A DNA stretch of 64,000 bases, from NCBI GenBank assembly GCA_947447985.1, contig CANFLX010000005.1:46820-110819 (forward strand), in the 5' to 3' direction. The position numbers and the translations under genes were made by a program. The notes beneath the pieces are model-generated. The model was not told the DNA's origin and made no database searches. It saw nothing but the letters and a program-made list of their open reading frames with translations. Shown here piece by piece: positions 1 through 64,000 of the stretch. The stretch's first letter is position 1; each line of letters starts with the position of its first letter. This stretch comes from Comamonadaceae bacterium. Lineage in GTDB: Bacteria; Pseudomonadota; Gammaproteobacteria; Burkholderiales; Burkholderiaceae_C.

Positions 1-1327
1 AGAGCAGCACGTGAGCGTGCCGATTTCTCATTTTGACGAAGACAAGTTCACCTCGGGACATGCGTTTGACGGTTCGTCGATCGCTGGATGGAAGGGCATC
101 GAAGCCTCGGACATGCAACTCATGCCCGACCCCAACACCGCCAACATCGACCCCTTCTTCGAAGAAACCACCCTGTTTTTGAGCTGCGACGTGGTCGAGC
201 CCAGCGACGGCAAGGCCTATGACCGCGATCCGCGCTCGATCGCTAAGCGCGCGGAGGCCTACCTGAAGGCCTCCGGCATCGGCGACACCGCCTTCTTCGG
301 CCCCGAGCCAGAATTCTTCATCTTTGATGACGTGCGTTGGAATACCGATATGTCCGGCACCTTCTTCAAGATCGACGAAGCGGAAGCGCCCTGGAATTCC
401 GGCACCAAGATGGACGGCGGCAACAAAGGCCACCGCCCCACCGTCAAAGGCGGCTACTTCCCCGTGCCACCGGTTGACAGCACGCAAGACATGCGCGCTG
501 AAATGTCCCTGATTTTGGAATCCTTGGGCGTGCCCGTCGAAGTGTTCCACCACGAAGTGGCAGGCGCTGGTCAAAACGAAATCGGCACCAAATTCAGCAC
601 CCTGGTGCAACGCGCCGACTGGACCCAGATCCTGAAGTACGTGGTGCAAAACGTGGCCCATTCCTACGGAAAAACCGCCACTTTCATGCCCAAGCCTGTC
701 GTTGGCGACAACGGCTCCGGCATGCACGTGCACCAGTCCATCTGGAAAGACGGCAAAAACCTGTTCGCTGGCGACGGCTATGCAGGCTTGTCTGATTTCG
801 CCCTGTACTACATCGGCGGCATCATCAAGCACGCACGTGCCCTGAACGCGATCACCAACCCTGGCACCAACAGCTACAAGCGTCTGGTTCCTGGCTACGA
901 AGCACCCGTGAAATTGGCGTACTCGTCGCGCAATCGCTCGGCATCGATCCGCATTCCGTTTGTGGCAAACCCCAAAGGTCGCCGCATCGAAGCGCGTTTC
1001 CCCGATCCATTGATGAACCCCTACCTGGGCTTCTCGGCGCTGATGATGGCTGGCTTGGACGGTGTGGAAAACAAAATCCACCCCGGCGAGGCAGCCACCA
1101 AAGACCTGTACCACCTGCCGCCCGAAGAGGACGCATTGGTGCCAACCGTCTGCCACAGCCTGGACCAGGCGCTCGACTGCCTGAACGCAGACCGCGCCTT
1201 CCTGACCAAGGGCGGCGTGTTCACCGACAGCATGATCGACGCTTACATTGAACTCAAAATGGGTGAAGTGACACGCCTGCGCATGTCGACCCATCCGATC
1301 GAGTTTGACATGTACTACTCTCTGTAA
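1..1327 (+). CDS. glnA: Glutamine synthetase type I (5' end cut by window edge)
   Basis: This enzyme makes glutamine from glutamate, ammonia and ATP and is the entry point of nitrogen assimilation. The reading frame is open to the left edge: the codons before the listed GTG read E-Q-H-V, matching the internal KEQHV region of family members. Roughly 30 N-terminal residues therefore lie outside the window, and the GTG at base 11 is not the true start. Visible family motifs include [12 protein letters not shown] near the start, [21 protein letters not shown] and the [13 protein letters not shown] loop. [10 protein letters not shown] near the C-terminus carries the tyrosine that GlnE adenylylates in GS-I enzymes. 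The gene is followed by an intrinsic terminator and then by ntrB-ntrC, the usual proteobacterial order. Identity is secure. Confidence 0.97.
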
Positions 1328-1404
1328 CAGAGAGGCGATATGGGGGCCTTTGAGACCCGATGGCATTGCGCCTCAGGTAGCATCGGCTCACATTGAGCGT
1401 AAGT

Positions 1405-1431
1405 AAAAAGACGGCTCAGGCCGTCTTTTTT
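1405..1431 (+). terminator. Rho-independent terminator after glnA
   Basis: A six-pair GC-rich stem (GACGGC / GCCGTC) with a four-base TCAG loop is flanked by five A on the left and six T on the right, so the A-T pairs extend the stem. It sits about 80 bp after the glnA stop and 20 bp before the next start. It probably limits read-through from the highly expressed glnA into ntrBC. Confidence 0.88.
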
Positions 1432-1450
1432 CATTTCCGAAGGGCTTCCC

Positions 1451-1918
1451 ATGCTGCGACTGTTTTTTGTGCTGATTTCCCTGGCCCTGGTTGCGGCGGG
1501 CGCAGTCCAGGCACAGGACAAAATTTACCGCTGCGGCAGTGAGTACACCAACACACCTCCCCAGGACAGTGCGGTCAAATGCGTCGTCATCGGCCCGTCC
1601 AGTGTCACGGTGGTGCCCGCGGTCAAAGCGGCCCCGCAAAGCACGGGGCCCGTGCCCCGTTCTGAGACGCAACGCAGCAAGGATGCGGATGCACGGTTCA
1701 TCCTGGAAGCTGAGTTACGCAAAGCCCAGGCGCGTCAGGCCGAGCTGCTCAAGGAATACAACAATGGCGAGCCCGAAAAGGCAGGGTCAGAGACCCGCAA
1801 TTTTCAAAAATACGCCGATCGCGTGGCCGAGATGAAGTCCAACATTCAACGCAATGACGCCGACATTGCCAGTCTTCAACGTGAAATCGCACGAATTTCC
1901 GGCCCCTCAGGACGCTAG
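1451..1918 (+). CDS. Small secreted protein, DUF4124-like, between glnA and ntrB
   Basis: This 155-residue protein starts with a clear signal peptide (hydrophobic stretch about residues 4-19, likely cleavage after VQA) and should be periplasmic. The mature N-terminus (QDKIYRC, then a short Tyr/Thr/Pro-rich segment) resembles the DUF4124 pattern seen in many beta-proteobacterial envelope proteins. Residues about 75-150 are charged and likely helical or coiled coil (repeated Arg, Glu and Lys with Leu/Ala spacing). The start at 1451 is the only one that gives the signal peptide. It ends 7 bp before the ntrB start, so it is probably co-transcribed with ntrBC. I cannot assign a function; a role in nitrogen sensing would rest on position alone. 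Confidence 0.75.
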   Translation: MLRLFFVLISLALVAAGAVQAQDKIYRCGSEYTNTPPQDSAVKCVVIGPSSVTVVPAVKAAPQSTGPVPRSETQRSKDADARFILEAELRKAQARQAELLKEYNNGEPEKAGSETRNFQKYADRVAEMKSNIQRNDADIASLQREIARISGPSGR

Positions 1919-1925
1919 CATCGCC

Positions 1926-2984
1926 ATGAATCCTGGACTTCGGTTTCAACCCTTTGACCTGCTCGCCAGCCTGATTGCGGTGGTTCGTTCAGACACTGTT
2001 GTGGTGTTTTCGAACGCGGCCTTGGAAGACAGTCTGGGTATTTCGCGCCGCGCCATTGTGGGTGCACCTTTGAGCGATGTCTTCAACGATGCCAGTGCCT
2101 TGCGCGAAGCGATTGCGGGCGCCCACCGCAACGCTTTTGCCGCCATGCGTTACGACGCGTATTTGCGGCGCGTCGGGCTGGAATCTTTGCCGGTTCATGT
2201 CATCGTCACCGACGCCGAGGACGGTCTTCACTTTGTGGTGGAACTGGTGCCGCTGGAGCAACAAACCCGCCAGGAGCGCGAAGAGCGCGTGGCAGAGCGG
2301 GCGCAGGCCAACAAAGAGTTGATCCGCAATCTGGCCCACGAGATCAAAAATCCCCTTGGCGGCATTCGGGGTGCGGCGCAATTGCTGGAGATGGAAATGG
2401 ATTCCAGCGAGTTGATCGAATACACCCAGGTGATCATTCGCGAAGCCGATCGCCTGCAGACCTTGGTCGATCGATTACTGGCCCCGCACCGCCGTCCGCA
2501 CGTGGTGGGTGACGTCAATATCCATGAAGTGTGCGAACGCGTGCGTTCCCTGATTCTTGCGGAGTTCCCCAAAGGACTGCGCGTCGTTCGGGACTACGAT
2601 ATTTCCATCCCCGAGTTCCGCGGCGACCGCGAGCAACTGATTCAAACCGTGCTGAACCTCGCGCACAACGCCTGCCAAGCCTTGTCCGAGCGGATTGCGC
2701 AGGGTGACGCCAATCTCACGTTTTGCACCCGGGTTGCAAGGCAAATCACTTTTGGCAAAACCCGCTATCGGTTGGCACTGGAATTGCATGTGATAGACAA
2801 CGGGCCTGGCGTGCCAGACTCGATCAAAGAACGCATCTTCTATCCCCTGGTATCAGGGCGCGATGGTGGTTCCGGCTTAGGGCTAACGCTTGCACAAACC
2901 TTTGTGCAGCAGCACCAGGGTCAGATCGAAGTCGACAGCGTGCCAGGACGCACGGATTTCAAAATATTAATTCCGCTCCCTTAG
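1926..2984 (+). CDS. glnL: Nitrogen regulation sensor histidine kinase NtrB
   Basis: NtrB (NRII, also called glnL) is the soluble kinase/phosphatase that, under PII control, sets the phosphorylation state of NtrC. The chosen ATG gives 352 residues, close to the family length; the longer ORF start would overlap the previous gene. There is a PAS-like sensor region in roughly the first 115 residues, then the H-box NLAHEIKNPLGG with phospho-acceptor His138, an N-box (NLAHNACQAL), and ATP-binding G-boxes (DNGPGVP and SGLGLTLAQ). There is no membrane segment, as expected. ntrC starts 23 bp downstream in the same orientation, so the pair forms an operon. Confidence 0.96.
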   Translation: MNPGLRFQPFDLLASLIAVVRSDTVVVFSNAALEDSLGISRRAIVGAPLSDVFNDASALREAIAGAHRNAFAAMRYDAYLRRVGLESLPVHVIVTDAEDGLHFVVELVPLEQQTRQEREERVAERAQANKELIRNLAHEIKNPLGGIRGAAQLLEMEMDSSELIEYTQVIIREADRLQTLVDRLLAPHRRPHVVGDVNIHEVCERVRSLILAEFPKGLRVVRDYDISIPEFRGDREQLIQTVLNLAHNACQALSERIAQGDANLTFCTRVARQITFGKTRYRLALELHVIDNGPGVPDSIKERIFYPLVSGRDGGSGLGLTLAQTFVQQHQGQIEVDSVPGRTDFKILIPLP

Positions 2985-3007
2985 TCGACCCCTCAAGAAA
3001 GCAAGAC

Positions 3008-4597
3008 ATGAAACCGATTTGGATCGTAGACGATGACCAGTCCATACGGTTTGTCCTAGAGAAAGCCTTGTTGCGCGAGCATTTGCCCACGCGCAGCTTT
3101 TCCAATCCGCGCGATGTGCTGGCGGCTTTAGAAGACGCCAGTGACGAGGATTCGCCTCAAATTCTGGTGAGTGACATCCGCATGCCCGGCGGCTCGGGTC
3201 TTGATTTGCTTGAAAAAGTCAAGGCCCGCCACCCTGGGCTTCCCGTCATCATCATGACCGCGTTCTCGGATTTGGACAGCGCTGTGAGTGCGTTTCAAGG
3301 CGGCGCCTTTGAATACCTGCCCAAACCCTTTGATTTGCCCAAAGCCGTCGAACTGATTCGCCGTGCGGTGCAAGAAAGCCAGCGCGAAGAATTTGCGGAA
3401 GAGCGCATGAGCGATACCCCCGAGATGCTCGGCCAGGCACCCGCCATGCAAGACGTGTTTCGCGCCATTGGTCGCTTGAGCCAAAGCAACGTCACCGTGA
3501 TGATTACCGGTGAATCCGGTTCGGGCAAAGAGTTGGTAGCGCGCGCGCTGCACAAGCATTCGCCACGCGCCAGCGGCCCCTTTGTCGCCATCAACACCGC
3601 CGCGATTCCCAAAGACTTGCTGGAGAGCGAACTGTTTGGCCACGAGCGTGGTGCCTTCACCGGGGCGCAGGCGCAGCGGCGCGGCCGTTTCGAGCAGGCC
3701 GACGAAGGAACTTTGTTCCTCGATGAAATCGGCGACATGCCTTTCGAGCTGCAAACCCGGCTTTTGCGGGTGCTCAGCGACGGTCATTTCTACCGCGTCG
3801 GCGGCCACAGCGCGGTCAAGTCGAATGTGCGCGTCATTGCTGCAACCCACCAGGACCTGGAGCAGCGGGTCAAAGAGGGGGCATTCCGCGAAGATCTGTA
3901 CCACCGGCTCAACGTGATTCGTTTGCGCCTGCCGGCCCTGCGTGAGCGGCGTGAAGATATTCCTATGCTCACGCGGCACTTTTTGCAACACAGCGCCAAG
4001 CAGCTGGGGGTGGAGCCCAAGCGCATCGCAGACAGCGCCGTGGCAGCGTTGGAAAATTTTGCGTTCCCGGGCAATGTGCGCCAATTGGAAAACGTCTGCC
4101 ATTGGCTCACGGTGATGGCGCCAGCGCAGGTGATTGAACCCAAGGACTTGCCGCCCGAGATCGGTGTTGCGCGCACCGGGTTGGTTCCAGCCAGCACCAG
4201 CGAAAGCAGCCCGCCCGTGAACTCACTTTCCTCTGCGCTCCTGCAAGCGCCGCTGGAGACTTCGTTCGCACCCGCTCCAACATCGGACAGAGCAGACCAG
4301 GCGATGCCGGATCGGGCCCCGGCCGTGGCAGGTGTTCCCACAGCCCAGGGGGCGGGCCACGTCGACTGGGAGCAAGAACTTGAAAGCGAAGCCCTCGCAC
4401 TCTTGCGCAGCGGCCAAGCCGACGTGTGGGATCTGCTGTCGCGCAGGTTTGAGGCGCGCTTGATTCAAGCGGCGCTGACCGACACCCGCGGCCGTCGCAT
4501 TGAAGCTGCCCAGAAGCTGGGCATAGGCCGCAACACCATCACCCGCAAAATCCAGGAATTGGGATTGGAGCGGGACCACCCCTCTGCACAGGACTAA
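3008..4597 (+). CDS. glnG: Nitrogen regulation response regulator NtrC (sigma-54 activator)
   Basis: NtrC activates sigma-54 promoters for nitrogen scavenging. The ATG at 3008 starts directly at the receiver domain (WIVDDDQSIR). The domain order is receiver (about 1-120, phospho-acceptor Asp56 in VSDIRMPGG), then AAA+ domain (Walker A GESGSGKE, sigma-54-contacting GAFTGA loop, Walker B DEIGDMP), then a C-terminal Fis-type helix-turn-helix (LGIGRNTITRKIQELGL). At 529 residues it is longer than the roughly 470 of enterobacterial NtrC. The extra length is a Ser/Pro/Ala-rich linker between the AAA+ domain and the DNA-binding domain. Its stop overlaps the convergent xthA stop by 4 bp. Confidence 0.96.
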   Translation: MKPIWIVDDDQSIRFVLEKALLREHLPTRSFSNPRDVLAALEDASDEDSPQILVSDIRMPGGSGLDLLEKVKARHPGLPVIIMTAFSDLDSAVSAFQGGAFEYLPKPFDLPKAVELIRRAVQESQREEFAEERMSDTPEMLGQAPAMQDVFRAIGRLSQSNVTVMITGESGSGKELVARALHKHSPRASGPFVAINTAAIPKDLLESELFGHERGAFTGAQAQRRGRFEQADEGTLFLDEIGDMPFELQTRLLRVLSDGHFYRVGGHSAVKSNVRVIAATHQDLEQRVKEGAFREDLYHRLNVIRLRLPALRERREDIPMLTRHFLQHSAKQLGVEPKRIADSAVAALENFAFPGNVRQLENVCHWLTVMAPAQVIEPKDLPPEIGVARTGLVPASTSESSPPVNSLSSALLQAPLETSFAPAPTSDRADQAMPDRAPAVAGVPTAQGAGHVDWEQELESEALALLRSGQADVWDLLSRRFEARLIQAALTDTRGRRIEAAQKLGIGRNTITRKIQELGLERDHPSAQD

Positions 4598-5373
4598 GGC
4601 GCAGCAGCCAGATCCAGGTCCACCACAACGGGGGCGTGGTCGCTGGGGCGCTCGTTTTTGCGCGGTGCTTTGTCGATCACGCAGCTGCGCGCCAAGGGCT
4701 TGAGTGCGTTGCTGATCAGCACATGGTCAATGCGCAGGCCGCGGTTGCGCCTGAAGGCAAAGTCGCGGTAGTCCCACCAGCTGTAGCTTTTCGGCTCCTG
4801 GGCAAACAGGCGATAGCTGTCGTGCAAGCCCAGCGCAATGAGGGCGCGCAAGTGGTAGCGCTCTTCTTCGGTGCAGTGAATCTGGTCGCGCATGCCCTGC
4901 GGATCCCACACATCGTCGTCATCGAAGGTGATGTTGTAGTCGCCCATCAACACCAACTGCGGGTGTTGCTCCAGCTCTTGCTTGAGCCAGGTGCGCAGGC
5001 CCTTGAGCCATTCCATTTTGTATTCAAACTTGTCGGTGCCCGGCGCTTGGCCGTTGGGAAAATAGGCGCCAACAACCCGCGTGCCCGCGACGGTGGCGCA
5101 AATCACGCGGGCCATGTCGTCGGCGAAACCGGGAATGTTTTTCACCACATCGGTGGCAGGTGTACGGCTCAACAGTGCCACGCCGTTGTAGGTCTTTTGT
5201 CCAAACCAATGCGCGTGGTAGCCGGCCGCTTGGAAGGCCTCCGCGGGAAACTTGTCGTCCGTCATCTTGGTCTCTTGCAAGACCAAAACCTCGACCGGGT
5301 TGGCCTGCAACCAGTCGAGCACTTGCGGCAGACGCACGGTGAGCGAATTGACGTTCCAGGTGGCAAATTTCAT
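4594..5373 (-). CDS. xthA: Exodeoxyribonuclease III
   Basis: This is a class II AP endonuclease and 3'-exonuclease of base-excision repair. The ATG at 5373 begins MKFATWNVNS, the canonical N-terminus, and gives 259 residues, normal for the family. Visible active-site motifs are WNVNS, LQETK (metal-binding Glu), GDYNI (Asp and Asn) and the C-terminal RIDHVL and SDHAP motifs (Asp-His pair). The start overlaps the folA stop by 3 bp (ATGA-type coupling), so folA and xthA are probably translated from one mRNA. The longer ORF start in the track has no family support. Confidence 0.95.
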   Translation of the reverse strand: MKFATWNVNSLTVRLPQVLDWLQANPVEVLVLQETKMTDDKFPAEAFQAAGYHAHWFGQKTYNGVALLSRTPATDVVKNIPGFADDMARVICATVAGTRVVGAYFPNGQAPGTDKFEYKMEWLKGLRTWLKQELEQHPQLVLMGDYNITFDDDDVWDPQGMRDQIHCTEEERYHLRALIALGLHDSYRLFAQEPKSYSWWDYRDFAFRRNRGLRIDHVLISNALKPLARSCVIDKAPRKNERPSDHAPVVVDLDLAAAP

Positions 5374-5870
5374 GGCGTAACTTTTTCGGCGCGGTGGTAG
5401 GTGACGAATTCGAAGGCAATGCCGCTGGCCGCAACGTGGCTCTCGCGCCGGGTGGGTGTCCATTCGCTGCCAAGGGCGGGCGCGTAGGCATCGCCCTCGA
5501 CGGCGAGTTCAATTTCAGTAACCTCGACGCTGCTGGCCAGGGGCAAAGCCTGGGCATAAATCTGCGCCCCGCCAATGACCCACACATCTGGGTGCGTTGC
5601 GCACAGGTCCATCGCGGCTTGCAGCGAATGCACCACCTCGGCGCCATCGGCCTGCCAGTCGGTCTGCCGGGTGATGACCACGTTGGTCCGCCCTGGCAGC
5701 GGGCGGAACTTCGGGGGCAGAGAATCCCAGGTCTTGCGCCCCATGACCACCGGGCAGCCCAGCGTGGTGCGTTTGAAATGGGCCAGGTCCTCGGGCAGAT
5801 GCCAGGGCAAGCGCCCCTGGTCACCGATGACGCCATTGGCCGCGCGGGCGTAAATCAGGTGCAGACGCAT
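5370..5870 (-). CDS. folA: Dihydrofolate reductase
   Basis: DHFR reduces dihydrofolate to tetrahydrofolate with NADPH and regenerates the folate oxidised by thymidylate synthase. At 166 residues it is typical. Motifs are IYARAANGVIGDQGRLPWHLPEDL (substrate/cofactor site with the W-x-x-x-E/D pattern), VVMGRKTWDSL (NADPH binding) and VIGGAQIY near the C-terminus. It lies 9 bp downstream of thyA on the same strand. The thyA-folA-xthA run looks like an operon that couples dTMP synthesis with folate recycling. Confidence 0.96.
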   Translation of the reverse strand: MRLHLIYARAANGVIGDQGRLPWHLPEDLAHFKRTTLGCPVVMGRKTWDSLPPKFRPLPGRTNVVITRQTDWQADGAEVVHSLQAAMDLCATHPDVWVIGGAQIYAQALPLASSVEVTEIELAVEGDAYAPALGSEWTPTRRESHVAASGIAFEFVTYHRAEKVTP

Positions 5871-5879
5871 AGAGCCGGT

Positions 5880-6734
5880 TTACACCGCGACCGGTGCTTT
5901 GATCGCAGGGTGGGGCGCATAGCCTCGCACCTCAAAGTCTTCAAACTGGTAGTCAAAGATCGACGCGGGCCGACGCACGATGTGGAGCGTGGGGTAGGGC
6001 AGAGGCGCGCGGGACAGCTGCAGTTCCACTTGTTCGTGGTGGTTGCTGTAAATGTGGCAGTCGCCCCCCGTCCAAATGAAGTCGCCCACATCCAGGTCGC
6101 ACTGCTGCGCCACCATGTGGGTGAGCAAAGCGTAGCTGGCAATGTTGAAAGGCACGCCCAGAAAAATATCGGCACTGCGCTGGTAGAGCTGGCAGCTCAG
6201 TTTGCCTTTGCCACCGGGCTGGCTTGGCGGCGCGACATAGAACTGAAAAAACGCGTGGCAGGGCATGAGCGCCATCTTGGACAGCTCGGCCACATTCCAG
6301 GCACTCACAATCATGCGGCGCGAGTCCGGATTGGTCTTGAGGGTGTGAATCAGCTCGCTGATCTGGTCGATGTGTTTGCCGTCGGGCGTGGGCCAACTGC
6401 GCCACTGCACGCCATACACCGGACCCAGGTCACCATCGGGCCGGGCCCACTCGTCCCAAATCGTGACGCCTCGCTCAGTGAGCCAGTGGTTGTTGCTCGA
6501 CCCGGTCAAAAACCACAACAACTCCACAATGATGCTGCGCAAGTGCACTTTTTTGGTCGTGACCAAGGGGAAACCTTGGGCCAAATCAAAGCGCATTTGG
6601 TGGCCGAAAATGCTCTTCGTGCCCGTGCCGGTGCGGTCTTGTTTGTCCAAACCGTGGGTGTAGGCCAAGCGCAGCAAATCTTCGTATTGCTGGGCGACCG
6701 GTAAGGCGGTAGGGTGAGGGGTAGAGATGGTCAT
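5880..6734 (-). CDS. thyA: Thymidylate synthase
   Basis: ThyA methylates dUMP to dTMP with methylene-tetrahydrofolate. The 284 residues include an N-terminal extension of about 15-20 residues relative to the 264-residue E. coli enzyme. Motifs include [12 protein letters not shown], the catalytic Cys in [12 protein letters not shown], the [20 protein letters not shown] block and IYSNHHEQ. No strong ribosome-binding site precedes the listed ATG, so the exact start is slightly uncertain. The MFS gene upstream on the same strand is 66 bp away. Confidence 0.95.
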
Positions 6735-6800
6735 GGTGGCGGTGCGTCGACAATGTTCAATTGTAGGTTGACGCCGAATTCCAACTCCCAGCCAGCGTGT

Positions 6801-7958
6801 TCAGGTCAGGTGGTCCAGCAAGGTCGTGAGTGCCAAAAGCAGCACCAGCAAGCTCACCACCATGGGCATCACCGACGCCAACCCTGCCCAGGTCGCCAGG
6901 ACCCCAAATGCAGCAGGAATCAGCGAGCCCCCCGCGTAGGCACAGGTCATTTGGCGCCCAATCAAGGTGCGCAGGGCCTCGGGCGGAAATCGGTTGGCGG
7001 TTTCGTGCATCAGGGACGGAAAGATGGGCGCACATCCCAGCCCCATCAGCACCAGTCCGACAGGGGAGGCCGCCCCGAACCACTGCGGCAGCGCAAACAG
7101 CAGCGCCCCGGTGGTGGCCAGACAGATGCCAAAGCGCACCAAGCGCCGATTACCGATTCGGTTGGCGACCAGACCAATACCAAAGCGCCCGGCAGTGATG
7201 GTGCCGAAGTACATGGCCACCCAGCCACCAGCACTTGCAGCGGGCAGGCCACGGTCCGTCACCAAAATGCTGGCCGACCACAGGCCGGTGCCCATTTCTG
7301 CCGCGACGTAAAACAAAAAACACAGGGGTGCCAGCCACAGCGTGAATGCCGATGGCGCCTTCTGAACCAGCGCCGCCGTCTGCGTGTCGGCTTGCTTGGC
7401 TGCATCCGAGGCTTGCGACCACAAAGACAGGGAAAGCCACAGCAGGGCGGCCAGCGCCAGCTGCATGAAGCCCAAGGTCCGAAGCCCCGCCGCCCAGCCA
7501 CCGACGCCTTCCAGCGAGACACCCATGATGAGCGGGCCCGTGGTGGCGCCTATGCCCCAGCAGCCGTGCAGCCAGTTCATGTGCCGCGACGAATAATGCA
7601 CAGCCACAAAGTGGTTCAGACTGGCGTCCACCGCCCCAGCGCCCAAACCCAAGGGGATGGCCAGTGCCACCACCCAGATGAAGCTCGGTGCGACGGAAAA
7701 ACCCAGCAAGGCCAGCGAGGTCATCAGGCAGCTGCCAGCGACCACCGCGCCAGTGCCCAGGCGTTGCACCACTGCGCCGGCCAGCAGACTGGAGCTGGCG
7801 GAACACACCGTCATGGTGATGGTGATCGCGCCCACAGCGGCCAAGGGTTGGTCCAGGCTGGCACGCATAAAGGGCCAGGCCACACCCAGTACGCCATCGG
7901 GCAAGCCCAGGCTAATAAAGGCGAGGTAAACCAGGCCTAAAAGAAAGCGTTGTGCCAT
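6801..7958 (-). CDS. Major facilitator superfamily transporter
   Basis: This 385-residue polytopic membrane protein has about 12 hydrophobic segments. The first helix carries SLGLPDGVLGVAWPFMR. A later segment has GAGAVDASLNHFVA and NWLHGCWGIGATTGP, a pattern I associate with the sugar/drug-type MFS subfamily whose members carry an Asp-Ala-x-Leu-Asn signature. The substrate cannot be read from the sequence. It lies 28 bp downstream of the FAD-linked dehydrogenase gene and upstream of thyA, all on the minus strand. Its stop-to-thyA spacing of 66 bp leaves room for a separate thyA promoter. Confidence 0.85.
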   Translation of the reverse strand: MAQRFLLGLVYLAFISLGLPDGVLGVAWPFMRASLDQPLAAVGAITITMTVCSASSSLLAGAVVQRLGTGAVVAGSCLMTSLALLGFSVAPSFIWVVALAIPLGLGAGAVDASLNHFVAVHYSSRHMNWLHGCWGIGATTGPLIMGVSLEGVGGWAAGLRTLGFMQLALAALLWLSLSLWSQASDAAKQADTQTAALVQKAPSAFTLWLAPLCFLFYVAAEMGTGLWSASILVTDRGLPAASAGGWVAMYFGTITAGRFGIGLVANRIGNRRLVRFGICLATTGALLFALPQWFGAASPVGLVLMGLGCAPIFPSLMHETANRFPPEALRTLIGRQMTCAYAGGSLIPAAFGVLATWAGLASVMPMVVSLLVLLLALTTLLDHLT

Positions 7959-7986
7959 CGGTCGCAGTGGATTGGCAAACCTTGCT

Positions 7987-9405
7987 TTAGCGCGACAGCA
8001 TGCGCCCAGGGTTCATAAGGTTGTGCGGGTCCAGGGCGGTCTTGATAGAGCGCATCAGGCCCAATGCCACGGGCGACTTGTGCTTTTCCAGCTTTTCACG
8101 CTTGAGGCTGCCAATGCCGTGCTCCGCAGAAATAGAGCCGTTGAATGCATCCACCAGCGCGTACACCACGGCGTTGATCGGGCCTTCCTGGTCGCGCAAA
8201 AAGGCTTCGGCGTCCGTGTTGGCCGGCGCTTGCACGTTGTAGTGCAAATTGCCATCTCCCAAGTGGCCGTAATTGACCAATCGAACGCCTGGAAACTGCG
8301 CCTCCAGCGCCGCATCGGCGAGCCGCACAAACTCGGGAATCCGAGATACCGCAATCGAGATGTCGTGCTTGATATTGAGACCTTCTTGGGCCTGCGCCAA
8401 GGGAATGCTCTCACGGATGTGCCAGAGCGCACGTGCCTGCGCCATGCTCTCGGCCACCACCGCGTCGCTGGCGCAGCCCTGCGCCATGGCGTCCTCTAAC
8501 AGGCGTTCAAATTGGCCACGCGCGTGGTCGTCGGATTCGCTGTCGGAGTTTTCCAGCACCACACAGTAGGGCGTGGTCTCGTAAAAGGGCACGCGTTGCT
8601 GCGGGAAGTGCTTGGTCACCAGGCTCAGCGCAAATTGGCCCATGACCTCGAAGCCGGTCAGGCCCGCGCCCAAATGCTGGTGCGCCAATCCCAGCAAGGC
8701 CACGGCCGCGTCCAGTGAAGGAACCGCTGCCAAGGCCGTCAACTGCGATTTGGGTGCCGGATACAGCTTCATGGTGGCGGCGGTAATCACGCCCAGCGTG
8801 CCCTCCGATCCAATGAACAGGTGGCGCAGGTCGTAGCCGGTGTTGTCTTTGCGCAAGCCGGTCAAGCCGCTCCACACCTCGCCCTGCGCGGTGACCACTT
8901 CAAGCCCGAGGCAGAGCTCGCGCGTGTTGCCAAAGCGCACCACCTGGGTGCCGCCCGCATTGGTTCCTAAGTTGCCACCAATGGTGCAACTTCCCTCAGA
9001 CGCCAGGCTGAGCGGAAACAAAAATCCCGCTTTCTCGCAGGCGTCTTGCAAACTTTGGAGTACGCAGCCCGCCTCCACGGTCATGGTCAGGTTGGCGGCG
9101 TCCAGGCTGCGAATCGCGTTCATGCGGGTCAGGCTCAACACAATTTGCGACCCGCTGGCGTCCGGCGTGGAGCCAACGACCATGCCGGTGTTGCCGCCCT
9201 GGGGCACGATGCTGACACCCTCTGCCGCACACGCTTTGACGATCTGCGCCACCTGCGCTGTGCTGTTGGGGCGTACCACGGCCAGCGCTTTGCCACGCTC
9301 GCGGCGGCGCCAGTCGAGCTCGTAGCCGGTCAGGTCGCCCTCGGTCAGGACATGGGCGTCGCCGACGATGGCGCGCAAGGATTGCAAAAATTCGGGTCGG
9401 CTCAT
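7987..9405 (-). CDS. FAD-linked D-2-hydroxyacid dehydrogenase (GlcD / D-2-hydroxyglutarate dehydrogenase type)
   Basis: This 472-residue flavoprotein belongs to the VAO/PCMH family with a FAD_binding_4 domain (about residues 35-215) followed by a FAD-oxidase C domain. Motifs include PQGGNTGMVVGSTPD (FAD pyrophosphate binding), SEGSCTIGGNLGTNAGGT and HLFIGSEGTLGVITAATMKL, plus C-terminal NYGHLGDGNLHYN with metal-binding His residues and EHGIGSLKREK. Such enzymes oxidise D-lactate, glycolate or D-2-hydroxyglutarate; sequence alone does not decide. The ATG at 9405 overlaps the DUF2069 stop by 4 bp (ATGA), so the two are translationally coupled. The 112-residue upstream ORF extension overlaps that gene and was discarded. 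Confidence 0.9.
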   Translation of the reverse strand: MSRPEFLQSLRAIVGDAHVLTEGDLTGYELDWRRRERGKALAVVRPNSTAQVAQIVKACAAEGVSIVPQGGNTGMVVGSTPDASGSQIVLSLTRMNAIRSLDAANLTMTVEAGCVLQSLQDACEKAGFLFPLSLASEGSCTIGGNLGTNAGGTQVVRFGNTRELCLGLEVVTAQGEVWSGLTGLRKDNTGYDLRHLFIGSEGTLGVITAATMKLYPAPKSQLTALAAVPSLDAAVALLGLAHQHLGAGLTGFEVMGQFALSLVTKHFPQQRVPFYETTPYCVVLENSDSESDDHARGQFERLLEDAMAQGCASDAVVAESMAQARALWHIRESIPLAQAQEGLNIKHDISIAVSRIPEFVRLADAALEAQFPGVRLVNYGHLGDGNLHYNVQAPANTDAEAFLRDQEGPINAVVYALVDAFNGSISAEHGIGSLKREKLEKHKSPVALGLMRSIKTALDPHNLMNPGRMLSR

Positions 9406-9869
9406 GGTGCGATGGGGGTGGCTTGATCGGTCGAATCGGGGCTTTGCAGCGTGGACTTGGCGTTGCGCAAACGCAGGCGCACATGCAGCGCGCAGCCTGC
9501 AAACAAGGTCAGGCACAGCACGACTTCCAACAAGGCGTAGTAGTGACTGGGCGCCCGGTCGCTGTAGGCACGCACCACGCCTTCGGTGAAATAGAGCCAG
9601 ACCAGCAAACTGACCCAGCGGTAGGTGTACATCCGGTTTTTGAGCAAGCCCGCGATCGGCACGCACAGCGGCAGAGCTTTGAGGGCGAGCAATGAGCCGC
9701 CCGGTTTGATGGGCGCCAAGTAGAGCTCCCAGGCCACGCACAAGACCACCAAGGCCACCAAACTCGACACCGCCAGCCGCCGGCTGAGGTCTACTTGGGG
9801 CATGCCCGCCGCAATGGCCGCGTCGCGGGCCGGGTCGTCAGAAGGGAGAGAGGGGGAGGGGAGATTCAT
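9402..9869 (-). CDS. DUF2069 inner-membrane protein
   Basis: This 155-residue integral membrane protein has about four hydrophobic segments: SSLVALVVLCVAWELYL, ALPLCVPIAGLL, WVSLLVWLYFTEGVVRAY and ALLEVVLCLTLFAGCALHVRLRL. The pattern, including YTYRWVSLLVWLYF and EGVVRAYSD, is that of the DUF2069 family common in beta- and gamma-proteobacteria; its function is unknown. The ATG at 9869 is chosen over the ORF-track start 27 bp upstream because it leaves space to the divergent start at 9891. Its stop is coupled to the FAD-dehydrogenase start. Confidence 0.82.
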   Translation of the reverse strand: MNLPSPSLPSDDPARDAAIAAGMPQVDLSRRLAVSSLVALVVLCVAWELYLAPIKPGGSLLALKALPLCVPIAGLLKNRMYTYRWVSLLVWLYFTEGVVRAYSDRAPSHYYALLEVVLCLTLFAGCALHVRLRLRNAKSTLQSPDSTDQATPIAP

Positions 9870-9890
9870 GGCGGTGGCATCATAGCGGTC

Positions 9891-12645
<2,755 letters not shown>

Positions 12646-12665
12646 GTTTGCCACCAGGGCACCTC

Positions 12666-14342
12666 ATGCAGCATTCCAAAATTCTCATCCTTGATTTCGG
12701 CTCCCAGGTCACCCAGCTCATTGCGCGCCGGGTGCGGGAAGCCCATGTGTATTGCGAGGTGCACCCCTGTGACGTCAGCGACGACTGGGTGCGTGCGTAT
12801 GCGGCGGACGGCTCGCTCAAAGGCGTGATCTTGTCTGGCAGCCACGCCAGCGTGTACGAAGACAGCACCGACAGCGCACCTGCAGCGGTGTTTGCCCTGG
12901 GAGTGCCTGTGCTGGGCATTTGCTACGGCATGCAAACCATGGCGCAGCAGCTCGGCGGCAAAGTGGAGGGCGGCCACACCCGGGAGTTTGGCTACGCCGA
13001 AGTGCGCGCCCATGGTCACACGGCCTTGCTCAAGGAAATTGCCGACCTCACGACCGCACAGGGCCACGGCATGCTCAAGGTCTGGATGAGCCACGGCGAC
13101 AAAGTGACCGAACTGCCGCCCGGTTTCAAGCTGATGGCCAGCACACCCAGCTGCCCGATTGCGGGCATGGCCGACGAAGCTCGCCACTTTTACGGCGTGC
13201 AGTTTCACCCCGAAGTGACGCACACCGTGCAAGGCCAGGCACTCTTGAACCGCTTTGTGCTGGACATTTGCGCCGCCCGGCCTGACTGGGTGATGCGTGA
13301 CCACGTGGCCGATGCGGTCGCCAAAATCCGCGAACAAGTGGGTGACGAAGAGGTGATCTTGGGCCTCTCAGGCGGCGTCGACTCGTCGGTGGCGGCAGCG
13401 CTGATCCACCGCGCCATTGGCGACCAACTCACCTGCGTTTTTGTCGACCATGGCCTTCTGCGCCTGAACGAAGGCGATCTGGTCATGGAGATGTTTGTTG
13501 GCAAGCTCAAGGCCAAGGTCATCCGAGTCGACGCCAGTGACTTGTTCCTGGGCAAATTGGCAGGCGTGAGCGAGCCCGAAGCCAAGCGCAAGATCATTGG
13601 CGGGCTGTTTGTCGATGTATTCAAGGAACAAGCCGCAAAACTCAAGTCTGGCAGTGGAGGCAAGAATTCGACTGACGGCCGACCAGCCGTCAAAGGCGCC
13701 ACGTTTCTTGCGCAAGGCACGATTTACCCCGACGTGATCGAGAGTGGCGGCGCCAAAAGCAAAAAGGCCGTCACCATCAAAAGCCACCACAACGTGGGCG
13801 GCCTGCCGGAGCAACTCGGGCTCAAACTGCTGGAGCCTCTGCGCGACCTGTTCAAAGACGAAGTGCGTGAGCTCGGTGTGGCCTTGGGCCTGCCGCCTGA
13901 CATGGTGTACCGCCACCCCTTCCCAGGGCCTGGATTGGGCGTGCGGATTTTGGGCGAGGTCAAAAAAGAATATGCCGACCTGCTGCGCCGGGCCGACGCC
14001 ATCTTTATCGAAGAACTGCGCGCCACCCCCTATGTGCCGGTGGCGGGGCAGGTTGTGGGTGCAGCGGGCGTGCCGAAAAATTGGTACGAGGCCACCAGCC
14101 AGGCATTTACCGTGTTCCTGCCCGTCAAGAGCGTGGGCGTGATGGGCGACGGCCGCACCTACGACTACGTGGTGGCACTGCGCGCCGTGCAAACCAGCGA
14201 CTTCATGACCGCCGACTGGGCCGAGTTGCCCTATGCACTGCTGAAAAAAGTGTCCGGCCGCATCATCAACGAAGTGCGCGGCATCAACCGCGTGACCTAT
14301 GACGTGAGTAGCAAGCCGCCGGCGACTATTGAGTGGGAGTGA
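12666..14342 (+). CDS. guaA: GMP synthase (glutamine-hydrolysing)
   Basis: GuaA aminates XMP to GMP. The N-terminal class I glutaminase domain has [20 protein letters not shown] (catalytic Cys) and [10 protein letters not shown] (His-x-Glu). The ATP-pyrophosphatase domain carries the P-loop [14 protein letters not shown]. The C-terminal dimerisation domain ends in a canonical P-P-x-T-I-E-W-E. The 558 residues exceed the roughly 525 of E. coli. Much of the excess is a Gly/Ser/Lys-rich insertion of about 20 residues just before [14 protein letters not shown], which I believe is common in beta-proteobacteria. The ATG at 12666 begins [14 protein letters not shown], the expected start. Confidence 0.97.
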
Positions 14343-14347
14343 GGTCC

Positions 14348-15430
14348 GTGTCCGCCCATAAAGCGAACGTCGCACCCAAGCCCATGAGCAGGCGCTTGGC
14401 TCTGCGCTGGCTGGGCGCACCGGTGGCCGCGCTGGCTTCGTCAGTTGCTTGGTCAGACGAGGTGTGGATCGCCGACACCCATTCGCACTCGGCGATGCGC
14501 TTTAACGATGCCAGTTGCCTGCGTTGCGAATTGACGCAATCGGGCGTGCGCTTGTTGTCCTGGGCTTTGGTGGCAGACGGCCCCTTTATTCAACGCCTGC
14601 CCAGCGGTGCGATGCAGGTGAATTTCAAGGCCAGTCCCGAAGAGTACCGCGAGGCATTCAGCCGGATGCTCAAAGGCATGCGGCGGCGAATCAAAACAGA
14701 AGGTTTGCAATTGGCGCTCAGCGCTGACGACATTGATAAGTCGCTGCAAGGCCAACTGCATATCGTTTTGTCCACCGAAGGCGCCCAGTATCTGGGCGGG
14801 GACCCGCAGCACTTGGACGTGGTCTATGCCCAAGGCGTGCGGCAAATTGGCCTCGGCCATTTTGTTGAAGGCGATTTGCTCGACATTCGCACGGAACCTC
14901 CCAAATTGGGTGGTTTGACAGCGCTGGGGCGGGAGGTGATCCGCCGCTGCAATGCCATGGGCATTTTGGTCGATCTGGCGCATTCCACCGACCAGTCCGT
15001 GGCCCAGGCGCTGGAAGTGTCGCAACAACCCATGCTGTGGTCGCACAGCGCAATCACCCGACAAGCCACCGATTGGAAAAGCCGAAGCAACCATGTCATG
15101 AGCATCAGCCTGGCCAATGCCAAAGTGCTGGCCCAGCGCGGGGGTGTCGTTGGTATGTGGCCCAGCCGTTTTAATTTTGACGATCCGCGTGCCTATGTGG
15201 CAGCACTGGGCGAGGCGGTGGACATGATTGGAGAAGACCATGTGGCTTTCGGCACCGACATGCAAGGTCTGGCGCCTGCATCAACGATGATGATCAATTA
15301 CAGCGGCCTGCGAGAGGTGGTCGATCTGCTCTTAAGCAGCAACATGCCCGAGCGCACGGTGCGTAAACTCGCTGGCGAAAACTATGCGCGACTGCTGAAA
15401 ACGGTGATGCTGTCCCGAAGCGTTTCTTAA
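14348..15430 (+). CDS. Exported membrane dipeptidase, peptidase family M19
   Basis: This 360-residue protein has an N-terminal twin-arginine-like leader (SRRLALRWLGAPVAALASSVAWS), so it is probably exported. The M19 (renal dipeptidase) fold is indicated by DTHSHS near the mature N-terminus (zinc ligands), STEGAQYL (bridging Glu), ILVDLAHST and LWSHSAIT (His ligands), and AFGTDMQG (Asp). The family hydrolyses dipeptides, including D-amino-acid-containing ones. The GTG at 14348 follows a GGGAGTGAGG Shine-Dalgarno; the ATG at 14384 is an alternative that would still keep the Arg-Arg leader. It begins 6 bp after guaA but has no evident link to purine synthesis. Confidence 0.85.
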   Translation: MSAHKANVAPKPMSRRLALRWLGAPVAALASSVAWSDEVWIADTHSHSAMRFNDASCLRCELTQSGVRLLSWALVADGPFIQRLPSGAMQVNFKASPEEYREAFSRMLKGMRRRIKTEGLQLALSADDIDKSLQGQLHIVLSTEGAQYLGGDPQHLDVVYAQGVRQIGLGHFVEGDLLDIRTEPPKLGGLTALGREVIRRCNAMGILVDLAHSTDQSVAQALEVSQQPMLWSHSAITRQATDWKSRSNHVMSISLANAKVLAQRGGVVGMWPSRFNFDDPRAYVAALGEAVDMIGEDHVAFGTDMQGLAPASTMMINYSGLREVVDLLLSSNMPERTVRKLAGENYARLLKTVMLSRSVS

Positions 15431-15439
15431 AGGCTCCTT

Positions 15440-17444
<2,005 letters not shown>

Positions 17445-17445
<1 letters not shown>

Positions 17446-18353
17446 TGAGCCACATTTACATTTATTCGCCCTCCGGCGCCGTGCGAGACAAAGCCGCTTT
17501 TCGGCGCGGAGTGAAGCATTTGCGCAGCCTGGGCCACGAGGTCGAGATTGATGCCGACGCACTCACGCGCCATCTGCGCTTTGCGGGTGACGATGACACA
17601 CGCCTCGCGGCCATTCAGCGCGCGGCTGCCAGCGGTGCCGATGTGGCCCTGATTAGCCGTGGCGGCTATGGCCTGACCCGCATCCTGCCGTCCTTGCCCT
17701 ACGCCGCGCTGGCCAAGGCGGTGGAATCAGGCACCCAGTTTGTCGGGCAAAGTGATTTCACGGCGCTGCAAACCGCGCTGCTGGCGAAAACAGGCGCTGT
17801 CACTTGGCAAGGGCCTGCATTGGGCGAGGACTTTGGTGCCGAGGCAGGTGTGGACGACATCATGCAAGCCTGTTTTGACGATTTGCTGTTGGAGCAGGGC
17901 GAAGGCGCCGGCTGGCGTATGGCCGCGTCGGAGTCTCATCCGGACTTTGAGGTGCACAACGCCAAGCTTTGGGGCGGCAACCTCGCGATCTTGACTTCCT
18001 TGCTTGGAACGCCCTTTTGGCCCAAGGTCAAAGCAGGCGTCTTGTTCTTAGAAGATGTGGGTGAGCACCCCTACAAAATTGAGCGCATGTTGACGCAGTT
18101 GCTGCACGCCGGGGTGCTGGCGCAGCAAAAGGCGATTGTGTTGGGACAGTTCACCAGCTTCAAGCTGGTGCCCCACGACAAAGGCTTCAAGCTCGCCAGC
18201 GTGGTCGCGTGGTTGCGCAGCCAGCTGTCAGTCCCCGTGCTGACGGGGTTGCCGTTTGGCCATGTGCCTACCAAAGTGCTGCTGCCAGTGGGTGCCAAGG
18301 TGGATCTGGCGGTGCAAGGGCGGGACGCCTTGCTGGTGTGGGGTCACGTTTGA
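17445..18353 (+). CDS. ldcA: Muramoyltetrapeptide (LD-) carboxypeptidase, peptidase S66
   Basis: LdcA removes the terminal D-Ala from the murein tetrapeptide during peptidoglycan recycling in the cytoplasm. The 302 residues fit family S66. Motifs are IYIYSPSGAV at the N-terminus, ALISRGGYGLTRILP, the nucleophile region VGQSDFTALQ (catalytic Ser), WGGNLAILTSLLGTPFWP and FLEDVGEHPYKIERML with the Glu/His relay at C-terminal positions. The ATG overlaps the upstream stop (TGATG), which suggests translational coupling to the tadA ORF. Confidence 0.92.
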
Positions 18354-18390
18354 ACCGGTGACTGGAGGCGTTTCGCCTTCGATGTGTTTA

Positions 18391-19074
18391 TTAACATAAT
18401 ATACATCGTATGAAGCAGCATTGCTTGGCTGGGGGCTTGCTCATCGGTGCCAGCAATTCATAAGCCTCCTTGCGCTGGCCCCGCTCGGCAAAGTCCCGCG
18501 CACTCAAACCCACCGCGTTGCGCAGGTTCATGTCGGCACCAGCATCGAGCAAGAGTTTCACGGTGCCTGCATTGCCGTACATCGCTGCCATCATCAGTGG
18601 CGTGGTTTGATTCGGCGACTCAGCGTCAATATAGGCATGGCGCTCCAACAGCAAGCGCGCAATGGCCTCATGCCCTCCGGTCGCCGCATAGTGCAGCGGC
18701 GTCCAGCCTGTTTTATTGACATCCGCGTCGCGTTCAATCAGGCGCTCACAGACATCGCGCATGCCTGCCAAGGCGGCCAGCATCAATGCGCTTTCGTCCT
18801 TGTCGTTGCGCACTTCGGCACGCAAGCCAGGCGTATCGATCAAGACCGCCAAGGATTTAGGCGATGGCTGACGGATGGCGATCAGCAAGCCTGGCACACC
18901 GGCTGGGCCTACCGTATTGACGTCAAAACCGCGTTTGAGCAGCTGCTTGACCTTGGCGGCGTCATCCTGCTGAAGTGCTTTAAAAAAATCTTCATAGGAT
19001 CCGGCGAAACAAGAAATACAAATAAAAACAAAAAGGTAGAAAAGATACCTAAAGCGAAATCTAAATTTGTTCAT
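18391..19074 (-). CDS. Secreted ankyrin-repeat protein
   Basis: This 227-residue protein opens with a short basic segment and a strongly hydrophobic signal peptide (YLFYLFVFICISCFAG), followed by four to five ankyrin repeats: DDAAKVKQLLKRGFDVN, ESALMLAALAGMRDVCERLIERDADVN, GWTPLHYAATGGHEAIARLLLERHA, TTPLMMAAMYGNAGTVKLLLDAGAD and a partial last repeat. It should act in the periplasm as a protein-binding scaffold; the partner is unknown. A Cys-rich tail (CCFIRCILC) ends the protein. The signal-peptide coding segment is much more AT-rich than its surroundings. Its ATG overlaps the tatD stop by 4 bp, placing it last in the mltG-tmk-holB-pilZ-tatD run. Confidence 0.85.
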   Translation of the reverse strand: MNKFRFRFRYLFYLFVFICISCFAGSYEDFFKALQQDDAAKVKQLLKRGFDVNTVGPAGVPGLLIAIRQPSPKSLAVLIDTPGLRAEVRNDKDESALMLAALAGMRDVCERLIERDADVNKTGWTPLHYAATGGHEAIARLLLERHAYIDAESPNQTTPLMMAAMYGNAGTVKLLLDAGADMNLRNAVGLSARDFAERGQRKEAYELLAPMSKPPAKQCCFIRCILC

Positions 19075-19865
19075 GCTGCAACACCCGAAAAAAGACGGGT
19101 GAAATTGGCGCTGGTGGCCGCCGCAACGTCCGCGATGTCGCAGCCCCGCAGGGTAGCGATTTGCTGTGCAACCAAGGGCACGTAGGACGGATTGTTGGTT
19201 TTTCCCCGGTAGGGCATGGGCGCAAGGTAGGGGCTGTCGGTCTCGATCAACATGCGATCCATCGGCACCCAGCTGGCGACTTCGCGCAAATCCTGCGCAC
19301 TTTTGAAGGTCAAGATGCCTGAAAACGAGATGTAAAACCCCATCTCCAAAGCCGCCTCCGCCACCGCCGCGCTCTCCGTAAAACAGTGGAACACCCCACC
19401 GGCAGCCGTCGCGCCGCCGTCTTCACCCTCCTCGCGCAAGAGCGCCAGCGTGTCCTCGGACGCGCTGCGCGTGTGAATCACCAAGGGTTTCTTCAAGGCC
19501 TGCGCCGCCCGGATATGGGTACGAAAACGCGTGCGCTGCCATTCCATATCGGCCACGGTGCGGCCATTGAGGCGGTAATAGTCCAAGCCCGTCTCACCAA
19601 TGGCCACCACACGGGGCAAGGAGCCGCGCTCCAGTAAATCGTCCAAGGTGGGCTCTGCAACGCCCTCGTTGTCAGGGTGAACGCCCGCACTGGCCCAAAA
19701 ATTGTCATACCCCAGTGCCAGCGCATGGACGTCAGGAAACTCTTCCAGCGTCGTGCAAATACACAAGGCACGGCTGACCTGGGCCCGAGTCATTGCATCT
19801 CGAATTGTCGAAAGATCGCTTTTGAGCTCAGGAAAGTTCAGGTGGCAATGGGAATCGGTAAACAT
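19071..19865 (-). CDS. tatD: TatD-family metal-dependent DNase
   Basis: This 264-residue TIM-barrel hydrolase has FTDSHCHLNF (His-x-His metal site), AIGETGLDYYR (metal Glu), PLVIHTRSA (His), VFHCFTES (His) and LIETDSPYLAP (metal Asp), the full TatD/YcfH motif series. Family members show 3'-5' exonuclease activity on damaged DNA and RNA. A ycfH-type gene next to holB, tmk and mltG is a very common proteobacterial arrangement. The start lies 15 bp after the pilZ stop. Confidence 0.93.
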   Translation of the reverse strand: MFTDSHCHLNFPELKSDLSTIRDAMTRAQVSRALCICTTLEEFPDVHALALGYDNFWASAGVHPDNEGVAEPTLDDLLERGSLPRVVAIGETGLDYYRLNGRTVADMEWQRTRFRTHIRAAQALKKPLVIHTRSASEDTLALLREEGEDGGATAAGGVFHCFTESAAVAEAALEMGFYISFSGILTFKSAQDLREVASWVPMDRMLIETDSPYLAPMPYRGKTNNPSYVPLVAQQIATLRGCDIADVAAATSANFTRLFSGVAA

Positions 19866-19880
19866 CAGTGCAGGGCGCGT

Positions 19881-20294
19881 TCAAAGGGTCTGGTTACGGC
19901 GGTCGGACATCAGCAGATCGCCCAAAAGCGCCTCGATCTTGCGCTTGACCACTGCCGCGCTTTGGTCGGCAGGGAAACGGATACCCACACCTTGTGAGCG
20001 CCCATGCTGGGAGTTGGACGGCGTAATCCAGGCCACGATTCCTGCAATGGCATAGCGCTGGGGATCGTCCGGAAGGGTCAGCAGCACATACAGCTCATCG
20101 CCCAGCGAATATTCGCGGCTGGTGACGCTGAAAAGACCACCGTCCTTGAACGACGAAATGTAGGCGGAATGCAAGGCGGCGCGGTCTTTGAGCGTCAACT
20201 GCATGACGCTGGGTCGTGACATCGTGGTGTTCAAAACCGAGTCAGACCATGCGGCTGCCACGGTTTGCGGGGAATGGTTGGGACCAAGTGCCAT
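19881..20294 (-). CDS. pilZ: PilZ-domain type IV pilus protein
   Basis: The core (MSRPSVMQLTLKDRAALHSAY onward, then GGLFSVTSREYSLGDELYVLLTLPDDPQRYAIAG and a VGIRFP-type end) matches the short PilZ proteins of the type IV pilus machinery. These typically lack the full RxxxR/DxSxxG c-di-GMP site, and I see neither motif clearly here. The start is uncertain: ATG at 20294 (137 residues) has a weak AAGG in front, ATG at 20315 overlaps holB, and ATG at about 20222 would give the minimal domain. The neighbouring holB-tmk-mltG is the conserved context of pilZ. The pil minor-pilin cluster lies 12 kb away. Confidence 0.85.
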   Translation of the reverse strand: MALGPNHSPQTVAAAWSDSVLNTTMSRPSVMQLTLKDRAALHSAYISSFKDGGLFSVTSREYSLGDELYVLLTLPDDPQRYAIAGIVAWITPSNSQHGRSQGVGIRFPADQSAAVVKRKIEALLGDLLMSDRRNQTL

Positions 20295-20304
20295 GGAATG
20301 GACC

Positions 20305-21327
20305 TTATGAAACATGGGCCGTCAGCAAGACCCTTTGGGCCTGGCTTACCAACGACTCTAACAACAAACCCGCATTGAACGGATGCTCAATCGACCGCTT
20401 TTGCGCGCTCAAAGCCTGGCTCCATTCGGTCAGCGCCTGCACCGAAGGTCCTGCGCCAAGGTCCGAGGCCGCGAAAAACCGCGGCTCGGCGCCCACCCGG
20501 ATGGCCAGCAAGTCGTGGCAAATCTTTTGCAGTGCGTCCAGCACCTTGGCCGGACTCCAGTCGCGAACCGCACCGACGTCGCCACGGGCCATCGCTTTGG
20601 GCAATGCGCCCCACGCTGCGGGGTCCAGACCGGATTGGACAAAGTCCAGCGCATCCTGCGGGCGTCCACCGGTCGCCAGCAAAGCCTGCCGTGCTCGCTC
20701 CGCGGCGACGCCCTGCCCCTGCAGCCATGCGGTACTGCTCGCAAGATCAGGCCAGCGCAGGGTGTGCCCCAGGCAACGGCTGCGAATGGTCGGTAGCAAT
20801 TGGTAGGCGGCTTCACTGGCCAGCACGAACTTGACATCGCCCGGGGGCTCTTCCAGGGTTTTGAGCAAGGCGTTGGCCGTCACGTTGTTCATGTCCTCGG
20901 CCGGAAACACCAGCACCGCCTTGCCGCGCCCGCGTGCGCTGGTGCGCTGGGCAAATTCCACCGCGTCGCGCATCGCGTCAATGCGGATTTCTTTGCTGGG
21001 CTTGCGTTTTTTGTCATCAATCTCTGCCTGGGCCCGTTCGCTCAGAGGCCAGCCCAAGTCCAGCATCCAGGTCTCGGGCATGAGCACGCACAGGTCGGCA
21101 TGGGTGCGCACCTCGATCGCATGGCAACTGCCGCAATGTCCACAGGCGCCGTCCGCACCGGGGTTTTCGCACAACCAAGCGCGCACCAGTGCCAGTGCCA
21201 GGTCGTACTGTCCCAAGCCGGAAGGCCCTGTTAGCAACCAGGCGTGTCCGCGCTGGGCCAGCAAGTCGCGGGTTTGCGAAGCAATCCAAGGCGCGGGCAG
21301 GGGCGCGGTGGCTTCAGCAGCGGTCAC
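20305..21327 (-). CDS. holB: DNA polymerase III subunit delta'
   Basis: HolB is part of the clamp loader. The GTG at 21327 overlaps the tmk stop (GTGA) and gives 340 residues; the ORF-track start 45 bp upstream lies inside tmk. Visible features are [26 protein letters not shown] (degenerate P-loop), a zinc-binding Cys set ([19 protein letters not shown]), [12 protein letters not shown] (SRC-adjacent helix) and TIRSRC. The C-terminal part is less conserved, as in other delta' subunits. Confidence 0.93.
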
Positions 21328-21971
21328 GGCAACAACCCCCTGCTGCGAACAGCGTCCAATACGCTTTGCCACACCCCATCAGGACTTTGGTTGGCATCAA
21401 TGCGGGCAAAACGTGTGGGGGCTTCGTCGTGGCGGCGGGCATAACCGGCAGACACTTTTTCAAAAAAAGCGCCGGGCTGCGCCTCAAATTTATCGGGCAC
21501 CCGGGCCCCGGCGAGCCGCTGCGCGGCCACCTGAGCAGGCAGGTCAAACCACAGGGTCAGGTCAGGCTGCAACAGCACCTGAGAAGCATTCGACGGCCTG
21601 ACACCGCCTTGCACCCAGGCTTCTAAGTTCTTCAACACGTCCCAGTCAAATTCGCGCCCGGCGCCCTGATAGGCAAAAGTGGCATCGGTAAACCGGTCGC
21701 ACACCACCACCTTGCCCTGCGCCAGAGCAGGCGCAATCACCCGAACAATGTGATCGCGCCGCGCGGCAAATACCAGCAGCGATTCGGTCAAAGCGTCCAT
21801 CGGATCGTTCAGAACCAGGGTGCGCAAGGCCTCGGCCAATCGCGTGCCGCCCGGCTCTCGGGTGAGCGTGACTGCCCTGCCCTGCGCCTCCAAGGCCTGG
21901 GCCAGGGCGGCGATGTGGGTGGATTTGCCAGCGCCGTCAATGCCTTCAAAGCTGATGAATAAACCGCTCAT
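21324..21971 (-). CDS. tmk: Thymidylate kinase
   Basis: Tmk phosphorylates dTMP to dTDP. The 215 residues start with [15 protein letters not shown] (P-loop). [11 protein letters not shown], the [33 protein letters not shown] block (DR-F/Y motif) and a LID region follow. It is coupled to holB by a GTGA overlap and lies 26 bp after mltG. Confidence 0.96.
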
Positions 21972-21997
21972 GGTGTTCTAGGTGTTCGGTGGGAGGT

Positions 21998-23005
21998 CTA
22001 TTTTCCACGCTGGTATTGGTTGACTGCACGATTGTGCGCGTCCAGGGTCTCGCTGAACTGACTGCTGCCGTCGCCCCGCGCGACAAAATACAGCGCTTTG
22101 CTGGGTGCCGGGTGCACCGCAGCGGCCAAGGCCTGGCGGCCTGGCATGGCAATCGGGGTCGGTGGCAGGCCCGCCCGCGTGTAGGTATTGAAGGGCGTGT
22201 CAGCCAGCAAATCCGCCTTGCGCAAATTGCCGTCAAACGTGGGGCCAAGACCGTAAATCACAGTCGGGTCGGTTTGCAAGCGCATGCCCAGGGTCAGGCG
22301 GTTGTGAAACACCGCGGAGATCTGCGGCTGGTCGCTGGTGCGGCCCGTCTCTTTTTCAATGATGCTGGCCAACACCAGCGCCTGCTCGGGAGACTGCAAA
22401 GGCAGTTTGGGATTGCGCTGCTCCCACGCCGCCGCAAGCCGCTTGTCCATGGCGCGCAAGGCGCGTTGCAACACAGCCAGATCACTGGATCCTTTGGAAT
22501 AGGTGTAGGTATCCGGGAAAAATCGGCCTTCCGCCGCGACGCCGGGGCGGCCCAATTGCGCCATCAGTTGGGCTTCTGTCATGGGCGCGCTGTCGGGCCT
22601 CAAATTTTCTGCCCGCTGCAGTGCGTCGCGGACCTGACGGAAGTTCCAGCCTTCGACCAAGGTCACGCTGCGCGAGGCCTCGTCGCCCTGCACCATTTTT
22701 TGCAGCAAGCCCAAGGGGCTGACATCCCCTTGCAACTCGTAGCTGCCCGCCCGGATTTGCCGGGCCTGGCCCGAGATGCGAAACCACGCAAAAAGGAGCT
22801 GCGGATGCACCGACACACCCGACTTGGCGACCGCTGCTGCGACTTCACGGGGACTGGCGCCTGGCTCGATCGACAGGTCGACCAAAGGCGCATTCAATGC
22901 CAGTGGCGCGTGCACCCACCAATAGCCCAAAGCTCCGACGATGAGCGCCGCCAGCAGGCTGAAAAATACCATGCCGCGCACCAGACGGCCCCAAGTTGAA
23001 CGCAC
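21998..23005 (-). CDS. mltG: Endolytic murein transglycosylase MltG
   Basis: MltG cuts nascent peptidoglycan strands in the membrane. The 335 residues contain one N-terminal transmembrane helix (FFSLLAALIVGALGYWWV), a LysM-like region and the YceG catalytic domain with the essential Glu in LASIIEKETGR, followed by AVFHNRLTLGMRLQTDPTVIYGL and PFNTYTRAGLPPTPIAMPG. The start is GTG, preceded by GAGGGAG at a slightly long spacing. It heads the mltG-tmk-holB-pilZ-tatD-ankyrin run. Confidence 0.94.
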   Translation of the reverse strand: MRSTWGRLVRGMVFFSLLAALIVGALGYWWVHAPLALNAPLVDLSIEPGASPREVAAAVAKSGVSVHPQLLFAWFRISGQARQIRAGSYELQGDVSPLGLLQKMVQGDEASRSVTLVEGWNFRQVRDALQRAENLRPDSAPMTEAQLMAQLGRPGVAAEGRFFPDTYTYSKGSSDLAVLQRALRAMDKRLAAAWEQRNPKLPLQSPEQALVLASIIEKETGRTSDQPQISAVFHNRLTLGMRLQTDPTVIYGLGPTFDGNLRKADLLADTPFNTYTRAGLPPTPIAMPGRQALAAAVHPAPSKALYFVARGDGSSQFSETLDAHNRAVNQYQRGK

Positions 23006-23119
23006 GCTTTTTTTGCTCCCTCTTGCTTTAAAACAGGCCCATCATAAAGCGTGGCTGCGACAGGGTTAGACTGCACTCCACCGAACCCGAAGACCCCTCT
23101 TTTCAGCCTGGACGACGCC

Positions 23120-23632
23120 ATGAAAAAACGCAAAGCACCCCGCCCTTCAACCATGAAACACAGCGCCAGCATTTGGGACGGCGAAGTCGGGCATTCGCGC
23201 TGTATTGATGTGGTGCATTGGGAGGGCGACATCACGCCGGAAGAACTGGCCAACGTGGCGAGCCAGATTTCGCCCATTTGGGAAATGGTCGATTTGCAAC
23301 TGGACCCGGCCCACCCGCTGCACGGCAATGCCTACCAGCTGCGCCGCTTGAGCGACGACGAATACGAAGAAGCCGAGTTTCACAAGCGCCGCGCTGCGTT
23401 TGAGGCCAAGCACGGCGGCAAACGGGTGTGGGTACACGGCTACCACATCGAAGTGCGTCCGGGCGAACACACCGACCAACCCTTCTTTTACGACATGATG
23501 TTCAGCACCGTGTTTCGCACGCTGGACGAGATTGAGGCGCTGTGCGACAAGCACTATGGCGCGGGCGTCTGGGATGAGTACAGCCTGTACCTCGACGACA
23601 AGCTACCCAAACCCCTGCCCATCGATTTTTAA
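23120..23632 (+). CDS. Conserved hypothetical cytoplasmic protein
   Basis: I do not recognise this 170-residue acidic protein. It has no signal peptide or membrane segment and many Glu, Asp, His and Tyr residues. A mid-part helix, DDEYEEAEFHKRRAAFEAKHG, is highly charged; the rest (KRVWVHGYHIEVRPGEH, FYDMMFSTVFRTLDEIEALCDKHYG) looks like a compact alpha/beta fold. Starts at 23120 (MKKRKAPR) or 23153 (MKHSASIW) are possible; the 114-bp upstream gap to the divergent mltG could hold its promoter. Coding potential is convincing from GC3 pattern and lack of a better frame. Confidence 0.7.
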   Translation: MKKRKAPRPSTMKHSASIWDGEVGHSRCIDVVHWEGDITPEELANVASQISPIWEMVDLQLDPAHPLHGNAYQLRRLSDDEYEEAEFHKRRAAFEAKHGGKRVWVHGYHIEVRPGEHTDQPFFYDMMFSTVFRTLDEIEALCDKHYGAGVWDEYSLYLDDKLPKPLPIDF

Positions 23633-23662
23633 GGCGGCCGCGCCGGGTGCGGCGCGATCCAT

Positions 23663-24868
23663 TCAACGGCTTTGGTGGGTGGGTTGTCGCGTCGCCCACC
23701 AGCTCATGGCCATGGCCGCCATCAGGCCCGCCAAGCCGAACCAGTGCAAGGCGTCCATTTGGCCATGGGCGATCAGCCAACCGCCGCTGCCCGCGCCCAG
23801 CGCCTGACCGGCGTACATGGCCGCACTGTTGAGCGCGATCGATCCCGAGGCCAAGAGGGGGGCAATGCCCACCAAACGCGCTTGCTGGGCCGAGTTCGAG
23901 GCAAAGCAGCCCAAGCCCCAGGGCACACAAATCAACGCCGCCACAGCGAGGGTGTCGGCCAGAGGCCACACCAACAGGCTCAATGCCATGCTGCCCACGG
24001 CCCACATCACCGCCCGGGGTGCGCCGATGCGGTCAATGTGGCGGGACATCATCACGTTGCCCAGCAGGCCGCAGGCGCCAAAGCTAGCGAACAAGACACT
24101 GAGCTCCAGGGGCGTGACCTGCAAATGCAGCTTGAAATAGGGCGCGAAATACGAGAACAAAATAAACTGCCCGGCCGAATACAAGAGCGTCACCGCCACA
24201 CACAGCATCAGCGCGCGGGACTGCAAGGTCTCGCCCCATGCGGCGCGTGAAAAAGCGGGGGGCTTGATGCCGTTGGGCAGGCTGCGCCAGACCCATGCGG
24301 CGCTGATGGCACTCAACAGCGCCACCACGCCAAACGCTGCCCGCCAGCCCAGCGTGCCGCCAATCCATGCGCCCATCGGCACACCCACCACCGACGCCAC
24401 CGACCAGCCCAGGAACACGAAAGTGATGGCGCGCCCGCGCTGCTCGGGCGTGACCAAGAGGCCGATGCAAGCGGCTGCCTGCGGCGTAAAAATCGCAGGC
24501 GCAATCACCGCCAGCACCCGCACCACCATCAGGGACGTGAAGTCCGGCATCAACGCGCTCAGGCCCAAAAACAGTGCGTACCACACCATGGTCAGCGCCA
24601 GCAGACGCCGGCGGTCCCAGCCCGCCACCACGCTGGCCAGCAAGGGCGCACCGATGCACATCATCGCAGCAGCGGCCGTAATCAGCTGCCCCGCCACGGG
24701 CACCGACACAGACAAGGACGTGCCAATGTCGTTGAGCGTGCCAGGCACCACCATGACGCCGGTGCCAATGACGAAATTGCCAAACAGCAAAGACCACAGC
24801 ACGCGGGGTAAGGGTTCTGAGCTGGGATGCGGGTGCGATGTGTTCATGGAAAATGGAGGTGATGGCAC
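23663..24868 (-). CDS. MFS transporter, DHA1/AraJ-like drug exporter
   Basis: This 401-residue, 12-helix MFS protein has the DHA1-type pattern: FVIGTGVMVVPGTLNDIGTSL in helix 1, WDRRRLLALTMVWYALF in loop 2-3, RGRAITFVFLGWSVASVVGVPMGAWIGGTLGWR spanning helices 4-5 (the G-rich antiporter motif C region) and a C-terminal half with GACGLLGNVMMSRHIDR. These are usually proton-driven exporters of small compounds; the substrate is not readable. The GTG at 24868 overlaps the upstream SDR stop (TAGTG); ATG at 24847 is an equally plausible start. Confidence 0.85.
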   Translation of the reverse strand: MPSPPFSMNTSHPHPSSEPLPRVLWSLLFGNFVIGTGVMVVPGTLNDIGTSLSVSVPVAGQLITAAAAMMCIGAPLLASVVAGWDRRRLLALTMVWYALFLGLSALMPDFTSLMVVRVLAVIAPAIFTPQAAACIGLLVTPEQRGRAITFVFLGWSVASVVGVPMGAWIGGTLGWRAAFGVVALLSAISAAWVWRSLPNGIKPPAFSRAAWGETLQSRALMLCVAVTLLYSAGQFILFSYFAPYFKLHLQVTPLELSVLFASFGACGLLGNVMMSRHIDRIGAPRAVMWAVGSMALSLLVWPLADTLAVAALICVPWGLGCFASNSAQQARLVGIAPLLASGSIALNSAAMYAGQALGAGSGGWLIAHGQMDALHWFGLAGLMAAMAMSWWATRQPTHQSR

Positions 24869-25572
24869 TACCAGGGAATCGTCGCGCCGCGGTAGTCCAC
24901 AAACTGCGCCCGACCTGTAGGCCGCAAAGCCTGCAGAACAGCATACAACTGGGAAGCCGATTCCTCTGGCGCCAAAGCGTCAGCAGGCGCTACAAAAGCC
25001 TGGCTTAAAGGCGAGCGGACCGTGCCCGGTTGCAATGCCGCAAAAACAGCCTGCGGCAGACGCCGGTGTGCCTCAATGGCGGCCGATTGCAGCAGCATAT
25101 TGCGCGCGGCCTTGGCAGCGCGGTAGCCGTACCAACCGCCCTTGTGGTTGTCCTCAATACTGCCCACCCGGGCCGACAGTGTCGCAAACACCGTGGGCTG
25201 GTCGCTGGCCAGCAAGGGTATGAAGTGCTTCATGATCAGGGCGGGGCCTACGGCGTTGACCTCGAAGGCCCGCATCAGCGTCGCAGCGCTGAGCGCACCC
25301 AGCCGTTTCTCTGGCCCCTGGCCGTCAATCTCCAGTGCGCCCGTGGCGTCTATCACCCAGTGCAGCGCACCGCCCTGCCCTGCATGCTGCGCACAGGCCG
25401 CAATGCTGGACTCCGACTCCAGGGTAAAGGCAGGGTCGCTGCTGCGAGACAGGGCGATCACTTCCGCGAACCGGTCGTCGGTGCGCAATAAACGCACCAA
25501 AGCGCTACCAATGGCACCACTGGCGCCCAAAACCACTGCGCGCAGGCCCTGCCCGTGCTGCGCGAGGCTCAC
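24868..25572 (-). CDS. Short-chain dehydrogenase/reductase, C-factor-like
   Basis: This 234-residue SDR has the nucleotide-binding GASGAIGSALVRLL motif, VNAVGPALIMKHFIPLL with the family Asn, a catalytic Ser region (ATLSARVGSI) and the YGYRAAKAA Tyr-x-x-x-Lys pair. The layout is like CsgA/C-factor and YciK-type proteins. The cofactor and substrate are unknown. The start is GTG, directly abutting the TAA stop of the upstream DsbA-like gene, so the two are likely co-translated. The MFS gene follows by one-base overlap. Confidence 0.85.
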   Translation of the reverse strand: MSLAQHGQGLRAVVLGASGAIGSALVRLLRTDDRFAEVIALSRSSDPAFTLESESSIAACAQHAGQGGALHWVIDATGALEIDGQGPEKRLGALSAATLMRAFEVNAVGPALIMKHFIPLLASDQPTVFATLSARVGSIEDNHKGGWYGYRAAKAARNMLLQSAAIEAHRRLPQAVFAALQPGTVRSPLSQAFVAPADALAPEESASQLYAVLQALRPTGRAQFVDYRGATIPW

Positions 25573-26241
25573 TTAGGCGGCGCCGCTGGCAATGTGTCGC
25601 AGCGCTTTTTCGAACACTTCGACCGGCTGCCCGCCCGAAATCAAGTGCCTGTCGTTGATGATGATGGCGGGCACAGAATGGATGCCAGCGCCCTGGTAAT
25701 AGCGCTCCACGGCGCGCACATCATCGGCGTACTGGTCGCTCTCCAAAATCGCTCGGGCCTGCGCCACGTCCATGCCTGCCGCCGCCACCACCGCCAACAG
25801 AACCTCGTGCGATTCCACACATTCGGCGCGTCCCTGGTAGGCCTCGAGCAGCGCTTTTTTCAGGGCGTACTGGGGGCCATCGGCACCCAGCAGTCCCGCC
25901 CAGTGCAGCAAGCGATGGGCGTCCAAGGTGTTGTACACCCGCCCCCGCCCGCCCGGGTGAAAGCTAAAGCCCACCTCGGCACCGCGCTGGCGGATCATGG
26001 CGCGGATTTGCTCTTGCTGCTCGGGTGTGGAGCCGTATTTTTCGGTAAGGTGCTCACCGATGTCTTGCCCGCCTGCAGGCATATGGGGGTTGAGCTCGAA
26101 AGGCTGAAAGTGCAGCTCCGCGGTCACATCGGGGGCCAGGCGTTGCAGCGCGCCTTCCAAGGCGCCCAAACCTACCGCGCACCAGGGGCAGGCGATGTCC
26201 GAGACGAAGTCAATTTTGAGGGTGGTGGTCATAGGGTTCAA
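25573..26241 (-). CDS. DsbA-family thioredoxin-like oxidoreductase (FrnE/polyketide isomerase type)
   Basis: This 222-residue cytoplasmic protein has IDFVSDIACPWCAVGLGALEGAL at its N-terminus. The CPWC active site is in a DsbA/thioredoxin fold with a helical insertion, and the cis-Pro region is SVPAIIINDRHLISGGQP. These proteins resemble FrnE and act as disulfide or glutathione-linked oxidoreductases. There is no signal peptide. Start at 26241 (MNPM) or 26232 (MTTTLKID). It lies 13 bp after aroQ on the same strand. Confidence 0.88.
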   Translation of the reverse strand: MNPMTTTLKIDFVSDIACPWCAVGLGALEGALQRLAPDVTAELHFQPFELNPHMPAGGQDIGEHLTEKYGSTPEQQEQIRAMIRQRGAEVGFSFHPGGRGRVYNTLDAHRLLHWAGLLGADGPQYALKKALLEAYQGRAECVESHEVLLAVVAAAGMDVAQARAILESDQYADDVRAVERYYQGAGIHSVPAIIINDRHLISGGQPVEVFEKALRHIASGAA

Positions 26242-26254
26242 TCCGCTGGGGCGT

Positions 26255-26701
26255 TTACTTCAAACCCGCCAGGCCAGCCACGGCCAAGGCGTATCCCTGA
26301 ACGCCAAAACCTGCCATGACTGCTTTGGCCGCAGGGGAGATAAAGGAATGGTGGCGGAAGGGTTCACGCGCATGCACATTGCTGATGTGCAGCTCGATCA
26401 AGGTCACGCCCGTGCCTTTGATGGCGTCGTGCAGTGCGACGCTGGTGTGGGTGTAGGCGCCGGCATTCAGAATCACGCCCGCCAGTTGCCCCGCAGCCTG
26501 CAGACGGCCTGCCTCGTGCAGCCACTCCACCAATTCACCTTCGTGGTTGCTTTGGCGAAAGTCCAGCGCAAAACCGTGGCTCGCGCAGGCGGCGTCGCAC
26601 AAGGCTTTGACATCGTCCAGCGTGTGGGTGCCGTAGACGGTGGGTTCGCGTGTGCCCAACAGATTGAGATTGGGGCCGTTCAAAATCAAGGCGGTTTTCA
26701 T
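26255..26701 (-). CDS. aroQ: 3-dehydroquinate dehydratase, type II
   Basis: AroQ dehydrates 3-dehydroquinate in the shikimate pathway. The 148 residues are typical of the type II dodecameric enzyme: [19 protein letters not shown] (flexible lid and Arg/Tyr active site), [34 protein letters not shown] (Asn and His) and [17 protein letters not shown] (substrate phosphate/carboxylate binding). The ATG overlaps the aroC stop by 4 bp. Confidence 0.96.
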
Positions 26702-27804
26702 GGGGTCTCCGGGGCAGAGGCGGCAAGAGGAGCAAGTGCCGTTTTGACGTCACCGCACTGGGCTCGGTGGCGCAATGCGTGGTCCATCACGACCAATGCC
26801 AGCATGGCTTCCGCAATCGGTGTGGCGCGTATGCCGACACAGGGATCGTGGCGGCCTTTGGTCACCACCTCGGTCGCTTGGCCTTGCACATCGATGGACG
26901 CGCGTGGCGTGAGGATGGAGCTGGTGGGTTTGATGGCTATGCTGACTTCCAGGTCCTGGCCGGTGCTGATGCCGCCCAGCACGCCACCGGCGTTGTTGCT
27001 CAAAAAGCCCTGGGGCGACAGAGAGTCCCCATGGTGGCTGCCGCGCTGCGCCACACTGGCAAAACCGGCGCCGATTTCAACGCCCTTCACTGCGTTGATG
27101 CCCATCATGGCGTAAGCAATGTCCGCATCGAGCTTGTCAAACAAGGGCTGGCCCAAGCCCACGGGCATGTGGGTGGCGCACACGCGAATGCGGGCGCCGC
27201 AGGAGTCACCCGACTTGCGCAGCGCGTCCATGTAGTCTTCCAAGGCCTGGGTGTCGGCCACGGGGGCGAAAAAAGGGTTGTTGGGCACGTGCTGCCAGCC
27301 TTCAAAGCCCACCGCCATCTCACCCACCTGGGTCATGCAGCCGTGAAACTCGGTGCCAAACTGCGCTTTCAGCCATTTCTTGGCCACGGCGCCGGCTGCC
27401 ACCATGGGCGCCGTCAAGCGCGCCGAAGAACGCCCGCCCCCCCTCGGGTCGCGGATACCGTATTTTTGGAAGTAGCTGTAGTCGGCGTGACCTGGCCGGA
27501 AGGTTTCCAGGATATTGCCGTAATCTTTGCTGCGCTGGTCGGTGTTTTGAATCAGCAGCGCAATCGGTGTGCCCGTGGTTTTGCCCTGGTAGACGCCGCT
27601 CAGAATTTGCACCGCGTCGGGTTCGTTGCGCTGGGTGACAAAACGGCTGGTGCCGGGGCGGCGACGGTCCAGGTCGTGTTGGATGTCGGCCTCGGACAAG
27701 TCCATGCCCGGGGGGCAGCCGTCAATCACACAGCCAATGGCCGGGCCGTGGGATTCACCAAAGTTGGTGACTGCGAATAAGGTGCCGAAGGTATTGCCGC
27801 TCAT
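26698..27804 (-). CDS. aroC: Chorismate synthase
   Basis: AroC forms chorismate from EPSP with reduced FMN, the last common aromatic-pathway step. The ATG at 27804 begins [20 protein letters not shown], the standard start, and gives 368 residues. Other motifs are [38 protein letters not shown] and [17 protein letters not shown]. aroC and aroQ form a two-gene shikimate unit here. Confidence 0.97.
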
Positions 27805-27846
27805 GGGCACATTATCCCTGAGGGCCAAGCCGCCCCTGCGCGGCCT

Positions 27847-28305
27847 TTAGGCAGGTTTGTCGCCTTCTTCCTGGCCTGGCCAGTCCCGGATGTAGGCCTT
27901 GAGCATTTTGTTTTCAAAATTCTGGCTGTCCACCACCGCCTTGGCCACGTCGTAGAAGCTGATGACGCCCATCAACATCCGCTTGTCCATGACCGGCATG
28001 TAGCGGGCGTGGCGGTCCAGCATCATGCGGCGGACTTCGTCCATTTCGGTCTCCATGGTGCAGGTCAGCGGCGCATCGTCCATGGCCGTGCGAACCAGCA
28101 TGGTGCCCAGCGAGCCGCCGTTTTTGACGACCGCCTGGATCACCTCCCGAAAGGTCAGCATGCCCACCAGATCGCCATGTTCCATCACCACCAGGGAGCC
28201 GATATCACGCTCGGCCATCAAATGTGCGGCCTGGGACAGGGCTTCGTCGGGGTGCGCGGTAAACAGCGTTCCGCCCTTGACACGCAAAATATCGCTGACT
28301 TTCAT
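27847..28305 (-). CDS. CBS-domain-pair protein
   Basis: This 152-residue soluble protein consists of two CBS motifs in tandem: VSDILRVKGGTLFTAHPDEALSQAAHLMAERDIGSLVVMEHGDLVGMLTFREV and the second one around MDDAPLTCTMETEMDEVRRMMLDRHARYMPVMDKRMLMGVISFYDVAKAVV. Such stand-alone pairs usually bind adenine nucleotides and regulate a partner. The ATG at 28305 has a GAGAGGA Shine-Dalgarno 6-8 bp upstream. The gene is divergent from the sulfhydrylase gene and 42 bp upstream of aroC. Confidence 0.88.
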   Translation of the reverse strand: MKVSDILRVKGGTLFTAHPDEALSQAAHLMAERDIGSLVVMEHGDLVGMLTFREVIQAVVKNGGSLGTMLVRTAMDDAPLTCTMETEMDEVRRMMLDRHARYMPVMDKRMLMGVISFYDVAKAVVDSQNFENKMLKAYIRDWPGQEEGDKPA

Positions 28306-28414
28306 GGTGTTTCCTCTCGACGGCTGGGAGGCGCACAGCGCCGGTAACAATCTGCGCTTGAATATAGCCCACAATGGCTCACGCTTAACACCACAATGCA
28401 CGGAGAAATTGCCC

Positions 28415-29710
28415 ATGACCGGCTACGCTGACCCCGGATTTGACACCCTGGCCTTGCATGCAGGCGCCAGTCCTGACGCCACGGGCGCGCGGGCGGTGCC
28501 TATCCACCTGACCACGTCTTTCGTCTTTGAGTCCAGCGACCAGGCTGCATCGCTGTTCAATCTGGAGCGCGCTGGCCACGTCTACAGCCGCATCAGCAAC
28601 CCCACCAACGCGGTGCTGGAGCAGCGCGTATCGGCGCTGGAAGGCGGCATAGGCGCCATCACCACGGCCAGCGGTCAAGCAGCGTTGCACCTTTCCATCT
28701 GCACACTGATGGGGGCGGGCTCGCACGTCGTGGCGTCCACCGCTTTGTATGGCGGCTCGCACAATTTGCTTCACTACACGCTCAAGCGCTTTGGCATTGA
28801 AACGACTTTCGTCAATCCCAATGACCTTGACGCATGGCGTGCGGCCGTACGGCCCAATACCAAGCTCTTTTTTGGCGAAACCGTGGGCAACCCGGGCCTG
28901 GATGTGCTCGACATTGCCTCGGTCAGCGCCATCGCCCATGAGCACGCAGTCCCACTGCTGGTGGACTCGACCTTGACCTCGCCCTGGCTCATAAAGCCCT
29001 TCGACCATGGCGCCGACCTGGTCTACCACTCGGCCACCAAATTTTTGTCGGGACACGGCACGGTGGTGGGCGGCGTGGTGGTGGATTCGGGCGCGTTTGA
29101 CTGGGAAAAATCGGGCAAATTCGCGGAGCTGAGCCAGGTGTATGCGGGCTTTCACAACATGGTGTTCAGCGAAGAAAGCACCGTGGGCGCCTTCTTGCTG
29201 CGGGCTCGGCGTGAGGGGCTGCGCGACTTTGGCGCCTGCATGAGCCCGCACACCGCCTGGCTGATTTTGCAAGGCATTGAAACACTGCCTTTGCGCATGG
29301 CGCGCCACATGGGCAATACCGAGAAAGTGGTGGAATTCCTGGCCAGTCACCCGCTGGTGGAGCGCGTGGGCCACCCGATGCTGGAGAGCCACCCCAGCCA
29401 TGCGCTTGCGCAAAAGCTGCTGCCGCGCGGTGCGGGCTCGGTGTTCAGTTTTGACATCAAAGGCACACGCGCCCAAGGCCAAAAGTTCATCGAGGCGCTC
29501 AAAATATTCAGCCACTTGGCCAATGTGGGCGACTGCCGCAGCCTGGTGATTCACCCGGCCAGCACCACCCATTTCCGCATGGACGACGCGGCGCTCAAGG
29601 GCGCTGGCATTGGTCCTGGCACGATCCGCCTGTCGATTGGCCTGGAAGACCCGGACGACCTGGTGGACGACCTCAAACGCGCGCTCAAGGTGGCAGAAAA
29701 AGCGGCCTAA
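28415..29710 (+). CDS. metY: O-acetylhomoserine sulfhydrylase / aminocarboxypropyltransferase
   Basis: This PLP enzyme makes homocysteine directly from O-acetylhomoserine and sulfide. The 431 residues belong to the Cys/Met metabolism PLP family: PIHLTTSFVFES, YSRISNPTNAVLEQRVSALEGG, ASTALYGGSHNLL and the lysine-bearing YHSATKFLSGHGTVVGG. The length (around 430 rather than about 390) and LFFGETVGNPGLDVLDI favour MetY over MetB/MetC. A GGAG lies 9 bp before the ATG at 28415. With SQR-like and sulfurtransferase genes in the window it fits a sulfur-assimilating organism, but they are not linked. Confidence 0.92.
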   Translation: MTGYADPGFDTLALHAGASPDATGARAVPIHLTTSFVFESSDQAASLFNLERAGHVYSRISNPTNAVLEQRVSALEGGIGAITTASGQAALHLSICTLMGAGSHVVASTALYGGSHNLLHYTLKRFGIETTFVNPNDLDAWRAAVRPNTKLFFGETVGNPGLDVLDIASVSAIAHEHAVPLLVDSTLTSPWLIKPFDHGADLVYHSATKFLSGHGTVVGGVVVDSGAFDWEKSGKFAELSQVYAGFHNMVFSEESTVGAFLLRARREGLRDFGACMSPHTAWLILQGIETLPLRMARHMGNTEKVVEFLASHPLVERVGHPMLESHPSHALAQKLLPRGAGSVFSFDIKGTRAQGQKFIEALKIFSHLANVGDCRSLVIHPASTTHFRMDDAALKGAGIGPGTIRLSIGLEDPDDLVDDLKRALKVAEKAA

Positions 29711-29763
29711 GCGGCCCGCTTCTCCTTCACCGCGCCGCTTCTCCACCACCGCCCCCCATCACC

Positions 29764-30903
29764 TCACGTCGTGCGCAGGGTGGCGACATAGTCGCCGATG
29801 GCCAGCGAACTGGTCAAACCTGGCGACTCGATGCCAAACAGGTTGACCAAGCCCGCCACACCGTGGTCCAGCGGCCCCTGAATGCAGAAGTCGGCCGAAG
29901 GCGCGCCGGGACCGCTGATTTTGGGCCGTATGCCTGCGTAGGCTGGCAGCAGTGCCCCGTCGGGCAGCGCCGGCCAATACTGGCGCACGGCAGCGTAAAA
30001 GGCATTGGCGCGGTGCGGGTCCACCTCCAGATCGTCCGCGCGGTCCACCCATTGCACATCCGGTCCGAACTTGGCTTGACCACCCAGGTCGAGCGTGAGG
30101 TGCACGCCCAGCCCTGCGGCTTCGGGCACCGGATAGACCAGATGGCGAAACGGTGCCGCACCCGCCAAGGCGAAATAACTGCCTTTGGCATAAAACGGCG
30201 CCGGCACCCTTCGCGAATCCAAGCCTGTGAAGTGCTTTGCCAACGCGGACGCGGCCAGTCCCGCCGCGTTGACCACCGTTTTTGCCGCCAAACAGCTGCC
30301 ATCCGATGTGCGCACCCGATGGCGCACGCCTGGCGCCCCACCCAGCGCGACCTCCTGCACAGCGGTGTGCAGCACCAATTGACCACCCGCGCGCTCCACA
30401 TCGCCTAACAAGGACAGCATCAAAGCATGGCTGTCCACAATGCCGGTGCTGGGCGACAGGAGCGCGCCATGGCATTGCAGCGCGGGCTCCAGGCTTTGCG
30501 CCTCGCTGTGGTTCAACCATCGCAAATCATCGACGCCATTGGCCAAGGCCTTGGCCTGGGTGGCACGCAGGGCGTCGAGCTGAGCAGGCGTCGTTGCGAC
30601 GATCAGCTTGCCGCAGCGCTTGTGGGCTATGCCGCGTTCGGTGCAATAGGCATACAGCATGTCACGCCCCTGCACACACAAACGCGCTTTGAGCGACCCT
30701 GCCGGGTAGTAAATGCCCGCGTGGATCACCTCGCTATTGCGGGCGCTCACACCAGTGCCAATGGCATCAGCCGACTCCAGCAGCCACACCTCCTGCCCCC
30801 GCAATGCCAAACTGCGGGCCACCGCCAAGCCCACCACGCCAGCACCAATGACCACCGTGTCCACGGGCTCTGGGGGGCTGACGGTGGCAAGGTTGTGCGG
30901 CAT
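29764..30903 (-). CDS. FAD-dependent oxidoreductase, L-2-hydroxyglutarate oxidase-like
   Basis: This 379-residue DAO-family flavoprotein carries an N-terminal Rossmann motif [48 protein letters not shown] (the SRxxSEVIHxGIYY signature of L-2-hydroxyglutarate oxidases/LhgO), and C-terminal [23 protein letters not shown] and [13 protein letters not shown]. The likely role is repair of L-2-hydroxyglutarate to 2-oxoglutarate with electrons to quinone. It is convergent with metY and divergent from the alpha/beta hydrolase. Confidence 0.88.
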
Positions 30904-31019
30904 GTTGCTGGGCTTTCAGGGTGGTGTGGACGGTCAAGTATCGCGCGCCATGGGCTCGGCACTCGGGTTCGGCAATTAGGCACAATGGGCACGTTGCGCT
31001 ATTTCACAAGGACTCCAAG

Positions 31020-31829
31020 GTGCTCATTCCCCTTCCAGACGCTACGTTGTACGCCTACACCGGTGGCAAGGCCTTTGCGCCAGAGCGCCCGACCGTGGTG
31101 TTCATTCACGGCGCGCTCAATGACCACAGTGTTTGGATTCTGCAAAGCCGCTTCTTTGCCAACCACGGCTACAACGTGCTGGCCATCGACCTGCCTGGAC
31201 ACTGCAAAAGCACTGGTAATGCGCCTGAATCCGTGGAGCAAGCCGCACACACCGTATTGGCCGTTCTGGATGCACTCGGCGTGCAAAAGGCGGCGATAGC
31301 AGGCCACAGCCTGGGTTCGCTGATTGCATTGGAAGTCGCTGCCCGATGGCCGCAGCGGGTGAGCCACCTGGCCATGTTGGGGACCGCTTTTCCCATGCGG
31401 GTATCGGCTGCGCTACTGGACGCGGCACAGCACGCCCAGTTCAAAGGCATTGACATGGTCAACACCTTTTCCCACTCCATGCTCGCTCCCCCGCCCTCCA
31501 CGCTGGGGCCGGGCACCTGGCTGCACGGCACCGGCCGCGCGCTGATGCGCCGGGTGTTGGCCAGCAACACGGAGGTGAATGTGTTCTACCGCAGCTTCAA
31601 GGCCTGCGACGCCTACGAAGGCGGCGAGCAGGCCATGGCTGCGGTGCAGTGCCCGACGCTGTTTGTGTTGGGTGACAACGACCAAATGACGCCGCCTAAA
31701 GCGGCCCAAAGCCTGGTGGCCTTGGCCCGCCACGGCATCGTTTGCCGAGTGCCCGCGGGTCATTCATTGATGGAAGAGGCGCCCGAGCCGGTACTCGAGG
31801 CCTTGCGCACCTTCTTGGTCGATGCCTAG
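31020..31829 (+). CDS. Alpha/beta hydrolase
   Basis: This 269-residue alpha/beta-fold hydrolase has FIHGALNDHSVW (oxyanion region), LAIDLPGHCKST, AIAGHSLGSLIAL (nucleophile Ser), LFVLGDNDQMTP (acid Asp) and VPAGHSLMEEAPE (His). It resembles esterase/peroxidase-like family members; the substrate is unknown. The GTG at 31020 has AAGGA 7 bp upstream and starts at the conserved core, so it is preferred over the ORF-track start at 30921. Its stop overlaps the convergent pilY1 stop by 4 bp. Confidence 0.85.
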   Translation: MLIPLPDATLYAYTGGKAFAPERPTVVFIHGALNDHSVWILQSRFFANHGYNVLAIDLPGHCKSTGNAPESVEQAAHTVLAVLDALGVQKAAIAGHSLGSLIALEVAARWPQRVSHLAMLGTAFPMRVSAALLDAAQHAQFKGIDMVNTFSHSMLAPPPSTLGPGTWLHGTGRALMRRVLASNTEVNVFYRSFKACDAYEGGEQAMAAVQCPTLFVLGDNDQMTPPKAAQSLVALARHGIVCRVPAGHSLMEEAPEPVLEALRTFLVDA

Positions 31830-34800
31830 CGCTCGGCGCCGGTAATTTCCCGCCAGGAGGTTCGGCGGGAGACTTTGGGGGTGATCAAAATCCCCACATC
31901 GGCTAAGTTGTCGCGGGTGGTACCCGCGTTCGCACCCGCCCCTTGGGCAATTACGTTGGCCCCGCTGAAGCCAACACCGCCAATGGCTCCTATTCCGAAG
32001 TCGATGGAGCTCACCTGGCGCTGGACGCCCCCTGCGTCCGTGAACGTCTCGTCTCGCATGCCGTTGCGATTGATATCAAAATAGCTGGAAGGCAAACTAC
32101 CGCCGCTGTAGGCGTCCATGGCATTCAAATACCCGGCCCCGGTACTGACGCAACTATTGGACGTGGATATTGCGCTGCTGACAACAATGGCAGGCGTTGT
32201 GGACGAGCGGAATGCCGCTGCAGTGAATACTTGCTCTACCGGCGCGATTCCCCCGCCCGCCGGCGTGGCCCAATCCATGTACCACCCCTTTTTATCCTGC
32301 ATTTCAGTGCCGCCGGCCGGACTCGAAAACGCTCGTACCGGCAAGGTTCCACCAGCGGATTTATAGCCCGTATACGTTCCACTGCCTAGCACATCCCGCC
32401 TGACCAAGTTGGTACTGCGATCAGGCGGCGTAGTTTCCTCAATCATCAGGCCATACATGCTTTGCGTAACCGTTGTGTTTGACAAATCGGCGGTGGTCAA
32501 ATCACTGCCCGTACCAAACCACACATACTGTTTAAAGTTAGTAAAGGGGTCGGTGCTGTCGTAGCTATGCTCCGAAATGATGGGTGCAACGATATGCTGC
32601 ACTGCGCCAGCACTGCTGCGGGCCGTGAAAGCCTTTTTTATCCTGGGAGGATAAATGTTGTCAGGATAATATATTTGAGGCAATGGCAACGCGCTGGAGA
32701 GCGCTCGCAGATCGAAACGCCAGACATTACCCAAATAGTCACCCGCATAAGCAAAATATATATAGCCAGCCCTGAGCATCACGCCGGGAGTTGCCATTCC
32801 ATTGGGCTTTCCGGTTTCCCGATAGGGTGAGACGCAATTATCTTCAGCGGTATCCCCAGCGCAAGTGATGTATTTGGCCATCAAAACACCGTCCCGGGCC
32901 CGCACGACATACAAAACGGCTTGCTGACGGGCACTGTTATAGCCGTTACCAAAAATCACCACGTTGGTGCCGTCGGACAAGCGCCCCATAATCGGCTTGC
33001 CGAGCAAATAGCCCATGTGAGGGTCATTGGTAGCATCCATTTCCCAAACACCTCCATTCGTTTTGACGCCAACGGTGCTTGCGTCATAGGGTTTAACAGG
33101 CAAGCCGAACAATCCCTTGCCACCTCGCCCCAGGAATCCGACCAGATAGTTGTATCCACTCGCGTCACCGGGGTCTGGCGTATTGACGTCTGTGATAGCG
33201 AGATTGCCATCCACAAAGAAGCGGTGGGCTGCAATCTTTGTGGTCAGCGAGCCCCACGCGCTCAGCGAGGGCTTGGCCGCGTCAACGGGACTCGCCCGTG
33301 TGGTCAGAACGGAGGTCGGAATAAATGCAAACCGCTCCGTCAAGTCCGTGGCATCAAATGCGTGCACCATACCGTCATTGGCGCCCAGATACACCATGCG
33401 GGTATCCGGAGAGTAAAGTGGCGTTGAATTCACGGTGGTACCCAACACAGTCTGTCGATTGCGATACAAACCGTTGTACTGCATCTCTTTATACCGATCA
33501 CCGCGCAAATAGTCGACCATGTCCTGGTTGGCCAATGCTCCAGGGTAGCCCGTGGGGCCATTGACATTGGCAAAAATAAACTCTTTTAGATCGCCGGATC
33601 GAGGTGATTGAGTTGAATCTCGAAAATATATTTTTCGATTTGCCGCTGAAGGCATTTTTGCACTTGCCGTCTTTTCTGCGCCATAGGTAACCACGTCTGA
33701 CGGAGATGCCTGAGTGACAGTAAATGGTGTTGCGGTTAGCTCACCATAAAGCGTGGCCGGATTGAAAGAGCTTGTATAAAGTTGGGAAGAACTCGTCTGC
33801 TGCTGACTATTTGATACCACCGAGCCCTGGGTTGCACTGGTGTCCAGTACATTTTGAAACATTTTGTAAAACGCGTCTTTGAGTTTTGCGGGGTTGGCCA
33901 CCTGGGTAAAGTTTTCAGGATCCTGGCCGTCCGGTAGTGGCGCTGTTGGCGGCACAGTTCCTATATAGCCACCCCAACGTGCCGCATACCACAATGGGTG
34001 TTGGAGGGTTGGACTGGGGCTGCCGGCAGCAGCAACGCCGAAAACCATGGTGCTGCTCGCACCCTTGGCGCCACCGTCTTTATTCGGCAGTACCTTGCAG
34101 CGATCCTCGCTTGCATGGTTGCCAGGAATATCCGGATCGCAGGCGCCTGCCCAATATTTGGTAAAGCCTTCCGGGGAAGGAACGTTCAAAAAGTAGCTTA
34201 CATTTTTTTTTGTATTGTCTTTTGCTGGATCAATATAACGGTCTTGAACCACCAGATAAATACCGTCATGTCCATCGGTGCCATTAATAATATACCCTAA
34301 GTTTTGACCAATATACCGCCCCTGCGCATCATTGGCACTGTCCGTTACCATGACAGAAACCGAATCGCTACCGGCGCTAATCTCATAGTAGCCAACCGCA
34401 TCCATCTCAAAATCGCCACCTGATGATTGCGCTTCAAAATTCACGTAAAATTTCAAACTGTATGCACCTGGGGTTGTAATAGCCTCCGTCACATAAATAC
34501 CAACAATCTGATTGGATGCTTGATACTGACCTTTTGCTGCCTTAATGTTATCCACATCGGTCATGTCGATGGATTTTGCAAAGGGCTGTATCGTCATCTT
34601 TCGCCCGTCGGGGAATGGAACCTGAATCGTTGCGTCAGGGCTTGGCAACATCATGACATAGGTATCGGTGACCGGAATGTTTTTACCGTTAACGCTTCGC
34701 AATGGGTTGCTCTTGCCGTAATAAGCCACACCGGCGGCATAAAAACCTCCCTCACTCTCAGGATAATTAGGCGCCAAGCCGCGCACTTTCGACAGCGTAG

Positions 34801-36799
34801 GTATGCGTTTTAACGTCGGGCTGAAATCCGTCGCAGCGGTGCTTATCTCCCCAATGAACTTATTGACATTTTTGAGATTTTCTCCCTCGCCGACGCGATC
34901 GGTCATATCGCTCACATCCAGAGCGACACCCTGCGCATTTTGGAGCGCGGAGCCTAAAGCGCCACCATTTCCTGCCCCGATGCTGAAGCTTGCACCGGGA
35001 AGCTGGTCGGAATCGCTTGAGGTGTAAGGACTCGACACTACTAACATATTGGGCTTTGCGCACCATTGCGTCTGGTCAGAGTAGGGGTCGCTCCAGACAG
35101 GGTGGCTTAGGCCCACTGCTGTATCTTCTGTGAAATCACTGTTGGCATCGCCTGCAAATGCGCTGCTGGGCGTAAGCCCTTTGAAATACCTCAGACCTTC
35201 GTACATCATTTCTGCGATAGGGTTTCCCCAGTCCGCATACATTCCCTCTGGGCCATCACCTTTTGTTGACGTTGAATACAAATTTTTGTAAACAAAATTG
35301 TTCGCCCACAGTCCGTCGCCATAATCGGGAAGCACGTGTCCAGACGTAGGATTATTAAAATTGCGAATTCGAATATTATCAATCTGCCTGATGATTGAAT
35401 TAGGAAAAGGGTTATTATTTCCATTGACAGGCACTTTGTAAGCAAACTGCCCGGTTTCCGGAATAATCTCGTCGCCGAATGAACCTATATTTTTTCTGAT
35501 CCGCCCTCCCGATAAATTCTTGTCATAACTACCGGTTAATAATCCAAATCTCATGCTTCCATTTTCGCCATAGTCGTGCAGGACACCTACCGGTTTTATA
35601 TTATTGCTGTTCGAACCATATTTCTTGCATCCTCGAATATAGTCGCCAACACAAACCTCGACCTGAACCGTGAAGTCGGTTGGATAATCAGGTTGGGGGT
35701 TCACATAAGTGGAAAGAGAGCCATAAAGATTTCCATACCCCTCATAATTACCCCGGTTGGGATAGATGAAAGCCCGTGGATTCCATCCGATGGGGTAAGG
35801 GTGGTAATCCAACACCGGCTGCGATGAAGCCGCCCATCTCCAGACTCGGGATCCGGCATTCACCACGACCCGCATCACCGGGGGATAATCACTACAATTA
35901 GAAAGTGAAGCGCAATTTATTCCAACGTCCGGAGCATTTAACACCCACTGCGTTGGATGACCAGCAACGAAATCATCCTGACCGGTGATTTGTCTTCCGC
36001 CTGGGTAGGTTATCGTTTTGATTCCATTCGAGTTGGAAACATAGGGCTTTGTCAGCGATACATCTCGAATGACGGTCGTGGTTAAATTGCCAAAAAAGTG
36101 TTGTAACTGCACCGGTGAGGATGTTGGCATCGAGTACGGTGTGTATTGGGTAATATCGTATCCATTGATTGCAATATTGGTATACGATTTGGCCCAAGTG
36201 TGCCCATCTTGCGGTATGTATGACCGTCGCAACAAAGTATTTGGACCGGGGGTGGTGCCATCCTTATCTATGACTCGGTACCCGCCGTACAGCGCCACGC
36301 GCAGAGCGTCGATCCGGCTGGTGGTGACGTAATTCAACCAATTTCCACTCCATTTCACCAGCGGGTCGCCACTGTTGTTGCAGCCACCGGGGTACTGCAT
36401 TGCCCCGAGGTCATTGGCCAATCCGCCCGGGGAGAAGTAGCTGTCTTTGCCATTGAGTGTGCTGTCTTTCACACCATTGTATTTATAACAATAAGCCGAA
36501 TTAAAGAGCCCGATATATTCAAACGTGGGCTTGAAATTAAAAACAATGGCGCCCGAACCATCCAAATCCGTCAAGTCGTTGTAGGCACCGAAAAACAAGC
36601 TGTGGTCCCGGGCCATGGTGAGCAATACCAGGGGTGTCGCGCCCTGGCTCACATGAACGGGTGGCGTTGTTTCAGGACTGGACCCAAGCACACTGCTCTG
36701 CGCCAAAGCGTTTGACGCGATATTCAAAAAGGCGGCTGCGATAAAGAGCTTGAGCCCGGCTAGCGAACGAATCACTGTAAAACAGCGGCATTTAGGCAT
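31826..36799 (-). CDS. pilY1: PilY1-type pilus tip adhesin / assembly protein
   Basis: PilY1 is a calcium-linked tip adhesin that also primes type IV pilus assembly and retraction. The 1657 residues start with a signal peptide (FIAAAFLNIASNALAQ). The C-terminal half has the PilY1 beta-propeller signature: TVNSTPLYSPDTRMVYLGANDGMVHAFDATD, FLGRGGKGLFGLPVKPYD, GYIYFAYAGDYLGNVWRFDL. At about residue 1575, DINRNGMRDE is a D-x-N-x-N-x-x-x-D calcium-loop-like segment. It is much longer than the 1160-residue Pseudomonas protein. The N-terminal 900 or so codons are notably more AT-rich than the rest of the window. It is last in pilV-W-X-Y1. Confidence 0.95.
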   Translation of the reverse strand: MPKCRCFTVIRSLAGLKLFIAAAFLNIASNALAQSSVLGSSPETTPPVHVSQGATPLVLLTMARDHSLFFGAYNDLTDLDGSGAIVFNFKPTFEYIGLFNSAYCYKYNGVKDSTLNGKDSYFSPGGLANDLGAMQYPGGCNNSGDPLVKWSGNWLNYVTTSRIDALRVALYGGYRVIDKDGTTPGPNTLLRRSYIPQDGHTWAKSYTNIAINGYDITQYTPYSMPTSSPVQLQHFFGNLTTTVIRDVSLTKPYVSNSNGIKTITYPGGRQITGQDDFVAGHPTQWVLNAPDVGINCASLSNCSDYPPVMRVVVNAGSRVWRWAASSQPVLDYHPYPIGWNPRAFIYPNRGNYEGYGNLYGSLSTYVNPQPDYPTDFTVQVEVCVGDYIRGCKKYGSNSNNIKPVGVLHDYGENGSMRFGLLTGSYDKNLSGGRIRKNIGSFGDEIIPETGQFAYKVPVNGNNNPFPNSIIRQIDNIRIRNFNNPTSGHVLPDYGDGLWANNFVYKNLYSTSTKGDGPEGMYADWGNPIAEMMYEGLRYFKGLTPSSAFAGDANSDFTEDTAVGLSHPVWSDPYSDQTQWCAKPNMLVVSSPYTSSDSDQLPGASFSIGAGNGGALGSALQNAQGVALDVSDMTDRVGEGENLKNVNKFIGEISTAATDFSPTLKRIPTLSKVRGLAPNYPESEGGFYAAGVAYYGKSNPLRSVNGKNIPVTDTYVMMLPSPDATIQVPFPDGRKMTIQPFAKSIDMTDVDNIKAAKGQYQASNQIVGIYVTEAITTPGAYSLKFYVNFEAQSSGGDFEMDAVGYYEISAGSDSVSVMVTDSANDAQGRYIGQNLGYIINGTDGHDGIYLVVQDRYIDPAKDNTKKNVSYFLNVPSPEGFTKYWAGACDPDIPGNHASEDRCKVLPNKDGGAKGASSTMVFGVAAAGSPSPTLQHPLWYAARWGGYIGTVPPTAPLPDGQDPENFTQVANPAKLKDAFYKMFQNVLDTSATQGSVVSNSQQQTSSSQLYTSSFNPATLYGELTATPFTVTQASPSDVVTYGAEKTASAKMPSAANRKIYFRDSTQSPRSGDLKEFIFANVNGPTGYPGALANQDMVDYLRGDRYKEMQYNGLYRNRQTVLGTTVNSTPLYSPDTRMVYLGANDGMVHAFDATDLTERFAFIPTSVLTTRASPVDAAKPSLSAWGSLTTKIAAHRFFVDGNLAITDVNTPDPGDASGYNYLVGFLGRGGKGLFGLPVKPYDASTVGVKTNGGVWEMDATNDPHMGYLLGKPIMGRLSDGTNVVIFGNGYNSARQQAVLYVVRARDGVLMAKYITCAGDTAEDNCVSPYRETGKPNGMATPGVMLRAGYIYFAYAGDYLGNVWRFDLRALSSALPLPQIYYPDNIYPPRIKKAFTARSSAGAVQHIVAPIISEHSYDSTDPFTNFKQYVWFGTGSDLTTADLSNTTVTQSMYGLMIEETTPPDRSTNLVRRDVLGSGTYTGYKSAGGTLPVRAFSSPAGGTEMQDKKGWYMDWATPAGGGIAPVEQVFTAAAFRSSTTPAIVVSSAISTSNSCVSTGAGYLNAMDAYSGGSLPSSYFDINRNGMRDETFTDAGGVQRQVSSIDFGIGAIGGVGFSGANVIAQGAGANAGTTRDNLADVGILITPKVSRRTSWREITGAER

Positions 36800-36821
36800 A
36801 GTGGAACAAGCTCCTTCGATT

Positions 36822-37475
36822 CTAGATTCGGTTCTGCGCTAAATATTCGCTTTGTATTTGCACTACGGCGCGATTGGCGTTTTGATTTGTACGAACGGTG
36901 ATTCGATACAGTGAGCAGGTGTACGGATCGTTGGGGTTTTTGCTGCACGGGTAGGTTTTGCCAAGAAACTCAATCAAATACTGCTGCTGCAGGCCCGCCG
37001 AAAGCAGCGAATCCGAGGAAGGCGAGGCGCTGCTGGCAGTGGCTGGCACCGTTGAAGTCACCGTCGCCCAACGGGTAAATGTGGGATCTGCCCAACGGGG
37101 TGTGCATTGGGTGATCGGCTGCGAACACAATCCGTCGACCGCAGAACTGCAGGGCGATACATCACTGCCGCTCGCACTGCAAGACGTGTTGCGGTAATTG
37201 CCATTCAGGCTACCCCAGCCCGCGGTTGGAAAGTCAGGGTTTTGCGGCAGTGCTTGCGACTGCGCGAATGCGACACCTTCGGCAATCCGCATGGTTCTTT
37301 CGGCAGATTGCAAGGCAAGGTTGCGGTCAAACTGGTTAGAAGCCATGCGCTCTTGCAGTACCAAAGTACGGACTGCCGCAATGCCCAAGAGGGTCACCAA
37401 GACCGTCATGATCAGCACTGCGATCAAGGCAATTCCGCCCTGCTGGCGCGGTGATGCCGGGCGGGATGTGCTCAT
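36822..37475 (-). CDS. pilX: Type IV pilus minor pilin PilX
   Basis: The ATG at 37475 gives 217 residues with a short leader ending in Gly (RQQGG) and a hydrophobic helix IALIAVLIMTVLVTLLGIAAVRTLVLQERMASNQFDRNLALQSAERTMR, the family PilX/PilX-N pattern. The residue at +5 of the mature helix is not Glu, unlike major pilins. The C-terminal part carries several Cys residues that likely form disulfides. The start overlaps the pilW stop (ATGA), and pilY1 starts 22 bp downstream. The ORF-track start inside pilW is rejected. Confidence 0.92.
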   Translation of the reverse strand: MSTSRPASPRQQGGIALIAVLIMTVLVTLLGIAAVRTLVLQERMASNQFDRNLALQSAERTMRIAEGVAFAQSQALPQNPDFPTAGWGSLNGNYRNTSCSASGSDVSPCSSAVDGLCSQPITQCTPRWADPTFTRWATVTSTVPATASSASPSSDSLLSAGLQQQYLIEFLGKTYPCSKNPNDPYTCSLYRITVRTNQNANRAVVQIQSEYLAQNRI

Positions 37476-38518
37476 GGCTGCAATCGATTGCGAATACCAA
37501 TCGTCAATGGCAGTTGGTAGCTGAATACGCTGGGTGCGCTTCCCGCGGGATTGATTTTGTCTAAGCTGGTCAGCGTCAGCGTAGGCTGCACCGCAATCAC
37601 ATTTGCCCAATTCAGCACGGACGAAGCCGTCTGGTATGCGGCGGCCGGGTCTGGCGTGCCCGTGGTGTCGCCCACCAGATACTTGACCTGGAAATTACTG
37701 ACGCCTGTCACTATTTCGGCGTTGTCATTGCTATCAAACGTCCCATCTTCCTTGAGCGTGATTCGCCGCAGTGCATTGGCGGAGAGAAGCTCACTGCTGC
37801 CCCCCACGTACCAGAGGTGGGTACTTAGAGGGCTGATAAATCCGCCAGTTGTAAACGACGTCGTTACCCTGGAGAAGTACAAGGCGAGTGCAGCCCCCCC
37901 GGTGTAGGTCAGGGTGTAGGGCGGCGTTGAGCTTACGCTGGCCACCTTAAAAGTGAAAAGCAGGCGTCCGTCACAGGCAACCAGCACATCTCCGACCTTA
38001 TATTCAGGCGCTGTGGCCGTGATAAAGGTTCCGGTATTTCCAGCGGTATGGCTGGTGACACGGACCGGCGTGCTGCCGCTGGTCGCACTCCAGATCAGCA
38101 GAGAGTCGGTGGCAGGGCTCGTCACACGCGCTGTTTTGTCGGTGGGGCTTGCCACAGACACAGCCAAGGTGTCCTGAGTGCCCATGGGATTGCCAAGGAG
38201 GCCGTTGTCCCACGCCGCCCAGTTGGGCGAGGTGGAGGTGGATACCAGATTAGAGGTGGACATGGCACCGCCACAGGGCGAGTTGCCCGCCTCACGAATA
38301 TCGCGGGCCAGCAACTCGGCAGCAAAGCGTGCGTTTTCCTCGACCCTCGCAACATTTTCGACCGTGGCAAAAGTGCTTCGATTTGCCAGGTAAATAGAGG
38401 CTGCGCCACCCACCACAAATAGCCCCATGGTGAGTGCCACCATCAGCTCCACCAAAGAAACGCCCGACTGCGCGCGGGCTAAGCCGACACCACGCCCGTG
38501 GGAGACCAGCGGCCTCAT
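37472..38518 (-). CDS. pilW: Type IV pilus minor pilin PilW
   Basis: The 348 residues include a long leader with QSGVSLVELMVALTMGLFVVGGAASIYLANR, a class III signal with cleavage after Gly and Glu at +5. The rest is the long variable PilW domain. The ATG overlaps the pilV stop (ATGA). PilW is part of the minor-pilin priming complex at the pilus tip with PilV, PilX, FimU and PilY1. Confidence 0.93.
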   Translation of the reverse strand: MRPLVSHGRGVGLARAQSGVSLVELMVALTMGLFVVGGAASIYLANRSTFATVENVARVEENARFAAELLARDIREAGNSPCGGAMSTSNLVSTSTSPNWAAWDNGLLGNPMGTQDTLAVSVASPTDKTARVTSPATDSLLIWSATSGSTPVRVTSHTAGNTGTFITATAPEYKVGDVLVACDGRLLFTFKVASVSSTPPYTLTYTGGAALALYFSRVTTSFTTGGFISPLSTHLWYVGGSSELLSANALRRITLKEDGTFDSNDNAEIVTGVSNFQVKYLVGDTTGTPDPAAAYQTASSVLNWANVIAVQPTLTLTSLDKINPAGSAPSVFSYQLPLTIGIRNRLQP

Positions 38519-38991
38519 AGACGCCCCACCAGCTGAACACTTTGCTTGATCTGACCGCCCAGTGCCCGGCTATCGTCCCAAAAAATGTTGACCGTACAGC
38601 TGCCCGGAGCGCCACTCTTGACGTCTGCGCAGGTGATGTCGGCACAGGTGGACTCCGCGCTGCCCAATGCCGCCTGGACCGAGAGAAACCAGGCGTTTAA
38701 GTCGTTTTGCACCAGGGATCCGTTGGTCACCGGTGCAGAGCAACGGTTTGCCATGTTGTAGGGATAGGGTGGGTTGATGGCCGCCGATTTGTTCGCGCGC
38801 ATCGATTCGATGATGTTGGCCGCCAAAATCGACGCCGCTGATCGCTGCAAACTGCTCTGCGTTGCCTTGACCGCTCGGACTTGCAAAGCGGAATAGCCGA
38901 TGAGGCCAATCGAGAGCAAGAGCACAGCCACCAAGACCTCGATCAAAGCGACCCCATTTTGCGTTGCATCGGACGCTTGCCGAACCAGCAT
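38515..38991 (-). CDS. pilV: Type IV pilus minor pilin PilV
   Basis: The ATG at 38991 has a textbook AAGGAGTTGT Shine-Dalgarno, so it is preferred over the ORF-track start 15 bp upstream. The 158-residue product has QNGVALIEVLVAVLLLSIGLIGYSALQ (prepilin signal, Glu at +5) and several Cys residues, including CADITCADVKSGAPGSC. It is the first gene of pilV-W-X-Y1. A GspH/FimT-like pilin gene, usually present just upstream, is absent; nhaD is there instead, on the other strand. Confidence 0.93.
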   Translation of the reverse strand: MLVRQASDATQNGVALIEVLVAVLLLSIGLIGYSALQVRAVKATQSSLQRSAASILAANIIESMRANKSAAINPPYPYNMANRCSAPVTNGSLVQNDLNAWFLSVQAALGSAESTCADITCADVKSGAPGSCTVNIFWDDSRALGGQIKQSVQLVGRL

Positions 38992-39049
38992 ACAACTCCT
39001 TCGCAAAGCTTGGTTAATCTAACAAATTCTTTCATTTATTGTTAGAGTT

Positions 39050-39081
39050 ATTATAACTAAAAAAGCCGAAAGTGTTTGCAA
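39050..39081 (-). promoter_or_regulatory. Putative promoter of the pilV operon
   Basis: On the minus strand a perfect TATAAT (39050-39055) lies about 60 bp upstream of pilV, in a conspicuously AT-rich stretch. The best upstream match, TTGCAA (39076-39081), is 20 bp away, longer than the ideal 17, so the -35 assignment is weak. No sigma-54 GG-N10-GC signature is evident. Confidence 0.4.
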
Positions 39082-39202
39082 TCATGGAGACCATAGCCAA
39101 AATGACAGCCCGATGGGCCCGACTTTTGGGCCAGGGCGTCGCGGCGTCTGTGGCCCAGACAACGTGGTAGAAAATGGCCTGCATTCACTTTTCTCCACGC
39201 CC

Positions 39203-40489
39203 ATGACGCTGCTGCTCACCCTGGTCTTCGTTATTGCCTACCTCGCCATTGCGTTGGAAGGCCCCCTCCATATCAACAAATCCGCGACCGCGTTGCTGGG
39301 CGCCGGGCTGCTGTGGACCGCCTACGCGCTCATGACCGGAGATGCCCGCCAGGTGAATGCTCAGTTGAGCGAGTCGCTCGTAGGCACCGCACAAATCGTT
39401 TTTTTCCTCATCGCGGCGATGACGATCGTTGAAGTGATTGATGCGCACGACGGTTTTGAGGTGCTCACCACCGCCATTCAAACCCGCAAGTTATCGACCC
39501 TGATGTGGCTGGTAGGCCTGTTTACTTTTTTCCTCAGCGCGATCCTGGACAACCTCACCACCACCATCGTGATGGTGTCGCTGATGCGGCGCTTGCTGGC
39601 CGAGCGCCAGGACCGCATCACCTTTGCCGGATTGATTGTGATTGCCGCCAACGCGGGAGGCGCCTGGACGCCCATTGGCGACGTCACCACCACCATGCTG
39701 TGGATCGGCGGGCAAGTTACCACACTGGCCATCATGAAAGGCGTGTTTCTTGCCTCCATCGTCAACCTGCTGGTCCCGCTGGCGGCGGCTGCCTGGATGG
39801 TTGGCGGCCGACCCGTGCAGGCCCCGCCCAAGGCCGACACCGGCAATGCCCTCCCCACCACACAGATGGAGCGCACCGTTGTGCTGCTGGTGGGGCTGGC
39901 CACCTTGGTGCTGGTTCCTGTCTTCAAAGCCCTCACCCACCTCCCGCCATTTTTGGGCATTTTGCTGGGCTTGGGCCTGCTGTGGATCGTGGCCGACCTG
40001 ATGCACCGGCATAAGGACGATGCCCAAAAGCAACACCTGACCTTGGTCAGCGCACTCGCGCGCATCGACATGGGCTCCATCGTGTTCTTTATCGGCATCT
40101 TGCTGGCCGTGGCGGTTCTGGAGCACAGCCATGTGCTGGCCGCGCTGGCGCACTGGCTGGACACAAGCGTGGGGCGCCTGGACTTGATTGTGCTGGTGAT
40201 CGGTCTGGCCAGCGCCGTGGTGGACAACGTGCCGCTGGTCGCTGCGTCCATGGGCATGTACGACCTAGCGACCTATCCGTCTGACCACTTTTTGTGGGAA
40301 TTCATGGCTTATTGCGCTGGCACAGGCGGCTCGATATTGATCATCGGCTCGGCAGCAGGCGTTGCCGCCATGGGCTTGGAGCGCATCGACTTTATGGTTT
40401 ATCTGCGTAAAACCAGTGCGCTCGCCTTGGCGGGCTACCTGGCCGGCGCCATGGTCTACCTTGTCCAATACCAGTGGCTGCACGGGTGA
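39203..40489 (+). CDS. nhaD: NhaD-type Na+/H+ antiporter
   Basis: This 428-residue membrane protein has about 12 hydrophobic segments. VFVIAYLAIALEGPLHINKSATALLGAGLLW at the N-terminus, the motif FLSAILDNLTTTIVMVSLMRRL (ion-transport Asp-Asn), IVIAANAGGAWTPIGDVTTTMLWI and the symmetric ASAVVDNVPLVAASMGMYD are the two inverted-repeat NhaD/ArsB-like halves. NhaD exchanges Na+ or Li+ for H+ in alkaline or saline conditions. The ATG at 39203 matches the family N-terminus; the ORF-track start adds 30 unsupported residues. Confidence 0.92.
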   Translation: MTLLLTLVFVIAYLAIALEGPLHINKSATALLGAGLLWTAYALMTGDARQVNAQLSESLVGTAQIVFFLIAAMTIVEVIDAHDGFEVLTTAIQTRKLSTLMWLVGLFTFFLSAILDNLTTTIVMVSLMRRLLAERQDRITFAGLIVIAANAGGAWTPIGDVTTTMLWIGGQVTTLAIMKGVFLASIVNLLVPLAAAAWMVGGRPVQAPPKADTGNALPTTQMERTVVLLVGLATLVLVPVFKALTHLPPFLGILLGLGLLWIVADLMHRHKDDAQKQHLTLVSALARIDMGSIVFFIGILLAVAVLEHSHVLAALAHWLDTSVGRLDLIVLVIGLASAVVDNVPLVAASMGMYDLATYPSDHFLWEFMAYCAGTGGSILIIGSAAGVAAMGLERIDFMVYLRKTSALALAGYLAGAMVYLVQYQWLHG

Positions 40490-40525
40490 CACGGGGCCCC
40501 GTGGCTTTCCCTAGGGTTGAAAGCC
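40490..40525 (+). terminator. Tandem inverted repeats after nhaD (possible terminator)
   Basis: A perfect 14-bp palindrome (CACGGGGCCCCGTG) begins right after the nhaD stop. Overlapping its end is a second hairpin, GGCTTTC with GAAAGCC, 7 bp stem and 9-base loop. No immediate T-run follows; a TTTTTT lies about 10 bp further on. The pair may end nhaD transcription or protect its 3' end. Confidence 0.4.
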
Positions 40526-40603
40526 AAATTTCCGCGTTTTTTCGGGTTACGCTCGATGTTCCGAGAATGACCCTTTGATTTCAATTCCTAACGGGATGCC
40601 GCC

Positions 40604-41221
40604 ATGAATTTTCTGCTTTTGGTTTCTAAACGCATTGACCGCTTCAGCGAATGGATTGGCCGTTGGGTGGCTTGGCTGGTGCTGGCGGCGGTTCTGATCA
40701 GCACCGGTAACGCCATCATGCGAAAAACCTTCAATATGAGTTCCAACGCCTTCCTCGAAGTGCAGTGGTACCTGTTTGCGGCGGTGTTTTTGCTGGCCTC
40801 CGGCTACACCCTGCTGCGCCAGGAGCACGTCAAGATCGACGTGGTCTCGGGGCGCTTCTCCAAACGCACCCAAATTTGGATTGACATTGTGGGTATCTGC
40901 CTGTTTTTACTGCCCTTCACGTACATGATCACCAAACTGGCCCTGCCGCTGGTGATCAATGCCTATGAAACGCAAGAGGTATCGTCCAACGCCGGAGGGC
41001 TGATTCGCTGGCCGGTGTTTGCGCTGTTGCCGGCGGGCATGCTGCTGCTGGCCTTGCAGGCGGTGTCGGAACTCATCAAACGCATTGCGTATTTACAGGG
41101 ACGGGTGCCGGACCCGAGCAAGAAACCAGGGACCAAATCGCCAGAGCAGGAATTTGCCGAATTCTTGCTCGAAAAAGAAGTAGCCGCGCGTGAAGCCGCG
41201 CAACTGGGAGCCCAGAAATGA
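40604..41221 (+). CDS. dctQ: TRAP transporter small permease (DctQ type)
   Basis: DctQ is the four-helix subunit that pairs with DctM in tripartite ATP-independent periplasmic transporters. The 205 residues contain four hydrophobic helices: WVAWLVLAAVLISTGNAIMR, WYLFAAVFLLASGYTLL, WIDIVGICLFLLPFTYM and WPVFALLPAGMLLLALQAV. QEHVKIDVV and FLEVQWYLF are family hallmarks. A charged tail follows. The stop overlaps the dctM start by 4 bp (ATGA). The type matches the group described for mannitol/chloroaromatic or 2-oxoacid TRAP systems. Confidence 0.92.
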   Translation: MNFLLLVSKRIDRFSEWIGRWVAWLVLAAVLISTGNAIMRKTFNMSSNAFLEVQWYLFAAVFLLASGYTLLRQEHVKIDVVSGRFSKRTQIWIDIVGICLFLLPFTYMITKLALPLVINAYETQEVSSNAGGLIRWPVFALLPAGMLLLALQAVSELIKRIAYLQGRVPDPSKKPGTKSPEQEFAEFLLEKEVAAREAAQLGAQK

Positions 41222-42954
41222 CCGAATTCCTGAGCGCCAATATGGCGCCCGTCATGTTTGCGTCGCTGATCCTGTTTTTGCTGTTTGGCTATGCGGTGGC
41301 GTTTTCATTGGCTGCCTGCGGCTTGTTTTTTGGCGTCGTCGCGATTCAACTGGGCATGATCCAGCCGACCTTTTTGCAAAGCCTGCCGCTTCGCATGTTC
41401 GGCATCATGCAAAACGACACGCTCCTGGCCATTCCGTTTTTCACGTTCATGGGACTGATTCTGGAGCGCTCCGGCATGGCCGAAGACCTGCTGGACACCA
41501 TCGGCCAACTGTTTGGGCCGATTCGCGGTGGACTGGCCTATGCGGTGATTTTTGTAGGCGCGATGCTGGCGGCAACCACCGGCGTGGTGGCGGCGTCTGT
41601 GATTTCGATGGGACTGATTTCCCTGCCCATCATGCTGCGCTATGGCTACGACCGGCGCGTAGCAGGCGGCGTGATTGCCGCCTCGGGCACTCTGGCACAA
41701 ATTATTCCCCCGTCGCTGGTGCTCATTGTCCTGGCCGACCAACTGGGCAAGAGCGTGGGCGATTTGTACAAAGGTGCGTTTGTGCCTGGATTTGTGCTCA
41801 CGGGCCTCTATGTGGGCTACATCCTGGTTTTGAGCATTGTGCGGCCGCACTGGGTGCCCGCCCTGCCCCCGGAGGCACGCACGATTCGCGAAAGCGATGG
41901 CAGCTCAGGCCTGCGCTCTCTCGCATTGTTGGTGCTCGGCTCAACCCTGTGTGCGGTGGTGTTCGCCCACCTTCGCCCGGACGCTACGCCGACCGACGAA
42001 CTCATCGTCACCTCGCTGTGTGTCGGCGTGGGTGTGGCCTTTGGCTTGGCAGTGCTTAACCGCCTGAGCGGACTGAACCTGCTCTCCAATATGGCGCAGC
42101 GGGTTACCTTTGTGATGATCCCCCCCTTGGCGCTGATCTTTCTGGTGCTGGGAACCATCTTTTTGGGCATTGCAACGCCGACCGAGGGCGGTGCCATGGG
42201 TGCCGTGGGCGCTTTGGTGATGGCGCTGGTGCGCAAGCGCATCGACCTGCCGCTGATCCGCCAGGCCATGGATTCCACGATGAAGCTTTCCTGCTTTGTG
42301 ATTTCCATTTTGCTGGGCGCGACCGTATTCAGCCTCGCGTTTCAAGGCGTTGATGGCTCCAAGTGGGTAGAGCACTTGCTCACCGGACTGCCCGGCGGAC
42401 AGCTGGGCTTTTTGATCGTCGTGAATATTTTGGTGTTTGTGCTGGCCTTTTTCCTGGACTTCTTTGAGCTGGCCTTCATCATCATTCCATTGATCGGTCC
42501 GGTCGCAGAAAAACTGGGCATCGACTTGGTTTGGTTTGGCGTGCTGTTGGCCGTGAACATGCAAACCTCGTTCATGCATCCGCCGTTTGGTTTTGCCCTG
42601 TTCTACCTGCGCAGCGTGGCGCCGCACGAAGACTACGTCGACAAAGTGACCCAAAAGCCGATCAAGAAAATCACCATAGAGCAAATTTACTGGGGTGCGG
42701 TGCCCTTCGTGGTCATCCAGGTGCTGATGGTGGCCATGATCATCGCCTTCCCTTCTCTGGTGTCGAGCGGTATTGGCAAGGAGGCCACGATTGACGCGGA
42801 AAAGGTGTTCGAGCAAATGCAAACCGATGCCCAACAGCGTTCCGACGACAAGGCCGCCGCACAGGCGTCTTCGCCGGGTGCCACGGAGGAAAAAGAAGAC
42901 CCCATGAAACGCTTGATGGAGTCGATGAAAGACGACCAGGCCAAAAAGCCCTGA
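41218..42954 (+). CDS. dctM: TRAP transporter large permease (DctM type), extended
   Basis: DctM is the ion-coupled transporter subunit. This one has 578 residues against about 430 for standard DctM, the longer form seen in FcbT3-type systems. Motifs include FFTFMGLILERSGMAEDLLDTIGQLFGPIRGGLAYAV, GVVAASVISMGLISLPIMLRYGYD, IIPPSLVLIVLADQLG, ATPTEGGAMGAVGAL and FLDFFELAFIIIPLIGPV. The extra length is partly an inserted cytoplasmic/helical region near residues 210-290 and a roughly 50-residue charged C-terminal tail (KVFEQMQTDAQQRSDDKAAA and after). The substrate is not determined; 2-oxoacid is a guess from the binding protein type. Confidence 0.92.
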   Translation: MTEFLSANMAPVMFASLILFLLFGYAVAFSLAACGLFFGVVAIQLGMIQPTFLQSLPLRMFGIMQNDTLLAIPFFTFMGLILERSGMAEDLLDTIGQLFGPIRGGLAYAVIFVGAMLAATTGVVAASVISMGLISLPIMLRYGYDRRVAGGVIAASGTLAQIIPPSLVLIVLADQLGKSVGDLYKGAFVPGFVLTGLYVGYILVLSIVRPHWVPALPPEARTIRESDGSSGLRSLALLVLGSTLCAVVFAHLRPDATPTDELIVTSLCVGVGVAFGLAVLNRLSGLNLLSNMAQRVTFVMIPPLALIFLVLGTIFLGIATPTEGGAMGAVGALVMALVRKRIDLPLIRQAMDSTMKLSCFVISILLGATVFSLAFQGVDGSKWVEHLLTGLPGGQLGFLIVVNILVFVLAFFLDFFELAFIIIPLIGPVAEKLGIDLVWFGVLLAVNMQTSFMHPPFGFALFYLRSVAPHEDYVDKVTQKPIKKITIEQIYWGAVPFVVIQVLMVAMIIAFPSLVSSGIGKEATIDAEKVFEQMQTDAQQRSDDKAAAQASSPGATEEKEDPMKRLMESMKDDQAKKP

Positions 42955-42978
42955 CTACGTCGATTTCTGTTCAGTCAT

Positions 42979-43007
42979 AAAAAAACCCCGCTAAAGCGGG
43001 GTTTTTT
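42979..43007. terminator. Bidirectional terminator between dctM and dctP
   Basis: CCCCGCT/AGCGGGG stem of 7 bp with a two- to four-base loop, flanked by seven A on the left and six T on the right. It works for both strands and sits in the 69-bp gap between the two converging genes. Confidence 0.9.
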
Positions 43008-43023
43008 ACAGTCGCACAGCCTG

Positions 43024-44103
43024 TTAGAACTTTTGGCGCTGCATAAATTCGTCCATCGGACCTTCTGCAATGCTGAACCAGAGATTGCTCTCTTTACGGA
43101 ACGCTGCGTAGTCCGAAAAAATCTTCTTCCATGCAGGGTTCGTGTCGTTCATCTCGGTATAGACCTCGTTGGACGCTTTGAACGCTGCAGAAATGATGTC
43201 CTTGTTGAAGGTATGCAACTTCGCGCCCTGGCTGAGCAGCGTTTTGAGCGCGGGCATATTGCGTGCGTCGTACTTGGCCTGCATGTCGACGTGGGCAAAA
43301 GCAGACGCAGCTTCGACGATCGCCTTGTACTCATTGGGCAATGCGTCAAAGGCTTTTTGGTTGATGTACAGCGAGAGCTGAGGGCCCACTTCCCAGAAGC
43401 CAGGTGCGTAGTACTGCGGTGCCACCTTGTGGAAGCCCAGCTTCAGGTCATCATAGGGGCCGACCCACTCGGCTGCGTCAATCGTGCCTTTTTCCAACGC
43501 CTGGTAAATCTCGCCGCCAGGAATATTGGAAGGCACCACGCCCAGGCGCTCCAAGACCTTGCCCGCAAAGCCACCGCAGCGGAACTTCAGGCCCTTGAGG
43601 TCGGCAACCGAGTTGATTTCCTTGCGGAACCAGCCACCCATTTGCGTGCCTGTGTTGCCCATGGGAAAGTTAACAATGCCCACCTTGGCATAATGTTCCC
43701 GCAGCAATTTCAGGCCGTTGCCTTCGAACATCCACGCCGTCATTTGGCGGCTGTTCAGGCCAAATGGCACCGCGCAGTCCAGCGCGTAGGTCGGATCTTT
43801 GCCAAAGAAGTAGTAAGGCGCGGTATGGGCCATTTCCACCGTCGCGTTGGAGACGCCGTCGAGCACCCCAAACGCGGGCATCAATTCACCCGCAGCGTGG
43901 GTGGTGATCGTGAACTTACCACCGCTCAATTCGCCCACTTTTTTGGCGAAGACCTCTGCGGTGCCAAATAAGGTATCTAAGGACTTTGGAAAGCTCGAGG
44001 CCAAACGCCAGCGCATCGTTGATTGCGCATGAACCGCGGGCGCCATGCCCGCAGCCAACACACTTGCGAGGCCCGCTTTTTTGATAATTGAACGACGATC
44101 CAT
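43024..44103 (-). CDS. dctP: TRAP transporter substrate-binding protein (DctP type)
   Basis: This 359-residue periplasmic protein opens with a twin-arginine-like leader MDRRSIIKKAGLASVLAAGMAPAVHA. The DctP fold is shown by RWRLASSFPKSLDTLFG, a ligand-binding region TGTQMGGWFRKEINSVADLKGLKFRCGG with conserved Arg, GVVPSNIPGGEIYQALEKGTIDAAEWVGPYDDLKLG and the Trp-rich end. It resembles the FcbT1/TakP type that binds 2-oxoacids or aromatic carboxylates. The ATG has a GGAG 8 bp upstream. It converges on dctQM, which is atypical. Confidence 0.92.
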   Translation of the reverse strand: MDRRSIIKKAGLASVLAAGMAPAVHAQSTMRWRLASSFPKSLDTLFGTAEVFAKKVGELSGGKFTITTHAAGELMPAFGVLDGVSNATVEMAHTAPYYFFGKDPTYALDCAVPFGLNSRQMTAWMFEGNGLKLLREHYAKVGIVNFPMGNTGTQMGGWFRKEINSVADLKGLKFRCGGFAGKVLERLGVVPSNIPGGEIYQALEKGTIDAAEWVGPYDDLKLGFHKVAPQYYAPGFWEVGPQLSLYINQKAFDALPNEYKAIVEAASAFAHVDMQAKYDARNMPALKTLLSQGAKLHTFNKDIISAAFKASNEVYTEMNDTNPAWKKIFSDYAAFRKESNLWFSIAEGPMDEFMQRQKF

Positions 44104-44243
44104 AGGAGTACTCCGTTAAATGTGAAAAATTCCGCTTGCCGGCCTCGATCCGAGGAAACCGAGACCCGCAAGGCGCCCGCCCATTGTAGGAAGGCCATCC
44201 AGAGCGCCAGAGGGGGGTTTTCCCTTGGCGCGGGGATCCCCGT

Positions 44244-46112
44244 CTACAGCCCGAAATGGGCCCGGATCGACGCTTCGATCCCCACCGCGTCCAGGCCTTG
44301 CAGCGCCATCAGCTTGACCGGATCACCATGCTCGATAAACACGTCCGGAAGTCCTAATTGCAGCACGGGGGCGGTCACATGGGCCTCCTGCAAGGCTTCC
44401 ATGACGGCACTGCCAGCACCACCCATGCGGGCGCCGTCTTCCACGGTCACGACGCAGGCATGCGTTTTTGCAACCTCCAGCAGCAAGTCCAAGTCCAAGG
44501 GCTTGGCCCAGCGCATATTGACCACCGTGGCGTCCAAGGCCTCAGCGGCGACTAAGGCGCTTTGCAGCAAGGTTCCAAACGCCAGAATCGCAATGCCTTG
44601 GCCCTGGCGGCGGATTTCCCCCTTGCCGTAGGGCAGGCCTTCCAGACCGGGCCGGGTGGCCACGCCTGCACCACTGCCGCGCGGATAGCGCACGGCCACC
44701 GGGTGGTTTTGTGCAAAGGCGGTGCTCAGCAATTGGCGGCATTCGCTCTCGTCGGCGGGGCAGGCAATGGCCATGTTGGGGATGCATCGCAAAAACGCGA
44801 TGTCATAGGCCCCCGCGTGGGTCGCACCGTCTGCCCCGACCAAACCAGCGCGGTCCAACGCAAACACCACCGGCAGGTTTTGAATGGCCACATCGTGAAT
44901 CAGCTGGTCGTAGGCCCGCTGCAAAAAGGTGGAGTAGATGGCCACTACGGGTTTCAAACCCTCTGTGGCCAGACCCGCCGCAAACGTGACCGCGTGCTGT
45001 TCGGCAATGCCGACGTCGAAATAACGCGCTGGAAAACGCTTTTCAAACTCCACCAGGCCCGACCCTTCGCGCATGGCGGGGGTGATCGCGACGAGGCGGG
45101 GATCATGGGCCGCGGTATCGCACAACCAAGTTCCAAAAATTTGGGTAAAGGTCGGCGCGGCGACGCCCGAAGACTTTTGCAAGCCCACCGAAGGATCAAA
45201 CTTGCCAGGGCCGTGGTAGGCCACCGGGTCCGCCTCCGCATTGGCGTAGCCCTGGCCTTTTTTGGTCACCACGTGCAAAAACTGGGGTCCGCGCAGATGG
45301 CGAATATTTTCCAGGGTCGGAATCAAGGATTCCAGATCGTGGCCATCGATCGGACCGATGTAATTGAAACCAAACTGCTCGAACAAGGTGGCTGGCACCA
45401 CCAGTCCCTTGGCATGCTCCTCGATGCGTTTGGCCAGCTCAAACAGCGAGGGAGCGCCTTTGAGCACACTCTTGCCCATGCTTTTGGCTTTGGCGTAAAA
45501 CTGTCCGCTCATCAGCTGTGCCAGGTAGCGGTTCAAGGCGCCCACGGGCGGGCTGATGCTCATCTCGTTGTCATTGAGGATCACCAAGAGCTTGCAGTCT
45601 TCAACCCCGGCATTGTTCAGCGCCTCAAACGCCATGCCCGCGGTCAGCGCACCGTCGCCAATCACTGCCACGCTGTAACGGTCGTCGCCTTTGATTTTGG
45701 CGGCCATGGCCATGCCCAAGGCCGCAGAGATGGAGGTGCTGGAGTGGGCTGTGCCAAAGGTATCAAACTCGCTCTCGGCGCGTTGCGGGAACCCGCTGAG
45801 CCCGCCCAATTGGCGCAGCGTGGACATGCGGTCGCGCCGGCCGGTCAGGATTTTGTGCGGGTAGGTTTGGTGCCCCACGTCCCAGACGATGCGGTCTTTG
45901 GGCGTGTCAAACACATAGTGCAAAGCCACCGTCAGCTCCACCGTCCCCAGGTTGGAGCTGAGGTGCCCGCCGGTCTTGGCGACGCTGTTGAGCACATAGG
46001 ATCGAACTTCGTCCGCCAATGCGCGCAATTCGGAGCGCGGCAGGCGTCGCAGGTCCTGGGGGCTTTGAATGTCCGGCAACAGAGGTGTTCGGGCAGCGTT
46101 GGAATGGGGCAT
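44244..46112 (-). CDS. dxs: 1-deoxy-D-xylulose-5-phosphate synthase
   Basis: Dxs condenses pyruvate and glyceraldehyde-3-phosphate, the first step of the MEP isoprenoid pathway. The ATG at 46112 gives 622 residues. Motifs: [18 protein letters not shown] (phosphate/TPP contacts), [20 protein letters not shown] (thiamin-diphosphate GDG motif), [18 protein letters not shown] and the transketolase C-domain. It is 77 bp from ispA, so a separate promoter is possible. Confidence 0.97.
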
Positions 46113-46189
46113 GGAAAGTCCGACCTCAGCAGTAAGTGTCAAGGGAAAAATCGCATTGTCAGTGTAAACCTTGGCTGGCAGCGCCAGGC

Positions 46190-47128
46190 TCAGTGGCTGC
46201 GCTGAACGACCACGTCGGCCAGGCCCGCCAACGCGGCGGTGTTGGCCAAACCACTGGACCGCAAAGCAGAATGGGCCTGGGCGCGCAAATCCGTGGCCAG
46301 GCGCTGGCTGGCTTGCAGCCCCAACAAGGAAACATAAGTGGGTTTGTCATTGTCAGCGTCTTTGCCCGCTGTTTTGCCCAACGCGGCGGAATCCGCCGTG
46401 ACGTCCAGCACATCGTCCACCACCTGAAAGGCCAACCCGATGGCGTGACCATAGTCCGACAGCGCGGCCAGAACCGGCCCGGAGGCCTGTGCGCAAACCG
46501 CACCAAGCATGACGCTGGCATGCAAAAGGGCGCCGGTCTTGAGTTGGTGCATATGGCGCAAGGCAGGCTCGTCCAAGGGCAATCCCACACTCGCCAAGTC
46601 AATCGCCTGCCCTCCTGCCATGCCGGTGCTGCCCGCAGCGCGCGCCAACACGGCGCACAAGCGTCCCTGAACCGCCAAGGGCAGACTGCCGTCGTCCGGT
46701 GTGAGCAACTCAAAAGCCAGCGCTTGCAAAGCGTCACCCGCCAACAACGCGCCTGCCTCACCAAATTTCACATGGACGGTGGGTTTGCCCCTGCGCAGTA
46801 CATCGTTGTCCATGCAAGGCATGTCATCGTGCACCAAGGAGTAGGCGTGAATCAATTCGACGGCACAGGCAGCCCGCAAAGCGGCCTCGCCGCCCGACGC
46901 TTGCGCACCAGCGTCCACCGCCTCAAACGCGGCCAGTGTCAACAAGGGGCGCAGACGCTTGCCGCCGTCCAGCACCGCGTAACGCATCGCTTGCACCAGG
47001 CTGGCAGGTGCGCCCCAACCTAGCTTGGGGACCTTGGCATCGGTCACCCAGACGTCCAGTGCGCCTTCGACCCGCAGCAGTTGCGCCGACATCCAGGCGC
47101 CGAGAGAACCGTCAGACACCGCGGTCAT
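46190..47128 (-). CDS. ispA: Farnesyl diphosphate synthase / polyprenyl synthetase
   Basis: IspA builds FPP from IPP and DMAPP. The 312 residues contain [33 protein letters not shown] (first Asp-rich motif), KTGALL and QVVDDVLDV (second Asp-rich motif). The ATG overlaps the xseB stop (ATGA). The order xseB-ispA-dxs is a widespread proteobacterial operon. Confidence 0.96.
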
Positions 47129-47376
47129 GCGCTTTTCCAGGGCTTGAGCACCCCGTTGTCCAGCACTTTGATTTGGTTTTCCACCGCTTCAAGTTTGTCA
47201 CGGCACAGCTGCAGCAAGGCCGCGCCGCGCTCGTAGCTGGCCAGCAACTGGTCCAGGGGTAAATCACCCGACTCCATGCGCTGCACCAGGGCTTCGAGTT
47301 CCTGCATGGCCTGCTCGTAGTGTGCAGGCAAAGGTGCGGTTGAAGTCGCGGCGGAGGACGGAGGGGCCTTGGGCAT
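47125..47376 (-). CDS. xseB: Exodeoxyribonuclease VII small subunit
   Basis: This 83-residue protein matches Xse[48 protein letters not shown]. It is the small subunit of exonuclease VII, with XseA elsewhere. It opens the xseB-ispA-dxs run and is divergent from the Rieske gene with a 197-bp gap between them. Confidence 0.95.
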
Positions 47377-47466
47377 GGTGGGTGCCGCTTGGGGGCAAGC
47401 AGCGGTGGGTCAAATTGGGCGGGATTTTATGCCAGCGCCCTCCCAGAATACCCCTAGGGCGCGCAG

Positions 47467-47472
47467 TACAAT
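47467..47472 (+). promoter_or_regulatory. Putative -10 element (TACAAT) for the Rieske gene leader
   Basis: TACAAT lies about 107 bp upstream of the Rieske gene ATG and about 22 bp before the leader hairpin. A -35 is not clear. If it is used, the transcript would run directly into the terminator-type hairpin at 47489-47523. Confidence 0.35.
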
Positions 47473-47488
47473 CAGCGCCTATTCGCGA

Positions 47489-47523
47489 CCGGTCAACCGA
47501 ACAGGCTGACCGGGCTTTTTTTT
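47489..47523 (+). terminator. Terminator-type hairpin in the Rieske gene leader (possible attenuator)
   Basis: CCGGTCA pairs with TGACCGG over 7 bp around an 11-base loop and is followed by GC and eight T. It is on the plus strand only. Since xseB is divergent, no upstream plus-strand gene ends here. CTGACC of the right arm could instead pair with GGTCAG at 47562-47567, next to the start codon, which is the arrangement of an attenuator. Confidence 0.6.
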
Positions 47524-47573
47524 GGGCGCCCTGGGCGCATTCTCCCTGTGGGGAGTCTTTAGGTCAGGTTCCT

Positions 47574-48746
47574 ATGTCTGATTTAAGTCTTCAACTGCAG
47601 CAGGCTCTAAGCCAACTACCAGTTTCAAGCTACTTTGACCCGGCGCTGTATGCGCAGGAGATGAAAACCATCTTCCAATCCGGGCCGCGCTACGTCGGGC
47701 ATTCGCTGAGCGTGCCCCAGGTGGGCGACTACTACACCCTACCGCAGGAACAAGGCGGGCGCGTGCTGGTGCACAACGGCGGCGGCATTGAGCTCGTGTC
47801 CAACGTCTGCCGCCATCGCCAGGCGCTGATCCTGCAAGGACGCGGGTCCTTGAGTGATGGTCAAAACGCCAGTGGCAACATCGTCTGCCCACTGCACCGT
47901 TGGACCTACCAAGGGCCGCGGAGTGGCCCCGCGGCCGCACCGATTGGAAAGCTCATCGGCGCTCCCCATTTCGCCGCCGATCCCTGCCTCAACCTGAACA
48001 ACTACCCGCTGCAAGAGTGGAACGGCCTGCTGTTTGAAGGGGGTGGCGTGGACGTGGCCTCGCACATGGCGGGACTGGGGCCCCGCGCTGACCTGAATTT
48101 TGAGGGCTACGTGCTGGACCGCGTGGAAATGCACGAGTGCAACTACAACTGGAAAACCTTTATCGAGGTCTACCTGGAGGACTACCACGTCGGCCCCTTC
48201 CACCCCGGCCTGGGCAACTTTGTCACCTGCGAAGACCTGCGCTGGGAGTTCAAAGACCACTATTCGGTGCAAACCGTGGGTGCTGCCAACCGTCTGGGCA
48301 AGGCTGACGCGCGGGGCGGATCGCCCGCCTACGAGCGCTGGCAAAGCGCCCTGCTCAACTACCGAAACGGCGTGCCCCCCAAGTTCGGCGCCATCTGGCT
48401 CACCTACTACCCCCACACCATGGTCGAGTGGTACCCGCATGTGCTGACCGTGTCCACCCTGCACCCCATGGGCGTGGACAAAACCATGAACATGGTGGAG
48501 TTTTACTACCCCGAAGAAATTGCAGCCTTCGAGCGTGAATTTGTTGAGGCGCAGCAAGCGGCCTACATGGAGACCTGCGTGGAGGACGACGAAATCGCCG
48601 AGCGCATGGACGCCGGGCGCAAAGCACTGTTGCTGCGCGGTGACAACGAGGTTGGCCCCTACCAAAGCCCCATGGAAGACGGCATGCAGCATTTCCACGA
48701 GTGGTACCGCGCCCGCATGGCTGCTGCGGTGCAGGACGCTGGGTGA
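47574..48746 (+). CDS. Rieske-type aromatic ring-hydroxylating oxygenase, alpha subunit
   Basis: This 390-residue Rieske non-heme iron oxygenase subunit has the [2Fe-2S] ligands Cys79-x-His81 and Cys105-x2-His108 (VCRHRQ...VCPLHRW). The mononuclear iron site is in NYNWKTFIEVYLEDYHVGPFHPG, with His205 and His210 and acidic residues between. The overall size and a single-domain alpha-only layout fit the phenylpropionate/choline-monooxygenase-like branch. No ferredoxin or reductase gene is adjacent, so electrons must come from elsewhere. The substrate is unknown. The ATG at 47574 follows a 94-bp leader; the longer ORF start overlaps xseB. The stop is coupled (GTGA) to the EamA gene. Confidence 0.9.
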   Translation: MSDLSLQLQQALSQLPVSSYFDPALYAQEMKTIFQSGPRYVGHSLSVPQVGDYYTLPQEQGGRVLVHNGGGIELVSNVCRHRQALILQGRGSLSDGQNASGNIVCPLHRWTYQGPRSGPAAAPIGKLIGAPHFAADPCLNLNNYPLQEWNGLLFEGGGVDVASHMAGLGPRADLNFEGYVLDRVEMHECNYNWKTFIEVYLEDYHVGPFHPGLGNFVTCEDLRWEFKDHYSVQTVGAANRLGKADARGGSPAYERWQSALLNYRNGVPPKFGAIWLTYYPHTMVEWYPHVLTVSTLHPMGVDKTMNMVEFYYPEEIAAFEREFVEAQQAAYMETCVEDDEIAERMDAGRKALLLRGDNEVGPYQSPMEDGMQHFHEWYRARMAAAVQDAG

Positions 48747-49660
48747 CCCAGCCACAAGCGAGCGGCAACCTGGCCCCGGCACTGTGGATGGTGCTGGGTG
48801 CCTTCATTTTTGCCACCATGGCGGTGGGCATCAAAACCGCATCCCACAGCTTTGCCACTTTTGAGCTGGTGTTTTACCGCGGCGTGGTCGGCGTTGTTTT
48901 CATGGCCTTGTTGGTCAAGGCACGGGGCGCGAGTTTGCGCACACCGGTTCCCATGATGCACCTGACCCGCAGTGTGATCGGCGTGGCCTCGCTGGGCTCC
49001 TGGTTTTACGCCATCGCCCACTTGCCGCTGGCCACCGCCATGACGCTGAACTACATGAGCGGCGTGTGGGTTGCGGCCTTTATCCTGGGAGGCGCCCTGC
49101 TCTACGGCCAAGGCCTGCGCCAGGGCCCGCTGATGGGCACCGTGCTTTTGGGCTTTGCCGGTGTGGTGATGACCTTGCGCCCCACGATTGACCATGACCA
49201 GCTGTTTGCGGGTGTCATCGGCCTGCTCTCGGGCATGGGAGCCGCACTGGCTTATATGCAGGTCACCGCCTTGGGCAAGGCGGGCGAGCCTGAGGAACGC
49301 ACGGTTTTTTACTTTGCTGTGGGCACCTTGGTATTGGGTGGCGCCGGACTGGTTTTCACGCCCTTGACCCCTTGGGACCAGGTGCGTTTTGAAGACGCTG
49401 CCTGGGTAGTGCCGATTGGCGTGCTGGCCTCACTGGGCCAGTGGTGCATGACCCGGGCCTACCGCAAAGGCGCAACCCTGGTCGTGGCCAGCATGCAGTA
49501 CTCGGGCATTGTGTTTGCCAGCGCCTACAGCCTGCTTTTGTTTGGCGACCATATTGCGCCCATGGGATGGGCGGGTATTGCGGTCATCGTGGTCAGCGGC
49601 CTGTTGGCCACCTTGCTGCGTTCGCGCGCCATTCCCAACACCCCTGCCGAAGACCATTGA
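48743..49660 (+). CDS. EamA/DMT-family transporter
   Basis: The GTG at 48743 overlaps the Rieske gene stop (GTGA) and gives 305 residues with ten transmembrane segments in two EamA halves: LWMVLGAFIFATMAVGIKTASHSFATFELVFYRGVVG and the second half with WVVPIGVLASLGQWCMTRAYRKGATLVVASMQYSGIVFASAYSLLLFGD. DMT proteins export metabolites or amino acids; coupling to the oxygenase is positional inference only. Confidence 0.88.
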   Translation: MTQPQASGNLAPALWMVLGAFIFATMAVGIKTASHSFATFELVFYRGVVGVVFMALLVKARGASLRTPVPMMHLTRSVIGVASLGSWFYAIAHLPLATAMTLNYMSGVWVAAFILGGALLYGQGLRQGPLMGTVLLGFAGVVMTLRPTIDHDQLFAGVIGLLSGMGAALAYMQVTALGKAGEPEERTVFYFAVGTLVLGGAGLVFTPLTPWDQVRFEDAAWVVPIGVLASLGQWCMTRAYRKGATLVVASMQYSGIVFASAYSLLLFGDHIAPMGWAGIAVIVVSGLLATLLRSRAIPNTPAEDH

Positions 49661-49684
49661 CCGCTCCCAGCCAAGGAACACGCC

Positions 49685-50557
49685 ATGTACAGCACCCTGA
49701 TCACCGTTGAACAACTCCAAGCCTTGCAACCCAGCGGCCAACCGCTCATGGTGTTCGATTGCAGCTTTGACTTGGCGCAGCCGCAGGCCGGGCGGGCGAT
49801 GTTTGAAGACCATCACATTGCCGGTGCGGTCTATGCCGACCTCAATACCGACCTCAGCGCCAAAGGCGACCCCCACACCACCGGCGCGCAAAGTGGCGGA
49901 CGTCACCCCCTGCCCTCGCGCGAAACCTTCGCATCGTGGTTGCAGAGCGTGGGCTTTGATCACTCCATGCAAGCGGTGGTTTATGACCGCCAAGGCGCCA
50001 ACTACTGCGGCCGCCTGTGGTGGATGCTGAAATGGCTGGGCCACGAGCCCGTGGCAGTGCTGGATGGCGGTTTGCAGGCGTGGGCTGCGGCAGGCGGTGC
50101 GCAAGCGTCGGGCGCGTATGCCCTGCAAAACGCAAACGCGGCTCCCTTTGCCGTCTCGGCCTCCAAAGTCACGCTGCTGAGTGCCGACACTGTGCTCCGC
50201 CATCTGGGTCGCTCCGAACAAACCATTGTGGATGCGCGGGCCACACCCCGCTTCAAAGGGGAGGTGGAGCCCTTGGATCCGGTAGCAGGCCACATCCCTG
50301 GGGCACTCAACCGCCCATTCATCCAGAATTTGACGCCCGAGGGCTTTTTCAAGCCAGCTGCGGTGTTGCGCGCAGAGTTTGACGCATTGCTCGGTACGCA
50401 GTCTGCGCAGCACGTGGTGCACCACTGCGGCAGCGGGGTGAGTGCCATCCCCAACCTGCTGGCGATGGAAGTGGCAGGCTTGACGGGCAGCGCCCTGTTC
50501 GCAGGCAGCTGGAGCGAGTGGTGCAGCGACGCCACCCGGCCCGTGGCCAAGGGCTGA
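49685..50557 (+). CDS. sseA: Thiosulfate/3-mercaptopyruvate sulfurtransferase
   Basis: This 290-residue tandem-rhodanese protein has FDCSFDL, DHSMQAVVYDRQG and GGRLWWMLKWLGHEPVAVLDGGLQAW in the first domain and GHIPGALNRPF in the second. The catalytic loop CGSGVSAIPN is close to the CG[ST]GVT loop of mercaptopyruvate sulfurtransferases, rather than the CRKGVT of thiosulfate ones. It has AAGGA before the ATG and lies 24 bp after the EamA gene in the same direction. Confidence 0.9.
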   Translation: MYSTLITVEQLQALQPSGQPLMVFDCSFDLAQPQAGRAMFEDHHIAGAVYADLNTDLSAKGDPHTTGAQSGGRHPLPSRETFASWLQSVGFDHSMQAVVYDRQGANYCGRLWWMLKWLGHEPVAVLDGGLQAWAAAGGAQASGAYALQNANAAPFAVSASKVTLLSADTVLRHLGRSEQTIVDARATPRFKGEVEPLDPVAGHIPGALNRPFIQNLTPEGFFKPAAVLRAEFDALLGTQSAQHVVHHCGSGVSAIPNLLAMEVAGLTGSALFAGSWSEWCSDATRPVAKG

Positions 50558-50585
50558 ACGCGTCCTTGGCCCCTACAGAAGCGTC

Positions 50586-51479
50586 TTAGACCCCGTATTT
50601 TTTCAGCCACTGCGTGAGCCGCGCCCAGCCGTCTTGGGCGGCTTCCTTGCGGTACGAGGGCCGATAGTCCGCATGAAAGGCGTGGGGTGTGTCCGGGTAG
50701 ACCACAAATTGCGAGGCCTTGGCAGGGGCAGGTCCACTGGCCAGTGCGGCTTTCATCGCATCCACCGTGTCCAAGCCAATACCAGTGTCGGCGCCACCGT
50801 ACAAACCCAGCACAGGGCCATGCAACTTGGCCGCCACCTCCACAGGGTGCTGCGGCGTGAGCGGGGTGCTTTGCCCCACGAGACGTCCGTACCAGGCAAC
50901 GGCCGCTTTGACCAGCGGTTGGTGCGCGGCATACAGCCAGGTGATGCGCCCACCCCAGCAAAAGCCGGTGACGGCCAAGCGCTGGGTGTCGCCGCCATGG
51001 CGCGCGGCCCAGGCCACCGTGGCGTCCAGGTCCGCCATGACCTGGGCGTCGGGCACTTTCGAGACGACTTCCGCCATCAACTTGCCCATGTCGGCATAGC
51101 TCGAAGCGTCGCCCTGGCGCGCCATTAAGTCGGGCGCAATCGCCAGGTAGCCGAGATGCGCAAGACGGCGTGTGACGTCGGCGATGTGCTCGTGCAAACC
51201 AAAGATCTCCGGCAACACCAGCACCACCGGCGCGTTGGTGGCACCCTGGGGCATGGCGCGGTACGCGGGCACCGGGAAGCCACCCACCTCGATCTGCACC
51301 TTGCCGGCCAGCAAGCCTTCGGCCGAGGTGTGCACCAGCGTCTGCCCCGTCACGGGCAGCACCGCGGCGGCGAAGCCCGCGCCAGCGGTGGCTGCCATGG
51401 CGGTGCGGCGGGTGGGCTGGGTACCGCCCTCTTTGGCATCTAACAGGGATTGCGCGTCGTTCAGGGTGTTGGTGTTCAT
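50586..51479 (-). CDS. Exported dienelactone hydrolase family protein
   Basis: This 297-residue protein has a twin-arginine-like leader (TRRTAMAATAGAGFAAAVLPVTG) and the DLH fold: VLVLPEIFGLHEHIADVTRRLAHLGYLAIAPDL, nucleophile in VTGFCWGGRITWLYA (Cys), VLGLYGGADTGIG (Asp) and YPDTPHAFHADYRPSY (His). The Cys nucleophile and Tat export are typical of the COG0412 exported branch. The substrate is probably an ester or lactone but is unassigned. It is convergent with sseA. Confidence 0.88.
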   Translation of the reverse strand: MNTNTLNDAQSLLDAKEGGTQPTRRTAMAATAGAGFAAAVLPVTGQTLVHTSAEGLLAGKVQIEVGGFPVPAYRAMPQGATNAPVVLVLPEIFGLHEHIADVTRRLAHLGYLAIAPDLMARQGDASSYADMGKLMAEVVSKVPDAQVMADLDATVAWAARHGGDTQRLAVTGFCWGGRITWLYAAHQPLVKAAVAWYGRLVGQSTPLTPQHPVEVAAKLHGPVLGLYGGADTGIGLDTVDAMKAALASGPAPAKASQFVVYPDTPHAFHADYRPSYRKEAAQDGWARLTQWLKKYGV

Positions 51480-51518
51480 GGCAATGGGCTCGGTTGGTGA
51501 ATGAAAATTGGGCGGCGA

Positions 51519-54332
51519 TTAATGGGCTTGGTCCCAGTTGGGGCCCAGGCCCAGTTCGGCCAGCAGGGGCACTTTGAGCGTCGCCACTTCGGCCATCAGG
51601 CGGGGAACCTCGGTTTTGACCCACTCCACTTCGGCTTGCGGCACCTCGAACACCAGTTCGTCGTGCACCTGCATGATCATTTTGGTGGCGCGGTGTTCGT
51701 CATCAAGCACCTGCTGCACTTTGACCATGCTGAGCTTGATCAGGTCCGCCGCTGTGCCCTGCATGGGCGCGTTGATGGCGGCGCGCTCGGCGCCCGCACG
51801 GCGCTGGCCATTGGGCGAACTGATCTCGGGCAAATACAGGCGTCTGCCAAACACCGTTTCGACATAGCCGCGCGCCTTGGCCTGGTCCCGGGTGTCATCC
51901 ATATAGCGCTTCACACCCGCAAAGCGCGCGAAGTAGCGCTCGATGTAGTTTTTGGCGGCGTTGTTGTCGATGCCCAGGTTGCGCGCCAAACCATAGGCAC
52001 TCATGCCGTAAATCAGGCCAAAGTTGATCACCTTGGCGTAACGGCGCTGCTCGCTGCTGACCTGGTCCACGGTTACCCCGAAGACCTCGGCGGCCGTGGC
52101 ACGGTGCACATCGAGTCCCTGGTGGAACGCCTGCAAGAGCGCGTCGTCGCCGCTCAGGTGCGCCATGATGCGCAGTTCGATCTGGCTGTAATCAGCACTG
52201 GCAATGACACTGCCAGCGGGCGCTACAAAGGCCTCGCGCACACGCCGACCCTCGGCGGTACGGATGGGAATATTCTGCAAATTCGGGTCGTTGCTCGACA
52301 AGCGCCCGGTCACCGCCACGGCTTGCGCGTAATGGGTATGCACCCGCCCCGTGCGGGGATGGGCCAGCTGCGCCAGCTTGTCGGTGTACGTGCCCTTGAG
52401 CTTGGCCAGACCCCGGTGCTCCAAAATCTTGGCGGGCAGCGGATAGTCTTCCGCCAGTTTTTCCAGCACTTCTTCGTCGGTGCTGGGCGCACCGGTAGCG
52501 GTTTTTTTAACCACCGGCAAACCCAGTTTGGTGAAGAAAATTTCGCCAATCTGCTTGGGGCTGCTTAAGTTGAACGGTTGACCCGCCAGCGCGTGGGCCT
52601 CGGTCTCCAATTCCAAAATCCGTGCGCCCAGCGTCTGGCTTTGGGCGGCGAGCGTGGGCGCATCGATCAGCACGCCGTTGCGTTCGACCCGGTAGAGCGC
52701 CTCGCTGCTGGCGATCTCCAACTCGTAGACAAAGCGCAACTTCTCGTTGGCGGCGATTTGCGGCCACAGCAGCTGGTGCACATCCAACGTCATCTCGGCG
52801 TCTTCGCAGGCGTATTGCGCCGCGCGGGCCACGTCCACCTGGTCAAAGCAAATCTGGCTCGCGCCTTTGCCACACAGATCTTCGAAACTCAGGCCGCTGC
52901 GCCCCAGGTGGCGCTCTGCGAGACTGGCCAAACCATGGGGCTTGTGCACTTCGAGCACATAGCTTTGCAGCATGGTGTCGTGCACATAGCCCTGCACTTC
53001 AATGCCGTGGTTGGCGAACACGTGGCGGTCGTATTTCACGTGCTGGCCCAGCTTATGGCCTTGCGCATTCTCGAGCCAGGGTTTGAGCAGCGCCAGCACC
53101 TCGTCACGGTCCAGCTGGTCGGGCGCTCCGGGGTAGCGGTGCGCCAGGGGAATGTAGGCGGCCTGCCCGGCCTGCACACTCAGGCTGATGCCCACAATCT
53201 GGGCTTGCATCTCATCGAGCGAGGTGGTCTCGGTGTCCACGGCCACCAGATTCGCGCCCTGCACCAGCGCCAGCCAGCGCTCCAGCGCCTCGCGCGTGAG
53301 CACCGTTTCATACTCCGTGGCGCGCGCTGGCGCTGGGTCACCAGAGTCACCAAACAGGCTGGTCTGGCCCTGCGGGGCTGCAAGCCCCTCTGAGAACAAA
53401 TCGCCACCCTCCGTGGCTGCGGCCGCCGGTGCCTGTTTCGCCATCTGGGCCGCAGCAGTGCGGGCCAGGCCCTTGAAGCCCACGCGCTCGTAAAAGGCGT
53501 GCAAGCCCGCCGTCTCTTCGTCGCGCACCCGCAACTCGTCAAACGCGGGCAGCCCCGGCAGCCACGGCTGCAGGTCGCAGTCGGTCTTGATGGTGAGCAA
53601 CTGGCGTGCGGTGGGCAGCCAGTCCAAGGCCTGGCGCAGGTTATCGCCGACCACGCCTTTGATTTCATGGGCGTGGGCCACCACGCCCTCCAGGCTTCCG
53701 TACTCCTGCAACCATTTCACCGCGGTTTTGGGGCCGACTTTGGACACACCCGGCACGTTGTCCACCGTGTCACCCACCAGGTTTTGGTAGTCCAGCATCA
53801 GGTGGGCGGGCACGCCAAATTCTTCCTGCACCCCGGCCAGATCGCGGCGCTTGCCGTTCATGGTGTCAATGATGGTGATGCGTTCGTTGACCAATTGCGC
53901 CAGGTCTTTGTCTCCGCTGCTGACCACCACGTCCATGCCGCGCGAGGCCGCCAGCACCGCCAAAGTGCCAATCACGTCGTCGGCTTCCACGCCCGGTACA
54001 TCCAGCACCCGCATGCCCAGCAGGTGCACGACTTCGTGGATCGGCGCGATCTGCAGGCGCAAATCGTCGGGCATGGGGGCACGCTGCGCTTTGTACTGGG
54101 GATAAATCGCGTCGCGAAAGGTCGGGCCCTTGGCGTCAAAAACGCAGGCCACATAGGCGGCGGGCACCTCTTTTTTGAGGGCTTGCATCATGTTGACCAT
54201 GCCGCGCACTGCCCCCGTGGGCGTGCTGCTCGGGTCGCCCGGCACGGCCCGCAAATCGGGCATGGCGTGGAAGGCACGGTACAGATAGCTCGATCCGTCG
54301 ATCAGCAAAAGGGTGTTGTCAGAGGCTTGCAT
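51519..54332 (-). CDS. polA: DNA polymerase I
   Basis: PolA acts in lagging-strand maturation and repair. The ATG at 54332 starts MQASDNTLLLIDGSSYLYRAFHA and gives 937 residues. Domain order: 5'-nuclease (about 1-290, SGDKDLAQLV), 3'-5' exonuclease with intact metal motifs (AVDTETTSLD, VKYDRHV, YACEDAEM) and polymerase (SADYSQIELRIMAHLSGD motif A, NFGLIYGMSAYGLA motif B region, MQVHDELVFEVP motif C). All three activities look intact. It is divergent from thrB. Confidence 0.97.
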   Translation of the reverse strand: MQASDNTLLLIDGSSYLYRAFHAMPDLRAVPGDPSSTPTGAVRGMVNMMQALKKEVPAAYVACVFDAKGPTFRDAIYPQYKAQRAPMPDDLRLQIAPIHEVVHLLGMRVLDVPGVEADDVIGTLAVLAASRGMDVVVSSGDKDLAQLVNERITIIDTMNGKRRDLAGVQEEFGVPAHLMLDYQNLVGDTVDNVPGVSKVGPKTAVKWLQEYGSLEGVVAHAHEIKGVVGDNLRQALDWLPTARQLLTIKTDCDLQPWLPGLPAFDELRVRDEETAGLHAFYERVGFKGLARTAAAQMAKQAPAAAATEGGDLFSEGLAAPQGQTSLFGDSGDPAPARATEYETVLTREALERWLALVQGANLVAVDTETTSLDEMQAQIVGISLSVQAGQAAYIPLAHRYPGAPDQLDRDEVLALLKPWLENAQGHKLGQHVKYDRHVFANHGIEVQGYVHDTMLQSYVLEVHKPHGLASLAERHLGRSGLSFEDLCGKGASQICFDQVDVARAAQYACEDAEMTLDVHQLLWPQIAANEKLRFVYELEIASSEALYRVERNGVLIDAPTLAAQSQTLGARILELETEAHALAGQPFNLSSPKQIGEIFFTKLGLPVVKKTATGAPSTDEEVLEKLAEDYPLPAKILEHRGLAKLKGTYTDKLAQLAHPRTGRVHTHYAQAVAVTGRLSSNDPNLQNIPIRTAEGRRVREAFVAPAGSVIASADYSQIELRIMAHLSGDDALLQAFHQGLDVHRATAAEVFGVTVDQVSSEQRRYAKVINFGLIYGMSAYGLARNLGIDNNAAKNYIERYFARFAGVKRYMDDTRDQAKARGYVETVFGRRLYLPEISSPNGQRRAGAERAAINAPMQGTAADLIKLSMVKVQQVLDDEHRATKMIMQVHDELVFEVPQAEVEWVKTEVPRLMAEVATLKVPLLAELGLGPNWDQAH

Positions 54333-54361
54333 GGGGGCATTTTGCCTGTGAGGGCGCGCTC

Positions 54362-54367
54362 TACAAT
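54362..54367 (+). promoter_or_regulatory. Putative -10 element (TACAAT) upstream of thrB
   Basis: TACAAT lies 74 bp before the thrB ATG in the 108-bp gap between the divergent polA and thrB. The nearest TTTTGC is 16 bp upstream, a weak -35. The same hexamer occurs before guaB and the Rieske gene. Confidence 0.35.
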
Positions 54368-54440
54368 GGGCGTTGACCTTTTGGCGGCGGACTCCCCGTG
54401 CGCGGCCCATCTCTCAGCGTTCTTCACACAGGTTGGATTC

Positions 54441-55415
54441 ATGGCGGTTTACACGGAAGTTTCATTCGAAGAGGCCAGTGCCTTGTTCGAACACCTGGGG
54501 CTGGAACGCCTGACCGCCCTGGAAGGCTGCAGCGGCGGCATCGAAAACACCAACTACTTCGCCCACACCGAAGGCCCCAGCTATGTGCTGACCCTGTTCG
54601 AACGCCTCACGCACCAGCAACTTCCGTATTACCTGCGCCTGATGGCGCATTTGGCCTCCCACGGCGTCGCCGTGCCCAAGCCCACACCCGACGCCCAAGG
54701 CGAAGTGGTGCACACGCTGTGCGGCAAACCCGCTTCGGTGGTGAGCCTGCTGGCAGGCAAAAGTGAATTGGCCCCCAGCGCCGCACACTGCGCGCAAGTG
54801 GGTGCGGCCTTGGCGCGCATGCACCTGGCGGGTCGCAGTTTCAATATGCGGCAAGATAATTTGCGCGCCCTGCCCTGGTGGAACGAGACCGTGCCGGTGG
54901 TGGTGCCGCACCTGGAGGCGGCGCAGGCCGCCCTGTTGCAGTCGGAATTGGCCTACCAGAACCATGTCGCCACCTTGGCAGGCTATGCCGCGCTGCCGCG
55001 CGGGCCCATCCACGCCGATTTGTTTCGCGATAACGTCATGTTCTTGCCGTCAGCGCCCGATGGCGATGCGCCCGCGCTCGGCGGTTTCTTTGATTTTTAC
55101 TTTGCCGGCAACGACGCCTGGGTGTTTGACATCGCGGTGTGCTTGAACGACTGGTGCGTGGATTTGGACAGTGGAGCCAGCATTGCCGAGCGCGAGCATG
55201 CGTTTCTAGAGGCCTATGGCCGCGTGCGCCCCTTGGAAGCGGCAGAGCGCAAGCTGTTGCCCGCCATGCTGCGCGCGGCCGCCTTGCGTTTTTGGCTCTC
55301 ACGCCTGTGGGATTGGTACCTGCCCCGCGAGGCCAGCATGCTCAAGCCCCACGACCCCACCCGATTCGAACGGCTGCTGCGTCAGCGCATCGCCCACCCC
55401 GAGAACAGCCTATGA
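54441..55415 (+). CDS. thrB: Homoserine kinase (aminoglycoside phosphotransferase-like ThrB)
   Basis: The ATG at 54441 gives 324 residues, with MAVYTEVSFEEASALFEHLGL at the N-terminus, then SGGIENTNYFAHT and YVLTLFERLTH. The kinase signature is GPIHADLFRDNVMF (His-x-Asp catalytic loop) and GFFDFYFAGNDAWVFDIAVCLNDWC (DFG-equivalent). This is the APH-type homoserine kinase found in beta- and alpha-proteobacteria, not the GHMP type of E. coli. It phosphorylates homoserine for threonine synthesis. The next gene begins by ATGA overlap. Confidence 0.93.
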   Translation: MAVYTEVSFEEASALFEHLGLERLTALEGCSGGIENTNYFAHTEGPSYVLTLFERLTHQQLPYYLRLMAHLASHGVAVPKPTPDAQGEVVHTLCGKPASVVSLLAGKSELAPSAAHCAQVGAALARMHLAGRSFNMRQDNLRALPWWNETVPVVVPHLEAAQAALLQSELAYQNHVATLAGYAALPRGPIHADLFRDNVMFLPSAPDGDAPALGGFFDFYFAGNDAWVFDIAVCLNDWCVDLDSGASIAEREHAFLEAYGRVRPLEAAERKLLPAMLRAAALRFWLSRLWDWYLPREASMLKPHDPTRFERLLRQRIAHPENSL

Positions 55416-56191
55416 AACTCCATATTCTTCCAGCCCGACAGGGTGTCGTGTGGGTCAGAAAGGGCATCCGAACCTTTTTCCGGCAACCGCTGGCGCTGTC
55501 GGGTTTGTTCTTTATTTTTATGGCGCTGATGTCCGTTTTGAGCCTGGTGCCGGTGCTGGGCAATGCGCTGGCCTTGGGTCTGCTCCCCGCAGCGACGCTG
55601 GGTCTGATGGTCGCCACCCAGCTGGTGACCCAAGGCAAGTTTCCCAAACCCCTGGTACTGCTGAGTGGATTTCGCGCGGGCCGCACAAAATTGCGTGCGA
55701 TGGTGGTGCTGGGCGCCTTGTATGCCGCGGCCATTTTGTTGACGATGGCTGCCAGTGCACTGGTCGACGGTGGAAAATTTGCAAAGTTGTACCTGCTCGG
55801 CAGCAGCATGGATGCCGATATCTTGCAAGACGCCAGCTTCAAGTCGGCGGCGATGCTGGCGATGGCGCTGTATTTGCCGGTATCCCTTCTTTTCTGGCAC
55901 GCGCCCGCTCTGGTCCATTGGCATGGGGTGTCGCCCATCAAAAGTTTGTTCTTTAGCGCCGTGGCGTGCAGCCGCAATATGGGTGCCTATATCGTTTACA
56001 GCCTGGTCTGGTTTGGACTGTTCCTGGGGGTGAGTACCGTAGCAGCCCTGCTGGCCATGCTGATCGGCGGCGAAGAAAGCGTGGGATCGGTGTTGTTTCC
56101 CTGCGGGCTGGTGATGGCAGCCATGTTTTTCACCTCCATCTATTTCACCTACGCCGACAGCTTCGACGCCGGGACGGACGTGCTGGCCTGA
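55412..56191 (+). CDS. BPSS1780-family membrane protein
   Basis: This 259-residue integral membrane protein has about six hydrophobic segments: LALSGLFFIFMALMSVLSLVPVLGNALALGLLPAATLGLMVAT, VVLGALYAAAILLTMAASAL, LAMALYLPVSLLFWHAPALVHW, SLVWFGLFLGVSTVAALLAML and LFPCGLVMAAMFFTSIYFTY. The N-terminal VRKGIRTFFRQPLALSGL pattern is that of beta-proteobacterial BPSS1780-type proteins, of unknown function. It is coupled to thrB by 4-bp overlap. Confidence 0.8.
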   Translation: MKLHILPARQGVVWVRKGIRTFFRQPLALSGLFFIFMALMSVLSLVPVLGNALALGLLPAATLGLMVATQLVTQGKFPKPLVLLSGFRAGRTKLRAMVVLGALYAAAILLTMAASALVDGGKFAKLYLLGSSMDADILQDASFKSAAMLAMALYLPVSLLFWHAPALVHWHGVSPIKSLFFSAVACSRNMGAYIVYSLVWFGLFLGVSTVAALLAMLIGGEESVGSVLFPCGLVMAAMFFTSIYFTYADSFDAGTDVLA

Positions 56192-56232
56192 CCCCGCGAC
56201 CCGCCGGGGTGCAGTAACGCGTCGACACGGCA

Positions 56233-56250
56233 CTGTCACACAAGGGTCGT
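56233..56250 (+). promoter_or_regulatory. Weak Pho-box-like direct repeat
   Basis: CTGTCAC is followed 4 bp later by GGGTCGT: a good first half and a 4-of-7 second half of a Pho box. It lies 29 bp before the secreted-protein gene that precedes the alkaline phosphatase gene, where a PhoB site would be expected. I do not see a convincing -10 at the expected distance. Confidence 0.25.
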
Positions 56251-56278
56251 AGTCTTGGCACCTTCGAGCCTCACTGCC

Positions 56279-56854
56279 ATGCTGATCAAGACCGTGCCGC
56301 CCCTGAATTCCCGATTTTTCTGGTCCCGGCTTGCCATCGTGGTCTTGTCAGGCGCCTGCGCCTTACCCGTTTCTGCGCAATCCGCCACGACGGCAGCAGC
56401 GCCACCTGTTCTCAATGTACCCGTCGCCCTGCGCTTGATCGACTTTTTCCAAATGCCTGTAGGCGCCAAAGGCCTGGTGCTCAGCGATCAGACACGCCAA
56501 GCCCAGGGCCAACAAGTCCGCTTGGTCGGCTATGTGGTGCAGCAGGAAGTTGCCACCTTGGGGCAGTTTCTGCTCACACCGCGGCCCGTGCTGATGAGCC
56601 AGCACGCCGATGGCGAGGCGGATGACCTTCCGCCCGCCACCGTGCTGGTCCGCTTGGCGCCCGAGCAGCAAGCGTGGGCTATCGCCCATGCGCGTGGTCT
56701 GGTCGAGGTGACGGGCACTTTCGATACCGGCCGCAAGGAAGAAGCAGACGGGCGCGTCTCGTGGTTCCGCTTGCAATTGGGGCCCGATGCCGTGCGCACC
56801 ATGAACCCGTTTGAAGTGACGCAGTACCTGCACAGCCTGCAGCACACGCATTGA
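56279..56854 (+). CDS. Secreted hypothetical protein upstream of phoA
   Basis: The ATG at 56279 starts a 191-residue protein with a signal peptide (LAIVVLSGACALPVSAQS). The mature part has a hydrophobic core with LRLIDFFQMPVGAKGLVLSDQTRQAQGQQVRLVGYVVQQE and LVEVTGTFDTG, which looks like an OB-fold-type beta-barrel similar to DUF3299-like periplasmic proteins. I cannot name it more closely. It ends 68 bp before phoA and may be transcribed with it. Confidence 0.7.
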   Translation: MLIKTVPPLNSRFFWSRLAIVVLSGACALPVSAQSATTAAAPPVLNVPVALRLIDFFQMPVGAKGLVLSDQTRQAQGQQVRLVGYVVQQEVATLGQFLLTPRPVLMSQHADGEADDLPPATVLVRLAPEQQAWAIAHARGLVEVTGTFDTGRKEEADGRVSWFRLQLGPDAVRTMNPFEVTQYLHSLQHTH

Positions 56855-56922
56855 CCCATTCACCCATTGCCCCCTTGACTTCCTTCCGCCATTTGTTTCA
56901 ACCCAGCTTGCTTGGACACACC

Positions 56923-58947
56923 ATGAAAAATCAACGATCGCTTCGCTGGACTGCAGTGGCCTTGAGTGCCTTCTCTGCGGCGGCATTTGCCGCGCCCACC
57001 GTCACCCGCCTAACACCACCGAGCGAGCTTTTTTCCAGCGGCCAGGCGGCCCCCGTCATTGCGCGCTTTCTGCCCGGCCAGCGGTTTGACTTGCAGGCCA
57101 CGGTGCGCCCTGACGATGCGAGCAAGCGCATTACGAGTGCGCAATTCAGCATCGACGGCAAAGCGGTCGAGTCCGCTGCTGCGCTCAAAGTGTGCGAGAC
57201 CGCTTGCCTCAAAGGCGTGCCGGCCAACGCCACCTTGGCCACCGTCCGTGCCGTCGGCGTCCAACAAGCGGGCGTCCACCAACTCCGTGTGATTGCCACC
57301 CAGAGTGACGGCCAAACCGTCACGGCGGTAGGTAACTTTGAGGTGGTGCCGCTGGTGGCGGGTGGCCAAAAAATCAAAAACATCATCATCATGCTGGGCG
57401 ACGGCATGGGGGCTGCGCAGCGCACGGCCGCGCGTATCGTGGCGGGAGGCTATGCCCAAGGCAAGGTGATTACGCCGCTGGCGATGGACACTTTTCCTGT
57501 GACTGGCATGGTCAAAACGGCGTCGCTCAACTCAGTGGTCACTGACTCCGCTCCTGGTATGACGGCCTATGTGTCAGGCAACAAAAACAACAACAATGAA
57601 GAAGGCGTGTTCCCGGACGACACGACCGACCCCTTTGACAACCCCCGTATCGAATACCTCAGCGAATACCTGCACCGCACCCAGGGCAAGGCTCTGGGAC
57701 TGGTCACCACCGCCGACGTGTTTGACGCAACCCCCGCGGGCAACGCGGTGCACACCAGCAGCCGGGGCGCAGGCACCGGCATCGTCGACCAGTACCTGGA
57801 CGACCGCCAACTGACCGGATTGGCCGTGTTGATGGGTGGCGGGCGCAAATGGTTCCTGCCCTCCACGACCCCTGGCTCTGCGCGTGGTGACCGCACGGAC
57901 TATGCTTTTTCAGGCACTGAGGCCCATACAGCGGACATTGTCAAACGCTGGGGCGCGTCGCCAGGCGCGTTGGACAAAGACCGCAATTTGCTGGATGACT
58001 TCCAACACGCCGGTTTTCAGTACGCCAGCGACAAGACCAGCTTAGATGCGATCAACCTGGACCAGACCGACCGCTTGCTGGGGCTTTTTGCGCATTCGAA
58101 TATGAATGTGGCCTTGGACAAAATGGACGGCCGCCGCAACAAAGCGCGCGGCATTACCGGCCGCGTGGTCGACGACTACGGCTTCCCTGACCAGCCCATG
58201 CTCGATGAAATGACGGCCAAAGCATTGAAGGTGCTGGACCACCAGAAAAATGGCTTCGTGCTGATGGTGGAAGGCGCATCGATTGACAAGCAAGCCCACG
58301 CCATGGACACCGAGCGTTGGATGCTGGACACCTTGGAGTTTGACCGCGCCATCGCCCTGACCCAGGCCTATGCCGCCAAGCGTGGCGACACCTTGGTGAT
58401 CGTGACGGCCGACCATGAATGCGCCGGTGTCGCCTTGATTGGCGGCTCGCGCGTCAGCGATAGCCGCTTGCAGGCTTTGGTGCGTGAAGGCGGCGGCACC
58501 GCCCTGCGAGACGCCGTGGTGGGCGTGTACGAGCAGGCGGGTTTCCCCAAGTACCGCATCGCCGCGGACGGCTACCCTGAGACGGTGGACATCGACAACC
58601 GCCTGTTGGTGGGCTATGGCGCAAACAGCGACCGGATGGAAGACTTCCGCACCAATGAGCGCCCGCTGCAAGACAGCCAGCAACCCTTTGTCAAAAAAGA
58701 GCCTCTGGCTGCCTATCCTGCCGCTCCCATGGCGCGTGATTTGGATGGCAAATACATGGTCACTGGCCAAGTTCCCGGGGACAGCGCCGTGCATACCGCC
58801 ACCGACATTCCCTTGTCCGCGTTCGGTCCGGGCGCCTACGCGTTTACCGGGGTCATGGACAACACCGACGTGTTTTTCAAGCTGGCGCAGGCCTCCTTAA
58901 AGGGCGCTATCTTGCCAGCAGGCTTTGCCGCTGCCCCCAAACGCTAG
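56923..58947 (+). CDS. phoA: Alkaline phosphatase (large, with extra N-terminal domain)
   Basis: This periplasmic metallo-phosphatase has a signal peptide (MKNQRSLRWTAVALSAFSAAAFA). About 120 residues of probable beta-sandwich follow before the catalytic domain begins at KNIIIMLGDGMGAAQRTAAR (metal Asp). The phospho-acceptor Ser is in VVTDSAPGMTAY. Metal ligands follow in MVEGASIDKQAHAMD and VTADHECAG. At 674 residues it is well above the 471 of E. coli PhoA. The ATG at 56923 is preferred because the ORF-track start lies upstream of the signal peptide. Likely phosphate-regulated, but no clear Pho box was found. Confidence 0.9.
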   Translation: MKNQRSLRWTAVALSAFSAAAFAAPTVTRLTPPSELFSSGQAAPVIARFLPGQRFDLQATVRPDDASKRITSAQFSIDGKAVESAAALKVCETACLKGVPANATLATVRAVGVQQAGVHQLRVIATQSDGQTVTAVGNFEVVPLVAGGQKIKNIIIMLGDGMGAAQRTAARIVAGGYAQGKVITPLAMDTFPVTGMVKTASLNSVVTDSAPGMTAYVSGNKNNNNEEGVFPDDTTDPFDNPRIEYLSEYLHRTQGKALGLVTTADVFDATPAGNAVHTSSRGAGTGIVDQYLDDRQLTGLAVLMGGGRKWFLPSTTPGSARGDRTDYAFSGTEAHTADIVKRWGASPGALDKDRNLLDDFQHAGFQYASDKTSLDAINLDQTDRLLGLFAHSNMNVALDKMDGRRNKARGITGRVVDDYGFPDQPMLDEMTAKALKVLDHQKNGFVLMVEGASIDKQAHAMDTERWMLDTLEFDRAIALTQAYAAKRGDTLVIVTADHECAGVALIGGSRVSDSRLQALVREGGGTALRDAVVGVYEQAGFPKYRIAADGYPETVDIDNRLLVGYGANSDRMEDFRTNERPLQDSQQPFVKKEPLAAYPAAPMARDLDGKYMVTGQVPGDSAVHTATDIPLSAFGPGAYAFTGVMDNTDVFFKLAQASLKGAILPAGFAAAPKR

Positions 58948-59099
58948 CTCGGCGCGACTCCGTTCTAAGGGGGCGCCCGGGCGGGCGGCCAATGGTTATC
59001 CGTGTAAACTGGTCTAACCGCAACGCAAGTGGCAAATTTGGGTTTTATGCGCTCCCAATGTGCATGCGGCGGTATCCAATGACCCGCTTAAAGGTAGCC

Positions 59100-60110
59100 A
59101 TGAATCCGTCTAGTCTCCACACGCTGAGCAATCTGGTTGCGCGTAGGTTCACCAGGCTTGTGGTTGGAGGCCTGTTGGCTGGCGTGGGCTTGGTCGCTGT
59201 GGCCCAAACCACCAAGAAATCGGACTTTGTGGCGCCGCCCGCCAACGCAAACATCAATTCCTGCTCCATCTCCGAATTTCGAACCCTGGCCCTGACGACC
59301 CACGACGCGCAGGAGCGCAGCGAAATACTGACCCAGTGGCTTAAAACCAATTCTGCGTCCTGCTCGACGTACCAAATCTTGCTCTTGAGCAGCAACCGCT
59401 CCCAGTGGATGGGCACGGCGGATACCGCCAAAGTGGCGGGCCTGTTTGACCAAATCATCGAAAGAAAGCTCAAGCAGGATCCACAGGCTTTGAAAGCCAT
59501 GTACGGGTCGGAAGGCGCAGCAGCGGGCGGCAGCAAGAAGAAAAGCGAATCGGCCGGGGCCAGTACTTCGTCCATTGAGCCCGGTGGCGCGGCACCTCCG
59601 CCCGGAACCGTCATGCTGGCCGCGGGCGCAGCGCCAGCCGCCGTCGCGGTGGGTGCTGCGCCGGCTGCGACCGCCGCGCAAAGCATCAATATTTCTCTGG
59701 GTGCGAGTGCTCCGCAAGCCGAAGACCTCACGCGCAAACTGCCTTTGGACTCGGAGCCCAAACCCGTGTTTCCGCCCGAGCGGGGTCGGCAGTTGAAAAA
59801 CTATTTTGGCAAGTTGCGTACCGAGATGATTCGCAACTACTTCATGGAAAACAGTTCTCCGGGGAATTGCCCCGAGGGTTTGACCTTTAGCAAAACCGCG
59901 GGATGCGAGAGCCGGGTTGCCGTGCCCTGGAAGTTCGGCGAGCCGCTTCCCCCGAGTGCCAAAAGCTTCCCTATCCCCGAACCCCTGCTTTCTAAGCTGA
60001 GCTTTTATCCTGGCTATCAATTTGTCCGGGTGGGCACCGATATCCTTGCTCTGGAAAAAGACTCGGGCAAAGTCGCTGATGCGGTGCTCAATATGGGCAA
60101 GTCGGGCTAG
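59100..60110 (+). CDS. Secreted protein with Ala-rich linker and RcnB-like C-terminus
   Basis: The ATG at 59100 has AAAGGT 7 bp upstream and starts a signal peptide (LVVGGLLAGVGLVAVAQ). The 336-residue protein has an N-terminal Cys-containing region (SCSISEFRTL, WLKTNSASCSTYQ), a low-complexity Ala/Pro/Gly linker (about residues 145-205), and a C-terminal half ending FYPGYQFVRVGTDILALEKDSGKVADAV. That last segment resembles the RcnB/DUF1236 end of periplasmic proteins. The function is unknown; the RcnB call is low confidence. Confidence 0.65.
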   Translation: MNPSSLHTLSNLVARRFTRLVVGGLLAGVGLVAVAQTTKKSDFVAPPANANINSCSISEFRTLALTTHDAQERSEILTQWLKTNSASCSTYQILLLSSNRSQWMGTADTAKVAGLFDQIIERKLKQDPQALKAMYGSEGAAAGGSKKKSESAGASTSSIEPGGAAPPPGTVMLAAGAAPAAVAVGAAPAATAAQSINISLGASAPQAEDLTRKLPLDSEPKPVFPPERGRQLKNYFGKLRTEMIRNYFMENSSPGNCPEGLTFSKTAGCESRVAVPWKFGEPLPPSAKSFPIPEPLLSKLSFYPGYQFVRVGTDILALEKDSGKVADAVLNMGKSG

Positions 60111-60177
60111 ATTTTCCGTCCGGAGCAGTCCGCGACGCGCCTGTGCTCAACAGCCCTTTTTTCTGACGGACGGCTCC

Positions 60178-61122
60178 ATGAAAACCCTCAAAATCGTTGG
60201 CCTGGTCCTAGGCGGTTTGGTGCTGCTGGCCATTGCAGGCATTGCGGCAGTCTGGGCGCCTGACCGATCTGCCGAGGATTTGGCGACACGTTGGGCTCCA
60301 CCGCCTTCCCAATTCACGGTGATCGACGGCATGAAAGTGCATTTCCGTGATGAAGGCCCGCGCGACGACCCCCAACCTATCGTCTTGTTGCATGGCACAT
60401 CGGCCAGCCTGCACACCTGGGACGGCTGGAGCGCTGCGCTGCAAGCAAAGCACCGCGTCATTCGCGTCGATTTGCCGGGTTTTGGTTTAACCGGCCCGAC
60501 CGCCGATGGCAACTACCAGATGCCTGTCTACTCGCGTTTCGTCATTGCGCTGATGGACCACCTCCAAGTCAAACAGGCCGTGCTGGCGGGCAACTCCTTG
60601 GGTGGCTACGTGGCTTGGAAGACAGCGGTGGACTACCCCGCGCGGGTAAGCAAGCTGATCCTGGTCGATTCCGCGGGCTATACCACCACCGCAGCATCGG
60701 TACCGATTGGCTTCAAGCTGGCGCAAATCCCGATGCTCAGCGCTTTGATGTCCAACATCCTCCCGCGCCGCGTGGTGGAGTCGAGCTTGCGCAATGTCTA
60801 TGGCGACCCGTCCAAAATCAGTGCCGACCTGGTGGACCGCTATTACGAGCTGGCGCTGCGCGCCGGCAACCGCAAGTCTTTGGCAGCACGTTTTGCGCAA
60901 AACAAACCGGGCGAATTTGAAGCACAAATCCCGCAGATCAAACAGCCGACCTTGATCCTCTGGGGTGGCTTGGACCGCCTCATCCCGCCTGAAAACGCCC
61001 AAAAATTTCACCACGACATCGCGGGAAGCAGTCTTGTGGTGTTTGACACTTTGGGGCATGTGGGGCACGAGGAAGATCCGGCCCTTACCGTGGCGGCGGC
61101 GCAGGCGTTTTTGGCGCGTTGA
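60178..61122 (+). CDS. Membrane-anchored alpha/beta hydrolase
   Basis: This 314-residue protein starts with a hydrophobic helix IVGLVLGGLVLLAIAGIAAVW (anchor or uncleaved signal), then an alpha/beta hydrolase domain: VLLHGTSASLHTWDGW, VDLPGFGLTGP, LAGNSLGGYVAWKTA (nucleophile Ser), LILWGGLDRLIPPEN (Asp) and LGHVGHEEDP (His). The substrate is unknown. It lies 67 bp after the RcnB-like gene and 4 bp before the DUF427 gene. Confidence 0.85.
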   Translation: MKTLKIVGLVLGGLVLLAIAGIAAVWAPDRSAEDLATRWAPPPSQFTVIDGMKVHFRDEGPRDDPQPIVLLHGTSASLHTWDGWSAALQAKHRVIRVDLPGFGLTGPTADGNYQMPVYSRFVIALMDHLQVKQAVLAGNSLGGYVAWKTAVDYPARVSKLILVDSAGYTTTAASVPIGFKLAQIPMLSALMSNILPRRVVESSLRNVYGDPSKISADLVDRYYELALRAGNRKSLAARFAQNKPGEFEAQIPQIKQPTLILWGGLDRLIPPENAQKFHHDIAGSSLVVFDTLGHVGHEEDPALTVAAAQAFLAR

Positions 61123-61126
61123 CCCC

Positions 61127-61681
61127 ATGGAAAACGATCCAGCGCGGTTGGAACGCGCCAGAGCGCAATGGCGCTGGCGCGGCCATGAGCGGCCGCCATT
61201 TGCGCAGGTCCCGGCAGAGGGACAGGTCTCGGTGTGGGATTTTCCGCGCCCGCCAGCCCTGGTGCGTGAAACACGCGAAATCGTGATTCATTGGGGAGAG
61301 ACTTTGGTGGCCCGAACCCATGGTGCCTGGGCCGTCAGAGAGACTGCGCACCCGCCGACCTTTTATCTGCCTCTGGTGGACGTCAACCGCACGCTTTTGC
61401 GCGCTGCGGGCGGCGGCTCGTTTTGCGAGTGGAAAGGCCCTGCCCACTATTGGGATCTGGTCGAGGGCTCCCGCCGCCTGGAACACGTGGCTTGGAGCTA
61501 TCCACAACCCTTGGCCGGTGCAGAAGCACTGGCGGACTGCATCGCGTTTTATGCCCACCCCTTCGCGTGCACCGTGGGCGGTGCACCGGTGACTCCCCAG
61601 CCGGGCGGGTTTTATGGTGGATGGGTGACGCCCGATGTGGCGGGGCCGTTCAAGGGCGATCCGGGTAGCAGCGCTTGGTAG
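61127..61681 (+). CDS. DUF427 domain protein
   Basis: This 184-residue soluble protein matches the DUF427 family: ALVRETREIVIHWGETLVARTHGAWAVRETAHPPTFYLPLVDV and FCEWKGPAHYWDLV. The molecular function of the family is not established. The ATG at 61127 starts 4 bp after the hydrolase stop. It has no signal peptide. Confidence 0.85.
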   Translation: MENDPARLERARAQWRWRGHERPPFAQVPAEGQVSVWDFPRPPALVRETREIVIHWGETLVARTHGAWAVRETAHPPTFYLPLVDVNRTLLRAAGGGSFCEWKGPAHYWDLVEGSRRLEHVAWSYPQPLAGAEALADCIAFYAHPFACTVGGAPVTPQPGGFYGGWVTPDVAGPFKGDPGSSAW

Positions 61682-61756
61682 CAGCGCCATGACAGGTCGG
61701 TTTTCAGCCGTAGACCATTTTTCATACTCGTTCTGGTCATGCCCAGGGAGTTCACC

Positions 61757-63496
61757 TTAAGAAACAATCTCTGGCGTCAGTTCTTGAATCGCCTGAAAGT
61801 GTGTGAGATACACCTTGCCGCTCAAACCGGCGAGAAAGTGGGTTTTTTCTAAACGGTCCATCACCGGCCCCTTCACTTCGGACAGGTGCAGTTTGATGCC
61901 CGTGTCACCCAGTCGCTTTTCTATGGCTTCCAAACTTTCCAGGGCACTGGCATCGATGTCATTGATCGCCGAGCACTGCAACACGACATGCATTAGCTGG
62001 GGGTGACTGGCCACCGCGTTATTGATCTGGTCTTCCAGCGCTCTGGAGTTTGCGAAATACAAACTCTCGTCCACCCGCAGACTCAGCAATTGCGGACTGG
62101 TTTGCACCTGGTGCCGGGTCACATTACGGAAGTGCTCCGTGCCCGAAACCAGGCCCACCTCGGCGATATGGGGGCGACTGGTTCTGAACAGATACAAGGC
62201 CAAAGACAGACCCACCCCGACCACCAAGCCCAATTCAACGCCTAAGGACAGCGTTGCCAACAGCGTTGCCAACACCGCCGCAAAGTCAGGTTTGGAATAA
62301 GCCCAGGTTCGCTTCAGAATGCCAAGATCTACCAGCGACAGCACCGCCACCACAATGGTTGCAGCCAAAGTGGCCTTGGGTAAGAAATACAAGGCGGGCG
62401 TCAGAAAGACGGTGGCCAAGGTGATGCCCACCGCAGTCAAAACCCCTGCGGCCGGGGTTTGTGCACCCGCATCAAAATTCACCACCGAACGGGCAAAGCC
62501 CCCGGTCACTGGAAACCCTCCGGTCAATGCCGCAGAGATATTGCTTGCCCCCAAGGCAAACAGTTCCTGGTCAGGCTCAATGCGTTGGCGCCTTTTGGCG
62601 GCCAAGGTTTGCCCCACCGAGACCGACTCCACAAAACCCACCACGCTGATCAGCAGCGCAGGAACGGCCAACGACTTCCAAAGCGCCATGTCCCAAAGGG
62701 GGGCGGTCAAAGGCGGCAGACCTTGGGGCACGGTGCCCACAATTTTGAGGCCCTGCGCTTGCCAGTCGAAAGCCCAGGTCAGAACCGTGCTTGCCGCGAT
62801 GGCCGCCACAGGCCCGGCTTTGGCAAGGAAGTCTGCAGGTCGGGCAGCCATGCCCCAACCCACCAGCAAAGGCTTCAAACCCTTGCGTACCCACCACAAA
62901 AACGCCATGGCACTCAGGCCAATACACAAGGCCAGCATGTGGGTTTTGGGAATCTGGCTTGCCAAAGATTGAACCAGGTCAACAAAGTTGTCGCCCGTGG
63001 CATTGACGCCCATGATGGTCTTCAATTGGCTGGTGGCAATCAGTACCGCAGACGCGGAAATAAAGCCAGAAATAACAGGGTGGCTTAAAAAATTGGCCAA
63101 AAAACCCAGCTTCAAAATCCCCATGAGCAAGAGCATGCAGCCCGACATAAACGCCAAGGTGATGGCGACCGCCCAATAGGCCTGGGACCCCGCCAGCGCG
63201 TGCTCGCCAATGGCGGCGGCCGTCATCAGTGATGCCACTGCCACCGGCCCGACCGCCAATACCCGGCTGGTGCCAAACACGGCATACAGCAGCAAGGGCG
63301 CCACACTGGCGTACAGCCCCACTTCAGGCGGCAAGCCTGCCAGCAAGGCATACGCCAAGCTTTGCGGAATCAGCATGATGGTCACGATCACGGCAGCGAT
63401 GGCGTCGCTTGCAAAGGTCTCGCGTTTGTAGGTCGAAGCCCAGTCCAGCAAAGAAACCGAGGGCAGATAGCCCCGCCAGGCAGAAATCTTGTTCAT
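61757..63496 (-). CDS. SulP-family anion transporter with STAS domain
   Basis: The ATG at 63496 gives 579 residues with about 12 membrane segments (VIVTIMLIPQSLAYALLAGLPPEVGLYASV, GTSRVLAVGPVAVASLMTAAA, GGFPVTGGFARSVVNFDAGAQTPAAGVL are SulP motifs). A cytoplasmic STAS domain follows, including VVLQCSAINDIDASALESLEAIEKRL. SulP proteins carry sulfate or bicarbonate. The start overlaps the stop of the SQR-like gene (TGATG), so the two are co-translated and the transporter may handle sulfur oxyanions. Confidence 0.93.
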   Translation of the reverse strand: MNKISAWRGYLPSVSLLDWASTYKRETFASDAIAAVIVTIMLIPQSLAYALLAGLPPEVGLYASVAPLLLYAVFGTSRVLAVGPVAVASLMTAAAIGEHALAGSQAYWAVAITLAFMSGCMLLLMGILKLGFLANFLSHPVISGFISASAVLIATSQLKTIMGVNATGDNFVDLVQSLASQIPKTHMLALCIGLSAMAFLWWVRKGLKPLLVGWGMAARPADFLAKAGPVAAIAASTVLTWAFDWQAQGLKIVGTVPQGLPPLTAPLWDMALWKSLAVPALLISVVGFVESVSVGQTLAAKRRQRIEPDQELFALGASNISAALTGGFPVTGGFARSVVNFDAGAQTPAAGVLTAVGITLATVFLTPALYFLPKATLAATIVVAVLSLVDLGILKRTWAYSKPDFAAVLATLLATLSLGVELGLVVGVGLSLALYLFRTSRPHIAEVGLVSGTEHFRNVTRHQVQTSPQLLSLRVDESLYFANSRALEDQINNAVASHPQLMHVVLQCSAINDIDASALESLEAIEKRLGDTGIKLHLSEVKGPVMDRLEKTHFLAGLSGKVYLTHFQAIQELTPEIVS

Positions 63497-64000
63497 CAAC
63501 CCTTCATCTCCGGTTGCGCCAGCCATTCGCGGCCCTTGAGCATGGCTTCCCAATACAAGGGTGGAAGAATGCGCTCTTTGAGATACCAGGCCAGCGCGGA
63601 CGGCTGGGTGCCGTCGATCAGCCACTTCGGAAAGCTGGGTGACAACTTGCCACCATAGGTGAACTCGGCCAGAACAATCTTGCCGCGCTCTACCGTCAAG
63701 GGGCAAGAGCCATAACCGTCGTATTGGGCCTCGCCTTGGAGTTGGCCCATGGCGACCAGCACATTGTTGGCCACCACCGGTGCTTGCTTGCGTGCAGCGG
63801 CGGCAGTTTTGGCATTGCTGGTATTGGTCACGTCGCCCAACGCAAAAACGTTCACATAGGTTTTGTGGCGCAGGCTGGCGGGGTCGACATCCACCCAGCC
63901 CGCGGCATCGGCCAAGGGGCTCACACGCACGAAGTCGGGTGCTTTTTGTGGAGGCACCACGTGGATCATGTCAAAGTCACGAACCACTTTTTCTTTGCTA
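63496..64000 (-). CDS. sqr: Sulfide:quinone oxidoreductase-like flavoprotein (5' part outside window)
   Basis: Only the C-terminal 168 codons are here; the frame stays open to base 64000. Features: FALGDVTNTSNAKTAAAARKQAPVVANNVLVAMG (FAD-binding NGD-type motif), YDGYGSCPLTVERGKIVLAEF (conserved Cys) and PLYWEAMLKGREWL. This tail resembles the eukaryote-like type II SQR rather than the flavocytochrome c type. SQR oxidises sulfide to polysulfide or persulfide with quinone. It sits directly upstream of and coupled to the SulP gene. Identity is likely but based on the C-terminus only. Confidence 0.8.
   Translation of the reverse strand, partial: SKEKVVRDFDMIHVVPPQKAPDFVRVSPLADAAGWVDVDPASLRHKTYVNVFALGDVTNTSNAKTAAAARKQAPVVANNVLVAMGQLQGEAQYDGYGSCPLTVERGKIVLAEFTYGGKLSPSFPKWLIDGTQPSALAWYLKERILPPLYWEAMLKGREWLAQPEMKG

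Follow-up and report, generated by a model that had tools for sequence, protein, structure and literature searches.

The leader of a Rieske oxygenase gene in a Comamonadaceae genome is proposed to consist of two layers, a promoter-proximal terminator and a translation-initiation element in the Rieske mRNA, a reading to which we give a little better than an even chance. In the window, by which we mean the whole 64,000-nucleotide stretch of DNA that was analysed, the parts of this leader have defined positions (Table 1), and across relatives they display conservation, compensating changes in a stem, frozen synonymous codons and linkage to one gene. A hairpin followed by a T-run had been the subject of a preliminary description of this DNA. 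As judged by the comparison of orthologous loci, a near-invariant element lying over the start codon, which that description did not contain, is a much stronger feature than the hairpin.

Table 1. Features of the Rieske leader and its neighbourhood (positions of the window)
Feature	Position	Strand	Remarks and basis
xseB, exonuclease VII small subunit, divergent neighbour	47125-47376	-	start codon at 47376; ORF and family assignment
TACAAT, -10-like, presumed Rieske gene promoter	47467-47472	+	read from sequence
Terminator hairpin	47489-47513	+	7 bp, 11-nt loop; left arm CCGGTCA 47489-47495, loop ACCGAACAGGC 47496-47506, right arm TGACCGG 47507-47513; sequence, fold, relatives
GC dinucleotide between hairpin and T8	47514-47515	+	read from sequence
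T8 tract of terminator	47516-47523	+	read from sequence
Small GC hairpin between T-run and near-invariant element	47526-47538	+	GCGCC-CTG-GGCGC; sequence and relatives
Near-invariant nucleotide element	47542-47605	+	leader, SD, ATG, codons 2-10; family comparison
P1 hairpin, opening the near-invariant element	47542-47555	+	CTCCC-TGTG-GGGAG; sequence and relatives
Predicted P2 hairpin	47558-47587	+	TTTAGGTCAGG / TCTGATTTAAG, SD region in stem, start codon in loop; fold prediction
GGTCAG, partner in proposed alternative pairing	47562-47567	+	read from sequence
Rieske oxygenase alpha-subunit-like gene	47574-48746	+	390 aa, ATG at 47574; GbcA-like, under family cut-off
EamA-family transporter gene	48701-49660	+	overlaps Rieske gene end; ORF and family assignment

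Hairpin and T-run downstream of the presumed promoter

The preliminary description had placed a 7-bp hairpin with a T8 tract on the plus strand between xseB and the Rieske gene, downstream of a TACAAT hexamer and without an upstream plus-strand gene to terminate. Each of these elements proved accurate on reading the sequence; the hairpin begins 16 nt past the hexamer between the two divergent genes, and the ORFs of the locus include no plus-strand gene upstream of it. The presumed Rieske promoter of the window matches a -10 but has a poor -35, no good one having been found, and the corresponding position is occupied by TACAAT or TATAAT in 106 of 136 non-redundant leaders of the window's type (type 1). 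On the xseB side, an ATTTTA-type motif adjoining this gene (47424-47436) is conserved in most relatives; it reads TAAAAT on the minus strand and probably serves the divergent xseB promoter as its -10.

Leaders were collected from genome samples of uneven make-up, namely from 93 of the 103 genomes of the window's genus, from contigs carrying the downstream element among the matches listed, and from sampled genomes of the GTDB family. Among the non-redundant type-1 leaders from Comamonadaceae and relatives (n = 145, more than 20% different upstream), a terminator is present in 102, compared with 13.8% of dinucleotide shuffles, its stem starting mostly 9-18 nt past the -10, and 100-102 of the 145 have a T-run after the stem. 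Covariation was measured by exchanging arms between genomes. Where a leader has both a -10 and a T-run (n = 100), a perfect 5-bp helix abuts the T-run in 68 cases; after the right arms had been swapped between genomes as a control, such a helix remained in 35 of 100 on average and in 47 at most. The stems encountered include CCGGC/GCCGG, CTGGC/GCCAG, CTGGG/CCCAG and TCAGC/GCTGA; since they vary across genomes and yet pair within each, the pairing is kept while the sequence drifts. The conservation and covariation of the hairpin in orthologous leaders, which the preliminary description had named as a check on its proposal, have thus been examined, and the hairpin passed.

In the window, the stretch of RNA between about 47479 and the end of the T8 tract (45 nt) folds with -16.4 kcal/mol (z = -3.0). 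A simple terminator scanner did not call this hairpin because of the limit that it sets on loop length. As expected of an intrinsic terminator in a leader, a GC-rich hairpin with a directly adjoining U-tract lies between promoter and start codon. Taken together, the sequence comparisons support a putative promoter-proximal intrinsic terminator in the Rieske leader that selection has maintained across many genera. Part of the type-1 leaders lack the T-run, among them many from the window's own genus, and in the other leader type of the family a terminator is found in 11 of 43 cases, near the shuffle rate of 12%; the terminator is therefore not required everywhere. Downstream of it, the small GC hairpin is retained with altered arms (GCGC/GCGC, GCAC/GTGC, CGCC/GGCG) in 77 of 136 leaders, the swapped-arm control giving a mean of 45 and a maximum of 58.

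The same hairpin might serve to stabilise the 5' end of the transcript against RNase E-type decay, with the T-run being secondary. Its position would suit this role, as the stem begins within about 3-11 nt of the inferred transcript start in most leaders, and some relatives, e.g. L400 and L402, keep a hairpin without a T-run. However, a T-run of at least six T in nine nucleotides adjoins the stem in far more type-1 leaders than coincidence would allow, and we regard stabilisation as an unlikely main function.

A near-invariant element at the start of the gene

The element has the consensus CTCCCTGTGGGGAGTCTTTAGGTCAGG-n-ATGTCTGATTTAAGTCTTCAACTGCAGCAGGC and is nearly identical in Acidovorax, Comamonas, Delftia, Curvibacter, Rhodoferax, Limnohabitans and others among the matches listed. 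Down to 78% identity it was found in 151 of 301 genomes of the GTDB family, representing 74 of 141 sampled genera, and nearly always as a single copy per genome of this sample. It is tied to one gene: in 78 of 80 fetched contig loci it lies at the start of the Rieske ORF, the remaining two loci stopping at the contig edge, and no occurrence at other genes or on plasmids was found in the fetched loci, the family sample and the plasmids searched. The Rieske protein itself is encoded by 290 of the 301 genomes compared with 151 for the element, so that about half of the family's Rieske orthologs are without it. Outside the family, a class sample of 274 genomes gave a marginal match only. In other genera, CCCCTTCATAGGGGGAGTCTCTAGGTCAGG replaces the first half of the element, P1 has the counterpart CCCC-TTCATA-GGGG, and the coding half is unchanged.

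The conservation extends into the gene at the level of synonymous codons. Codons 2-10 have a mean pairwise codon identity of 0.925 in 176 non-redundant genomes, compared with 0.504 (range 0.36-0.68) for 24 later conserved codons in the same genomes, and their GC3 is 0.38 versus 0.74. The distance from TCAG to ATG varies (6, 7, 8 or 9 nt), exactly between SD and ATG, and the upstream half can therefore not code in a fixed frame; an upstream reading frame was rejected as the reason for the conservation, as the ATG spacing shifts the frame. A conserved short upstream ORF, as a leader-peptide attenuator would have, was not found in the window's leader type, the sister clade alone having one. A second hairpin within the coding region (AACUG/CAGUU) was also considered and rejected, as it is not retained at codons 15-18.

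In the predicted folds the Shine-Dalgarno (SD) region has an unpaired probability of 0.04-0.18 and the A of the ATG one of 0.93 (mean over 87 leaders). An SD placed in a stem with the AUG in the loop suggests a control of translation initiation. P2, with AGGTCAGG / TCTGATT as arms, is almost invariant and offers little covariation; a few changes occur on one side only, e.g. GAUCAG for GGUCAG. The fold of the element alignment is weak, and the z-scores of the leader folds range from near zero to -1. Moreover, the native sequence ranks 132-623 among 2592 synonymous versions for SD pairing, and others fold P2 tighter. Structural stability was rejected as the reason for the frozen codons, since many synonymous versions fold equally well or better. 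Given the few compensating changes and these synonymous folds, it appears that the nucleotide sequence itself is recognised, and structure alone seems insufficient to explain the identity of the element.

Conservation of sequence rather than of structure would also be expected of a DNA site, i.e. an operator or another protein-binding site. This is improbable in our opinion, as the element lies downstream of the presumed start site, covers both SD and ATG over a length of about 60 nt, allows the spacer between SD and ATG to vary, and occurs essentially once per genome. As for an RNA element, Rfam has no family at this position at the curated cut-off and no weak match either, and no published description of the Rieske leader or the element was found in the literature searched. 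A search of the same genome for a trans-encoded complementary partner, using both halves of the element, returned the locus itself and otherwise matches at chance level only.

The element of about 60 bases is thus a candidate for a new gene-control element that belongs to no family of the RNA library searched. That so many bases stay nearly unchanged in more than 70 genera over the start of one single-copy gene means that something reads this nucleotide sequence. The identity of the partner would reveal the control of the oxygenase and might give a clue to its role. A more far-reaching version, which we put forward tentatively and would sooner doubt than assert, is that the element represents a new class of RNA control elements acting in cis, that a dedicated small molecule, protein or RNA recognises its sequence, and that it extends into the coding region so strongly as to freeze the codons, the Comamonadaceae having added a lineage-specific promoter-proximal terminator.

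Short RNA, alternative pairing and leader variants

A promoter-like hexamer followed by a terminator amounts to a complete short transcription unit, and the preliminary description had considered that a very short sRNA ends at the T8 tract. Such an RNA of about 45 nt may be released as a by-product, whereas a stand-alone function in trans is very unlikely: the stem and loop sequences drift freely across genomes, which argues against a trans-acting sRNA, and no conserved sequence was found in the mature short RNA. The region 47450-47523 has a weak full-length similarity to anti-hemB (Rfam RF02837), which speaks for an sRNA. This assignment was rejected, as the match scores 20.7 bits against a gathering score of 49.5 and its 5' part lies upstream of the -10; moreover, the true anti-hemB of this genome is located elsewhere, with 57.1 bits (G000, contig C41:12867-12952; L016, L062). 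As a separate observation, several members of the genus possess a second, weaker anti-hemB copy of 31-51 bits (L064-L070).

Conditional termination of the oxygenase gene had been proposed to depend on a classical attenuator, in which the right arm of the terminator (CTGACC) re-pairs with GGTCAG ahead of the ATG. While the leader terminator gained support from its frequency and the arm exchanges, this switch can hardly be credited. The six bases are indeed complementary in the window (CTGACC at 47506-47511, the first base of which falls in the hairpin loop), but no more than 2 of 248 orthologous leaders have CTGACC upstream, so that the pairing is due to chance, as the preliminary description had itself allowed. 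GGTCAG is situated about 50 nt 3' of the terminator arm and is therefore still to be transcribed while the polymerase is at the U-tract, too late to affect termination, and in the predicted whole-leader folds it pairs with the first codons of the gene. The switch was accordingly rejected as a conserved mechanism. The RNA 5' of the stem is so short, about 5-15 nt, that there is no room for a classical antiterminator, and no conserved antiterminator pairing competing with the terminator stem was found in the 248 leaders.

In the two-layer leader that we favour, transcription would start just past TACAAT, and the polymerase would meet the intrinsic terminator within about 45 nt, where a fraction of the polymerases would stop and release a very short RNA; those that read through would yield the Rieske mRNA. 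As no conserved antiterminator exists among the leaders compared, read-through would have to be either constitutive or governed by a protein or an elongation factor, and not by alternative RNA pairing. On the mRNA, the element of about 60 nt would fold with the SD region in a stem and the AUG in a loop, and would most likely control translation initiation via a sequence-specific partner acting in trans (protein, RNA or small molecule). The partial termination layer would be a feature of the Comamonadaceae, and the translation-initiation element would be family-wide. That transcription terminates here in the cell, that the gene is regulated in this way, and what kind of partner is involved are inferences.

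A sister clade that makes up about one third of the window's genus has a second, unrelated leader at the Rieske gene; a model of this leader gave 33 strong matches in the 103 genomes. This leader (L100-L133, e.g. L103, L110, L130) has a hairpin with the invariant loop UCUCRAGGUA, then a perfect terminator, and after it AGGACCGAG ahead of a GTG start. In the UCUCRAGGUA hairpin six pairs in two helices change on both sides, a result matched by 0 of 500 shuffles, and the leader is single copy and confined to these genomes. Past its terminator runs a short frame that is either joined to the gene or closes with ATGTCTGA, in overlap with the Rieske start. In the leaders L100, L102, L103, L107, L111, L112 and L115 this frame starts with VQ, usually VQ.LCK or VQ.MCK, and ends exactly at ATGTCTGA, and in sister genomes the VQ frame forms an N-terminal extension of the Rieske protein. 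The recurrence of a promoter-proximal terminator in an unrelated leader of this gene favours a functional role of termination there.

Two further arrangements were observed ahead of the Rieske gene. L398, L401 and L405 share another kind of leader before the ATG, TTGACATTGGTTTYTTGGAGA ... GGATCATG. L400, L402 and L403 have a long GC hairpin, CCCCCGCGG ... GGCGGGGG, directly past the -10 and without a T-run, followed by a AGGAGGTG motif far upstream of the Rieske start.

Comparison with known leaders

Riboswitches and RNA thermometers are cis-regulatory elements that hide the ribosome-binding site. The Rieske element resembles them by its predicted stem with the SD region and the AUG in the loop. 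It differs from them in that no covarying aptamer was found, that its conservation goes beyond the need of the stem, and that it is not in Rfam. The greA leader of E. coli reportedly gives rise to short leader RNAs by premature termination; the likeness consists in a terminator near the promoter and very short RNAs released ahead of the gene, whereas the greA leader belongs to a different gene and is without a start-codon element.

In the pyrG attenuator of Bacillus subtilis, attenuation is controlled at the start site by the repeated addition of G and without a long upstream antiterminator (PMC4448216). Leader attenuation without a long upstream antiterminator is common to both, but alignments read by eye revealed no conserved homopolymer run at the inferred start of the Rieske leaders. 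The rimP-leader and similar leaders carry terminators without a visible antiterminator, and control by an antitermination protein was inferred for them (Naville and Gautheret 2010, PMC2965389). Both the rimP-leader and the Rieske leader have a premature terminator with no visible antiterminator. In the rimP-leader, however, the sequence of the terminator stem is conserved, whereas in the Rieske leader the stem drifts and the conserved part is located downstream over the start codon. The Rieske leader may work like the class described by Naville and Gautheret while being, as far as tested, unrelated to it in sequence, and it is a test case for premature terminators lacking an antiterminator, which earlier surveys have noted yet left unexplained.
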